This document shows positions 1 to 64,000 of a stretch of DNA of 64,000 bases, piece by piece (the stretch's first letter is position 1; every line of letters begins with the position of its first letter). Source of the stretch: Cyanodermella asteris (lineage: Eukaryota; Ascomycota; Lecanoromycetes; Ostropales; Stictidaceae); NCBI GenBank assembly GCA_900618795.1, contig UYJD01000008.1, forward strand, positions 62,001 through 126,000. The letters run 5' to 3'. Position numbers and translations under genes: made by a program. Under the pieces are notes generated by a model. The model saw only the letters and a list, made by a program, of their open reading frames with translations, was not told the origin of the DNA and searched no databases.

Positions 1-175
1 GTTGAACATGGCTCACAAATCCGAGTATTTTCAATTATACCATCGTGTCTTGCGCTTTTCAATGGTCGTTAGCAAACTTCCTCGCCTGCTTCACGAAAAC
101 GTGCCGCTTCACAAGTTCAACTGACCCCACAGACGCACGACTTCAGTTTAGACTCTCGACGGCCACTAAAACAAA

Positions 176-901
176 ATGCCGATGTTCCCAAAGTCTCATC
201 CTTACGCGAAAGGCATCGACTGGTTGCTCCAACTCGGCTTGGTCCCTCATCCCAAAGGGGATCGCTTCTGTTTCCCTTCCGATTTTCCCGGATATCGTGA
301 AGGTGAGGATGTCAGTCACAGCCAATTACTCGCGTGGGGTGAGCAGCAAGACGCTGAGGAACGGGCCCGGCAAATCGAAGATGAAGAGCGGCGTGAGCAA
401 GTCGGAGCCGAGGAACGGGCGCAGCAAACGGAAGCTCAAGAGCGCCCATGGCAGATCGACAATGAAGAGCGGGTGATGAAATTCAACAGTGACGATGAGG
501 ATGGTGACGAGGAAATACAGCAGCAGCAGCAGGGGGACGAGGAGGAGGAGGAGGAGGACGACGACGACGACGACGACCAAGAGATGCAGGAGGAGGAGTA
601 CATCAACGACCATGACACTTCTGAATTTGACACCGACCTATATGAAATGGAGGTGGACGTACCAGCCCCGATACAGGACGACAATCTGCTTCGACATGCC
701 ATCGAAAACTGGTCAGTATATTGGAACGCCGACCTGGGAGGCCGTGCTTGGCGATCGCATCCCGGTTGGTGCGGTAATGTGGTTGAAACAGATGAGGAAG
801 ACCGGCAGGTACGGCAATCGGAAGCTCAACAGCTTCTGGACGAGTCGGATTCTCGACGCCTCTTCGATGAGTGGCTTTCTGCGAGACAAGATTCAAGATA
901 A
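176..901 (+). CDS. Acidic low-complexity protein, function unknown
   Basis: An open frame of 241 codons starts at an ATG in a good fungal context (aaaacaaaATGCCG) and has no obvious intron. The first 60 or so residues look globular, with aromatic residues and a DRFCFPSDFPGY segment. Next comes a Glu/Arg/Gln heptad-like stretch that could form a coiled coil, and then a long run of Glu and Asp at about residues 100-150, encoded by GAG/GAC repeats. The C-terminal 60 residues are again mixed and contain Trp-rich pieces (NWSVYW, GRAWRSHPGW). I recognise no family. It may be a lineage-specific nuclear or chromatin-associated acidic protein, but that is a guess from composition. The overlapping frames here are by-products of the GAG/GAC repeat. 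Confidence 0.5.
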   Translation: MPMFPKSHPYAKGIDWLLQLGLVPHPKGDRFCFPSDFPGYREGEDVSHSQLLAWGEQQDAEERARQIEDEERREQVGAEERAQQTEAQERPWQIDNEERVMKFNSDDEDGDEEIQQQQQGDEEEEEEDDDDDDDQEMQEEEYINDHDTSEFDTDLYEMEVDVPAPIQDDNLLRHAIENWSVYWNADLGGRAWRSHPGWCGNVVETDEEDRQVRQSEAQQLLDESDSRRLFDEWLSARQDSR

Positions 902-1834
902 CCGGTAGAAGAAAAGGTCCGTTCAAGATGGTGGGAATGAGAGTGCAGTTTAAGGCCGAGGTCGGGTCCCAAGTTACGACGCCGATGGGCTGACCTGGGA
1001 GGATGAGAAGCAAGTCGGCGGGAAGCGCTATAGTCAAGGAGACTGAAGAGCATGACTTAGGAGAAGAGAGAAAACGAGGTTCGACGTTGCGAGCTGGATG
1101 ATGGACAACACAGCCTCCTGGTCCTTGAGATAGTCTTTCGAAGCGTACGTTGCGCTTCTCGGCATTCTCGACGGAGCCGAGGGTTTTGGATTTGTGAAAG
1201 GACAGGCCAAACAATACCTTTCTCAGTTGCCGTGGTTTAGATAGACTGAACCGTCCGATAGCATTGAATTATTCGAGACACATATATGCAAATACTCTGT
1301 TTAAGAATCAATGAAGGCGCTTGATGTGGCCCCGCTATACGGAGGTAGTGACCAGAGCTGAACATTCCCATATACGGTCCACAACTCTCCTTCCGACCCA
1401 GACCTTGGACAAGAAAGAACCAACAGCTATCGCACAATGTAGCCGATTAAAGCAGCTCGCTCTGTATATCATGACCCCCGAGCTCCGAGGTGTTGGGCAT
1501 CCATATCCGAGCAAATCACAGCCCACCATTGTCTCGAACTGCGAGAGCGGCCCGATGTTTGGCCATCTCCCACCGATAATCTTCAACCTTACCACATCGT
1601 CAACGGTGTCACGGGATATGTGTGTGACCCACGAGCAAAGTTAGCATGCCTGTATCTCGAAGGGATACGTCAGCTTGGTGGGGTATTTAATCATGGCGAC
1701 TCCTGGCTTCATTTGGGTTGGACAAGAGCAGCTTCACTTCCAAGCAGCTTTTCAACCATTTCCCGCTGGACATACCCTAACGAGTCTTGCATTGGTCTCA
1801 TAAGTCGCCGCCAGGTAGGGGTAGAATATCTATC
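902..1834. other. Intergenic, no gene seen
   Basis: About 930 bases separate the acidic ORF from the methyltransferase. Short open frames occur on both strands, but none has a recognisable domain or a convincing splice partner. The right part presumably holds the methyltransferase promoter. Confidence 0.5.
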
Positions 1835-2776
1835 ATGGCAACCAAGGAAGCTGATGCTTCGTCTCTCGAAGGTGAGCACCCACAGGATCTCAGCTCACTC
1901 AGGTCATATCTCTGATAGCAACATCGCAAAGACTATTCAAAGTCATTCGCGCCCGATGAAGCTCTCTCGGAAGTGAGCGTACCCGCCCGCGAGCTCTTCG
2001 AGAAGTACAGCCAGATCCCGCCGACCGAAGTACTCCCACACATCCTCCGCGTCCGCCGTCAAGCCTTTGCGATCCATCCCTATCCATGCATCGGCCAATT
2101 CCGTTTCCTCCAATTCTCAATTTCTCTCCATCCTGCGTACAAAAGTATTCTGTCCCTTCTCAAGTCCGCTCCCGCAGACCCGGACACAGCCAGCAACGTG
2201 CCTAACTACCTAGACATCGGCTGCTGCGTCGGTCAGGACCTTCGCAAGCTGACATTCGATGGCGTCCCGGCTGAGCGACTTGTAGGCATTGATCTCGAGC
2301 AAGCTTTTATTGATCTCGGCTACGATCTTTTCCGAGACAAGGAGACGTTCAAAGGAGCGCTGTTGGCAGCCGATATCTTCGACGAGAACTTCACCGGCCT
2401 GTTCGAAGCCATGAAGGGAAGTTTCGATGTGGTTCACGCTGCTTCATTCTTCCATCTCTTCAGCTGGGAGAAGCAGGTCCAAGCGGCTGTGAAGATTGTG
2501 TCTATGATGAAGGAGCAAGAAGGCGTCGTGATTGTTGGACGTCAGGTTGGCAATGAAAAGCCGGGGATATATAGTAGGAGAGTCGGCGGACACAGGTATC
2601 TGCATGATCTTGAGAGCTTTGAAAAGATGTGGGACGAGGTTGCTGCGAAGACGAACAGCAAATGGAAGGTGAATGCTACCTCGGGGGACAGTTTTGGTGA
2701 ATTTGCAAGTACGGAGTGGAGTTCGCGGCATGCCGGTACGAAGACCATCACTTTTGAAGTCAGGCGGATGGCGTGA
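1835..2776 (+). CDS. SAM-dependent methyltransferase, fungal secondary-metabolism type
   Basis: This is a class I methyltransferase fold. Motif I reads YLDIGCCVGQDL, the acidic post-I residue lies in RLVGIDLEQ, and DVVHAASFFHLFSW matches motif IV. The family resembles fungal methyltransferases found in polyketide and meroterpenoid clusters (AusD/Trt5-like), which O- or C-methylate small acids. The long frame lacks an ATG at its 5' end, so a first exon is needed. Exon 1 at 1835-1871 (MATKEADASSLE) joined over a 60-nt GTGAGC...AAAG intron (1872-1931) to exon 2 gives a smooth N-terminus running into DYSKSFAPDEAL. A 47-nt alternative ending at 1918 gives a shorter start at 1854. No synthase gene is adjacent, so the substrate is unknown. 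The enzyme class is solid; the start and the substrate are inferred. Confidence 0.72.
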
Positions 2777-3401
2777 AGAGACTCATTGAGATGGAGCCTC
2801 AACTTCAGAATATACTAAATTTCCAGGGAAATAGGTATCTGAAGCGCGAATTCTGATTATCCACATTGTTATCGAGACTCGGCAAGACCAGACACAACTT
2901 TGTAGACAGAGTGAATAGATAGATCCACGTCACAAGTCGCACCGATCGCTTTGTGAACCTTGATACGGAGTCGCACGTGTCATGGAGCTCTCTCGGTGAT
3001 GATAAAATTTACAGAGCATCTACCCGCTCAATCTTGATTCCCGCATTTGTAACTTCTCGCCCACCACCTCGAGAGTCCACACACGACCATCTTCGATCAC
3101 GAATTTTGATCTTCCAAATCAAGTCATCAGCAGAAAATTACGACCTCTCTAAACGACGCAGATCATATCGCAGTCTGTGACTTCATATCATCCGCATTTC
3201 CGACCCGAATCGTGCTCGCAAGAAGAAAACTGCACCTCACACAGTCCGATACACGTTTTTGACACTTTTTACTAAAACACATACCTCCAAAGACTCACAG
3301 CTGCTCGATTTCCCAATCAGCCCGGCGCCTGGTGTCGTGGTCGCTCCATTTCCCTGTTCTCTACCTCCACGCGCGACCATCTTCTCAACCCTCACGACGC
3401 C
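2777..3401. other. Intergenic, promoter side of the helicase gene
   Basis: This stretch carries the 3' end of the methyltransferase transcript and the upstream region of the helicase. No gene or RNA is evident in its 625 bases. Confidence 0.5.
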
Positions 3402-5688
3402 ATGCCTCCAAAACCAGAACCAACCTCCATCCCCGCCTTCACCACCACCCAACTCTCCCTCCTCGCCACCGAACTCGCCGCCGAAACCTCCTCCACCACC
3501 CTCCTCCTCTCGACGCACGCGCCCACCACCCTCGCGCGCGCCGGTCTCGCCATCCTGAACCTGACCATCTCCTCCCAACGAACCGGACTCGGTGGCAAGA
3601 CCGTTCTCGAACTCGAGCCGGACCCGGCTACTTCAAATGGCGGCGACAAGGGTGATGGGAGCGGAGGGCTATCGGAGCACGGGATCCGGACGGGGGATAT
3701 TGTGCGGGTGGGGCCGCAGCCGAAGGGGAGCGAGAGGAAGAGGGAGGTGAGGGAGTTGGAGGAGAAGGGGGTGCAGGGTGTTGTGGTGAGGACGATGAAG
3801 AAGGGGTTGGCGGTGGCGCTCGATGGGGAGGGTGGGGAGGATGGGGTTAGGAATGGGCGGATCTGGGTGTGAGTATTACTCTTTCTACTGGTATTGAGAA
3901 TCGTGGGTGGGGGTTCCCGTGTGCAGCTAGACCCGGGGATCGGGATTATGGATATCACGATCAAGTGGAGCAAGTTGCTAACGAATTGTTCTACAGAGTC
4001 AAACTTGCCAACGATGTCACATACAAACGCATGTCCTGGACCATGGAGCGCATGCAAAAACTCTCGCCCAGCGAACACACTCCACTCATGCGCGTCCTCT
4101 TCGGCCACGATTCACCAAGTCCCTTGCCCGCAAACCTGGAAGACGTCGAGACCGGCTCCGGACCCGTCACGTTCTTCGACGAAACTCTCAACGACTCCCA
4201 GAAAGACGCCATCCGGTTCGCTCTCGCTTCGAAAGAACTCGCCCTGATACATGGACCACCTGGTACCGGCAAGACGTATACGCTCATCGAACTGATCCGC
4301 CAGCTCCTGTCTCGAGGAAAGAGGGTACTCGTTTGTGGGCCGTCGAATATTTCCGTGGACAACATCGTGGAGCGGCTGGCGCCGTTCAAGATCCCGATCG
4401 TTCGGTTGGGTCATCCGGCGCGGCTGTTGCCTTCTGTTTTGAACCATTCTCTGGATGTGCTCACGCAGACGTCTGATGCGGCGGAGCTTGTCCGTGATAT
4501 TCGTAAGGAGATGGATGCCAAGCAGGCTAGCATCAAGAAGACGAAGAGCGGACGGGAGCGCAAGTCCATCTATGGCGAGATTAAGGAATTGAGGAAGGAC
4601 TTCCGGGAGAGGGAGAAGAAGTGCGTGAGCACGCTGATGCAAGGGTCAAAAGTCGTGCTCGCAACACTACACGGCGCCGGTGGGTCGCAGGTCAGAAACG
4701 AGAGGTTTGACGTCGTTATCATCGACGAGGCCAGCCAGGCTCTAGAGGCGCAGTGCTGGATCCCGCTTCTCACGGCGTCGAAAGTCGTGCTCGCAGGGGA
4801 TCATCTGCAATTGCCACCAACGGTAAAATCTCTAAACGACAAGACCACAAAAGCAAAGGCGAGTAAAGAAAAGGGGAAAACCAACGGCAAGGCAGACGAC
4901 GAAGAACTGATAAAGGGTATGACCCTCGAGACAACCCTCTTCGACCGCCTCCTCATCCTCCACGGCCCCAAAATCAAACGCATGCTCACGACACAATACC
5001 GCATGCACGAAACAATCATGCGCTTCCCCAGCGACGAGCTCTACGAAGGAAAACTCACCGCCGCCGAATCCGTAAAAACCCGACTCCTCTGCGACCTCCC
5101 TACGAAGTCCAAGAGACCGACGACACGCGAGAAGCGCTAGTCTTCTACGACACGCAGGGCGGCGACTTTCCCGAAACCGCCGAAAAGGACGATTCTTCCT
5201 CACCACCCGACGCTACCGGTAGTGGCAACAACAAAGTCAGCAAATCCAGCATGCTATCCGACAGCCGCAGCAACGCCGCCGAAGCGGCTCTCGTCTCCGA
5301 CCACGTTTCCAAACTAATCTCGGCCGCCGTCCGCGCCGAGGACGTTGCCGTCGTCACACCGTACAACGCCCAACTCGCGCTCCTCTCCCGGACGCTTCGC
5401 GAAAGATACCCGGGCCTGGAACTCAGCAGCGTGGACGGGTTCCAGGGCCGGGAGAAGGAGGCGGTGGTGGTGAGTCTGGTGCGCAGCAACGACAAGGAAG
5501 TGGGGTTCCTGGGGGAGAAGAGGCGGTTGAACGTTGCGATGACGAGGCCGAGGAGGCATCTTTGCGTGGTGGGGGATGCGGAGACGGTGGGCTCGGGGAG
5601 TGGGTTTCTGAAGAGGTGGATGGGGTATCTTGAGGAGAGTGTGGATTTGAGGTATCCGGATGTAGGGGAGCTGGGGATGGAGGGATGA
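3402..5688 (+). CDS. hcs1: Hcs1/IGHMBP2-type superfamily 1 DNA helicase, frameshifted as given
   Basis: This is a UPF1-like SF1B helicase related to yeast Hcs1 (DNA polymerase alpha-associated helicase A) and human IGHMBP2. Exon 1 is 3402-3868. A 128-nt intron (3869-3996, GTGAGT...CTACAG, GCTAACG branch site) leads to exon 2. The helicase motifs appear in order: GPPGTGKT (I), VVIIDEASQALE (II), GDHLQLPPTV (III), TQYRMHE (IV), SSVDGFQGREKE (V) and RRLNVAMTRPRR (VI). Near 5096-5101 the reading frame changes, from ...RLLCDLP to YEVQETDDTREALVFYDTQ. One missing base explains the change and gives a product of about 719 aa. As written, translation stops at 5140 and loses motifs V and VI. A 44-nt GTAAAA...AAGAG intron could restore frame, but it would be the shortest in the window and would delete conserved residues. 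A sequencing or assembly slip is the simplest explanation. Confidence 0.85.
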
Positions 5689-6225
5689 GTAGATGAACGT
5701 GGTCACGGAGACTGACGAATACAAGATGGTTGTATTATCTTGGGAGTCTTGGAGGTGTGGTGAACAGTCATTAGACACTTTTTGAAACTTACCTGCAGGT
5801 CGATCTATTGCTAGAGGCATTGTCGTCTCATGCGTGAGATGTTTACATGTCGGAACAGGCATATCCAACATTTCTCGAGATTGACTCTTTGGTGCATAAA
5901 TGCCCAACAGCAAAGACACTGTAAAGTGGCGGCCCGCTCACGTGACGAGTTTTGTTGTTGTTGTTTGCAACCCGACTCTCGGAAGCCTTGCATGACAAAC
6001 AACCACGAGTACCAAAGTAGACACCATAATCATGAGACAAGCGTCATTGCATTTCTCATCTTCCCTCTTGATAGTCTAGGTGTGTGCTACCTGACAAGCT
6101 TCAACTCTGAAGCCGTTCTATCATCATTCAAGGCCGCCTGCCAGGGGCAACTTGATCATCGCCTCGTAATTTGTACATGATGCTTCCTCGCTACAAATAC
6201 AGCGACGAATAAGAACACAGCCACC
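5689..6225. other. Intergenic, 3' of the helicase
   Basis: About 540 bases separate the helicase stop from the small Cys-rich frame. No recognisable gene lies here. The right end would be the promoter of the small frame, if that frame is real. Confidence 0.4.
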
Positions 6226-6375
6226 ATGGAATCGAACCCAAAACACCAGTCAAACACCGTCGCTAAACGCTCAAAGACGGACTCTTCCAACATGAAACCG
6301 AACCCAAAATGCATCAAGTGCACCAAATGCACCAAATGCAATCGTCGCAAAGTCACCAGCGGCCTCCCTGGCTAA
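6226..6375 (+). CDS. Possible 49-residue Cys-rich basic microprotein
   Basis: The start sits in an ideal CCACCATGG context, and 49 codons run to a TAA. The product is hydrophilic and basic. It ends in a short tandem of Lys-Cys units (CIKCTKCTKC followed by NRRKV), so it carries overlapping CxxC pairs that could bind metal or form disulphides. There is no signal peptide. Its last 23 bases overlap the 3' end of the homeodomain gene on the other strand. I recognise no family. It may be a chance frame in a 3' UTR; the Kozak match and the repeated CxxC units are the only support. Confidence 0.3.
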   Translation: MESNPKHQSNTVAKRSKTDSSNMKPNPKCIKCTKCTKCNRRKVTSGLPG

Positions 6376-8395
6376 GGCTCAACAAGCTCTGAACAGCACT
6401 CATGTCTTCTCCCTGATCGTCGTTGTTGCCGTTCTCTCCCATGAATGCAGCAACCTCACGATCGCTGCCGGAACCAGCATGCTCCTGGTCTCGACCGCCA
6501 GCCTGCGACGTCTTCTGCCTGCGTCTAACGTTGCCGATGTCTCTGCTGGCCAATAGAGCTCCTGTGCTGCTTTCATGGCTCATCTCTCTCAAGTTTGTTC
6601 CGAGGACTCGACGGCTCGGTGCATCGTTGTAAGGACGGAGAGGATGGATTGGTGCACTCACGCGAGTACCAGGCTGCCAGTTCTCCTTGTCGGAGTCATT
6701 AGCTTCATCCTCATACACCTCAACATCCTTCTTTGGCTTTTTGCCTTTCTTCGAAGCAGTCTTGGGAACACGGATTGGATCAACATGAACATTGGTTGCC
6801 TGCAGTCCAGATGTCTGGAGTCGGGCCATCGAGCTCGAAGTACGAGCCAACTTTGGACGCTCGGTGTCGAGCTGATCCAGGCTCTTGCGCTTAGTACCAG
6901 TCTTGACCTGAGTTGATTCGATGCTGCGCTTGACATGCGAGTTCTGCTTGCGCAGGTTAGGCATCATCGGAGATCCACGCGAATTCTTGGCGGCGCCAGA
7001 ATTGGACCGAAGAAGGCGCAGAGCACCCTGAGCGTTGCCCTTACGATCATGCTCAGCGGCAATGGTCAGTGCATCAGGAGCATCCGGGTCACAATAAAAC
7101 TCCCAGGCGCGAACATCACGAGAGTGTCCCATCGGATGAGTCAGGGCCCATGGTTGAGATGAAGGTTGGGATGAAGAGGGAGCATCGATGGCGGTCTGAT
7201 CAAGGGACGGGACGGAAGGGTTGACAGCACTCTGGCTGCGGGATAGTGGTGCAGCACGTGCTGGCCAAGACTCGCGGCGGTTGTTCTTTGATGGTGGGGA
7301 TGGAGTGGTCTTGTCGTAAACCATCTCAGCCTTGCCATCAAGGGACACACGCATGTGCATGTTGGAGCGGGTCCTCTTCATGGCTCGAGTCGACTTTTGT
7401 GCGACAGTGGGAACCTGATCGACAGCGCTGGTGGACATGCCGGTGGCATGAGCGGCATTGCTCAACCCATCAACCATGAGCACATCAGTTGGCTTCTCGC
7501 CGATTTCGAAGCTCCCCGAGGTCTCCTGCGTGAGCTCAGCGCCTGGAAGCGAGCTGCCGTGGTCAATCTTTGGCGAGCTGTCCACAAAACTCTCGTCTCC
7601 CGAATACTTCTCAAACGACTTCATGCTTGCGTTTTCAAACAAACCAACGCCTGGCTGCGCAACAATGCGATCCTCGTTCTTATCACCAACACTGGACTGG
7701 CTACTGGACATGTCTTGACTGCTCAACTCTTGCGATGGTGGAGGGGAGGCGGAACCTGTGGGTTGACTGGTGCGAATGATTTCCGAGATCTCGTTGGGCT
7801 GCCAAGTGCGTGCCTTTCTCCGGGTCATCTGCCGTCTATTCTGGAACCAAATCTTTTCACGGGCCATGGTCAGCCAGATACTTGGACGGAAGGAAGCGTG
7901 GGCAGCGGCAAGGATGTGAATGTGCGGGGACGGAAGGGTGCGGACAAACCTGGACCTCCTTCTCGTTGAGGGCAACTCGCGAGGCAATGGCTGTTCGTGC
8001 GGCTCTGTCAGGTTTCGCTTCACGTTCGTACGCCGACTCGAGGATGGCGAAATCTTCAGGACTACCAAGACGATGCGTTAGCAGAGGGACAGAAAGCAAG
8101 TGCTGGTGGTCGTGGAAAGCGGCGATGGAGTGGTGAAGGTGGTGCAGTTCACGAACCTGGTGCGCTTGCGTTTTGTACGCGTGTGGGCGAAGCGATCGGG
8201 GTTAGCAGAAGCGTCAGCAGCGGCGGCGGAGTTTTCAGGCGAAAGATGGTGATTCACGACGAAGGTGAAGCTGGTGGCAGCGTTGGTCGTGTGGGAAGCG
8301 TCCTCACTTCTCTCACTTCTCAGCGTGTCGGAAGCAGGTGCATGACGCGGGGAAGAGCTCGAAGGCTCGAGTTGGAGAGATGAGTTGTTCTCCAT
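6353..8395 (-). CDS. Homeodomain transcription factor, Yox1/Yhp1-like
   Basis: A 616-residue nuclear DNA-binding protein assembled from three exons: 8395-8157, 8061-7950 and 7852-6353. The introns are 95 nt (GTTCGT...GGTAG, with GCTAACG) and 97 nt (GTTTGT...AAAAG). Splicing rebuilds a homeodomain at about residues 73-132. It has the basic arm RTKRKRT, helices 1-2 through SPEDFAILESAYE and ALNEKEVQ, and recognition helix IWFQNRRQMTRRKAR with the invariant W, F, N and R. The rest is Ser/Pro/Gln-rich and disordered. The homeodomain resembles ascomycete Yox1/Yhp1 repressors, which in yeasts limit G1/S and M/G1 transcription. That cell-cycle role is inferred here. Because of the introns, single-frame translation shows the homeodomain only in pieces. 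Confidence 0.85.
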
Positions 8396-10174
8396 TGGTG
8401 GAGGGCGAGCTACGATAATTGAGTGCTCGCAGGCTGTAGGATTGTGCTATTGCATTGGCTAAGGATGCAGCAGTGGTTGCTCGACGTTCTGAAGCAAGTG
8501 AGCGAAGATGGAAGTTGAGCGCGTCGCGGTCAGTCGCGTTGAAGGAATTGAGTGACTCTTGCTGTGGCTTTTCCCACGATGCTGGAGGCTGAGTCGCCAA
8601 CGCCACAGACGCCCGCAGACGCGCTGCCCTGCGCGTGGTCACGTGACATGCCACTCCCACAATCTGCTCGACCTCGTCAGCCACCACGGTTGTCGACTTC
8701 AATTCGGCTGTTGTATATGCTATGCGTCGTGTCTGTCATTCTCATAGAACAGCGGTAAGCGTTCCCGTAAACGTTATGACGCATCCCAGCGATACACGTT
8801 CTCCACAATCCACACTCCCCGAGTCGCGACTTGCTCTGTCTAATTCTCGTGAGACAGCTCGGTGACCACCAAGTGGCTTCCATCTTGACAAGGAATATTC
8901 ATAGACTCACGAAACACCCGCTAGTGTAAAGAGAAATGCTTCCATCTCGTTAAGACCAAATCTAGGGTTCAATGAGCTCTCGATTCGTGTCAATCCTCCG
9001 AATGGGGTCTGAACCGCAAAGGATGGGAAAGTATCTGCCAAACTGTCCAGTCTCAAGGCATTCTTCGATAACTGCAAAAGAACGGCAAAAATACCTTGGC
9101 ATTACTGCACCTGACTTTTCGCGAAAGCCCATAATCTCAAGCATGGTCACGGCCAAGACACGGGTATGCCCACGTTCTTGAAGCAAGCCGTCAAGTGGCC
9201 GTCTCCAAGCCGTCTTCGGGGATCTGCACTAGGCCAAGAGCACAGCCGGGAAGACACAAAGAAGGGACCAATGCAAATTCTCATCTCAGCTCATGCGAGA
9301 GACCCACCGAGAACATCGATGGCGACCGTGGCCTGACGATCGACATGCTCGTTCCTGGCACTCGTCCTGCCGAGAAGATCTAGATGCATGTCGTGCAGAG
9401 GTGTCGAGGTGTCGAGAGCCGTGATGGATGATGTGTGATTTTTTGCAAGAAAAGCGCCTAGAACGTCTCAGGGACTGTCCGAATTTCTATCGGTATTCGT
9501 ACCATCTGGGCCATCACAGGCCATCGGACAGTACGGGTCCTTTGAAAGTACAGCACCGTAGGGCAGGGTCAACCCACTCACTAGAGTACTGGGGCGAAGT
9601 GGGCAAACCGCGGCCCGGGTGCATCTTTGATGTGGTTGAGCAGATTATTGCAGACACCGTGCACAGGCGCATGGAACACCTCGCGTGAGATCCATTCTAT
9701 CAATATGGGAACTTTGCGTGCGTCAACCAGTGGCCTAGAAATATGCGTTGTGCGGTCCCTCAGATCTTGTCCGGAATTGATATTTTTACGGTCAAAAAAT
9801 CAAGGTCGCAAGAATCGTTCAGCCATGGCTCTCCAAAACGTGTGATTGTCGAAAAGGGAAGATGAGCTTAGCATCAATACCGTTCTTCCAAGCACGCAAA
9901 TGTCACAGATCTAGGGAAAAATCGGAGGTCATTTTTTTTATGTGGTTCAATTTTCAATAGGCTAGAAAAATGCAAACGATCATTCTGGATCTGGTATCTC
10001 TGTTTGTACACATTATTCCGTCCTTCGTCTCGTCAGCAACTCATATCTCCTCATTCCATCTATGTAAATGCCGCAATCTTTAGCCTCCCAATTTCAAACT
10101 CCGTGACGATGCAATGCGGTGGGTATATACATGTATGTAGAATGCGCCAGTGACGCATCCCGAGGGCGACCTGC
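8396..10174. other. Long intergenic region without a recognisable gene
   Basis: About 1.8 kb lies between the homeodomain start and the 3' end of the phosphate symporter. The left part is the homeodomain promoter and includes a GTCACGTGAC palindrome near 8637-8646. Short frames throughout show no domain and no paired splice sites. A 9-bp inverted repeat at 9474-9482 and 9524-9532 is the only structure I noticed. Confidence 0.5.
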
Positions 10175-12002
10175 TTATTGGCTCTTGAAGTGAGGGGCGT
10201 TGAGGAACAGACCCATCAACACACCGGCCATGGTACCGGCGATGGGAATGGTGGCGATCCAGGAGATGACCAAGAGGCCGACTCGCTGAAAGTTGACAGC
10301 CTTGAAGGTTCCGTTGCAGAGACCAACACCGACCGTGGCACCGGTAATGCACATCGAGGTGGAGACGGGAAGGGAGTACTGAGAGAAGACGAGGACGGTG
10401 ATGGCGGCTCCCATCTCCATGGAGCTGCCACGGCTGGGGGAGTGGTAGGTGATCTTGTTGCCCATGACCTTCATGATGTTGTAGCCGTAGGTGATCAGAC
10501 CGATGGAGATGGTGATGGACAGGGCAGCGAGCTGCCAGACAGGGACGGGAGCCTTGGAAGCAGCTGCTTGGCCGGTGGACCAGGCGCCGTAGATGACAGC
10601 CCAGGGACCGACCGAGTTACCGATGTCGTTGGCACCGTGAGCGAAAGAGGCGGTGCAGGCGGTGATGATCTGGACGAAGGAGTACAAGTGCTCGGTCTCG
10701 TTGGGGTGCTTCTTGGCGGCAGCGTAGACACACTTCATGCGCTCGCCCTCAGGGGTACCCTCGATACCAGACTGGGCAGCATGGATGTCGTAGTGAAGAC
10801 CGTACATGAGAGCAACGACAATATGGGCAGGGATACGCTTGCAGAGGATCTTCATGTTGTGGAGCTCGTAGATCTCGCCAGCGCCGAGGGGATTGCGGTC
10901 GAGGACGCGGAGAGCCCAGGCAAGAGGACCACGGCCCTTCATCAGCTTGGCATTGAGCTTGTTGTCGCTCTCGATCATGCGCTCTCTGTAAGTGAGCTGG
11001 CGGACTTCGACGGTGGTGAGGTTCTTTTCGTCAGCGCCACTGTCAGCGCGAACACCGCCCTCCTCGATGGAGGAAGACTCGTCGTCATCTTTCTGGACAA
11101 CGGCGTAGTCGGGGACTTTGGCGGCTTCAGAGGTCTCGGCGTATGAGCGCTTGAAGTTGAGCGGGCCGGCAAAGGCGTGATACCAGCGGATGGACTGGTC
11201 CTTCTTAATAACCACGGCGTAGACATAAGGCACGAAGAAGAGAGCAGCGAGAAGGGCAAGACCGCAGCCGACACCCATGGTGACGGAGGCGACGTACCAG
11301 GCAGGCTTGTTGTTCAGACCCAAGTTGGGGGAGCCCTTGTAGACGATCGAGAGGGTACAGATAGTACCGGCAACGAGGAAGAAGAAAGGCGAGGTCCAAA
11401 CGGCCCACGGGACTGGGTTCTTGCGGACATGGACAGTGAGCTTGATGAGCGTGAAGATGATGGCACCGAATGCTGCGGCAGCGGCGGGAGCCATGATGAG
11501 GCCGGCGAAGATGGCACCAAGACCCTTTCCGTTGTTCCATCCCCACTGGACGTTGCTAGCACCAACAGTAGCAACACCAACACCGGCGACGGCGGAGATC
11601 AGAGAGTAGGTCGACGAGACGTGAGCGGAGTGACGGGTGCACCACATGACCCAGGTAGAAGCAGCAGCGAGGGCGCAGGTGAAGGCGAGCATCTGGACAC
11701 CGGCGTTGTTCTGGAAGGCAGATGGAGGGATGATGCTGTTCTTGATGGTATCAGCAGTGCGAGCACCGACTGTGATGGCACCAAGCATCTCGAAGATGGC
11801 ACCGAGCACCATGGCCTGTCGGTAGGAGATGGAGCGCGACGAGACGGAGGTGGCCCACGCGTTGGCGACATCATCTGCAATGATTGTCAGTGTGTGATAT
11901 AGCGAATGAGTTGTGAAGAGACTCACTCGCTCCATTGTTGAAGGCATCGAGCAGGGCGAAGAAGGTGCCGATGGCGAAGACATAGGTGTATTGGTCAAGC
12001 AT
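10175..12002 (-). CDS. pho89: Na+/phosphate symporter, Pho89 / PHO-4 type (PiT family)
   Basis: A plasma-membrane high-affinity phosphate transporter of the PiT family, 591 residues from two exons (12002-11927 and 11874-10175). The 52-nt intron (GTGAGT...TTGCAG) splits the first signature, and splicing restores NNGANDVANAWATS. The second inverted-repeat signature, FAHGANDIGNSVGPWAV, lies in the C-terminal half. These two GANDxxN motifs hold the substrate-binding Asp residues of the family. There are about twelve hydrophobic segments, with a charged central loop (SSIEEGGVRADSGADEK region) between the two halves, as usual for fungal Pho89. The start at 12002 gives MLDQYTYVFAIGTFFALLD, the normal N-terminus; the longer unspliced frame upstream is spurious. 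PHO boxes upstream fit phosphate-starvation control. Confidence 0.95.
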
Positions 12003-12419
12003 CTTGGCGACTGGTAGCGGAGAACAGTACTTTCAACCGTTGAACGCCTTTGTCGTGGATGGTGGTTGAAATTGAATGCCACTGGTCTTGTCTGGTGTCG
12101 TCAAAAGGGAGCTGGAGCAAGCCAGCGGCCCCATGTTCTTATATGAGTGTGAGCGCAATCTGAGCGAACCCATGTCTGGTGCTGATGCTGCAGCCGTTGA
12201 CCACAGCTCAAGGCATGGTTTCGAGGTGCGGTACTTCCAAGCAGCACCCAGCCGTGCAAGCTCAGTGAGCTGGTGGATGAAGGTATTGATTCGGTGTTTC
12301 CGCCGGAGACCAAGAGTAGCCAAGAGCACTGGATGGCGTCCGGCGCCGCCAAAACTTGCATCCACTGCTTGGCTCCAGGCTGGGCCCGCGAGCCTCTTCC
12401 TATAAGATGTGCGCCTGTG

Positions 12420-12429
12420 CCCACGTGGG
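12420..12429. promoter_or_regulatory. Palindromic PHO box (CCCACGTGGG) upstream of the phosphate symporter
   Basis: The palindrome CCCACGTGGG contains the high-affinity Pho4/NUC-1 site CACGTGGG in both orientations. It lies about 420 bases upstream of the symporter ATG. A bHLH factor of the Pho4/NUC-1 type switches on PHO89/pho-4 homologues when phosphate is scarce. Use of this particular site is an inference from sequence and position. Confidence 0.5.
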
Positions 12430-12793
12430 TTCTTGAAGCTGCTCTCCCCGCCCTCGCAGTCTCAATCATCGTCTGCGACAAGACTTCGACTGCACGCTTG
12501 TGCTGCACTTTGCCTTCGTCGGCCATGAGCTTCGTCCATACAGGGCTGATTCTAGATCCCTGCTTGCACTCCCCGGCCTGACCCAGCAGCTTGTCCCGAT
12601 TCTGGCGCACGAGAATTCGACGGAGGCGAGCGCATCTGGCCTGATTGGGACAATATTCGCCCTCGTGTCTGCCTCAAGATGCTCTCCGCCAAGGAGGAAG
12701 GCGAAAGACCCGAGGGACCGGGATTGTGGCCTTCTGGAAGGCATGGAAGGACGTCTCCAAGCCTCCAATCTCAGCATTGTCAGCATCGACGAC

Positions 12794-12799
12794 CACGTG
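12794..12799. promoter_or_regulatory. Second CACGTG E-box upstream of the phosphate symporter
   Basis: A second CACGTG, about 370 bases farther from the symporter start than the palindromic site. Paired PHO boxes are common in phosphate-regulated promoters, but a lone hexamer is weak evidence. Confidence 0.25.
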
Positions 12800-15244
12800 C
12801 GATGTTGGACAGGCAGCTGTCGACTCGCATCTAATTCGCCAAGCGACTCTGGACTTCTAGGATGAACATGGATGCGCTTCTGATTCGTTGATAATTCAGA
12901 GGATCTGCGAAAGGCTCCATACCAAGAATCAATTTGTCGCAAAGTCGAATCGACACGGCACGGCGATCACGAGAGCTGGAAGATTTCTTCTTTGCGACGA
13001 GGGAACCGTAATTTGACAAGTCGCGATCTCGAAAAGGTACCTGCCGAAGTGCCACAAGTGAGACAGTCTCAGGCGAGACACCAAGGTACACAGTGTACGT
13101 CCAGACGGCGAACTGCAACTGCCGACACCCAACTTTAAGTTTAGGGTTTAACATTTTGAACCTCTTGCCGGCAAGTTTCTGGTCAGTGGTTTGGCTTTCG
13201 CCCGCCCATTACGCCATTCGAAGTGAAACCTGACGGTCTCTCGCTCGATGGAAGCAGTCCGCCAATGGCTCTGGGCCATGGACGGACTGGAGCTTCAGAG
13301 AGCTCGGAATTGCGAACAACTGAAGGATACTTAGCATTACAACCTGACATAAGAAACGCGCACACAAACAAATAGCGATGCGACAGTGCTCGTCGAAGCT
13401 GGTCCCATATTAGCTGAGACGAATCCCCCAGGTAAAGCTGGCTTATAGTAGGTGCACCTACACCGATCCGGCTACCTTGAATGCCATCGGCTCAGAACCT
13501 CTAAAGATTCTACTAGCAGGTAAAGGTCCAGCTAGAGGCATGGCTGCGAACGTAAGAGCCATCCAGATGACCAGGGAGCTGACCACGCCATGACCTCTAC
13601 CACGCCGTCTTGAGAGTGGTCGCGCGACGCCACACATATGCGATTTCTGGGTCAATCTCGGCCAACTGCGTTTCCTCGTTCCGCTGCGCAACAATTGTCT
13701 TGCCGGTGACTTGTATGCTGGGACATCTTTATTATCAGTTCATGTGACCATACAACATCGAATTCGAGCTGAAGGTAGCAGGATTCAGGGCACAACTTGC
13801 TGTCATCCGTCGCACGAATCATAGCTTATACATTGTAATGACAACTACTATGAAAGAATGAATCGATGATGACTGGAATCAGAAGGTGATGGCCGTGCTG
13901 ATGCTTTGTGGAATCGTCATCAGCGACGCCATCTCTAGCGTGCTGGTCTCCCGCAAATTCCCACGGTGGGCTGGTGGGGCCCGACTGTCGAGCTCCGCAG
14001 ATCGCACGTGACATCAGTGGAGATCTGATGAGATATTTCGCGAACTTGTCAAGCTTTCCTGATCATGGTTATGATGCTTTCACGTTCACAAAGTCCCGCA
14101 TGTACTTTGGTCAGTGGCTCAAGCTGTCCTGCGGGGAAGTCGGCCCGCCATAAATTCTCTGTGCGACCTCCCCCACTTTGTACAACGATCCTTTTCATGC
14201 CTTACAGGCCGGTTTCGCGGCCTCATCTCGGAAAAATTCCGCCCTCGTCGCGTCGTTTCGTGAAGTTGTCGAATCTCGACTAATTTTGCTATGTCAATAC
14301 GAGCCTTCACTAGCTCTGAGATCTCCATGGGTGGTATCTTTGCTCTTCATTTGGAATGCACAAAGCAGCGCGAACCACGGATTGTAGCAGGTGAAGCGGA
14401 AAATCATTGTGCAGCCAAGCGAACCCTAGCCCCATGATCACCTTCAGATCTCGCCAGTCCGGCATTCCGAATCCTGGGGTCGGAATGCGTTTTCAAGGAG
14501 GTGTGAGACACGGCCAGGGTGGCGTAGCCATGGCTTGAGACCTCACTGATTTACATTTGCTAAGGATTTCAAACAAATTGTTCTTGTACACGGAATACTT
14601 CAGATACAACTTATATGGGTAGGCGATCGCCTTGAAGCATGCAGTGTCCTTCGATATCATACCTTGGTGCCCAGCGAGATTTTGACTTTCGGCCACAAAC
14701 AGGATGCTAGGAAAGTTCCTGGTGCCACACGCGTGATGCAGTCTCATCTTCAGGCTGAGGCTTCAGCACTCATATGATATAGAGTAAGCTGCTGATATTT
14801 CACATAGATATCCACGCCATTTCCCGGTGCAGATGACTTGCGGTTTCAATGCCATAGACCGCAAAATTAAACGAGCCGTGATGTACGAATGTGGAAATTC
14901 ACCCACACCTTCGGCCGCTGCGGGCGGCCTTTGGATCCTCGCTTTCGGTTAACCTGTCGTGAAATACGGAAGTGTTCGTTCCGATGTATTCTCTCAGCCT
15001 CGAATTCAAGGCCAATCATGACAGTGACTCGCTGGACCTATTCACGCACAAGGAAAGTCTATGACTGCAGGTGATGATAAACCACCTTCACCCATGACGA
15101 CGAGTGCTGTCATTCTTGTATGAAGCTCCACCTGAACTCCTCAACCGATGTCTCCAACTCTCCAATACTTTCGGTTCTAGGTTCCAGGTTCTACCAAAGA
15201 TTTCCCAAACACTACCCCAAGCATTACGCCATACACTGCTGATT

Positions 15245-16072
15245 ATGGCGTCCCTTGCAAGCAAGGTAATTGCGATCACGGGAGCATCCGGAGGAATGGG
15301 CATAGCCACCGCGCGTCTGCTCGCCTCCCGTGGCGCCAGTTTGTCCCTATGTGATATCGATGGTGGTCGGCTGAAGACGCTGAAGAACGAACTTGGACAG
15401 CCGGCAAAGGGGCAGCTACACTCGATCCATACCGTTGACGTCTCCAATTCCAAACAAGTCGACGATTGGATTCAGGAGACTGTGCGACAGCACGGCCGCC
15501 TCGATGGCGCTGCAAACCTGGCGGGAATCACAGGAGTCCGAACGATGGCGGAATTCAAGGGCCTGGCCGACTACGACAATCAGACGTGGGACAAAGTCAT
15601 GGGCATCAACTGCAGCGGCACGTTCTATGCGATGCGCGCTCAACTTCGCGCGATGAAGAACAACGGGGGTGGTGCGATCATCAATACCGCGAGTATGGCT
15701 GCAGTGGTGGGCGTTCCGGGAACAGCGCCCTACAACGCAAGCAAGCACGCCGTGATTGGCTTGACCAAGGCCGCCGCACGCGAGTACGGACATGACAACA
15801 TTCGCGTCAACGCAATTGCACCGTAAGTATGGACCCTGTCGTAGTGAAAACGTGTGCTAACCCATCGGTACAGAGGTCTCATCGAGACGAACATGTCGGC
15901 CGGACTGCAGCAGGCGAATGGCAAATGGGAAGACGTTCTCGAGGCCAAGCAGTGCATCCCCTCACATGGCGAACCAAAGGATATTGCCGAGTTTCTCGCT
16001 TTCTTGCTAAGCGATTCTGCCAAGTTCATCACCGGAGCTGTGCTTTCCATCGATGGCGGCTTTGCTGCGTGA
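15245..16072 (+). CDS. Classical short-chain dehydrogenase/reductase
   Basis: A 258-residue NAD(P)-dependent oxidoreductase of the classical SDR family. Exon 1 is 15245-15822 and exon 2 is 15874-16072. The 51-nt intron has GTAAGT, GCTAAC and TACAG signals. The cofactor motif is [16 protein letters not shown] follows beta-2, and Asp at that place favours NAD over NADP. NAAG-like NLAGITG, the catalytic Ser in [10 protein letters not shown] and YNASK (Tyr/Lys) are all present. IETNMS and a C-terminal IDGGFAA end complete the fold. ATG 15245 gives the usual short lead into beta-1; the longer upstream frame has no support. The substrate cannot be read from sequence. No cluster partner lies next to it. 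Confidence 0.9.
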
Positions 16073-16348
16073 GAGTGCCGGGGAGACATTATCGTACCAT
16101 GCGAGGGTCTCAGGATTGCACGTCAGCGCCCTCGTGCTCTGTTAGCATCTGGTCGCTGCTGGCTTGATCGGTGAATTCCAGCTGTATTAGCAAGACACAT
16201 CTGGCAACATAGCACTGAATCGATACCCGTTCAAGATAACCTGTTTAACTTATGCTGCCTTGGCTGGCAGAGGCGCAACTCAACGAACTCCAATGTGACG
16301 AGAAATATTCCGATTATGCCTGATCTATCGCAATTCGCATCTTTATAT

Positions 16349-16831
16349 TCATGTTCTAACCAGACGAAGCCCCTCGCGGGTGTTTGCAGAAGGTCCTCGC
16401 TTGAATGCAGCTGTGCCATGTTAGAGATTGCACACCACCTCGTGACTGGAATTCTTTGCGTACCATCTGCCTCTTCCCATGCTCTTCCAGCTCCGAACCC
16501 AAGACCGACCCACGCCGGCCATGCTCTGCGCTTGAAAAGCAGGACCGAAAACACAACGCCAAATCCAAGGCCGACCGAGGAGCGGACGATAAGAGAAGAG
16601 ATGGCGTGATCCCACTATAGACCGTCAGCAAGCCGTAGCAGACACACAGCGCCTTTGTCAAATCCCAGCTGGTGGTTGAGAGCGCAAATGCGCGACGAAT
16701 CATCCAGCTTCGAATCGGCGTCATACCTTGTCGTTCAGGAGCGCTTCGCTGACGGGTCCGTTGGCGCGCACGAGGGCTGGCGACGGGTTGGAAGTCGGCG
16801 CCGGCGCGCTAGACGATGAAGGGGAAGCCAT
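16349..16831 (-). CDS. mic10: MICOS complex subunit Mic10
   Basis: Mic10 bends the mitochondrial inner membrane at crista junctions. The 105-residue protein needs three exons: 16831-16727, 16614-16464 and 16410-16349. The introns are 112 nt (GTATGA...CTATAG, CTGAC branch) and 53 nt (GTACGC...CACAG, CTAAC branch). The joined product reads SEALLNDK then WDHAISSLIVRSS, as in the family. Two short membrane segments each carry the glycine zipper needed for oligomerisation: GLGFGVVFSVLLF, and VGLGFGAGRAW after the positively charged KRRAWPAW turn. It ends ADAAFKRG plus a short tail. The start at 16831 gives a typical Ser/Pro-rich N-terminus. It is divergent from URB2, with 287 bases between the two ATGs. 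Every element matches the family, so I am confident although no single frame shows the gene. Confidence 0.9.
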
Positions 16832-17118
16832 TGCTGAAGGTCTGCGTGGGCAATGGCGCGAAAGGGTCGGGGTACTGCTGTTCGTATGAAGCTCACGAGA
16901 TGTCGTTCGCAGCAAGTTTGGATGTATGGCCGCGCTCGGGCCACGCCGGAAGCTGGTCGCGGAGTTGCGCGCCGGCAGACATGAAATAAAAAAAAGTACC
17001 GAGTCAAGTTCGGAACAGCTGTGTGTGACTGGAGACGTGCGACGCGCCAGGGTAGTGTGCAGGGGAATTTGCAGGGCTTACAATTGTATACCTGCTGCTT
17101 CTGTCTGCTGTTGCGGCC

Positions 17119-20100
17119 ATGAAAAAACTCAAGGTCTCTACAAACGGCGTGGGAGATTCCGGGGCTGAGATCAAGCTGGACCAGCGGCCTCACAAAAGCC
17201 TGTATCAAAATGTGATATTGCTGGACAAGAGTGACGAGGATCCGGATCTTCTAGTCGATGCAGTCTTCCAACTCATACAAGTGGAGGTTGACACTCTCAA
17301 CAAAGCTGCACCCACTCCGCAAACCAAACCTGCAGCATCCTGGGCTCTACGCTGGCTGCTGAGGAGACTTTCGACAGGAGACCAAGGGGCTCTGCATTTG
17401 GGGCTCAATCATCGCACATGGACACTTCTGTTCTATTTGGTCCAGAATCTACCTTTCAATGTTGTCAATCACCTTTTGAAATCACACGACCTCCTCGACG
17501 TTATCGCGAATGTCCTGAAAAGCATCAGGTCAGATCTGTGGTCGAAATTCGACCCTAACGATGAAGTCGACGATCCTGAGGCTACTATAAGGCGGCAGAG
17601 ATGGTCTCTCGCGAATTTGGACGACGCATCGTCTCCAGATGGGACAGCGAGCACATCGAAGAAGCGCAAACGCACATCCGCAGGAGGCGACGAGCTTTCA
17701 AAGCCATCAGTTGCTCGATGTTTCTACCATATCGTAATGATAATCCGCTTCTTGCAACAGCCTTGCGAAAAGACCATGAAAGAAGGCTTCAGGACGTGGG
17801 AGCGACGAACCATTCTCGAGCAGGATCCTCAAACGACGATACGTATCTTGGCGGATGGACTTGATATCTACCGTCGCATTCTGGAAGTCACGGGTTTCTT
17901 TGATGGCACACAAGCTTCCATGGCTCTCGAGACCAACTTCTGCGACCCGCTGATTGAGCTCCGAAACAGAGCCTGCAGAGCTGCTGGAACAAATAATGGC
18001 GAGCTGGCTCTTATCACCCTAGACAGGTGCACACTGCCCGCTATCCGTCTTCTACAATGTCTCAACAACGAATATGCATCATCAGCTGCGCATGACAGAA
18101 TAGAAGGACAGCTACGCTGTCTTCTTGCTTACACATGCATGCATCCGTTCCGCGGTCTCTACCAAAAGCAAACTCGACCGATAGCACCGGCCGCGAGCAA
18201 TGACATTGGCTATGAAGATTTCCGAGCAAGATTACAGCTAGTCTTCAAGGATGCAGATGCAACTGAGTTACCTCAATACGTTGAGATCCTGTTTGGGACT
18301 GCATTCGAATGTGTACAACGTGACAATGTCGCCCAACGGTCAAAGGAGGATCATTGGCTTCGAGAACTATTCAACATCTTGACTCATTTGTCAGCAAATC
18401 GGTCCACCGTTGTCGACTCCTCAATAAGGCTTCTTGCAAATGTCAATGATCAGGGGATTAAGCTGCAATTCAAAGAACAGTGCGAACTTATCGAAGTGGC
18501 ATTGTTGCAGAGTGTCGAGAACAAAAGTCAGGCATCGCGACAAATCCGCGGTGCTGAGAACCTGAGTTGGGAACTCGTTGCAGGCATCGTGCGAAACAAT
18601 CCTGCGAATCTGACCTTACAAAACGACGGAATCCCGCCCATCACGGAGAAAATATGCAACGAGGCGTCTAAGTTCATTGATTCTCCAGACCTAGAACACG
18701 CTGAGTACTCTCGATACGATCTTATCTTGTCTGATATCCTGCTTCCCCTGATGGCCGCATTCGCTGCGTCGCGCAACATGGAGGCGTTCGTGATGCTTTG
18801 GAGCCAGTCCTGCGAGGTGGCTTGGACACAGGAAGGTGAGGTCGGAGAACGTGCTCAGTGCACCATATGGACCGACGAAAGGTTGCTTGAGGAAATCAGC
18901 ATACATCTCAAACGTTCGCTGGCAACTTCTCGTCGCCGAGAACTTCTCGAAGGCCTGATCCAAAGCTTGGAAGAAGAGCAGGTTGGCTCTATCGTCGGGA
19001 TGCAATCGCTCATCTCAGCCAACTGTATCTGTTCTGGCTTCGACGAAGACGAGACGCAAGCTTTGAGGCATACTGGTCTTGTGAACAGATTACATCAGCG
19101 CGTCTCTCACTGGCTGATTACAAAGTTCAAGGGCGATACGGAGAATACATACCACGTGGATGCGCAAAAGTGGCGGGGCTGGCGTCTGGTATGCGACTTG
19201 GTTGCTGCCGATTTGATCGCACCACAAGAGCCACTTGGAGAGAATGAAGTGGTCGGCCACGCTTCGAAACTCGTTCGCAAGCAGTCGAAGGATCGATCGG
19301 AGAGAACGATTTCGTGGACTAACCTTAACGAGGCTGCTTTCGCATGGCTGTACGTTCTGCTTGTCACTGTCAAGTTAAACCCAACGACTGTTGATCTTGA
19401 TGCCAAAGCCCTCCTTCAAGGGTCGTTGAGTAAGATTTGGGCCGTCGGCTCAACTCTGGACGAGACGATAAACGATGCTTCTCGACAGCACATAATGCTC
19501 ACAAGCCCTTCCCGGCTTGCACTGGATCGGATCATGTCGACGCTGACAACAACCTCGGCCACTCCCTGGATGACTGAGCTGTTTGACGAAGAAATTTTGC
19601 TAAAGCTGTATCCCACCGCGGCTCATTTATCGGAGGAACGTCTTTCAGAGAAGACCAATGGATTGACGTCGGAGGATGTCGTCCAGGAGCTTCGTCGCGA
19701 GGCTGACACATACAGCATTGTTCTTCAGCGGCGGCTGACTGACGTCCAGGTCCGGACCTTTCTCGGATTGCAAACTCCTGATGCCCAGGACATGGCGAAA
19801 TTCGGAAAAGCCCTGAGCGATGCATATACATTGCCGCTGCGGAACTTGGGGAAGAAGGACCGACAGACGATCGCCGGCACACTATCAAAGTGGCTTGAGT
19901 CGAAGCTTTTGCAGCCAGGATCGCGTGAACATTCGATGGTCATCGATCTGCTTCAGAAAGTCAACGGGGGGGCGGTTGTGCCTGTGACAAATGGGATTGT
20001 AAGCGCAGAATTCGACGGAGCGTCTCAAGCCTTGCATTCGATCAGCAATTTGGTTCAAAGTGCGTCGCATGTCGATGCTCAGCAGAATGACGACCTCTTG

Positions 20101-20838
20101 ACAGAGCTCAGATCGAAGCTCAATGAAGCTCAGCATGCTCTTTCCACTTGCGAAGATGCACTTGAGTTTGCGCTTGCAGTCAGAAAAATCGGCATCATCC
20201 TCAGAGCGCCTCGACTAAAGCTGGTCAGACAGCGTCAAGTCGACGAGCTATTGGCATCAATCAGCGAACTGACTCTGCCGAGCCACGGTTTGAAAGCCTC
20301 GAAACAAGCCGATTCCATCTATGCGAGCTTGTGTACCCTCTTCGGAGACGTGCTGTCACATCATCGCCACCGAATCAATGGCCGCTACAATCTGGTTGTC
20401 ACTGCTCTCAAGAGGCTACTCTGGTGTCTCTTCGAACCTCAAGATGCGAATCAGCATGCAGCATGGAACACGAAGATGCTCTCGTCCCGTAGCGCCGAGC
20501 TGTTCTGCCGTCTCTTGACCAGTCTGGGTGATCCATCCGTGTCAGCAGCTCGTGTGGGCAACAAATCAAAATCGAAACTCAACGATCCAACAAAGAAAGC
20601 CCGCAGTATTGCCGGCCAAAATCTTTCGGCACTCATAATCAGCTTCTGCTCGTTTCAGCTTCGAGGGCGCTTAGAGCCAGCGTTGCGAGCGAAGATCAAC
20701 CCGGGTTTGTACGCCATCCTGGACGCGATGAGCCGCGACGTAATGCAAGCCATGAGTGCGGAAATGCAGACGCAAGAGAGGGCGATATTCCAGACGCTGT
20801 ATGCGGACTGGAAGAGATTTGGAAGGTCGCAGACATGA
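17119..20838 (+). CDS. urb2: Urb2/Npa2-type ribosome biogenesis protein
   Basis: A 1,239-residue intronless protein. The C-terminal 190 residues (from about ALKRLLWCLFEP through GLYAILDAMSR to IFQTLYADWKRFG) match the Urb2/Npa2 domain. The rest is alpha-helical repeat sequence, consistent with this large scaffold family. In yeast Urb2 acts in the nucleolus in an early pre-60S complex with Npa1, Rsa3, Nop8 and Dbp6. It is needed for 27S pre-rRNA maturation. The length is close to yeast Urb2. The N-terminus is less certain: residues 1-30 look unlike the family and a small upstream exon is possible. It shares a compact promoter with MIC10. Confidence 0.85.
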   Translation: MKKLKVSTNGVGDSGAEIKLDQRPHKSLYQNVILLDKSDEDPDLLVDAVFQLIQVEVDTLNKAAPTPQTKPAASWALRWLLRRLSTGDQGALHLGLNHRTWTLLFYLVQNLPFNVVNHLLKSHDLLDVIANVLKSIRSDLWSKFDPNDEVDDPEATIRRQRWSLANLDDASSPDGTASTSKKRKRTSAGGDELSKPSVARCFYHIVMIIRFLQQPCEKTMKEGFRTWERRTILEQDPQTTIRILADGLDIYRRILEVTGFFDGTQASMALETNFCDPLIELRNRACRAAGTNNGELALITLDRCTLPAIRLLQCLNNEYASSAAHDRIEGQLRCLLAYTCMHPFRGLYQKQTRPIAPAASNDIGYEDFRARLQLVFKDADATELPQYVEILFGTAFECVQRDNVAQRSKEDHWLRELFNILTHLSANRSTVVDSSIRLLANVNDQGIKLQFKEQCELIEVALLQSVENKSQASRQIRGAENLSWELVAGIVRNNPANLTLQNDGIPPITEKICNEASKFIDSPDLEHAEYSRYDLILSDILLPLMAAFAASRNMEAFVMLWSQSCEVAWTQEGEVGERAQCTIWTDERLLEEISIHLKRSLATSRRRELLEGLIQSLEEEQVGSIVGMQSLISANCICSGFDEDETQALRHTGLVNRLHQRVSHWLITKFKGDTENTYHVDAQKWRGWRLVCDLVAADLIAPQEPLGENEVVGHASKLVRKQSKDRSERTISWTNLNEAAFAWLYVLLVTVKLNPTTVDLDAKALLQGSLSKIWAVGSTLDETINDASRQHIMLTSPSRLALDRIMSTLTTTSATPWMTELFDEEILLKLYPTAAHLSEERLSEKTNGLTSEDVVQELRREADTYSIVLQRRLTDVQVRTFLGLQTPDAQDMAKFGKALSDAYTLPLRNLGKKDRQTIAGTLSKWLESKLLQPGSREHSMVIDLLQKVNGGAVVPVTNGIVSAEFDGASQALHSISNLVQSASHVDAQQNDDLLTELRSKLNEAQHALSTCEDALEFALAVRKIGIILRAPRLKLVRQRQVDELLASISELTLPSHGLKASKQADSIYASLCTLFGDVLSHHRHRINGRYNLVVTALKRLLWCLFEPQDANQHAAWNTKMLSSRSAELFCRLLTSLGDPSVSAARVGNKSKSKLNDPTKKARSIAGQNLSALIISFCSFQLRGRLEPALRAKINPGLYAILDAMSRDVMQAMSAEMQTQERAIFQTLYADWKRFGRSQT

Positions 20839-22490
20839 TCAATCAGGAAGAAGTATGTGTTCAGCCAACAGAAAGCGGCATGGGAACCCTCAGGGAGAGC
20901 TGTACATACACAAATAGATACCGTCTCCTGCAACGATGTCGCGTCAATGGGTCGGAAATTGGAAGTCACAGCCTGGACGGACGATGATAACCTTGCCGCC
21001 TCTCAGCCCTGCTCGTGTTTTTCCAACATGACTATGAAACAATCATGCTAGCAGGCCAAAGTTGCTCAGCATGAGCCGCGCGTTTGCAGGTGGCCACAAA
21101 ACGTGGGCGTACGTGGCAAAGTGTCGACCAGGAAGGAAAAGGTCCAAACACGGCAGAGCAAGAAACATGATTGCTTTGGCGGCTCTTGCATTATCCGAGT
21201 ATGCAACTTCTGACTCGTCAAGGAGCGCAAGTATTAACGGAACGGCTCACGGGCAAAGTCCTCGTAAGGCTCGCAGAGCACGAGGCGAAGCGTCAAGCTT
21301 ACGCCAAGCACGGCAGCATTCCTGTTGATCCGAGTTACCGGAGGGCGGTCGCAAAGCGAGGACGGTAAAGATTGCCAGGCTGCATTGATGTTTGAATAAA
21401 TGATCCAATTCGGGGTCGGCCAGGGTCAGCGCACGCCGCAAAGGGCTGGTTTTGTGTCTGATATGGTGGCAGCGTTGGGGCCACGCATGAACATGGTTGG
21501 AAGCGAGACATGGACAGAATGAGCGAATGAAACATTAAGCTTCGGCACTCGCAGACAGAACATGCTAGCGATAGTAATCCGAAGCTCCAGACTTGTCCGT
21601 GGCAACACACAACTGTCTGACAGAGTGAGATGACCACAGGTACGTAGTTGGCGAAAAGACGCGGACAGAAGTTGGGTATTCGGAAGGAATTGTGACTTTG
21701 GAGCCAGTCAGGTCGAAGATGAGACTCGTTGCGCATGAAGTTCGGCGGCTACATCGGACTGCCGGCGCTTCAAGCATCAACTCGAGCTCCAACTGGCTCC
21801 CCAGCAGCCACCTCGCCAGATCCATGCAGCCTCTCTCATGCAATCGTCTTCGCTCATGCTGCCAGGAACACGCCTCCAGCCATGGCCAACTCTAAAGGAG
21901 ACTCGAATCCCCGTCTGCGGCTTCGCAGCACCGGCACTATCGCGCTATTCTTTCACTTCTCATCTCATCTATTAGCGCCCTGTTCCCGGTGATCCGGCGC
22001 ACATTTCGTCCTCTTTTCCACTTCGCGACGGCCCCTGTTCTCTTGTTCCTACAGTCCCTTTGATTCTCTAGAGTCCTAATTTTTGCGCCTTGACCCGATT
22101 GTCGTTAGCTCGCCGCCGTGGCATTTCTGCAGCACACGAGTCAACCTCTGGTTCGCGGCAACAATCGCCCCACAGTCCCAGGACCAAGACCAAGACCAAG
22201 ACCAAGACCCCACGGTCTCTCCAGCATCCACCCGTCTAGCTCATCTCTCTGGCAGGGATTGCAGCGACTTCATATCGCGACACGCCTGCAGGAGCTCTTA
22301 CTCACCGAATCCGCCGTCGACTGCCTGTGCTGCAATTCACACTACCCAACACCATCGCACAGAACGTCCGTCTTCATCACGGAGCTTGTCACGCTTTGTT
22401 GCGCCTACGGGCCTCTCGGCGCGCACATTGCCGCCATACCGCACTCAACTCTCACTTCAGACGAGCATCGCAGACACATAGCCCGGCGCA
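20839..22490. other. Intergenic region and noxR leader
   Basis: About 1.65 kb with no recognisable gene. The right 400 bases are pyrimidine-rich and probably transcribed as the noxR 5' leader. They include a short hexamer repeat (ACCAAG, four copies at about 22183-22206). Confidence 0.45.
22183..22209. repeat. (ACCAAG)n short tandem repeat in the noxR leader
   Basis: Four perfect copies of ACCAAG and a partial fifth lie about 280 bases before the noxR start. A simple repeat with no evident function. Confidence 0.7.
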
Positions 22491-24571
22491 ATGTCGTTGA
22501 AACAGGTACGATCATTCTCCCGATCCTCGAGTGCAGCAGCTAATTCGAGCAGGAGATCGAGACCTGGGTTGACGCCCTCGAGCACTACGACAAGCAGGAT
22601 TACGAGACATCGCTCAAGAGCTTCGGTGGAATTGCCGACACTTCCAAGATCCTGTTCAACTGCGGAGTCATCCATGCCACGCTCGGCGAACACGATAAGG
22701 CTGTCGAATGCTACCAGAAGGCCGTCAGTCTGGACAAATACCTTGCCGTGGCATACTTCCAGCAAGGCGTTTCAAACTTCTTGGTCGGAGACTTTGAAGA
22801 GGCATTGGCCAATTTCAACGACACACTACTGTACCTTCGTGGACACCGATATATCGATTACGACCAATTGGGCCTCAAGTTCAAGCTTTATTCTTGCGAG
22901 GCACTCTTCAACCGTGGCTTGTGCTACATATACCTGCAAGAGAGGGATGCTGGCATGAACGATCTCATCTTCGCAGCCAAGGAGAAGGAGACGGAAGATC
23001 ATGATGTGATTGACGAAGCAATCAAGGAGCAAGCAGAGGGATATACCGTCTTTTCGATACCAGTCGGCGTGGTATACCGTCCGAACGCTTCCAAGGTCAA
23101 GAATCTCAAAACCAAGGACTATCTAGGAAAGGCACGTCTGATTGCTTCCACCGACAAGACGAATGTGCACACGAACTTCACTGGCATGGAGAGGAAGAAT
23201 GCCGAAATGGCCGCAGCAATGGCGGGGCAGGAGCGCGAGAAAGACAAGCTCTCGTACGCTGCATCGACATTGGTGCGCAACGACCTTCAGAGCAGAGGCC
23301 ACAATCGCCAGCAATCGGAACCACCGCTTAACAGAAACATATATCCACCTACTCCGCCGCCGGAAGACAGCAGCCGCGTCGGGGGTAATCTGAGCTCCGG
23401 CCGCAGCATAGCTCCCTCCGAGTCCATCAGCCTCTCATCTCGTGCCAATTCCATCCGAGCCGGCGCCGCTGCTTATCGAGTCAACAGACAGGCAAGCGAT
23501 GCGAGCAACAACAATTCTTCCATGCCGCCTTTGCCTGCAGCTCCCGAGAACGAGGTTCTACCGTCGCCCCCTCCCAAGCCTTATCACCCTACTCTACCCG
23601 CTGCAGCTTTCGACCCTGGTGAAGCCGCCGACATCCCTCCACTTGCGTCCCCTCCAAACAGCATGCGATCCCAGCAGTCTCAACGCCCCCGTCTAGGCGC
23701 TATTCGCACCGGATCGGAACCTCCGAAACGTGCGAACACATTCGACGACGGAGTGTACGGACCTGGCCGCGGCCGACGAGACGATGGTGTTGTATCGCCA
23801 AAGTCAGCCGGCGGGCCACCTCGACAGCGTCTATACGGAGAGCTTGTCGAAGAAGCCGAAGATGCAGACAGCGAAGAGTTCAACGACGAGCTCTACGACC
23901 TGTACAGCAAGACAGCCCGCCAGAACCCCTTTACCAGAGAGCAAGCACGGTCCCAGCAATCAGCACCGCGACGAGAAAAGAGTCGAACACGCGCCCACAG
24001 CCGTGCACGAAGCACGAGTCGTCGCCCGAGTGCGCGACAGCAGGTCACGAGTCACTACCCAAGCGAAAGCGACGAAGCGCCGCGAAGTGGCCACTCAAGT
24101 CTCGAGGATTTTGAAATGCTCAACAATGCCTCCGGCGGTCCCATACCACCTGTGCCCGCCCTGCAGCACCGCCGCGGCCAGTCTGCAGCAGCTCCCGGCA
24201 TCCAGCGGACGCAAACGATGCCGATCCACTCGCGCGTCAACTCATTTGCAGGTGGTGCCAGCAATTTTAGTGGTGCAGGCGACGTCAAGACGGTCCGAGT
24301 CAAGCTGCACTACGCCGACGAGACACGATATCTGATGGTGGCCGCAGCGACGACGTTCGAGGCATTTGAGGAGAAGGCAAAAGAGAAATTAAAGCTGACG
24401 CAAGCGAGGGGCTTGAAGATCAAGATGCGCGATGAAGAGGACCAAAGTGGAGACTTGATAACCGTCGGTGATGCCGATGACTGGGAGATGGCCATGGACT
24501 CGAGTAGGAGAGATGCGCGGAAGACGGGAGATGAGATGGGAAGACTCGAGGTATGGGTGACGGAGACATAG
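22491..24571 (+). CDS. noxR: NADPH oxidase regulator NoxR (p67phox homologue)
   Basis: NoxR is the cytosolic activator of fungal NADPH oxidases NoxA/NoxB. It works with the GTPase RacA and is needed for sexual development, hyphal growth and, in pathogens, host entry. A five-codon first exon (22491-22505, MSLKQ) is joined by a 47-nt intron (GTACGA...GAGCAG) to exon 2 (22553-24571), giving 677 residues. The TPR region covers about residues 35-125 (ILFNCGVIHATLGEHDKA, FQQGVSNFLVGDFEEAL). The activation-domain-like GYTVFSIPVGVVYRP follows at about 166-182. A long Pro/Ser-rich disordered stretch includes PPTPPP and PSPPPKPYHP pieces. The C-terminal PB1 domain lies at about 580-675 (VRVKLHYADETRYLM, DEEDQSGDLITVGDADDWEMA). 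The tiny first exon is typical of this gene. Confidence 0.95.
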
Positions 24572-25225
24572 ACGGCTCCCGTTGAGCTCGGTAGTGACGA
24601 CGATTTTGCATTCTTGCGGAGCACGTCTGGCTGCTGGATAGCGGCGCGCTCCGTGTCAGGAGCTCTGGTCAGCGATTGCTGGGGTCTTCTTTGTCATATG
24701 AACTGTTTCTCAGCGCGGCTTTGGACATGGCGCGAGAATTGAACAGCTTGGGCTTGCATATCTACATGATAGAGGCAAAGCGATGCAGGATGACAAAAGC
24801 CCGCATCTTAATGATATACACCATAACGACGTCAAATCACATTTCCTTGCTGATATCAAAACCCCACCGTGAGCGATGAAGCTGCACGTGATCTGGTTTC
24901 CACAGCATCAACCTGGGAAGCTGTGCTTCGAAAAAGCGATGACCCGCCCGTGTCAGTGATAAGGAAAACGGATCGGTGAGGTCGGTACGAAAATTATTCG
25001 TGTTCCTTGCGTGTTAGCTTCTAGACAACGAATCATTCTAACAAAGCTGGCCAGAACAAATTGCCATCAATCTATCTGAACGCCAAAGCAAGATTTCAAC
25101 GCTTCAAGGCCGCCAAACAAGATCAAAGCCCCTGCATCACCACCGCACGCCAACACAGAATCTTCCCCCCGGCACCACGGCACCATCGTGCATCTCACTT
25201 CCAGGGGGCAGGGCGAACCTCCGAT
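24572..25225. other. Convergent intergenic region between noxR and the lipase
   Basis: About 650 bases between two 3' ends. No gene or RNA is evident. Confidence 0.5.
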
Positions 25226-26656
25226 CTAAAGCTCAAACTTCTCATCAATCCAGTGATTGATGACCGTGAACCCTTCCCTGAACGCATCCTTCTTCCACCG
25301 CACCACGATGGCAGCGTGCGAGTGCCTGGCCAGCGTGATGTGCACCGGATACTTGTCGATGCCCAGACCGTTCAGGTTCCCGATCATCTCGAACTGTTCG
25401 GGCGAGAGCGCGAGCGTCGGCGCGTCCGTCTCGATGCCGTATCGTTTTCTGGCCACGACAGCGTTTCCGGCACGGGGAGACGCAGTCCGGTGGGTCGCTT
25501 GCTTGGGATCCGGGGAGCCGTCTTGGTCGTCGATTGCGGATTCCGCTTCCGCGGGGTCGAGGTATTGCGGTGCGGCGCGGCCGTCGGCGGATTCGAGGGC
25601 TTGTTCGAGGAGGAGGAGGGGCACGCGGTAGCTGCTGAAGCTCCCGGCGCGTCCGCTCTCGTGGGCTTTCCGCCGTCCCGTGCTCCGGAAGGTCTGGAAG
25701 CCGGCGTTGCAAAAGTACACCGTCGCCGTCAGCGGGAGCATCGCGATCAGGAGCGTCACGAGCGGCAACCTGGTCAGCCAGCGATACCCCGTCTCCACGA
25801 CCCGCGCATACACGCTCGGCTTCTCGAGAACCTCCTTCATCAAAATCGGCTTGCCCACATCCAGGATCGTGGGCGCATATCCCTCGACGAACCCGAACTC
25901 GACCTTCTCCGGGTCCCGGAAGGGGTCCACGGCGGAAATGCTGGTGGTCCAGAAGGGCGTGCTCCGGTCGTTGACGATGTTGCTGTAAATGACCTTGTTC
26001 TTGAACCCGGCCAGCGCGCGGAAGAAGATGCTCGACGGGTCCGCCATGATGCTCAGCAACGGCCGGCCGGTACCTCTGAAGTTGTCCGTCGTGAACATCT
26101 GTTGGCCGGACGTGCTCAGCGTGCGGGCGCCGAGGAAGTTCCATGCATGAGTTCCGAACCACTTCAGCGGGGCGCGCACGCCGAGCCAGGGAGATGCAAA
26201 CGTCGTGAACGTCACCGGCTCGATACTATCCGGCCTGCCCTGTTCGAACAAGCCTCTCGCATACAGCAATCCGATACAGTACCGCGAGATCAGGCCGCCC
26301 AGCGAGTAGCCCAGGATGCTGAACCGCTTGATCTTCCCGCCCGCGGCCGCGACATTGGCGATTTCCTTCTCAATCTCGAGCGCCACACGCTCGCCGCCGA
26401 CTTCGATGCCATCGTACGTGGTGTAGCCCGTGTTGGTGGCGGCGATCAGGATGCGCAGGGAATCCGGGGGGTGTTTTGCGCGCAGCTGCTCGGCGATGGT
26501 GTGCATGTGCGACGGGTTGCCCCAGAGGCCGTGGACGAGGACGACGAGATGGGGCGCGTGGATGCTGCCTCGGACGTCTATATCGGCCATGGTGGGGGGT
26601 CGGTAGGATGCATAGATGCGAGGGAGGTAGGCCACCTCAAAGGGAGAGCTCGACAT
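25226..26656 (-). CDS. DUF676-type lipase, Lpl1-like phospholipase
   Basis: A serine hydrolase of the DUF676/ROG1 family, 476 residues and intronless. The oxyanion-loop motif VHGLWGNPSHM lies near residue 41. The nucleophile elbow GYSLGG has its Ser at about residue 118. IVNDRSTPFWTT near 240 is the usual region of the catalytic Asp. A hydrophobic segment (LPLVTLLIAMLPLTATVYF) about two-thirds along is consistent with lipid-droplet or membrane attachment. The C-terminal part contains HSHAAIVVRW, which may supply the catalytic His. Yeast Lpl1 is a lipid-droplet phospholipase; that role is inferred here. ATG 26590 (MADIDVR) is a plausible alternative start, 22 codons in. Its third-position G/C bias leaves a 534-codon antisense frame, which I reject as a gene. 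Confidence 0.85.
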   Translation of the reverse strand: MSSSPFEVAYLPRIYASYRPPTMADIDVRGSIHAPHLVVLVHGLWGNPSHMHTIAEQLRAKHPPDSLRILIAATNTGYTTYDGIEVGGERVALEIEKEIANVAAAGGKIKRFSILGYSLGGLISRYCIGLLYARGLFEQGRPDSIEPVTFTTFASPWLGVRAPLKWFGTHAWNFLGARTLSTSGQQMFTTDNFRGTGRPLLSIMADPSSIFFRALAGFKNKVIYSNIVNDRSTPFWTTSISAVDPFRDPEKVEFGFVEGYAPTILDVGKPILMKEVLEKPSVYARVVETGYRWLTRLPLVTLLIAMLPLTATVYFCNAGFQTFRSTGRRKAHESGRAGSFSSYRVPLLLLEQALESADGRAAPQYLDPAEAESAIDDQDGSPDPKQATHRTASPRAGNAVVARKRYGIETDAPTLALSPEQFEMIGNLNGLGIDKYPVHITLARHSHAAIVVRWKKDAFREGFTVINHWIDEKFEL

Positions 26657-27714
26657 GAAGGATAAATAATCAAAGATCTTTCCTGTGGAGATTCCAGGTG
26701 CCTGCCGGACGATGACGATGCGGCGCTAGCGAGAATCGAGCCCGATGCAAGGGTATCAGTCTGTCGGTCGCTTTTTTCGAGACGCTGATAAGACCGAGAC
26801 ACCGATTTTAACTTGGGAGCCTGGAACGACGATTATGCCAAATCAGAATGAGTGAGAAAATGCGAAAAAACGATGATTTGAAGTTCAGAAACGCAATCTG
26901 GCAGCAGGTAAGTGTGAAATAAGCTCGATAAAGGAGACAAGTCGGTCTAGGCGGAGAGTAAAAAAAATGAGCCGCGGCTGTACAGCACAGTATTTCTGTA
27001 CACATGTCGAAGTCGCTTGAACGACCCACACGGTACCTGGATCCCTTAAGTCATCCAGCCGGGCATTTCATACAGATAGCTTATCAGCTGGTTTTGGACT
27101 CTGCTAACTTCTGAACCCGACAGCACGCGCCGGCTGCGGCTGACACACGCCCTTCAAGTGGAAATAGTGGAACACGCGCATCCACCACCAACGCCTGCCG
27201 CGACAGCGGGACCCATTCTACATACCTCCCATGAGTACTCACGACCATCTTTCGTCCCTACCTTGGTAAAAAGCTGTATCCGGTTCTTATTGGCTTGTTT
27301 CTTCACAACCTGCATTCGCTTGATCAGCAGATCCCCCGTTGCTCTTTTTCTTTTTTTGCCTGGTTGCAGCAGTACTTGCTTGGGTGTTGATGGGTGGACG
27401 AACCCTTGGTTCACGAGGTCAAATTCACACGCTCTTTCAACCTGATGTGTCGCTGACTTGCATACGTCGCTGACCCTGGTACCGTTTGACTGAAGTTGGA
27501 GTGAGGTGTGAAGTCTGAGCCTACTGATCATTCCTCACGCGCTTTGAAGACAATGTTCGAGGTGCGGAAGGCTGATTGATTGTTCGGCACACTTGCTTGG
27601 CAGCATTTTGGTCTTGGTTAGGTAGCTAGCGCGTTGCTCACCTCGGCCCTGTCAGCTATCAGCAAAGACTTTTGCTCTCAAGATCCGGTATCTGGACCCA
27701 CGGTCGTCGTCGGA
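26657..27714. other. Divergent intergenic region between lipase and REX3
   Basis: About 1.06 kb between two start codons, presumably two promoters. No gene is supported. The frame that runs upstream of the REX3 ATG has only a non-ATG start. Confidence 0.5.
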
Positions 27715-29646
27715 ATGTTCACGACTACGGGCCTGTTCGACGATGTGTCTTGTCCCGAAGGAGATCGCTGTGTGCTGCCATTCTGCATCTTCAAACATGC
27801 ATCGAAAGCTACATCGACAAGTGTCAGTTCGGCTCAGGACGCTGTAACTACGAAGCGAGAAGATGGAGACATCGACGGTGACCGCGCGCTCAAGAGGCGT
27901 CGTCTTGAGGATGCCAAACCGACGCCTGTCTCGCGGTCGCCATCTACGACGAGTCTAGCTTCCAGTCCGGCGACAAAGACCGTCAAAGTGAACGTCCCTA
28001 AGACTTCCACACCTAGCTCAGCTACCCGCATTGTAAGTCCGCCAGCCAGGAAAGCATCGCTAGTAAATCGTGGAGCGCCGACTCCGACAAAACCAGACCT
28101 TGCTCTACCCCGAAAGCCATCGATTGCGCTCACTCCGACTGTCTCGAAGCCTACGCCCAAGACGCCTGTGATTGAGCAGCTTGTGCCTAGAAAATTGGGA
28201 AGCCCCCCGGTACCGTTTCCGATGAGAGTACAGCTTGTCAAGTTGATGTACACAGAATACATACGGCTCAACAAACTGGTCGCGGAATCGAACGATCCCG
28301 CCAAGGAAACTCTCAGTCTGTCGAAGCAGGAGATGATAAGTATGGTCCTGGATGAAGAAGAGACCATAGCGAAAGAGAACCAATCCGTCTATTCCAACGT
28401 GATTAAGCACCGGATCAAACGGCTACGAGATACGAAGACACTCGAAGCCTGGAAAGAAGAGCGATTAAAGCAGATTGCAAAGCATACTCCGCAGGAAGTT
28501 GAACAGGCACCGAAGACGATTAACGATACACGAGTCCGCACAGGCTTGACGCCGAAACAGGAAATCGCCATGCTTCCCAGTCTCCTTACCCCGATCCACG
28601 ATTTAGCAGCCTTCGGCTACGTCCCGACTCCACCGACCGAAGCAGAAATCGAAGAAGCCCGTCGCGGCGTGGAGACGGCGAAGAACTGGGAACAATGCGA
28701 TCGCTGCTCATCGCGCTTCCAAGTCTTTCCCGGCCGCAGGGAGTTTGACGGCGCCCTTGCCACGGGAGGCGAATGCACGTATCACTGGGGCCGCCAACGC
28801 AGGCCGCCAAAGACCGCTACGACGATGGGTTTGCGGACGGAGGACAAGTGGACGTGTTGTGGTGGGGAAATGGGTTCGGATGGGTGCACGACGGCGGCGA
28901 GCCATGTTTTCAAGATTTCGGACCCGAAGAGGCTGGCGATGATCATGCAGTTTGAGCAGACTTTCACGATCGGGCCCGAGATGCCGGAAAGTGCGGTGGC
29001 GTTTGATTGCGAGATGGGCTACACGAGTTATGGGTTCGAGATGATTCGGTTGACCGCGACAAGCTGGCCGATTGGCGACGAGTTGATTGATGTCCTGGTG
29101 CGGCCACTGGGCGAGATCATCGATTTCAATACTCGTTTCAGTGGAATCACGCAGGAAGCCTGGCTCGGAGCAGTCCCATACGACGACAACACACCTGAAC
29201 AGAAGGCCGATTCCACTTCGCCACCGGCGAAAAAACGCAAAACATCCGACGGCCCCTCAATCGCAAACGAAGACTCCGAATCGCCCTCACCCCGATCCCT
29301 GAAAATAGTCTCCTCACCACAACAGGCCCGCGAGCTCCTCTTCAAACACCTCACCACCACGACGCCCCTGATCGGACACGCAATCGACAACGACCTCAAC
29401 GTCGTGCGTGTCTGCCATCCCGCCATCATCGACACCGTGCTGTTGTTCCCTGCATCCAGGCCGCTGCCGATGCGGATGGGCCTCAAGGTCCTGACGAAGA
29501 AGCACCTGGGGATCGATATTCAGACGGGGGGCGACAAGGGGCATGATTCGAAGGAAGATGCCAGGGCTACGGGGGAGTTGGTCAGGTTCAAGATTGCGCA
29601 GATGTATAAGGAGGGAGGGAGAGGGGCGGGGCCGTCGGTGAAGTAG
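27715..29646 (+). CDS. rex3: RNA exonuclease 3 (Rex3), DEDDh family
   Basis: A 643-residue 3'-5' exoribonuclease. Yeast Rex3 trims RNase MRP RNA and acts redundantly on other small RNAs. The N-terminus FTTTGLFDDVSCPEGDRC with CVLPFCIFKH is a CCCH-like metal-binding start typical of Rex3. A disordered middle and a helical region follow, plus a second Cys-rich patch (CDRCSSRFQVF, CTYHWGR, WTCCGG). The exonuclease domain carries the DEDDh residues in FDCEMGYTSYG, IGHAIDNDLN, IDTVLLF and GHDSKEDARAT. ATG 27715 is chosen because it begins the conserved N-terminal motif; the frame upstream has only a TTG. It converges on the heme lyase gene. Confidence 0.92.
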   Translation: MFTTTGLFDDVSCPEGDRCVLPFCIFKHASKATSTSVSSAQDAVTTKREDGDIDGDRALKRRRLEDAKPTPVSRSPSTTSLASSPATKTVKVNVPKTSTPSSATRIVSPPARKASLVNRGAPTPTKPDLALPRKPSIALTPTVSKPTPKTPVIEQLVPRKLGSPPVPFPMRVQLVKLMYTEYIRLNKLVAESNDPAKETLSLSKQEMISMVLDEEETIAKENQSVYSNVIKHRIKRLRDTKTLEAWKEERLKQIAKHTPQEVEQAPKTINDTRVRTGLTPKQEIAMLPSLLTPIHDLAAFGYVPTPPTEAEIEEARRGVETAKNWEQCDRCSSRFQVFPGRREFDGALATGGECTYHWGRQRRPPKTATTMGLRTEDKWTCCGGEMGSDGCTTAASHVFKISDPKRLAMIMQFEQTFTIGPEMPESAVAFDCEMGYTSYGFEMIRLTATSWPIGDELIDVLVRPLGEIIDFNTRFSGITQEAWLGAVPYDDNTPEQKADSTSPPAKKRKTSDGPSIANEDSESPSPRSLKIVSSPQQARELLFKHLTTTTPLIGHAIDNDLNVVRVCHPAIIDTVLLFPASRPLPMRMGLKVLTKKHLGIDIQTGGDKGHDSKEDARATGELVRFKIAQMYKEGGRGAGPSVK

Positions 29647-30009
29647 GTCTCGTGTCCTGCGGCTTCGTGTCCTGCTGTGCGCAAGAACAAGGTAGTGTTC
29701 TACCGATCATGACTTTGCTGACAGCATGACACGCAGTGCAGCGTTTCTCAGGTTTGGGTATATTGGTGGACTGAAGTGAATTGAGAAAAAGCATTCCGAT
29801 TCTGCATCCCTTTTGCATTATGTGGTGTATCATATCCTTCGTCAATCCCTATTCCAAACAGTTCCTCTCCTCTGTCGCTTCTTCAACGTCGCTTTGCGAA
29901 ATTCGAGTAAATGTACAGGTGCAATACAACAGTAGAGAAGAGAAATACCCAAGCTCGCCTTCATAACGAGAAACCCCATCTCGGTATATACCACGGCTAA
30001 TGCCCCCTT
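29647..30009. other. Convergent 3' region between REX3 and heme lyase
   Basis: About 360 bases between two stop codons. Nothing beyond presumed 3' UTRs is visible. Confidence 0.5.
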
Positions 30010-31124
30010 TTACTGGTTTGCAGCAGCTTTTGCTTCCCTCACAGTCGCCCCACTGGCACGATACCAGACATCGCCGCCCCAGCGCATCATCCTCTGCACA
30101 GCTTGAGTCGGGGTGTCGATAGCGGGTCGAACATCAAGGAAGAAAACCGGCTCTCCCGTCGGCTCCGGCTCGCCAGAATAGTAGTCAATGACATATCTGA
30201 CCTCCCGGCTACTTCCGTCGGGAAATCGTCGCTGCACGTACCAGTCGTGTCGATCGAAAGGCGGTTCTCCCCTGTATATAACATCAGCACACAGTCCCCA
30301 AAATCGTGTCTCTCAGTTATGGGCTCACCTCATACTCGGCACAACACTCCCCAAAGTCTGCACCATCCTCGCCTTGGGCGTCATCTCACCCGGCCGACCC
30401 ATAAAGCGACTCAACCTCGGGGCCGGCAAATCACTCCACCCGCTCTCGCGCTTCGCCGCCATGTACTCTTCTGCGAAATTCTCCTCTCCGCGCCGACACG
30501 TCCGCCACCCGAACCCTAATCCGCGCGCGAACCTCGCTTCCCAGCCCTCGATCTCGGCCCAGGCGCCTTCGTTCAGGAAATTGTGGACGGCGACCATGCT
30601 CTCGACGGCGTCGATGGGCGTGTCGGATTCGGTTCCGCCCTTGCGCAGCATGGCGTTGTACATTTGTTGGGGCGAAGGGTATTCCCAGTTGCTTTCGGCG
30701 TCGGAGCGCGGGATGGAGGAGGAGGTGCGGTTGGTGGGGAGGGGGGTTGATTGGTTTGGCGAGGCGGTTTGAGGAATCGAGGTGGGCATGTAATTTAGGG
30801 GGTTGAGTTTCCCGAATATGGAGGTCGAGGTCGAGGTCGAGGACGAGGAGGATGGCGAGGGCGTGCCGTGGTTGACGGGACATGCTGAGAGACCTTCGGG
30901 AGATTTGGCGGTCGATAGGAGGGCGGATGGAGGAGTGGAGGAGGAGTTTCCTGGTTTGTGCATTGGGCATCCTGCCTGCTTTCGAGTCAGTATGGCGTCT
31001 TGAAATGGAGAAAGAGATGAGCGAGCAAATGTACCGGGGGCGTTGCGGAGGGATCGCGTGGAATGGGATGCGGTGCGAGCGGCGCCGCTGATGGCGCCGA
31101 CTTATCTGACCAGAACCAACCCAT
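30010..31124 (-). CDS. cyc3: Cytochrome c heme lyase (holocytochrome c synthase)
   Basis: Attaches heme to apocytochrome c in the mitochondrial intermembrane space. Three exons, 31124-31035, 30975-30329 and 30271-30010, give 332 residues. The introns are 59 nt (GTACAT...AAGCAG, CTGAC branch) and 57 nt (GTGAGC...ATACAG). The first exon supplies [12 protein letters not shown]. The exon junction creates the first heme-regulatory motif, AGCPMHKP, at about residue 33. A second, SACPVNHG, lies near 62. The body has [17 protein letters not shown], the central [10 protein letters not shown] with its conserved His, and [18 protein letters not shown]. Exon 3 starts [14 protein letters not shown] with a further conserved His, then [10 protein letters not shown]. 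The unspliced frame starting at 30963 lacks the true N-terminus. Confidence 0.95.
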
Positions 31125-32072
31125 GGCAACGAAGTCTGAGGAAGTAGAAGGGCAAAAGGGCAAAGCGGAGGTGTTGGAACGGTGGCGTGGTGCAAGAGTG
31201 CAGAAAGTGATGATGGCGAGAATTCACCGGACGCACTGCGGCTTAGAGAAGAAATTGGAGACATGTCGAGCCGGGGTCGCGTCCGATTGCCGAGCCCGAA
31301 AAGTGCCGCTCCGAGTTTGAGCCTCATGCGATGAAGACCTCCAGTACCTACCTGTGGTCCTGATGTTCATGTCCCGAGTCTATGCTCCCAGTCATGTATA
31401 CTTACTCAACATGGCCGGTTCAAACTGGTTCCTGGGGATGCGGACGAGGTTGTACTGATGCCCTTTGCTACCCGTGGCACACGATCCACGTACCATCGGC
31501 TTCGAGTGCCGGATTATATTCGAAGCCATCTTGCCACACCTTGGTCTGCCTCTGTGAGGTAGTTGCTTGTGTTCATTTGTGTGGGACTTTCAGACCAAGA
31601 CCAACCGCCACTGGCACCATTTGGACATACTACCGGCTGTGAGCGCCGAAACATCCCCAAAGCATGTGCCGCCTGCACCACTTCTACATATCGTTGATGG
31701 TAACTGCTGAGAAATATTCAAAGTCATTCTGCCTTACCACAGATCTGCCCCCCTTGATTTTGTTACCAAAGGTCATGTCTGCAAGATGCTCAACGAACCA
31801 TGTCGCTACCTGAACTACTTTCCCATCCATCGGTTAGGAAAGTCTGAACATCACAAGACTCGTTTTGCGCCCATCATTCTATGGTATCTTGATCTTTCAA
31901 ACACAACGATTAGGGCTCAAGACCCTCCCCTGCAACTATAAAGCCATTTTCTGTCTTCTGCCACCTCCGATCCTGCACACAAAGAGCTCGACCAAGTTGC
32001 CCCAAGTTTTCTGCAGTCTTCCTTCCAACTTCACCTTACCAAATTTGAGAGCTCGAGCAATCGACTACCGCC
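31125..32072. other. Divergent intergenic region
   Basis: About 950 bases between the heme lyase start and the unknown membrane protein start. No gene is supported. Both promoters are presumably here. Confidence 0.5.
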
Positions 32073-33347
32073 GTGATGACGAACTACTTTGCCATGTCGC
32101 GTCGGACGCTTATGCTCCTGGCGGTCGTCCTCCTCCTCACCACTGTTGGGGCTCATCTCGACAATATCATCTTCGCAACAGGTGTCACGGTGGTAATCAC
32201 TACTGTCGTTCTGATCGTTCTCGCTATCATCGTCTTGCCCATAGTACTCCCTCCGACAGTATGCGGTCTACATCAACATGAGAAGATGGAAAGATTCACC
32301 AAGGGATGGGTTGACAAGATGAACACCGCGTTCCCGGGCAACAATGCTCTGATCTGGCACAATCACGCAAATCAGTACGTCAACTAACAGCTGGAATCGA
32401 AAGTCACACGAAACGTGTGTTGTACTACCGAAGGATAATACTGATCTTGTCTAGTCCCCACGAATCGTACAACAACTTTACCCAGCAACACTACGAACTT
32501 TCGGTTCCTTGCGAAAGAACAGAAGGCTACGAGCTCATTTCCCTTGATTATGGTCACTTTGCCATGGACGTACGTAGCGAGCACCCATGCCTTGTGAAGG
32601 GTTGACCACTTAGCTAACCATGGGCAGGGCGATCGCGGCTGGCCGAACTGGGGGGCTATCGGCAACTTCGTACGGGAACCCAAGGACGGCCCCTACATCG
32701 AGTTTTTCCCCCGGGAAACTCCCTACGCTTATTTGGGAGATGGCAAGCAGCTCATAACGTTCACCGAGGGAATCGCCAAGAGGGAGGTCAAACTCCCTAC
32801 CTGGAAATCCGAGCTGAAAAGGAGGTCCGAGCCATGGGAGCACCCGTCACCCCATACACCGAGTCCTGAGCTCCCATTCTACAACGTCACTGATTTCTCG
32901 ATGGTGCCCATGCCAACGCGCAGTGAGAGGTCCCCCCGGGCCGAACTGTACCCTCTCATCGACAGGACGGCCGAACTGATCAACGACGGCACTTACTTCG
33001 TCTATTGCAACAGCACCGACGACCCCATGTACAGCTCGGGTATAGCATACTACTACGATCTCGAGCCAGGCCAGAATATCGGACAGCTGCCGGATGACTT
33101 TGTCTGGATCGATCACAACCACAGTGCCCAATTCCGCAGAAGCGAGGGTGCGGCCGAGTTCCTTGGTGGTGAAGCCGGCGTGCACTGGAACATCATCGGA
33201 GGTAATCCCGCCACCGGCATCCACCCGAATCTGCTTGCGGGCGTTGCGAACGATGGCGTGGATCGCTTCTTCATGTACCATGATACGCACCAGCAGCTGT
33301 TCGCCACGTCGCAGTACTCCTGCTTCAGCCAGTACTTTGCCTTCTAG
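32073..33347 (+). CDS. Unknown protein with two N-terminal membrane segments
   Basis: I recognise no family. Three exons, 32073-32374, 32455-32569 and 32628-33347, have introns of 80 nt (GTACGT...TCTAG) and 58 nt (GTACGT...GGGCAG, GCTAAC branch) and give 378 residues. Residues 9-27 and about 33-57 are strongly hydrophobic (LMLLAVVLLLTTVGA; VVITTVVLIVLAIIVLPIVLP). They form a hairpin or a signal anchor plus a second helix. The remaining 310 residues are hydrophilic and rich in Trp, Tyr and Pro (GDRGWPNWGAIGNF, ELINDGTYFVYCNSTDDP, GIAYYYDLEPGQ, AGVHWNIIGGNP). They look like a compact globular domain, perhaps lumenal or extracellular, with possible NxS/T sites (NFTQ, NVTD, NSTD, NHSA). Intron removal keeps one frame throughout, which supports a real gene. 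Confidence 0.7.
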
Positions 33348-36333
<2,986 letters not shown>

Positions 36334-36762
36334 ACTGCCGTTTGACCTCAGAAGAAGAAAGGGAGTCATTCTGAACAACGAGCGAAAAAAGGATACAGCC
36401 AGCTGGGCAGCCGCCATCCGAGTGGCGAGCCAGCATTTGCCATGAGTCAGCGTGATCAATGTTGGCTGTCCGTCGAGATGCATTTATTGTGGCGTTTTTA
36501 CGGGGAACTCGTGCTTACAGTTGAATCATCATACCCACATAGACTGTTCTGTGTCCTGCAGGAGGTGAGGGACGGCAAAATATGAGATGGTACGGCCTGA
36601 GGTATTAGAAAGGATACATTGATAGAGCACGGTTTGGCGATCAGCCGCGAAATCGAGATCAATCATCAAGATTTTACCAAGTGCGTGCGAACTCACAAAA
36701 GCTAACTTGATTGTCTGTCGTGGTGTGGTCAAGCGTGTTGTCTTCTGGGAGATGCTCACAGG
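36334..36762. other. Convergent 3' region between DBP2 and the SnoaL-like gene
   Basis: About 430 bases with no gene, presumed 3' UTRs of both neighbours. Confidence 0.5.
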
Positions 36763-37270
36763 CTAGGAGAACACCTTCTCGGGCTCACCAGTTTTGTATG
36801 CTATATTCAACGACTTCATCTTGACGGCCCTCCATGCATTGCCCTTCAATCCTTCCATCCTCCTCAACATGACCTCCATAATGGCCTGATGCTGTGTCAT
36901 TGCATCTCCTTTCGTTAGGGTTTGCTATCGCCTTTCCGTGTACAGCAACCGTGTCTGGCACCACAACCTGCCCATCAGGTATCGGCATATCGATCGGTAC
37001 GATAGCTCCCGTATGGTGCAACGCGCCATCAAGCCCCGAGCGAAAGTTGGCCCACTGTTCGGCTTGTTCGCGGCTGGATATATCCTTTGGCGGACTTCCA
37101 AGCAGGGTGGTGTAATCGACGTGCACAGTCGGAGCTAGCACCTCGTCAACGCAGCGCTGAATGAAAGTTTCTTTTGGCAGGTTCAGATCGAGGAGTAGCC
37201 AGAGTTTGTGGGTTGTATCTTGGATGGCCAAGCGGTCGAGAAGATAGTGTTCGTTGCTGTAGACGGTCAT
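36763..37270 (-). CDS. SnoaL-like (NTF2-fold) protein, probable frameshift
   Basis: The first 100 residues fit the fungal SnoaL-like, NTF2-fold family of small enzymes and binding proteins: HYLLDRLAIQDTTHKLWLLLDL, VLAPTVHVDYTTLLG and EQWANFRSGLDGALHHTGAIV. As given, the frame runs to 36785 but loses family character after GGHVEEDGRIEG. In the next frame the sequence reads NAWRAVKMKSLNIAYKTGEP to a stop at 36763, the expected C-terminal strand. One extra G in the GGG at 36842-36844 explains the switch; removing it gives 168 residues. A rival reading is a 52-nt GTACAC...GACACAG intron with a CTAAC site, which also keeps a frame open but drops the GHYGGHV strand. The substrate is unknown. Confidence 0.6.
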
Positions 37271-38297
37271 GGTCGTCGCGTGTTGTATGAGTGTTTGCTA
37301 ATGACGATCAAAGGTCGTGTCAAAGGTCGATACGTGGAGGCAGTCGAACGCCTGAGTCGTATATGTACATATAGGAGGACGATGATGGACGACCATACGG
37401 TCAGAATCGAGCATTGTGCTCAGCCCAGCTAGGAGACCTGTGTCTCTATTCTCACTTAGCTCGTCACCGTACAGTAAACGCTTCCTCGTCTTTGGTCACG
37501 TTCTTTCTCAGACAATTACCATATTGTCTCCGAGAAATCTTGCCATAGGTGATACCCTTGACACACGATGTTCACACTCATGGAGAGATCTGCGTCATCT
37601 CAGCAGTAGCGTCTGGTCCAGTATCGGAGTTCCGCTGCCTTTCAGCCTCATGGTGGCACGAGCGACCTTTGAGACAGGACTTAAAGCTCTGCTAAACCTT
37701 GTGCCCGAGGCCGCGGGCGAACGTCCTAGACAGAGTCGGGCCGACTTTGTCCTGTGGCCAAGCTTTCGACTCGGAGAGAAGCTATTGCCGTTGATCGCCC
37801 TGGCTGTTGCAACACGCTTGGGTATTCGTTCTCTAACTAGACAATCTGGACCAGTGGTCCGCACTGCCTTGCCTGTTCCATCCACATCTGACATGGTGTT
37901 AGTCAGTCGACGCAGTCTCATTGAAAATAGAGTTGGCGTCTCCCCTGGAAAGACCTGCACTAACACGAGTTCCCGGAGGGCATGTCCTTCGGATTTACTC
38001 GTTCTCAAATAAATTTATCGCCATGGATATCGATTAGTAAGAGCAGGAGGGAGCCGGCGGCAATACATGACAACACACGTCGATTGCAGGGCAATGTATC
38101 CTGTTCTCAGATACCATTTAAAAAGGGTGGAACTCTGTAGTCTCGTTCCTTGTATTCGAACTACTCACCGAGTCTCGAGTCACTTGACTACACCCCCTGG
38201 CCGAATTCACCCGACCCAGCTATTCTCTAATACTTGTCGTGATTACTTCCTGCATTCTGTCTAACATAACAAAGCAAGGCACGATCTGTTGAACTGG
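37271..38297. other. Intergenic region with unsupported open frames
   Basis: About 1 kb between the SnoaL-like start and the NmrA-like start. A 198-codon frame on + (37416-38012) and a 137-codon frame on - (37595-38008) begin at non-ATG codons and show no domain. They may be shadows of a decayed gene. I do not call a gene. Confidence 0.4.
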
Positions 38298-39161
38298 ATG
38301 ACGATCCTCCTGACCGGCGGCAATGGAAAGGTGACTCGCCGCATTGCAGAGCGCCTCGGTGAAAGCAAGCAGCCGGTAATCAGAGCGTCTCGAACACCGG
38401 CAGTTGGGGATTCGTCAACAGTACGCTTCGACTGGTCGGACCATAACACTTTCGAGACACCCTTCAATCACGGAAATGGCAAGGTCGATTCCGTCTACAT
38501 CGTACTCCCACCTCGTTCAGATCCAGACAAGGACATCTTCGCATTCGTCAAGCTCGCAGTCGAGAAGGGAGTGAGCCACTTTGTGCTTCTCAGCGCCGTC
38601 GTTTGCGATCCCGGTCCTGACGCGTTGTCTCCGCACGGTCGAATTCACCATTTTCTTCTTCATTTGGCGGATACAACGCCAAATATAGGGGTCTCCGTTC
38701 TCCGACCGTCGTTCTTCATGGAGAATTTCAGCGAACAGCAGCATCTGACAACAATTCGTGAAGAGGGTGCTATATACTCGGCAACGGCCGAAGGTCGTGA
38801 GGCGTTCGTTTCGTGTGAGGAAATTGCTAGCATTGCCGCCAGATACCTGGTGGGCGAAGCTGAGAGGAAAGAGTACTGGATTGTGGGGCCTCGTGCAGTC
38901 AGCTACGACGAGATAACTGATATCTTGAGCCGAGTGACAGGCAAAGGCATAGTACATCGCAAGCTTGGTAAGGATGAATTTGTCCAACGAGCTCGCGGTC
39001 TTGGGATGCCGGATGAGTATGCTCAAATGATGGCCGGGCTTGACAATCAGATAGCCAATGGCTTGGGAGCGCAGCCTAACAATGGAGTTGAGGAGGTCCT
39101 CGGCAGGAAGCCTCTATCGTTTGAGGAGTACGCTAGTAGGACCAAGTCGGCCTGGATATGA
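38298..39161 (+). CDS. NmrA-like NAD(P)-binding reductase, EasG/FgaFS-like
   Basis: A 287-residue atypical SDR. It begins MTILLTGGNGKVTRRIAERL, with the GGxGxx nucleotide-binding turn in the first beta-alpha unit. VRFDWSDHNTFETPF, VYIVLPPRSDPDKDIFAFVKLAVEKGVSHFVLLS and SVLRPSFFMENFSE follow the layout of the NmrA/agroclavine-dehydrogenase family. That family reduces iminium or flavone-like substrates or senses NADP. The classical YxxxK is absent, as is normal for these atypical members. The start at ATG 38298 puts the nucleotide fold at the very N-terminus; the frame extends three codons upstream to a TTG only. No ergot or other cluster genes surround it, so its reaction cannot be inferred. 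Confidence 0.82.
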   Translation: MTILLTGGNGKVTRRIAERLGESKQPVIRASRTPAVGDSSTVRFDWSDHNTFETPFNHGNGKVDSVYIVLPPRSDPDKDIFAFVKLAVEKGVSHFVLLSAVVCDPGPDALSPHGRIHHFLLHLADTTPNIGVSVLRPSFFMENFSEQQHLTTIREEGAIYSATAEGREAFVSCEEIASIAARYLVGEAERKEYWIVGPRAVSYDEITDILSRVTGKGIVHRKLGKDEFVQRARGLGMPDEYAQMMAGLDNQIANGLGAQPNNGVEEVLGRKPLSFEEYASRTKSAWI

Positions 39162-39963
39162 ACTTTGTGTTCATTGTATACAATGCAATCGGTTACAAGG
39201 CTAATCAATTGAAATTACTGCCCGCACCCTGTGCGGCACAAGGAGCTCATTTTCACTGTTATCTCTGCTTTCAGTTGCGCTGGGACATCAAGAAATGCCA
39301 TAATAGCTTTGCTTGTGTGGCAGGGTCAGCGTGCCCATCCAGGTGGGTCCACAGGCGTCCGTACTTGCCATGCATAATTTTTAATTTTTTTTAATTTTTT
39401 TGCTTAATCGATTGAAGAAAAAAGTCGGAGATATACCAAAGTTTGAAACCAAAATTGCTGACTGCACTGCGAGGCTTATCCTGTGTAGAATCGTCCTGTA
39501 AAAGACAAGCCTTGAAGAACAGATCAGCGCAAAGTCTGTATACTGGTATGAATTCGTTCGTCGCTTTGCATCTGGACCAAGCAGTACCATGATGGCCATG
39601 ATCTAAACTAGGATCCTCCGAGGCGTCAAGACCTCGCGATCGAGGTCGCGTAGCGCAGCAACTAAGCCTCAGTAGCATCTGTTGAGTCCTCGAGTGCGAT
39701 ATACGAGACTCGCCCTTCTTGTAAACTTGTTCTTGTAAGCAGACAATGCCTGTGATGATCGATATTGTAATGCCCTAATGTAGGTGAGTGAGTCACGGAG
39801 GTTGCACACTGCCCGCCGCCCGCCACATCAGTCCGCGCTCGCCAAAAGTGCGCCCCACAGCCCTGCAAAGAAAGTTGCACCACAATCACCTGCACCCGCA
39901 ACCCTGAATCGCGCAACACGGTCCGACTTGTTCAACATCGACAAGTAGGGATTGCTAGACAAT
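39162..39963. other. eIF3c upstream region with an A/T tract
   Basis: About 800 bases without a gene. A T-rich tract (taatttttttt-like, about 39376-39403) stands out from the balanced base composition around it. The right 150 bases are the likely eIF3c promoter and leader. Confidence 0.45.
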
Positions 39964-42578
39964 ATGTCGCGCTTTTTCACCGCAGACAGTTCCAGCGAGA
40001 GCGATTCCTCCGGCGAGGAGGAGCTCTACAGCGATGAGGAGAAGCAGATCGAGGCCGACGAGGAGTCCTCCAGCGAAGAGGAGGAAGACGAGGACGATGA
40101 CGACTCTGATTCCTCCTCAGATGATGGAAAGGGTGGTGCCTCCAGGTTCTTGAGGGATGCCGATTCGGAGTCGGACGAGAGCGACGAGGAGACACGAAAA
40201 GTCGTCAAATCTGCAAAGAGCAAGCGCTTGGAGGAGCTGGACGGCGTGATCAAGGCCATCGACAATGCGAAAAAGATTGGAGATTGGAGCGTTATTTCGA
40301 ACGGTAGGTCAACAGATACAATACGCAAAGGTGGCAGGCTAACAACGGCATAGAGTTCGATAAGCTCAACCGGCAAGTGACAAAGGTCACCGCTGGCCAG
40401 AAAGTGCCCAAGCAGTACATCAAGGAGATTTCGGACCTCGAAGACCTGATGAACGAGACCCTGGCAAAGCAAAAGGTCACCCCCAAGAAGATGAACGCGA
40501 CAAATGCCAAGGGATTGAATGCCATGAAGCAGAAGATCAAGAAGAACAACAAGGAATTCTCCGACGAGATCGACAAATACCGTACCGACAAAGACACCTA
40601 CATGGAGACAGATGACGAGGAGGAGGCACCAGTCCCACAGCGTTCCACTACCATAAGTCGCACCACTATTGACGCTTCAGCGGTAGATGGCGATGACGCT
40701 GGCTTCTCTACAGTCGGAAGAGGCGGTCGAGCTCTACAGTACACTCCTGAAAGCATTCTGGCACACTTGCGCACGATCAACGAGTCTCGAGGACGGAAAA
40801 ATACCGATCGGGCTGAGCAGATTCGTATCATGGAAAGACTTTTGACCGTGGCGCAGACGCCGTATCAAAGGATCAGAATTCTCCTTACCGTCATCTCGAC
40901 CCGTTTCGATCTGGTATCAAACTCCTCATCAGGCTACATGGCCCAGGATTCTTGGAAGCAGGCCGCTGAGGAGCTCGGACGTCTATTGGAAGTTCTGGAA
41001 CAGAATACCGAAATCATTGTCACAGAGAATGGTGAGGCTTGGGAAGACGACGACAAGCAGCCCACCATCAATCCAGGCGAGACTTTCCGTGTTCCTGGCA
41101 GTATGGTGTCAATCTTCGAACGCCTAGACGATGAGCTCACCCGTTCTCTTCAACACATCGATCCCCACACCGCCGAATACATCGAGCGCCTTCAAGACGA
41201 GCAGGCACTCTACAATCTGCTGCTTCGCGGCCAGATTTATATTGAATCCGCTAGCAAGGTGGAAGGAGCCGATTTGCCCCAAGAGAACTTGAACCGCATG
41301 ATCATGCGCCGCATTGAGCATGTTTACTTCAAGCCAGCTCAAGTCATCACAATTCTGGAGACCAATGCCTGGAGTGCTCTTCCCGGAACGCTCCACTCGA
41401 GTGTCACTCCCCGGCCCAAGGAATTCTCTGCTGATGAGCTCGTCTCCACCCTCTGCACATATCTCTTCGAAAAGAGCGAGCACATCATCCGCGGACGTGC
41501 TTTCTTGGCTCAAGTCTACTATACAGCGCTGCACGACCAATACTATCGCGCAAGAGACATGTTGCTCATGTCCCATTTGCAGGAGACAATCCCGAACTTC
41601 GATGTCAGCACTCAGATCCTGTTCAACCGAACACTTGTTCAGGTGGGGCTTTGTGCATTCCGTGCTGGCCTGGTCTACGACGCTCAAACCACCCTCCAGG
41701 ACATCTGCGGATCGGGCAGACAAAAGGAACTGTTGGCACAGGGAGTCGTCATTCAGCGATACGTCAACGTCAGTCCTGAGCAAGAACGCCTCGAACGTCA
41801 ACGCCAGCTCCCGTTCCACATGCACATCAATCTGGAGCTCCTTGAATGCGTCTACTTGACCAGCTCAATGCTGCTCGAGATTCCTTTGATGGCCCAGATA
41901 GGATCATCGCCGGACATCAGGAAGCGTGTCATCAGCAAGACTTTCCGACGACACTTCGATTTCCACGAGCGTCAGATTTTTACTGGACCTCCGGAGAACA
42001 CTCGCGACCACATCATGCAGGCATCCAAAAGCCTGGCTATGGGTGAGTGGAAGAAATCGGTTGAGCTGATCAATGGCATTAAGATCTGGGAGTTGGTTGC
42101 CAACAGTGACAAGATCAAAGCTATGCTTTCGGAACAAATCCAAGAGGAGGGTTTGCGAACCTACCTTTTCACCTATGCCTCCTTCTACGATACTGTTGCT
42201 GTCGAAACCTTGGCCACCATGTTCGAGTTGCCGGAGCGCAAGGTCCAGGCCATCATCAGTAAAATGATCAGCCACGAGGAGGTTGCTGCTGCGCTTGACC
42301 AGGTGAATAGTGTCATCATTTTCCGCAAAGGCGTCGAACTGTCCAGGCTGCAAAGCCTCGCCCTCACCCTCAGCGAGAAGGCTAGTGGTTTGATTGAGTC
42401 GAATGAGCGTACGCTCGAGCAGAGAACAAGCGGCATGGAGAACAGGTTCGAGCGACAAGGAGGCAGAGGCCGTGGTGGCCGAGGCGGTGGCCGCGGTGGT
42501 GCCCGAGGTGGCGGACCTAGGACAAGAGGCGGCCAGCAATTCGGAGGTGGTGCCCTGGGATCTGCAATCAAGGCTTGA
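39964..42578 (+). CDS. nip1: Translation initiation factor eIF3 subunit c (Nip1)
   Basis: A core subunit of eIF3, which brings Met-tRNA and mRNA to the 40S ribosome. Exon 1 (39964-40303) and exon 2 (40354-42578) are joined over a 50-nt intron (GTAGGT...CATAG, GCTAAC branch). They give 854 residues, near the family length. The N-terminus [19 protein letters not shown] and its long acidic Ser tract are characteristic and bind eIF1/eIF5 in yeast. [25 protein letters not shown] crosses toward the splice point. The central NIP1 domain includes [18 protein letters not shown]. The C-terminal PCI domain lies at about residues 600-775 ([43 protein letters not shown]). An RGG-rich tail ends the protein. 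Confidence 0.97.
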
Positions 42579-42733
42579 GAGACTTGCAATGGGAAAAGAT
42601 GGAGTTGACATGGCAAGTGCTTCTCGGTGGAGACTGGGAAGAACAGCGAGTTGTTTCTTTTGCCACGCATTACCAAAATTGAACGGCGTTTCATGTGAGT
42701 TTAGAAGGACGGCAGCAATCGGCTCATGAGGGT

Positions 42734-43510
42734 TCATTCGTCTGCTCCCGCGAGGAAGGCTGGAGACCAGTACTGTGCTTCGTCACATTTCAGATCCACC
42801 CAAGCCAATGAATTTGCTTCTAAATCTTCGAGTGCTGTCACCGCTCTCGCATGCTCCCAAGCGTAGTTGTCCTCTAGTATGCTCACCGTGACGTACTCCA
42901 GGATGTGAAGAGCCTCGAGCACCGTGGACTGATCTGTGTTGAGTTCGCGCGGGATGCTTCTGATCATTTGCGTGCCGGCAATCGGTACAATGCTAAAGCC
43001 ACTTCCTAGCGGCTTCAGACTCTCGACAGCTCTGATGATGTCGTCGTTACTGACGTTCATCCCTCCACCTATGCCCTTGCCCTTTCGGACGACCTCTCGA
43101 CACTGCTCGAGAGCCAGTAGTCCACCGTTTTCGTCTCGGGATTCCCTGCAAACCTCCACCACACGCACCGCTACCCGATACCAGAACTCTCCCACTTCCC
43201 CACCGAAAGCACTGCTCAGCCATCCTTTCGATTTCACTTTCGAAGCAGCGGCGCTGTTTGATCCCGCTAGCGGATCCACGCCGATGTAGTTGCACATCCG
43301 TGCAAACTCGGCTCGAAAGCTTGGATCTTTCTTGATTTTGTCTCCATGCTGCAAGGCGAAGTGGTGAAGAGCATTCTGGAACGACGAAAGCTGCGCTTTC
43401 AGGGATTGGCCTTGGGAGGATCGGAGTGCGGCGCCATGAGAGGCATATGAGGTAGTCAAGCTGTTGCGGTTCGTAAAGGCTGACAGCCCCACGCCACGAT
43501 TAGCCGACAT
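42734..43510 (-). CDS. vps22: ESCRT-II subunit Vps22 (Snf8/EAP30)
   Basis: A 258-residue intronless subunit of ESCRT-II, which sorts ubiquitinated cargo into multivesicular bodies at the endosome. The N-terminus SANRGVGLSAF is the family signature. FQNALHHFALQHGDKIKKDPSFRAEFARMCNYIGVDPLA is the coiled-coil-to-winged-helix entry. FWYRVAVRVVEVCRESRDENGGLLALEQC matches the first winged helix. AVESLKPLGSGFSIVPI and LEYVTVSILEDNYAWEHAR match the second. The length is close to yeast Snf8. It converges on eIF3c with only 155 bases between the stops. Confidence 0.93.
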   Translation of the reverse strand: MSANRGVGLSAFTNRNSLTTSYASHGAALRSSQGQSLKAQLSSFQNALHHFALQHGDKIKKDPSFRAEFARMCNYIGVDPLAGSNSAAASKVKSKGWLSSAFGGEVGEFWYRVAVRVVEVCRESRDENGGLLALEQCREVVRKGKGIGGGMNVSNDDIIRAVESLKPLGSGFSIVPIAGTQMIRSIPRELNTDQSTVLEALHILEYVTVSILEDNYAWEHARAVTALEDLEANSLAWVDLKCDEAQYWSPAFLAGADE

Positions 43511-43895
43511 GTATCTTCATCTATGGAGTCAAATTGGCGACTATTTAAATTGCTGAGTGTTTGACTTTGAGCTGTCTCTCCAGGTGAGCACCTAGCAGGT
43601 ATCGATGTGTTCTCAGTGCCAATTGTACATGCCTCTGAGTGGACATTGTCAAAGATACCTAGTAGTCGAGCTAGCCAGCAGATCAGGAGAGAGCTCCGCA
43701 ATAGATGCCGCCCACCTCAGGTTGATGCTGCGTCGGACCGAAGCCCTCCGCCAAGATTTTGTCCCGATACGGTTAGGCGCAGCCCACGAAAATCATCGCG
43801 CACCCTTTGCAGAGGAAAGTTCTCAGTTGTCTGCTTGAACATCCAGCGCCCAACACGACAATCACTAACCCAGCAGCGCCATCACCATCGTTGCA
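43511..43895. other. Divergent promoter between Vps22 and RPL7
   Basis: About 385 bases between the two start codons. Pyrimidine-rich stretches lie close to the RPL7 start, as is usual for ribosomal protein genes. No gene seen. Confidence 0.5.
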
Positions 43896-45398
43896 ATGGC
43901 TCCCACCACGTATGTTTGATCACCAGCTACGATCCGGCTGACGGCGCCGAGTACGAATTGCCAGCGTCCGCCGTGGCATCGCTTCGATTTGCCCAGTTGC
44001 TTTTCAGTCTTGATCTGTCCAATCCTGATGCCAAACCAGCCAGGCGTCCGCCAGGCAGTGGAAGCTATGGGGTCTTGAGGTTGAAGGCATTGCTCTTCTC
44101 CTTTAAAATCAGTGCCGCACCATCTACGATGATTACGATCTGAAATGGTCTCATCTCGTTCTTGGAAATACATGCGTTGCATCGGATATTCTCGAGCTTG
44201 CTTGAGGTCTTGTCGGATGAGGATACATACTCCAGTTGAATTGCGCAAGGGACAAGCTTTGATAAGCTAGAATCTTGATGCCTTCGACGCCAGATGCTCG
44301 GTGCGCTTTGCGCCTGACGCTATCTCGGTCAAGGAGCTGTCTCACCGATTAAATACATTCCGTCGAGTCTCCTTCGCCACAGAGCAATCTAAGAATGCCG
44401 CGCTTCAGCTGCAGTTCTTCCACTCGGCGTCAAGTCTTCAATCTTGAGCGACAGACCATGCTGACCTGCCTCCAGTTCCGTTCCTACCCAGGACCAGGTC
44501 CTCGTGCCTGAGACCCTCCTGAAGAAGCGCAAGAGCCAGGAGAAGGCCCGCGAAGAGCGTGCGGCCGAGCAGAAGAAGAGAAAGGCGGTATGTGATCAAT
44601 AATTTCCATCTCTGCCGGGGAAGTCGCATGGTGATGAAGTGTGATCACACATAATGCGGCTAGACACTGTCGATGTTGCTGTTTTAACATACCATCTTTC
44701 GGGTCTGACATTGCGACGAACCGGCACCTGTTCCATCGAGGGTGAGAACGAGCCAACTGACACATATCTAGGCCAACAAGGAAAAGCGCGGAGAGATCTT
44801 CAAGCGTGCCGAGTCCTATGTCAAGGAGTACCGCGACCAGGAGCGTGAGAAGATCCGCCTGACTCGCCTCGCCAAGCAGAATGGCGAGTACTACGTCCCT
44901 GCTGAGCACAAGCTTCTCTTCGTCGTCCGCATCAAGGGTATCAACAAGATCGCCCCCAAGCCCCGAAAGATCCTCCAGCTCCTCCGTCTCCTCCAGATCA
45001 ACTCCGGCGTCTTCATCAAGTTGACAAAGGCCACCAGCGAGATGTTGAAGGCTGTCGAGCCTTACATCGCCTACGGTTACCCTTCGCTCAAGACCGTCCG
45101 CGAGCTCGTCTACAAGCGTGGTTACGGCAAGGTCGACAAGCAGCGCATTGCTCTCACCGACAACCAGATCGTCGAGAACAGCCTTGGCAAGTACGGCATC
45201 GTCTGCGTCGAGGACTTGATCCACGAGGTCTACAGCGTTGGCCCCAACTTCAAGCAGGCCGCCAATTTCCTGTGGCCCTTCAAGCTGTCCAACCCCACTG
45301 GCGGCTTCAAGACCCGCAAGTTCAAGCACTTCATTGAGGGTGGTGACCTTGGCAACCGGGAAGAGTTCATCAACAAGCTCGTCCAGCAGATGAACTAA
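43896..45398 (+). CDS. rpl7: 60S ribosomal protein L7 (uL30)
   Basis: A cytosolic large-subunit protein of 250 residues. A 14-nt first exon (43896-43909, ATGGCTCCCACCAC) joins exon 2 (44476-44587) over a 566-nt intron (GTATGT...CTCCAG). Exon 3 (44772-45398) follows a 184-nt intron (GTATGT...ATCTAG). The joined N-terminus is [20 protein letters not shown], then the [21 protein letters not shown] basic region. [24 protein letters not shown] and [17 protein letters not shown] are highly conserved, and the end is [11 protein letters not shown]. The tiny first exon with long introns is typical of fungal ribosomal protein genes. The second intron carries a C/D-box snoRNA, as in yeast RPL7 genes. 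Codon use is strongly biased, as expected for high expression. Confidence 0.96.
43910..44475 (+). other. Long first intron of RPL7
   Basis: 566 nt with a GTATGT donor, TGCTGAC branch region and CTCCAG acceptor. I searched it by eye for C/D boxes. GATGATT-like and CTGA elements occur, but none has proper spacing and a closing stem. Its length may reflect transcriptional enhancement or a further RNA that I cannot resolve. Confidence 0.7.
44623..44717 (+). ncRNA. Intronic C/D-box snoRNA in RPL7 intron 2 (snR39/snR39b/snR59 group)
   Basis: C box GTGATGA at 44631-44637 and D box CTGA at 44705-44708. A closing stem of GTCGCA(TG) at 44623-44630 pairs with (CA)T-TGCGAC at 44709-44717, with one bulged base. 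The 14 nt directly upstream of the D box, ACCATCTTTCGGGT (44691-44704), are perfectly complementary to the conserved large-subunit rRNA segment ACCCGAAAGATGGT. By the D+5 rule the target is the G of CCCGAAAG. In yeast, RPL7A and RPL7B second introns host snR39 and snR59, which methylate A807, and snR39b methylates G805 in the same segment. Host gene, intron and target region thus all agree. Sites and pairing are seen directly; expression and the exact methylated base are inferred. Confidence 0.88.
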
Positions 45399-45997
45399 GT
45401 GGGAACTGGGTCTGCATTTGCGTTATGACATTGTGTGAAAAAGGTGTTATCAAGGGTTGAACTTTAACGGATACCAATCACGATTTAAGCACACTGGGAG
45501 TATGCCTCAAAATGACATTCGATGACTTTCCATTTCAAGACTTGTGTACTGCTGTACATATTTGCAAAGTGCCGTTGAATAAAGCAGGTGACAATTGTGA
45601 TCTGGCGGTAGTTGTACTGGTGCCGTTTGCGCGCTCCGGTCGTACATTGTTCTTCTGTTCCTTTTGGTCCAACGTGTGATGCTATCGTAAGCTTTCAAAG
45701 GTTCCAGGCTCTCCAGATCGTCTGCCGTGTAATAAGTGACCATTGAGTCAGTTTTGCGACCCAAGCGGAGGCTCACTCCGGCGCATACGTTTCTTTTTGG
45801 GCACGCGCTGTAAATTTAGTCGTAGAATTATACGAGGTATTACTCATATGTCCACAACCAAATGCTTGAACAGTCCCACGTTTCCAAACTAAAGACTGTC
45901 ACTGCAACACAAGTACCGAGAACCAAGTCAGGCACCTATTGCATCCCATGTCTCCGATCGCACCGACAAGGCGCCCACCACTACGATAGGACCCCAG
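45399..45997. other. Intergenic region between RPL7 and TRM5
   Basis: About 600 bases: RPL7 3' UTR and TRM5 promoter. An 89-codon frame on the minus strand (45507-45776) has no recognisable features and I do not call it. Confidence 0.45.
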
Positions 45998-47550
45998 ATG
46001 GGGCCCGCCGCGCCATCCTCAGAAATGTTCCGCCCACCCATCAACCGGGCAATGCGGAGTCTGGACCGCTCGTTCTTCCAGAAAACCATCTCCCTGGCCG
46101 CAGCCCGCGTCTTCGAGAACAGCAACATTTCCAACACACGAGGCCGGCTCGGTAAAGAGATTCTCAAAGTCGATCGCATTTCTTCAATCAAGAACAGCCC
46201 CGTTACGACGGATCAGCCTTTGAATCGCAAGGCGATCTTGTTGAGACCGGAGATCAGGCCCGATGATCCGTCTACGTGGTCGAGGACGCTGGCGGAGCTG
46301 TGCGAAGAGGAAGTGGTTTCCGTGGTGCCTTTTGAGATGCAGCTGGACTACAATTATTGGGACTATGGTGTGTCACGTGACCCGAAATCAGACTTGGTGT
46401 CGACGTGGACTAATCAATCTAGATGACATAATGCGTGCTATATTACCCGTTGAGGAGGACGATGGGGTTCCTGGTGGCTTCGCACAAGTTGGACACATCG
46501 GTGAGTGGGAGTTGTCCTCGCGAACTTGCAGATGCTGACGACCGACAGCACATCTGAATCTCCGGACACAATATTTGGAATACAAAGAGCTCATCTCAGA
46601 GGTCCTGCTCGACAAGAATCGGGCAATCAAGACGGTCATCAACAAGATTCAGGACGTCGGAGCTGAGGACGTCTTTAGGACTTTCAAATATGAACTTCTA
46701 CGAGGTGACCCATCACTGCTCGTCGAGGTCAAGGAGCTCGGTTGCACGTTTCGATTCGACTATTCGAAAGTCTTCTGGAACCCGAGGTTGAATACCGAGC
46801 ATGAGAGGATGGTTGACCTGTTCCAGCCGGGAGAGGCCGTGTGCGATGTTATGGCCGGGGTCGGACCATTTGCGGTTCCCGCTGCGAAGAAGAAAGTCTT
46901 TGTATGGGGAAATGATCTGAACCCGGCAGGCTACCAGGGCATGAAAGATGCATCGGAGCTTAATCATGTAAGTAAATGTCACCAGATGCTTTGTGACGTG
47001 CGACATGAACTGAAAATCATAGGTTCAAGACTTCCTGAAGCCGTTCAACATGGACGGACGACATTTCATACGTGACAGCGCGCAGCAGATGTTAAAGACC
47101 GAATATAAGGTGGACGTGACACCAAAACCGAAGCAGTTCGGAACGAAGACGAAGAAGCCGGCGCCGCCTCCGCCAGCTCCGGAATATCTCGTACAGCCCA
47201 AGACATTCCAGCACTATGTCATGAACTTGCCAGCATCAGCAACGGACTTCCTGGATGCTTTCATCGGGCTATATGAGGGCCAGAGAGCGGTGTTCGCATC
47301 AGGCAGCGGCAGGAAGCTACCTCTGGTACATGTACATTGCTTCTCGACGAAAGGGGAAAGCGACGATGCGGCGGAAGTGCAAGAGGACATCTGCGCAAGG
47401 CTGTCTCAGAGCTTGGAGCACACAATGGAAGTGGGCAAGGACGAGCTGGTCCTTCGACACGTAAGGCATGTGGCGCCGAACAAGTGGCAGTTCTGCGCGA
47501 CTTTTCGCCTGCCCGAAGAGGTAGCGTTTAAGCAAAGAGACGCACAGTGA
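45998..47550 (+). CDS. trm5: tRNA (guanine37-N1)-methyltransferase Trm5
   Basis: Methylates G37 next to the anticodon, preventing +1 frameshifts; it acts in nucleus/cytoplasm and in mitochondria. Four exons (45998-46367, 46423-46500, 46549-46967, 47023-47550) with introns of 55, 48 and 55 nt give 464 residues. The N-terminus [21 protein letters not shown] and [24 protein letters not shown] are family-typical. GHIAHLNLR spans the second junction. The Rossmann core has [16 protein letters not shown] (SAM motif I), [10 protein letters not shown] (motif II) and [17 protein letters not shown], the Trm5 NLP motif. The final strand lies at [16 protein letters not shown]. The first in-frame ATG is at 45998; an upstream exon with a mitochondrial presequence cannot be excluded. 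Confidence 0.94.
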
Positions 47551-48372
47551 ATCGCTTCGATTGTGGTTGTCTTAGAGGGGCAGACTAGATGGGTGACTTT
47601 GCGTCAAAGAAGCCAAGTCAACAGCAGCTGCGGAGGTCACCAGAGCGTAAGGTACCTAGGTACTAGTTTCCCTTGAACTGCGCGAATCGTGAGGCATGTA
47701 AAAGCAGGAACAAGCGGATCTCACATGCTGAACAAGGCGTCGGAAAGATTTCGCTGCTGGTGTCTCGTTTGTGCGCTTCAAACACTCAGCCAAACCAACT
47801 ACCTAGGAAAGAACCGGTATGGATACCCCGGTAGCTACTACTATATCGTGCAGTTATTGGAGATGGGGTTGGACAGGTGACAAGGGAGTCGGTGGGAGCT
47901 GCTCCCTACCCGCCTTGTGGAAGTTTGCCTTGTCACGGAACGCGGATGCGGCCTGCAGTGCAAGAAGAAATGAATTTCGAATGAGTCTTGGCTCAAGTTG
48001 GCAGGCGCGCGGCGCGTGCGTCATGACGGTTTCCCAACTTGAACTTCAGCACGCTTCAGCTGCCGCAGCCGACATTCCCTTGCGCGGAAGGAAGTGACTG
48101 CGGCGACTTGCTGACCTCTTCACTTAAGCTCTCCTTTTCGCTCTTGTTTCCTTTTGAGTGTCTATCACTCACCTTCTTTTAGCCCTGCAGCAGCTAATTG
48201 TACTGTGTATCACCCCTTCGCTCGTTTTGACCTGTCCGCAACTTTGATGCGGTCCTTCTCGCAGCGCTCAGCCTCCACCTCTTTATCGCCGCCGCATTTC
48301 TCCCCTCCCTAGGAAACTATCCATTAGCTGCACGGGCGGCTCCGTCTTCGCATTTTCTTCTTCGAAACAGCA
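47551..48372. other. Upstream region of the PX-domain gene
   Basis: About 820 bases without a gene. The last 250 are pyrimidine-rich and look like promoter and leader. Confidence 0.5.
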
Positions 48373-51184
48373 ATGGCATCTTCGGATCCTGCAGAAGCAA
48401 ATGGCGTTGACAGCGAAGCTTCGCTCTCAACGCCATTACCCTCAAGGCCTGGACGCTCACATTCTGAAATGGCTGCACACAATAGAGGCGCGATCCTGAC
48501 GGGAAAGCAGGAGCACTGTGAGTATCTAGGCACATCTCAATGGCTCAGACTAACGACAAACAGATCTCAAGCGAGAGCTCCTTTCCCAGCAGGTCAACTT
48601 TGAGGTTACGGACCTTGCTTCACCTACTGCCCTACAACGATTCGGCGCTCCATTCCGCTCAGACAGAGGCGAAGTCTCACCACAAGAATCCGAATTTCCC
48701 CTGCTACGGTACGTCTTCGTCCATCATGTACGCAACTTCCCGTTTCTCGACCAGGCAAGACAGAAAGAGTTCTGGCAAGACAAAATACAAAGTTTCCTGG
48801 AAATCTTTGCCACTTCGAACATTTCTTCATCCGAGGATAGACTCGAAGAGACCAAGCGGCGGAAGCTGGCTGTGAAAGCCAAGAAGCTGTTGGAGATTAT
48901 GATGGTATCTGGCTTACCCACGGCATCCGGTTATGAAGAGCGCATCACCTTCTCCGAGATGGAGGTCGTCGACAGAGCTGCAGATGATTCAGGCCTGGTG
49001 GCAAATATGCCAGAGGGCAACGAGATCAATCATTGGGACGTCAACATTGCTGGTGTCAGGCCGACTCCGATAAAGGGAAGCAGACGTCACTATGCAACGT
49101 ACATACTGCGAGTCCGCAAATCGAATGGCGACAATACCTATCTGCCCCGGCACTTCAAGGATTTCCGGCGACTACGAAAACAACTGCAGGCCGAGTTTCC
49201 CGGAAAGGTACTGCCTCCCATGCCCAAGAAGAGCAAGGCAGATGTCAAAGCTTGGGTGGAAGGAGATCCAGATGTGAGTGAGGTGGACGTCTCGTCGACA
49301 CGGAACAACGTGTCAGTCCCCGTATCTACAAACACAAGCTCGAATTTTCGTCACCTTCGTGACCTCTTGGCCAGGCCTTGGTCGTCCTCAAAGTCTTTGG
49401 AAAGGTCACATTCAGTCACAAGCAATGGCGACGAGCGACCAGTCTCGCTGTTCAGGGAACAGCAACGCCTTTCCTTTCGCGCTTGGCTGCGACAACTTCT
49501 TCAATCCGAGCAAATCGCGGCTTCAAGTGCCATGTCAGATTTTCTCACAGGGGACTTCACGGTTTTGAATCAAAAAGATAAGATCGACATCGATATTCGG
49601 CGCCAAATGGACGAGAAGCGCATTGAAGAGCACAGTGAATTCTATGCGATTGCACAGCAGCGCGCGCGCGAACTCGACACGCACATGGAAAAGTTCAGAC
49701 GAGATGTGGTCGAAAACAATGGGCTTACCAAACTTTTTGCCGAGATTCGAGTAAAGGAGAAAATCGAGGATCTCAGTCCCGAATACCAGAAATTTGCGGA
49801 ATGGGCGCGGATAGAAGTCGCTGCCACACTCTACCACCTCTTTCTCGCGGGAGACAACTCAGCAGAGCTGTTCAGACAGCTGAAGGGTATCGCCTACATG
49901 TTTCCGTTTTACGCACTGAAGCAGATTCTTCGCTTAACGAACCCGGAATTTGTCATGAATCGCGTGCTGGACCTGTTTCTTTCCCGCCCACTCGGTACTC
50001 GATCGCTGGCGCAGCGTGTTTTCGGGACCACCATTAGCAATGATATTAAGGCGCTTCAGCGAGCGACTGACTCCCTCGTAGAAAGGATTGGTGAGCCAGT
50101 TCTTTGCGAGAAGCTCAGGAATTTCTGTAACGCCGAGGAGTCCAAGAAACAGGAAATACGCTGTGGGACACTGGCCAAGGACACGGACCTTTTGGAAGCT
50201 ATTCTAGAGTCTCCCAGCATCGAGCCCCGGCTGTCCGAAGCAGAGCTCCGAAAGGTTCGGCAGGCATTCACCCACTGGCAAGAAGACATTAAGGGTGACG
50301 ACGAGGAGGTCTGGGAAGACGCTCACATGTTCGCCGACCTGAAAACTTTGCTCCGATTGTACACACGGAAACGTGACAAGGAGATGATGCTTTTGATCAT
50401 TGACGAACCAGTGACCTTACAGGTCCTCAGGGATTTATTCAATATCTTCTACCAGCCCTTGGTTCGCGTGTACAAATCTGCAAAGGTTTGGAACAGTGTG
50501 ATGGACTTCAAGGCGTTCGTTGACGATACCATCAAGGTAGTCAACAAATGCCGAAGTCACGAAGCTACCGCCGATCCGAATCAGACGGTGCAAGCCTTCG
50601 TCGAACTTTGTGCGCGGCACGAACATAGCCTTTACTACTTCATACATACGGTTCATGCCAACGATCAGGGCATCATGCTTTTTGACAAGTTGATGGCGTG
50701 GGTCGAGGAACTCCTGGAGTTTCTCCGCAAGGGCCCTCGAAGCGGCGGCAAGCTCGACATCGACGCCCTCTTCCAAGACGCCACGTCAGCCGGCACGATC
50801 AACAAGGACCAGGCAATTGACGAGATCAACAGCTTGATCGCGTGGCAGACCGAGCGCAAGAAATGGCACAGTCGCAAGACCCAGCAGAAAATGGCCGCAG
50901 AGCGTAAGGAAGGCGACCTGCTCGGGTCAGGAGCGTTCAGTCCGGCCGACTGGGGGCTCGCTCAGGACGATGTGGACGAGTTAAATGACGATGACGATGC
51001 ATCGGAGCTCGAAGAAACGATGTTGGAAGAGATGGACCCGATATTGGCCGAACGCGCCAGGCGGAAAAACGTCAAGCAAACATTGCGGCGCAACGCGGGC
51101 GAACCGATGAAGCCACCCATTAAGGAACTAGTCAAGCTGCTCCCCGTGTTCACGAACATGTTGCGAAGCGTGCTAGCGGACTAG
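48373..51184 (+). CDS. PX-domain lipid-binding protein, yeast Ypr097w-like
   Basis: A 921-residue fungal PX protein. Exon 1 (48373-48517) and exon 2 (48564-51184) flank a 46-nt intron (GTGAGT...AACAG, CTAAC branch), the shortest in this window. After a disordered Ser-rich start come a PX-associated helical domain (LKRELLSQQVNFEVTDLASP, LLRYVFVHHVRNFPFLDQARQKEFW) and a PX domain from about residue 220. The PX core is YATYILRVRKS, the RHFKDFRRLRKQL phosphoinositide-contact segment and FPGKVLPPMPKK, with a long insert before the last helix (FREQQRLSFRAWLRQLL). The remaining 500 residues are helical and correspond to DUF3818. The yeast homologue affects sterol and lipid-droplet distribution; the role here is inferred. 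An acidic segment (DDVDELNDDDDASELEE) lies near the C-terminus. Confidence 0.88.
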
Positions 51185-51286
51185 AACCAGGCCTGGCAGA
51201 TGACTTGAGTGTCTCCGAGGCAGGAAGAGGTTTGAGCATTACGTACTAGTTTGAATACGATCGAAATGCCTCCTCGCGGAGCTCAA

Positions 51287-51337
51287 TTCAAAGTTCACAG
51301 TCTTGTTTTGGGGAGAGAATAAGACTGTGAACTTGAA
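51287..51337. repeat. Strong inverted repeat between two converging genes
   Basis: AAGTTCACAGTCTT (51291-51304) is followed after 16 bases by its exact reverse complement AAGACTGTGAACTT (51321-51334). Three more pairs lie beyond a single bulged A (TTC at 51287, GAA at 51335). The resulting 17-bp hairpin lies between the stops of the PX gene (51184) and Mpo1 (51445), so either transcript may contain it. It could be a transcription or 3'-end signal, or the remnant of a small palindromic element. Confidence 0.75.
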
Positions 51338-51444
51338 ATCGACGACCTCTCGAAGGGCAGCTATTCCAGATGCCGTCACCAATGATAGACACTGATGAAA
51401 GCGATGCTGTACTGACTTCCTCAACTTCCTTTGCCAGACCATGT

Positions 51445-52098
51445 TCAGTGCTTTGCTTTCCCGTTGGCCTTGCCATTCGCCTTTCCTGCCTTGAGCTTGG
51501 CAATCTCTTGCTCCACTCCGACCTTCAGCCTCGCCTGCAACTCCGGCCTGTATCCCAGGAGGAAGAGAAACTCCAACCAGACAAACAGCGGCGCCAGGAA
51601 CAGAGCCTGGACCAAGTTATCTAACAAAGCCGGGGCCCGCCCCTCGAATTTGCCGTGGCCGATGAACTGTGCAATCCAGCTGAAGACGTGAATGCCGATG
51701 GCCCAGTTAAGGGCGAGCTGGCCATATTCGCCGATGAGGTGGTGTGAGTAAGCGGTCCCTCCGATTATGAGGGGAGCGAGCATGCCCCCCGCAACTGGTT
51801 CCATCAGGACGTAGAGGGTCGAGTAAAGGAAGGCAGATATAGTGCCGAGGTCGGGAGGTAGATATGGCACCTGGAAGTTTTGTGGAATCGGCACGACGGG
51901 TCCACTTGTGCTGGCGAGCGCAAAGGCTGTGATGAGAATGGCCGGGACACAGGTCATGTGGATGAAGATATTAACAGGATCATGATGATATGCGCCGTAC
52001 TGGAGGTTGTCGGGTCAGCGCATGGTGGATTTGTGCGACCCGGGTCGGCGGGGTGGTCGACTTACGAACAACAGCTGTCTCTCAAGGTTGAGCGCCAT
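51445..52098 (-). CDS. mpo1: Mpo1-like 2-hydroxy fatty acid dioxygenase (DUF962)
   Basis: An ER membrane protein of 195 residues. Yeast Mpo1 is an iron-dependent dioxygenase that removes one carbon from 2-hydroxy fatty acids in phytosphingosine breakdown. Exon 1 (52098-52066, MALNLERQLLF) joins exon 2 (51999-51445) over a 66-nt intron (GTAAGT...CTCCAG). The junction creates FYGAYHHDPVNIFIHMTCVP with the conserved YxxxHxxPxNxxxH histidines. A second set lies in LALNWAIGIHVFSWIAQFIGHGKFEGRAPAL. Four hydrophobic segments are visible. The C-terminus is a Lys/Ala-rich tail (KAGKANGKANGKAKH). All expected metal-ligand His residues appear present. It is divergent from PMT4. Confidence 0.93.
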
Positions 52099-52624
52099 AG
52101 TGGTGGATTGCTGGGCTTTAGAGCTAGCGGGAGGTCAAGGAATGCCGAGCTCAGGGCATCAAAGCTCTGAGCCTTCGGTCAGTCGGCAGGTAGTGATGCA
52201 GAGGATGGTGGCGAGGTGTAGGTAGTGAAGGAAGATGCGATGAAGATGGCTCGTAAAGGGCTACCCGAGGGTGCGCCAAATGAAGTGCAGCGCATTATTG
52301 CGTGACGCACGGACGCGGCGTTAGATAAGCCCGCCGACCATGGCACACCCCGGCTCACTTTTTGACAGGTCGACGCTTCGAAGCCACGCCAGCTCTCCCC
52401 TTGACGCACGCAACGAGACAAGGCCAGCTTGTACTCTACATTTCTCCTCTCCCTCTCCCCACCAGACTCGCGGGCATACAGGGCTTCTTGACACCCTGTT
52501 CCCATCTCCTCTTCCTATCGCTGGAGCTTCGTCTTACCCGGCACAATCCTTGTCAAGCTTTCTGTATCAGGCCCGAGCGCCCGTGCTCCCCTTATTTTGT
52601 TCACTCAATTCGCTTTTCATCATC
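52099..52624. other. Divergent promoter between MPO1 and PMT4
   Basis: About 525 bases. An in-frame ATG at 52340 would add 95 residues to PMT4, but the sequence is Ser/Pro-rich, unlike the family, and probably leader. Confidence 0.5.
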
Positions 52625-54943
52625 ATGAGTTCCGCCGACGGGCTCCGCCAGCGCGGCGGAAAGGAGGCGAAGAAAGTCAAGCAGGCTGTTGACGACCTGG
52701 CTGACGAGGTCCGGAAGAACCCTGCCCTGCAGAAGCCGGTCAACAAGAGCAAGGATTCTGAGGTCCAACACTGGATTGCATTTACACTCATGACGGCACT
52801 GGGCTTTCTCACTCGGTTCTGGGGTATTAGCCATCCAAACCAGGTCGTTTTCGATGAGGTCCATTTTGGCAAGTTCGCCGCGCACTACATCAACAGGACT
52901 TATTTCTTCGACGTGCACCCTCCTTTCGGAAAGCTTCTCTTTGCCTTCATGGGCTGGCTGGTCGGCTTTGACGGCGGCTTCTTGTTCGAGAACATTGGCG
53001 ATGACTACATTGTCAACAACGTCCCTTACGTCGCCTTTCGTGCGCTTCCCGCCATTCTTGGAGCTCTCACGGTCTCGACGGTGTACTTGATCATGTGGGA
53101 ATCCGACTATACAGTCCCAGCTTGTGTCATTGCGACAGCCTTCGTTTTGTTCGACAATGCTCACATTGGCCAGACTCGTCTCATTCTGCTCGATGCTACT
53201 CTGGTTTTCTTCATGGCCGCCAGTGTTCTGGCCTACGTCCGTTTCTACAAGCTTCGTTTCGAGCCATTCTCTCGCAAGTGGTGGAAGTGGCTCCTGTTGA
53301 CCGGTATCTTCATGAGCTGCGTCATCTCCACCAAATACGTTGGAGCTTTCACATTCTTCTCCATCGGCTGTGCCGTTATCATCGACCTGTGGAGCCTCCT
53401 GGACGTCGACCGCAAGCACGGAGCACTGACCTTGCTGGAGTTTGGCAAGCATTTCTTTGCCCGCCTCACGGCCCTCGCAGTCGTGCCATTCTTCTTCTAC
53501 CTCTTCTGGTTCCAAGTCCACTTCGCAATCTTGACCCGCTCCGGTCCGGGCGATGACTTCATGACACCAGAATTTCAAGCCACCCTTTCTGATAACCTCA
53601 TGACTCTGTCCTCCAACCCGATAGAGTACCACGATTTCCTTCAGATCAGACACAAGGATACCAAGACGTACCTGCACAGCCACCCGGATAAGTATCCGCT
53701 CCGTTATGATGACGGACGTGTTTCCAGTCAGGGTCAACAAGTCACGGGATACCCCTACAACGATACCAACAACCACTGGGAGATTCTGCCCATGATTCCC
53801 TTCGAGCTTGGCAAGGAGAAGGGTCACGCAGTTCTTGCTGGAGACATCATTCGTCTTCGCCACGTCGTTACCAATACTGTCTTGATGACCCACGATGTTG
53901 CTTCACCTTATTACCCCACAAACGAAGAATTCACCACCTGCACCGTTGAAGAGGCCTACGACTCGCGAAGCAATGACACCCTATTCGAGCTCCAGGTCCA
54001 GCAGGCCAAGGGTAAGAGCCAATTCCAGACCATGTCAGGCCACTTCAAGCTGGTTCATGTTCCAACTCGTGTGGCCATGTGGACTCATACTACGCCACTC
54101 CCTGAATGGGGTTACAAGCAAGCAGAGATCAATGGAAATAAGAACATTCAGTCTTCCACAAACATCTGGTATGTCGATGACATCCCTTCCCTGCCAGCAA
54201 ACTCCCATCGTCTCGTCAAGGAGGAGAAGAAGGTCAAGCACGTGCCCTTCCTCGCAAAGTGGTTCGAGCTCCAGCGCGCCATGTTCTACCACAACAATGC
54301 CTTGACTAGCAGCCATCCATACTCCAGCCATCCTATTCAGTGGCCATTCCTGCTCCGCGGTGTCAGCTTCTGGACCCAGAACGACACTCGACAGCAGATC
54401 TACTTCCTGGGTAACCCTCTCGGCTGGTGGATCGCAAGCAGTCTGTTGGCTGTCTTTGGCGGCATTGTGGGCGCTGATCAGCTGTCTCTCAGACGCGGCG
54501 TCGATGCCTTGGGCAAGAGAACTCGCTCGAAGCTTTACAACTCGACTGGTTTCTTCTTTCTCATGTGGGCTGCCCACTATCTGCCTTTCTACTTGATGGG
54601 CCGTCAACTTTTCCTACACCATTACCTGCCCGCCCACTTGGCGTCGTCGTTGGTCGCAGGCGCTCTTTTCGAATTCATCTTCTGCCTTGACACACAAGAA
54701 GTCACCGAGACGGCCGTTGGCCAGAAGAAGAAGGGGCATAAGCGTGCGCTGTCAGTGCAAGAGAACATTGCCACTGGTCAGCAAAATCTGCTCCCGCTCT
54801 GGGCCGCTGCTGCCGCAGTCACGCTTGTCTTGATTGGTGGCTGGTACTTTTTCCTGCCGCTGACCTACGGCTACCCTGGCCTCGATGTTCCGCAGGTGCA
54901 AGCAAGGAAATGGCTCGGCTATGATCTGCACTTTGCCAAGTAA
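52625..54943 (+). CDS. pmt4: Protein O-mannosyltransferase, PMT4 subfamily
   Basis: An ER membrane enzyme that transfers mannose from dolichyl phosphate mannose to Ser/Thr of secretory and membrane proteins. 772 residues, no intron. The first lumenal loop has VVFDEVHFGKFAAHYINRTYFFDVHPPFGK with the DE pair of the active site. HFGKF and FFDVHPPFGK favour the PMT4 subfamily (Aspergillus PmtC) over PMT1/PMT2. About ten membrane segments are visible. The central lumenal MIR region starts near SNPIEYHDFLQIRHKDTKTYLHSHP and contains NNHWEILP and GDIIRLRHVVTNTVLMTHDVASP. The C-terminal part has LLRGVSFW and HYLPAHLAS. ATG 52625 gives the usual short cytosolic N-terminus. PMT4 acts as a homodimer in yeast, chiefly on membrane proteins. 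Confidence 0.95.
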   Translation: MSSADGLRQRGGKEAKKVKQAVDDLADEVRKNPALQKPVNKSKDSEVQHWIAFTLMTALGFLTRFWGISHPNQVVFDEVHFGKFAAHYINRTYFFDVHPPFGKLLFAFMGWLVGFDGGFLFENIGDDYIVNNVPYVAFRALPAILGALTVSTVYLIMWESDYTVPACVIATAFVLFDNAHIGQTRLILLDATLVFFMAASVLAYVRFYKLRFEPFSRKWWKWLLLTGIFMSCVISTKYVGAFTFFSIGCAVIIDLWSLLDVDRKHGALTLLEFGKHFFARLTALAVVPFFFYLFWFQVHFAILTRSGPGDDFMTPEFQATLSDNLMTLSSNPIEYHDFLQIRHKDTKTYLHSHPDKYPLRYDDGRVSSQGQQVTGYPYNDTNNHWEILPMIPFELGKEKGHAVLAGDIIRLRHVVTNTVLMTHDVASPYYPTNEEFTTCTVEEAYDSRSNDTLFELQVQQAKGKSQFQTMSGHFKLVHVPTRVAMWTHTTPLPEWGYKQAEINGNKNIQSSTNIWYVDDIPSLPANSHRLVKEEKKVKHVPFLAKWFELQRAMFYHNNALTSSHPYSSHPIQWPFLLRGVSFWTQNDTRQQIYFLGNPLGWWIASSLLAVFGGIVGADQLSLRRGVDALGKRTRSKLYNSTGFFFLMWAAHYLPFYLMGRQLFLHHYLPAHLASSLVAGALFEFIFCLDTQEVTETAVGQKKKGHKRALSVQENIATGQQNLLPLWAAAAAVTLVLIGGWYFFLPLTYGYPGLDVPQVQARKWLGYDLHFAK

Positions 54944-55461
54944 ATGTATACCTGAGCATGAGCCAGCTCTATTTTCGATCAATCTGTGATGTGCCGGTTC
55001 GATGTTTCGACCGAGATGAATGGGTAGAGGAGCTTTCTTTGGGCGATCAAAAAGGATTGTAACATGTGTCAGGAAACGGCAAATGGGCTTGGCCGCTGAG
55101 CACGTTTTGATAGCGTACTTTCAGATCTGTAAAAATTCCATTCCAAATGCAAGTCGAACTGGTCTAAGTCTACACACTGCTCTCTAGGCCAGTCTGCACG
55201 ACATAATCGAGTCCTTGTTGGATTCGGCACGCCCCGTCTCAACTGGGGTATCGAATCTCTTCGGGATTGACTTTCATTAGTTTGTCTCCCTCCTCTGTGC
55301 TCACCAGGACCCCTGCCAATTCATGTTTACAGATCGCTAGAATACAATGGCTCGTCGATCCGAACACCTCCAGCACACTTTCATTTCATGGGTGGTTTGT
55401 GGCCTGGACGGTCGCCGTAACGTTGATATAATCATTTTGGTTTTGTAGAATGCTGCCAGAA
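54944..55461. other. Convergent 3' region between PMT4 and ATP synthase e
   Basis: About 520 bases of presumed 3' UTR and spacer. No gene seen. Confidence 0.5.
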
Positions 55462-55934
55462 CTACTTCTCATCCGCCTTGCTCTTCAAGACCGCCTCCAG
55501 GTCAAATTTGGGATCATTGGGGTCCGAAATGACTATAAATATAGATGTTAGCTGCCATGTTCCATCTCCTTGATCGGTGACTCGAGGATGACTCGAGCAG
55601 CCCCAAGTCGGCATCCCGTGCGTTGGGATACGAATGGACATACCTCCGCTAGATGTGAATGCCGCCGGGTTGATCTTCTTGGTGTATTCCGCCTTTGCCT
55701 TTTCGATCAAGGAGACTTCGTGCTGGTATTTGCGCTCGGCGGCCTGCGCCGCTTGTGTCGACCATATTGAGCGCTGGTGATAGAAGCCGTACGAAACACC
55801 AGCGAACAACGCGGAATACCGCAAAATCTGAACTCCCATCAGCTCGGATGCCCATAGCTTGCCATATCAGGCCCTCCGGTGAGCTCTCGGGACTCAGGAT
55901 CCATGGCACTTACGTTGCTTCCCGAAGCTGCCAT
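55462..55934 (-). CDS. atp21: Mitochondrial ATP synthase subunit e
   Basis: A small inner-membrane subunit that helps dimerise ATP synthase and shape cristae. Three exons, 55934-55914 (MAASGSN), 55827-55644 and 55532-55462, give 91 residues. The introns are 86 nt (GTAAGT...GTTCAG) and 111 nt (GTATGT...TATAG). The joined start reads SNILRYSALFAGVSYGFYHQ, with the GxxxG-like glycine face of the single membrane helix. EVSLIEKAKAEYTKK forms the following charged helix. The end is VISDPNDPKFDLEAVLKSK, a strong family match. It is divergent from the dynein gene, 421 bases apart. Confidence 0.93.
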
Positions 55935-56355
55935 TATGCGAGATCGGAACCTGTCGCAGAACCAGAGGGAGGCGGATGGAGTATCCGACGAAAGGCCGGT
56001 GTTTGGGCGTGGACAGGGAGGTCAATTGGGAGGTGGTGTGGTCTGGTGAAGGTGGCTGATAAAGCTCCTTGCGACGACTTGGGAAGCTTGAACGTTCGGC
56101 GAAAAGTAGCCGGCTGGCTGGCTGGCGAGCGCGCTTGGGAGATAATTATTCTTCCGGCGCCGAGGATGTCCGTGCTCAGGAACCGGCACAGGGAGAGTCC
56201 AGCGCGGAGATGCACGCCGGAATATGTTGATGTTCACCCTTTGACTAGCTCTGTTTCTAGGAGTAGGTGCCCTTGGACTCGGAGATTGCCTGCTTGTGTC
56301 GATATCGCGATTGCGATCGGATGAAGGGCACCCTGATACCTGTTCTACCGCCATC
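55935..56355. promoter_or_regulatory. Divergent promoter of ATP synthase e and dynein intermediate chain
   Basis: 421 bases separate the two start codons, so both promoters must lie here. No individual factor site stands out. Confidence 0.45.
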
Positions 56356-58581
56356 ATGAGCGTTCAGCAGCGCAGGGATGAGATTCTTGCGAAGAAGGCC
56401 AAGCTCGCGGAGCTTCGCAAGACCAGGGAGCTGCGCGACAAGGAGAAGGCCCAGCGCGAACTTGGGGCTCCAGGATCTATAGAGGTTGGCTTGACACTGC
56501 TGCTCTGCAAAGGTTCTTTCATTGACAGTCGCTCATAGTCAACAGCCTCTACGACCCCGAATCGAAGCAGCGGCAACCGCAAAGAAATCGATGACCTGAT
56601 CAGCTCGCTCGTCGACCGACCTCATTCAAGCAGAGTCTCTAGAGAAGCATCACCGGCCTCTAAGGGTAGCCGACCGAGCTCCTTCTATGGCTCCGGACAG
56701 GTGCTTAGCGAGCAGTCGACCAGTCCGCCTGGATTGAGGACGCCGAACCGCTTGAGCGTGCAGTACGCGACGGTCTCAACTTCGACTCAGACTCTGCCCG
56801 ATGAAGAATCTCAGGGAACTGAAATCGCGAAGCCAAGGCCGAAGGATATACCGGCGCCCGAGTACATCGCGTACAGTGTCGGTATTCAGACAGAGCCGTG
56901 GTCACCGGGCGGAAAAGGGCAGGAAGACACATTCTCTGACATTGAGGATCCTGGCAGTCCATCAAATTTCAGGACACCGAAGGCAACGAAACGTTTGAGC
57001 AGGAGACAGCAAGATCGTGAAGCAGAGCTAAGGGACAATCTGCGAAAAGAAATTGAGGCAGAGTTGAAATCCATCAAGGACCCAGGTGCAGAGGATCAAG
57101 ATTCGGAGGCTACTAAGCAGAGATTTCCGGCGCGAAACCTCACGGAAGATGAGCTCAAGGCAGTCACGGCGTCGGACGAGTTCCTCGACTTCATGGACCG
57201 ATCCAGCAAGGTCATTGAGCGGGCCCTGGAAGAGGAATACGACGTGCTTGCTGATTACGCCCTGGCTGGAGGCGCGGAAGTCGATGATGAGGATCAAGAC
57301 GCCTATGGTCGGGGACGAGGGAAAGGACGCCGCATCAGGGAAGTTGCAAAGTTCTACGACGAGAAATGGAGCAAGCGGCGAATGATCAGCGACGTGAACT
57401 TCTCGCCAAAGTTTCCGGAGCTCGTACTGGCATCGTACGCACGACCTGGTGGTATATCCCAAGAATACGCAGGAATTGTCCAGGTCTGGAACATGCATAT
57501 GCATTCACGACCCGAGTACGTATTCCACAGCACATCCGACGTTCTCACAGCACGCTTTTCCCCATTTCACCCTTCATATATCCTTGGCGGTACCTACAGC
57601 GGGCAGGTTGTGCTCTGGGATACCCGAGCACGATCTGCTCTGCCTGTCAGCAAGTCTCCCCTTTCTGGAGCCAACGCTGGCGGCCACACACATCCGGTTT
57701 ACAGTGTCGAGATTGTTGGCACACAAAATGCCAACAACATCATCTCATGTTCGACTGACGGTGTTGTCTGCGGCTGGACCGTCGACATGCTTTCACAGCC
57801 ACAGGAATACCTAGAACTGCAGACTCCTCCACCAGGCCGAACAGAAGAAATGGCACCAACTTGCCTCGCTTTTCCACCTGCAGATCCCACATCTTTCTTT
57901 GTTGGTACTGAAGAAGGCAACATGTACAGCTGTCATCGTTACGATCGCGCCGGTGCTAAAGCCGGCGTAGACAACCGCATCCGCTACCGCGGTCATACCG
58001 CCCCCGTCATGGGCCTCGACTTCCATTCCGCACGTGGTCCCGTTGATCTGTCAGACCTTGTTCTCACATCATCTCTCGATTGGTCCGTCAAGCTGTGGAA
58101 AGTCCGCGCAGCCACTGCCGTCGGCGCAATCGCTTCCGGCGCAACATCCAGCTACGCCGGCGGCTCCCTCGGCACAGCGTCCGCTGCAGGCGCGCAAGAA
58201 GTGACTCCAATCATGGACTTTGCTCGTGATGACGTCGTCTACGACGCTGCGTGGAGTCCGCACCGACCGGCAGTATTCTCACTCGTGGACGGCGCCGGAA
58301 ACGTTGAGGTCTGGGACTTGCTCACTGACACCGAGATTCCGGTTGCAAAGGTGAAGCCGAGTGCCGACAAGAGGGTGCAGGCGGTACAGACTCCAGCACC
58401 GGCAAGCTTGAACAAGGTTGCTTGGGATGAGAAGGAGGCGAAGAGGATTGCTGTCGGAGGTAGCAGCGGACTCGTCACGGTATTTGAAGTTGGGAGTGAG
58501 CTGAGTGGTGAGGGGGCGAAGGCGGATGAGTGGGCTGCTCTGAAAAGGTTGATCAACAGGGCCGAAAGAGGCAACCGATAG
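56356..58581 (+). CDS. Cytoplasmic dynein intermediate chain
   Basis: Links the dynein heavy chain to dynactin and to light chains; in hyphae it is needed for nuclear and endosome movement. Exon 1 (56356-56484) and exon 2 (56539-58581) are joined over a 54-nt intron (GTTGGC...CATAG), giving 723 residues. Residues 1-40 form a charged coiled coil (RRDEILAKKAKLAELRKTRE), the dynactin p150 contact in the family. Two LC8-type light-chain motifs follow: STSTQTLP (about residue 126) and SVGIQTEP (about 160). From about residue 240 come WD repeats with typical ends (IVQVWNMH, QVVLWDTR, VVCGWTVD, SVKLWKV, NVEVWDLL), forming one propeller. It resembles yeast Pac11 and Aspergillus NudI. The GTTGGC donor is unusual, but the splice rejoins the frame perfectly. 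Confidence 0.93.
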
Positions 58582-59316
58582 GGTCGGCGACCAAAGTGAT
58601 GCTGCGGCATCGTGAAGAAGGAGAAGAGGGTCGGCCGAGCATTGCGTGTGATTTTACTGCATATGATACCAATAATATTCTACTCTGGATGAAGTAGGAT
58701 TTTGCGAATGAGCACATAACGTCCTGCGCTGTTCTCTCTCGGAATAGACTATGGTTTGCATTATCTGGAGTCTTGCTCTCACTTACCGTGAACTTTGTAG
58801 GCGATTCTTAAACATTGCCCCGGTCTCCGCTACGAAGCTATTGTCTAACCGTTCCCGCGTGTACCGTTGATCGAGTGCGCACACTTTCACGGCGGGCAGA
58901 AAGCTGTCAAGATGCACTACTTGGTACGGGTCTCCTTTAATGATTCGTGGGAAAATTCGGGGAAAATTCGACGACTTGAATTAGTCTCGAAGGAAGCTAT
59001 CGCTCTATCGATACTTTCCGGCGAAGACGAAGTATCATGTAAAGAACAATCAAAAGAAATGGCCCGTTTCTTTGGGGCAACGGGACCTTGGAAGGTCGCA
59101 TAGTCATATCATCCGCCATCGGGTCCTCTCCATCCAGATCGAACCACGGACGCTCGCTCGTCCACCACCACCAAACCACCTCAAATTTCACGCATAACAA
59201 TCCAGTATCGTATCGAAGGTCCCTCGCCTCGGCGGATCAGCCCATGGCACACTCAACATGTCGCGAGTGCTATTCGACTGGTCGGAGGCGACCTCGTCCT
59301 TCGCCTCCACTCGTCC
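58582..59316. other. Convergent intergenic region
   Basis: About 735 bases between two stop codons. A 78-codon frame (58867-59103) has no recognisable features. No gene called. Confidence 0.5.
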
Positions 59317-61695
59317 CTAATACCGCGAGCTGCCCCTGCTGACTGCCCTCCCGTCCGGGCTTCCGATGCTCAAGCTGCTCATCGGACTCAGCGGACCGTC
59401 CGAGAGCGCAAACTGTGCCTGGCCGTCGGCGGGTGGTAATCCAATCTCAGCCCGCTCGTCAATGGTCAGTGACCGACCGACGACCGCCTCCATTCGATCA
59501 CAAACAATCGCGTCCGGGACCCGACAATCGTTCCCATTTCCCGCTGCGCCGGGCCTGTGTTCGGCCGTGTGCGCTATGAATGCGGTCATGCCCTTGAAGA
59601 CCGGCGTCCCCTTTCCTTTAGCACAGCAGAACATGCAGCCGTACTCCGCGTCCGCCGAGCTCCCGCTCTTCATCGCCAAATGGCATTTGAACAGGTAGTC
59701 CCACCGATACGCCAGGCTCGTAGCCTTGTCGATGATGACCTTCCGATCCGGTCCCTTCTTCCCCCGCTCGTTCAGCGCGACTTTCCCTGAGAATTCGCAG
59801 TTTTTGCATTTCATAAAGTCTACCATGCGAGTTGATGCGACGCCGCCAGGCCGTTGTTGTGCTTGGTATGCTTTTTTGAAGTCGCCGATCTGCGCTCGCC
59901 AGGCGCCTTTGCAGAGGCCGCCGAACTTGTTGGCTTCGGTGGGCATATAGAGTTTGGAGTTGGATGCGTCGGTTATTTGCGCGGGGATGACACGGACGGG
60001 AGTTGCGAGGGGTAGGCCTGAATTTGAGGAGGAGCTGGAGCGGTTGGAGAAGGCGGAGGCACGGCGGGTGTCCGAAATTGGTCGAGGTTGCTCTTGGGAG
60101 ATTGGAGGCATGGTTGGAAGGTTCTGAATTGTGGGTGGCGAGGCGGAAAAGTGCATGTGTTCTGGTGCTGCGGATCTCATTGATTCGGCGTGAGTCGATG
60201 ATTCGTAGATTGGCTCGGGAACTCGCGCTACGGACTTGCTCCGGGAAGCAAAGCTCGTCAGTGGCACGTGGGGAACTGGTGGGCTTTCTGAAATCGAGCT
60301 GCTCGAGGTAGCAGTCGTGCTTTGACTTGCCGCAGAACTGGCAGAGCCGGCCGAAGCATGGCTGCTATATGTGGCTGTGCTCAGCGGGGATAGTCGGTTG
60401 GGAGGAATCAGGCCCTGGCGTCGCGGCAATGTGCTGGGAGCAGGGAATAGTGATAAGTTCAATGGCGGCGCCGATCGTGGTGCAGATTCTCTGTATTCAA
60501 GTCTTGGTTCGTCGACCTGAGACGGATCGACCGGGATGCCTGGATGCGGCTCCTGAAACTCCTGCTCGTGCTCTTCTGGGGGTGACCTGGACCTCTTCTC
60601 CCAGGGATCTGACCATGTTTTCTCGGGCTGCTCAAATGTCCTATTCAGAAACGATCGGCCAGGTTCATTCTCGGTTCGGTGAGAAATTGCACGTCGCTCT
60701 GCTTCATTTCTCAAATTTGCCAATTCTTCTCGACGTCTTTGCCTGTGCGAGTCCAGAGGGGCGGGTGGGAGAGGTGCTGTTGGTGGAGGACCAGGCGGCG
60801 CACCGAGAGCTTTCTCAGCGGGTGGTGTGGGAAGCGTTGGGATGGTGTGCTGCCTTTCGTCAAGGGGGAGCATTGCAGGTTTTGGTCTGCGGAAGGGATT
60901 GTGCTGAGACGTCTGAGGAGGCAGGAAGGACGGTGGCTCCTGCGAGGGTGATAGGTCCGGGGTTAGAGGGCCGCTGGCATGCCGTGACAGGTCCTCATAT
61001 TCGTCGGGACTGGCATTATTAAACTCTTGTCGCTGGGGAGGCGGCGGCTGTTCTTCCACTATGACTCGTGGGGGATTCCTCGGTCGTGGTTGTGCCCGTA
61101 CCTTCGTCCCACCATATGGTGTGCCGCTGATGATAGGCTCAGCATCGCCCAACGTTAATACCCTTTGGTGAAGCTGCATCAAGCACATGATCGCGCGGTC
61201 CTGGCTCTCGTCCGATAGATCCTGAAGCATCAAGAAGTCGACATGTTGGTCGTGCTGCGGCAAAGTTAGTCGTGAAACAATTGGCGACGAGATGCAGCTT
61301 GTGGTACCTGGTATGCACTTTTGAGGTTTACGACGACGATTCGCTGCAGCTCAGAGAGTATTGTTTTCAATTGAATCACAGCCTCGTCTGTCCGAACGTC
61401 AGTACCATGATATATCAACACATGGCAGTCACGTACGATCTCCAGTGGCATACGGCTGCCCAAGCCGACGATAGTCACGCTCATAGTGACTGCGCACGAC
61501 ATCCTGGCCTCTTGTGAGGGAGAATTCCAAGTCTTGCATGGACTTGATGTCGATGACAAGGCCGCGAGGAGGTGGTCTTGTCTTTCTGCGCTCTAGAATC
61601 CTCCTGAGATAGCCGGCTCCCTCCTTAAAAGCATGGACGATATCTGCAACGTGCCCAACGACGGCCATGCTGTCGAAATCTTGCTCGGAGGTCAT
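59317..61695 (-). CDS. Large disordered protein with Cys/His-rich C-terminus, function unknown
   Basis: Three exons, 61695-61437, 61387-61308 and 61254-59317, have introns of 49 nt (GTACGT...GGACAG) and 53 nt (GTACCA...CCGCAG) and give 758 residues. The first 150 residues are helical (VVGHVADIVHAFKEGAGYLRRILERR; IQLKTILSELQRIVVVNLKSAYQ; LQDLSDESQDRAIMCLMQLHQRV). The middle 400 are Pro/Ser-rich and disordered. The last 190 are conserved-looking and open with KLYMPTEANKFGGLCKGAWRAQIG. They hold possible zinc ligands: KCKNCEFSG, GCMFCCAKGKG and TAFIAHTAEHR, a treble C-C then H-H pattern. I do not recognise a named family. The layout suggests a fungal adaptor with a zinc-binding tail. Its uniform frame across both splices supports the model. 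Confidence 0.78.
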
Positions 61696-64000
61696 GATGG
61701 TCGGGAAACCTGGGGAAAGGTAGAGCTATTACAAATTAGGTCCCGGAAACCGCTCGTGCGCTCACAGAGCGGAGACCAGTAGGAGCATCAAGTGAGATCA
61801 GCGTGCCGACAGTAGGAAGAACGTGAAGGAAAGTCAAGCAGATAGTAACGATAATAGGAGTACTGTCGGGGATCGGGGGAAATGGAGTTGCGAGAGGACA
61901 GAGCCAGTCAGAGGTCGAAGGAGGACCGAGACAGGAGTCAGCATGCGCGAAGCACCAGAGGTAAGTACAGGGCTTCGGATGGCAGCACAAGATCACGCCT
62001 GAAGCACCGCCAGTGCATGTCAGTGGGAGCCCATTTGAGAGCCCTGTCAATCCGACAATCCTCGAAGGCGGCTCAGCCAGGGACTCGAGGAGCGATTTCG
62101 CCCAGTAGGCTTCCAGTCATTGCGCCGCCCCCGCGACGAGACCACGATAGCAGCGCTGGACTCATGGCGGCTCGAGCAACCCACGATTGGGCCGTCCAAC
62201 CTGTGGCGCTCCTGGTTGGCCTGTTTAAGGGAGGCGGCGTCGCTACTCGCAGAAGTCGATACGAGCGAGTTCGACAAGCAGTCGTTGCCGAAGGGAAAGG
62301 ATATGTGGGGGGAGGAAGCTCTGACATGCTTCTGGCAAAGGTTGGAACGAGTTGATCGCCATGCTGAGCCGTTGTTGCAGCGAGACTGGCGTCCAATCGA
62401 GGCGTGATGCGGCGATAGCCCGATAGCGTTCGCGTTGATCCCTCGAAGCATGAGGAACATAAACAGGCTATAGGCCGGGCTGCGTCGAACGTGCCGGCGC
62501 AGAAGCGCTTATCTCTGCCGCAGGCGATGCTTTGACTGTTTACCTGTCGTGTATGGCTTCATGGCCGCCATGGCTATATTGTGATGACCCGTGACGATGC
62601 AGTCCTACGGTGACGAATAACATCGACTGCAGCTGCTGCAGCACGTCGGCAATGACGAGGCAGGGCCGGCTGTCCTCCCAGACGCCGCAGCTGGGTCTGC
62701 GAGCAGATGGAGCCAGGCTGCATCGATCAGTCGTGGCCAGCTGGTCGGAGAGGTCGGAAGCCTCGAAGCGCACGGATACGTGAACGGATCAAACCCCCCT
62801 GGCAATGACAATCTGAGCTCCGTTACGAGTACTGTCTTCCTTCTTGCGACGAGCAGCCCCGAGAAGACTCTACCTTGACTTCCTGCGCAAGGTCTTGCAT
62901 AGACATTCGATCAGGCTCAGACACCGTTGGTTATAGAGACTCTTTCAGTAGATTTGTTGAGATGTGTATCGCACTTTTCATCGCCGACTTGACACATGCC
63001 ACAACTGGGTCGTACTAACCCCTTACTGCTCGTTGACCGAGCAGATGACACCATTGAACGATCGTGTCCGCCGCGTAGTACAACGGACACCCTGACTCTT
63101 GTCAGTTGTCAGTTGTCACGAAGCACACCACCATGCAGAGTTACACTGCGTCGAGTATGCGGCCCGCACGTGTCGGGCGGAGCTATGAATGCCGATCGGC
63201 TGCTTGAACTATGATCCGTTTGGTCACGCCCTGAACCTCTTCCATACTGTACCAAAAGAAGGCCGCCACGCCAGATCAAAGGCGACATCTAGCTGAGCGA
63301 AAATTGCCTGGTTTTCACTGCTCGCTTTGTAAGTTCAGCGCGCTTCGGCTGCGTAATTTGCGTCGTAACATGCTTCGTAGGTCGATCTCGAGGAGACTGT
63401 GCAGGCCGCGAACGGCAAGATTGATGGCAACGACATTATCAGATCGGGAAATGACCAGGGAGCGTGGAGAACTGGTACGTCGGCTCAATCGCCATTTCTG
63501 TAGCAGAATTAAGCGCAAAAAAGGCGCAATGTCCGTTGACTGGCGCCTCTGATAAGCTCGACCAGAGTATCAGGGTCACGCAAGACCTTTTAGCCGGTGA
63601 ACGAGGAGATCAAGAACAAAACTTCCGTGCATGCTCATCCCTTCTTGACGGACACACACGGTCACCTACCTACCTGAGTAGGTTCGGCAACACGTTGGCA
63701 AATAACATTGACCCGAGCAACGTGTTCAAGGGCTATTTGGCAGCGACGCATTCGCAAAACTAAAGTTAATGCTCTGTGCAGGACAATATCCGTGATACCC
63801 GTCTGAGGTCGTGTCGCATGAACGTGGTGCAGTGCTTTTCAAATTAGTGCTTGTTGGCTTGTGGCGCGATAAGCAAAGCGCTGTCACTGGTTGTTCAGGA
63901 CTCGGACTGAGACGGTGATACAGATGTGCTAATCAACTTAACTCACTGGACGGGATTGCGATTACTGAACGTTTTATATAAGCTGGTATGCTCAGAGTCG
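61696..64000. other. Right-hand end with no gene recognised
   Basis: About 2.3 kb. The left part is presumably the promoter of the large disordered protein. Frames such as 61882-62355 (+) and 62047-62460 (-) overlap each other, lack domains and look like chance frames. A gene could start near the window edge, but I see nothing to support one. Confidence 0.5.

Follow-up and report, generated by a model that had tools for sequence, protein, structure and literature searches.

Box C/D snoRNAs within introns of the ribosomal protein gene RPL7 are already known from several fungi, and the locus described here adds one more genome to these. In yeast, snR39 and snR59 lie within the second RPL7 intron (PMC5295604). 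RPL7 intron positions are common to fungi, with an RPL7 intron position found in 82% of fungal species, and the legend of Fig. 7 in the same paper places a box C/D snoRNA in the RPL7 intron of eight intron-poor species, including Candida dubliniensis (PMC8476143), while PMC5033589 reports snR39 and snR59 as not found in three CTG-clade yeasts. In Fusarium graminearum, a putative intronic SnR39 drops upon deletion of the debranching enzyme (PMC9606315). A 30-nt “rpl7 motif”, for which 22 examples from 17 species are given, has also been described in fungal RPL7 introns and suggested to control splicing (PMC5640933).

The base that is guided differs between the members of this group. Yeast G805 is assigned to snR39b and yeast A807 to snR39 and snR59 (PMC2806949, PMC8307265), the latter target also being given in PMC5295604. 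snR39b and SNORD2 are listed for yeast G805 and human G1509, and a table in PMC3511168 assigns RF01197 (SnR39/59) to the A (Am805 in an older numbering) and RF01299 (SnR39B) to the G. For N. crassa, PMC2780460 mentions four C/D snoRNAs annotated by Rfam, namely snR39, snR52, snR60, and snR61, and its Table 1 contains four asterisked rows, CD38, CD42, CD47, and CD48, for which the homologs are snR61, snR52, snR39b, and snR60. Since four rows stand against four names, CD47 must be the RNA that Rfam calls snR39 in N. crassa. Its entry describes an intronic RNA whose D guide is directed at 26S-Gm785 with a match of 16/0, and 26S-Am787 appears in no row of this table. The footnote to the asterisk describes these RNAs as annotated and undetected by experiment, yet the row of CD47 states N, R (PMC2780460). 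In Entamoeba, a pair of RNAs represents both registers: the guide for G926 is CTTTCGGGTCTGA in an RNA that ends in ATCTTTCGGGTCTGA, and the guide for A928, given as CTTTCGTCTGA and ACCATCTTTCGTCTGA, has a register that is two bases shorter (PMC3542256).

The RPL7 gene and its second intron

The element is located in a window of 64,000 nucleotides, which is the whole stretch of DNA that was analysed, inside the RPL7 (uL30) gene at positions 43896-45398 of the plus strand, as are all features below unless stated otherwise. Joining of the exons gives a reading frame of 250 residues, with a putative exon 1 at 43896-43909, exon 2 at 44476-44587, which terminates in KKRKA, and exon 3 at 44772-45398, which starts with ANKEKR. 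The solved L7 proteins nearest to the translation of exon 3 are chains 7r81 (E 4e-114), from N. crassa, and 7olc (E 1.1e-110), all others being weaker. When the organism's own assembly (28.5 Mb in 25 contigs), regarded as fungal on account of RPL7 and its introns, was searched with exon 3, the RPL7 locus was the sole match found.

Intron 2 (44588-44771) is 184 nt long, starts with GTATGT, and ends with CTAG. It contains a branch-site-like CTGAC at 44757-44761, and the A of this motif is placed 52 nt from the end of the D box. The intron breaks the protein at RKA/ANKEKR, and the first residue past it aligns with residue 36 of 3j6x (L7-A). The second intron of yeast RPL7 follows codon 35, and the two introns would probably occupy the same codon position. 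The gene model has two introns with the snoRNA in the second, as is the case for the fungal RPL7-intron C/D snoRNAs of PMC8476143 and PMC5295604, and these papers, together with PMC2806949 and PMC8307265, also support the proposal in the preliminary description that host gene and LSU segment are shared with yeast snR39 and snR59. The 5' splice site and the C box are 43 nt apart, which is near the commonest class of splice site to snoRNA distances in N. crassa, 41-60 nt (PMC2780460).

Boxes, stem, and guide of the intron element

The C box, GTGATGA, is found at 44631-44637 and the D box, CTGA, at 44705-44708, with 78 nt from the start of the former to the end of the latter. They are joined by a closing stem with its 5' arm, GTCGCATG, at 44623-44630 and its 3' arm at 44709-44717, in which GTCGCA (44623-44628) pairs with TGCGAC (44712-44717), followed by a bulged T at 44711 and two pairs beside the boxes. 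An internal loop, GGAA/GAA, parts this inner stem from an outer helix formed by TGCCGG (44613-44618) and CCGGCA (44721-44726), so that the external stem comprises in total two helices of 6 bp and another 2 bp. The co-folding energy of the flanks, -22.7 kcal/mol, compares with a mean of -12.9 for shuffled flanks; an equally stable fold was seen in 9 of 2,000 shuffles and, when the flanks were placed at random in the window, in 5 of 4,000 trials. Weak candidates for a D' box (CTAG, 44660-44663) and a C' box (TCGATGT, 44670-44676) are suggested by the alignment to the Rfam snR39 consensus, in which the former is aligned to CUAG.

The guide, ACCATCTTTCGGGT, at 44691-44704 directly adjoins the D box and complements the LSU rRNA segment ACCCGAAAGATGGT perfectly over 14 nt. 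The D+5 nucleotide is C44700, which pairs with the G of CCCGAAAG, corresponding to G805 in yeast. The element has what is expected of a box C/D RNA, namely both boxes, a terminal stem that joins them, and an rRNA guide of at least 10 nt (14 nt here) beside the D box. The preliminary description had already reported both boxes, an 8-bp closing stem with one bulge, the 14-nt perfect antisense, and a D+5 that points to the G, all of which hold, whereas the outer helix was absent from it.

The complementarity was judged on LSU sequences of other fungi, as the organism's own LSU was not found in its assembly; the string ACCCGAAAGATGGT is printed in basidiomycete LSU reads of PMC12287172, and PMC12179552 gives GACCCGAAAGATGGTGAACT for a primer on human 28S. 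A search of the assembly with the 14-mer returned the snoRNA itself as the sole occurrence, a search with 5.8S gave no match, and an 18-mer from the next LSU segment matched at four places with 2 mismatches each. One contig carrying the LSU motif was considered as rRNA and dropped, having no Rfam family at gathering score.

No family reached its gathering score when the whole window was scanned against Rfam. When 2.6 kb were scanned at a permissive threshold, snR39 (RF01197) came first of five matches with 28.7 bits (E 0.022), and since its gathering score is 40, it is the closest model and the intron RNA is no formal member of the family. The covariance search proposed in the preliminary description thus gave snR39 as the nearest family over the whole element, but at a score below the cut-off. 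Across the 28.5-Mb assembly the snR39 model had two matches, of which the RPL7 intron was the better (E 0.057 versus 5.7), the other being weak (20.4 bits). However, prokaryote controls put to the same permissive search also gave matches, all below the cut-off, in 8 cases out of 14, so the Rfam score by itself is unpersuasive. The SNORD2 model (RF01299) scored 18.4 bits on the intron RNA, below its gathering score of 37, and its genome search returned two weak places that did not include the RPL7 intron.

Patterns were also used in wider searches. Fungal copies were sought in a viral contig collection, where a loose pattern matched at least 120 stretches and a stricter one none, and a protein scan for the RPL7 genes of relatives found none. 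A pattern scan of genome contigs matched at least 119 stretches, with prokaryotic titles for the matches listed. An RTGATGA within 90 nt upstream was present in five of the 241 pattern matches within the loci collected, which were the RPL7 locus itself, twice, and three unrelated sequences.

The boxes, the flush 14-nt guide, the stem, and the host intron all support the identity as a C/D snoRNA that had been proposed at the outset. Judged on these sequence features, the RPL7 intron element is almost surely a box C/D guide for 2'-O-methylation.

The predicted target base

In an RNA of the yeast snR39/snR59 type, D+5 would stand opposite the equivalent of A807, and in one of the snR39b/SNORD2 type, opposite that of G805. 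Here, C44700 faces the G. The same register recurs in the Rfam snR39 consensus, which terminates in CCAUCUUUCGGGG-CUGA and aligns with the intron through the guide and the D box with zero indels, the spacing between guide and D box being equal (CGGGG-CUGA in Rfam, CGGGT-CTGA in the window). Since no indel intervenes, the D+5 nucleotide of the snR39 consensus likewise points to the equivalent of G805. The guide register in the SNORD2 consensus is also as in the window. A two-base shift particular to this genome, as had been suggested in the preliminary description, therefore finds no support, given the spacing in Rfam snR39, the Gm785 assignment of CD47, and the register of the Entamoeba G926 guide; its assignment of the yeast targets, A for snR39 and snR59 and G for snR39b, agrees with PMC2806949 and PMC8307265. 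The discordant item is instead the Am807 label of yeast snR39 and snR59, and the entry for RF01197 in the table of PMC3511168 likewise speaks against the G. In the literature, no printed oligonucleotides giving the guide-to-D spacing of yeast snR39 were found, and among the papers listed there were, judged by title, no methylation maps of filamentous fungi besides the N. crassa paper (PMC2780460). The element is snR39-like by its locus and by its closest, albeit below cut-off, model, and snR39b-like by its predicted base.

We propose that RPL7 intron 2 encodes a box C/D snoRNA of the snR39/snR39b kind, about 80-90 nt long, that is processed from the intron. Splicing and debranching would free the intron, whereupon the external stem would hold together the C/D kink-turn, to which the core snoRNP proteins would bind, and the RNA would be trimmed back to the stem by exonucleases, by the established route for intronic C/D snoRNAs. 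Once expressed and assembled in this way, the RNA would pair through its 14-nt guide with ACCCGAAAGATGGT and direct 2'-O-methylation of the nucleotide opposite D+5, predicted to be the G that corresponds to G805 in yeast and G785 in N. crassa. We assign this reading a probability of about 0.82. It draws on the boxes, the flush guide, the two-part stem, snR39 as the best Rfam match, and the RPL7 intron position present in 82% of fungi, and further on the register shared with CD47, Entamoeba G926, and the consensus sequences of snR39 and SNORD2 in Rfam, the response of the Fusarium SnR39 to loss of debranching, and the match to ZtsRNA3 described below. Counted against it were the Rfam scores below gathering, the matches in control genomes, the weak D' and C' boxes, the yeast A807 label, the labelling of RF01197 with the A in PMC3511168, the unsuccessful searches for the LSU in the assembly, and the footnote on CD47. 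A ribosomal protein gene would then carry a guide that modifies the ribosome itself.

Another reading is that methylation falls on the A that lies two bases 3' (yeast A807), either by itself or in addition to the G, the latter being the combined role also raised in the preliminary description, and that the count to D+5 does not settle the target here. This would agree with the listing of the yeast RPL7-intron snoRNAs for A807 and with the Am805 label that PMC3511168 gives to the Rfam snR39 consensus, which shares its register with the window, but we consider it rather unlikely because D+5 faces the G, CD47 is assigned to a G, and the A928 register in Entamoeba is two bases shorter. A further point in its favour comes from pattern searches of the genome, which required a near-perfect guide and revealed no second guide of the A807 type that was anatomically complete. 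The first returned 50 places, of which 30 were inspected, and two others returned 12 and 23 places, of which 32 distinct ones were inspected; of the places inspected, none but that in the window had a full set of C box, guide, and D box. However, with 30 of 50 places inspected in the first search, the coverage of other guides is partial.

The nearest candidate for such a guide was on the minus strand of contig C11 (1108881-1108904), where an ATGATGA, D'- and C'-like motifs, and a 9-nt guide in the A register with a CTGA occur together. It is an unconfirmed candidate that falls short of the full anatomy, the sole CTGA in the next 65 nt being inside the C'-like CTGATGT; its Rfam match was to sR14 (18.0 bits, E 0.099). 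Another place has a TGATG upstream of a CTGA in the G register and matches no snoRNA family in Rfam.

More tentatively, and with the odds against it, the intron may have exchanged guides. The RPL7 intron of filamentous ascomycetes would then carry the guide for G805, which is the task of snR39b in yeast, while the same intron in yeast carries guides for A807, and A807 in the present lineage would be unguided or guided from elsewhere; alternatively, the D+5 rule does not hold for the yeast RNAs. If this is true, the host intron was kept while the guided base moved, and ZtsRNA3, which was tested for silencing across kingdoms, would, as a corollary, be a piece of the snoRNA. The comparison exposes a conflict that can be checked, between the D+5 of the snR39 family consensus, which is the equivalent of G805, and the listing of yeast snR39 and snR59 for A807.

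Other origins of the element, ZtsRNA3, and known guide RNAs

The intron could instead be a structured element that controls the splicing or expression of RPL7, as proposed for the 30-nt rpl7 motif, with any small RNA as a by-product. In favour of this, the Aspergillus nidulans RPL7 intron in PMC5640933, where splicing control was suggested, is 184 bp (437 - 253, by subtraction of the product sizes) and hence equal in length to intron 2. Yet the conserved letters are exactly those of the C box, the guide, and the D box, and the entire intron folds no better than its shuffles (z -0.29, 76/200), which makes this explanation very improbable. The published motif may itself be part of the snoRNA.

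On the two strands of the window, three CTGA sites have an LSU complement of at least 9 nt that reaches the CTGA or stops one base short of it: the one in the RPL7 intron (14 nt) and, on the minus strand, those at 29751 (10 nt) and 8238 (13 nt). The last of these, TCACCATCTTTCG-C-CTGA at 8235-8252, has the A807-type register and lies within an apparent reading frame, and no C box was found within 60 nt of it. It is taken as a chance match and illustrates that guide-like matches can arise by accident.

The window contains nine C..D box pairs, of which one on the minus strand, at 36532-36450, has a stem of at least 4 bp by ungapped count; this stem is 6 bp long, and the pair has no Rfam family at gathering score. 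The ungapped count overlooks the stem of the RPL7 snoRNA due to its bulge.

When the intron was dinucleotide-shuffled 20,000 times and compared with a fungal LSU fragment of 198 nt, 436 shuffles had a C..D box pair with suitable spacing, while an LSU complement anywhere in the intron was present in 467 at 10 nt, in 30 at 12 nt, and in 2 at 14 nt. The boxes alone thus carry little weight, and the guide that abuts the D box is decisive. That the boxes and guide were assembled by chance, or are those of a decayed, dead snoRNA copy, is hardly credible, for although such box pairs recur in shuffles and the 13-nt complement at 8238 lies one base from a CTGA in a coding stretch, the 14-nt complement here is flush with the D box within a two-part stem, and the second RPL7 intron is the site of this snoRNA in yeasts and other fungi.

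ZtsRNA3, TAACCATCTTTCGGGTCTGACT, is a 22-nt sRNA of Zymoseptoria tritici that is listed in Table 1 of PMC6620828. It has predicted NAC targets in wheat and was published as an sRNA rather than a snoRNA, the word “snoRNA” being absent from the main text. It is reported to remain present when Dicer is mutated, and no cleavage was detected for the wheat targets predicted for it (PMC6620828). Among the matches listed in a literature search for ZtsRNA, this was the only paper. ZtsRNA3 is identical to positions 44689-44710 of the window at 19 of 22 sites, all of them in one contiguous stretch, ACCATCTTTCGGGTCTGAC, that comprises the guide, the D box, and the next base, C. The first A of its TAACC stands where the antisense of basidiomycete LSU reads (PMC12287172) has a C, which argues that it is more than plain antisense rRNA. 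As far as the sequences go, ZtsRNA3 is probably a fragment of the Z. tritici homolog of the RPL7-intron snoRNA. Such an origin would explain both its independence of Dicer and the undetected target cleavage, and would be a useful caution for screens of fungal small RNAs in cross-kingdom silencing.

Compared with the known systems, the intron RNA is similar to snR39 and snR59 of S. cerevisiae (intron 2 of RPL7A and RPL7B; RF01197) in its C/D class, its location in the second RPL7 intron, and its LSU segment, and the Rfam snR39 consensus aligns with it from end to end. It differs from them in that their listed base is A807, while its own D+5 faces a G, and in scoring below the gathering cut-off of their family. 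With snR39b/SNORD2 (RF01299) it shares the G target and the guide register, and it differs from these in its low score with their model. Yeast snR39b is a stand-alone gene. CD47 of N. crassa is similar in that it is intronic and has a D guide to 26S-Gm785; it is 75 nt long and was compared by its table entry (PMC2780460). The Entamoeba RNA Me-Eh-LSU-G926 has the same guide register and a G target, but is 59 nt long, intergenic, and from a distant organism. ZtsRNA3, finally, resembles the intron RNA over 19 of its 22 nt, spanning the guide, the D box, and the next C, and differs from it as a published 22-nt sRNA.
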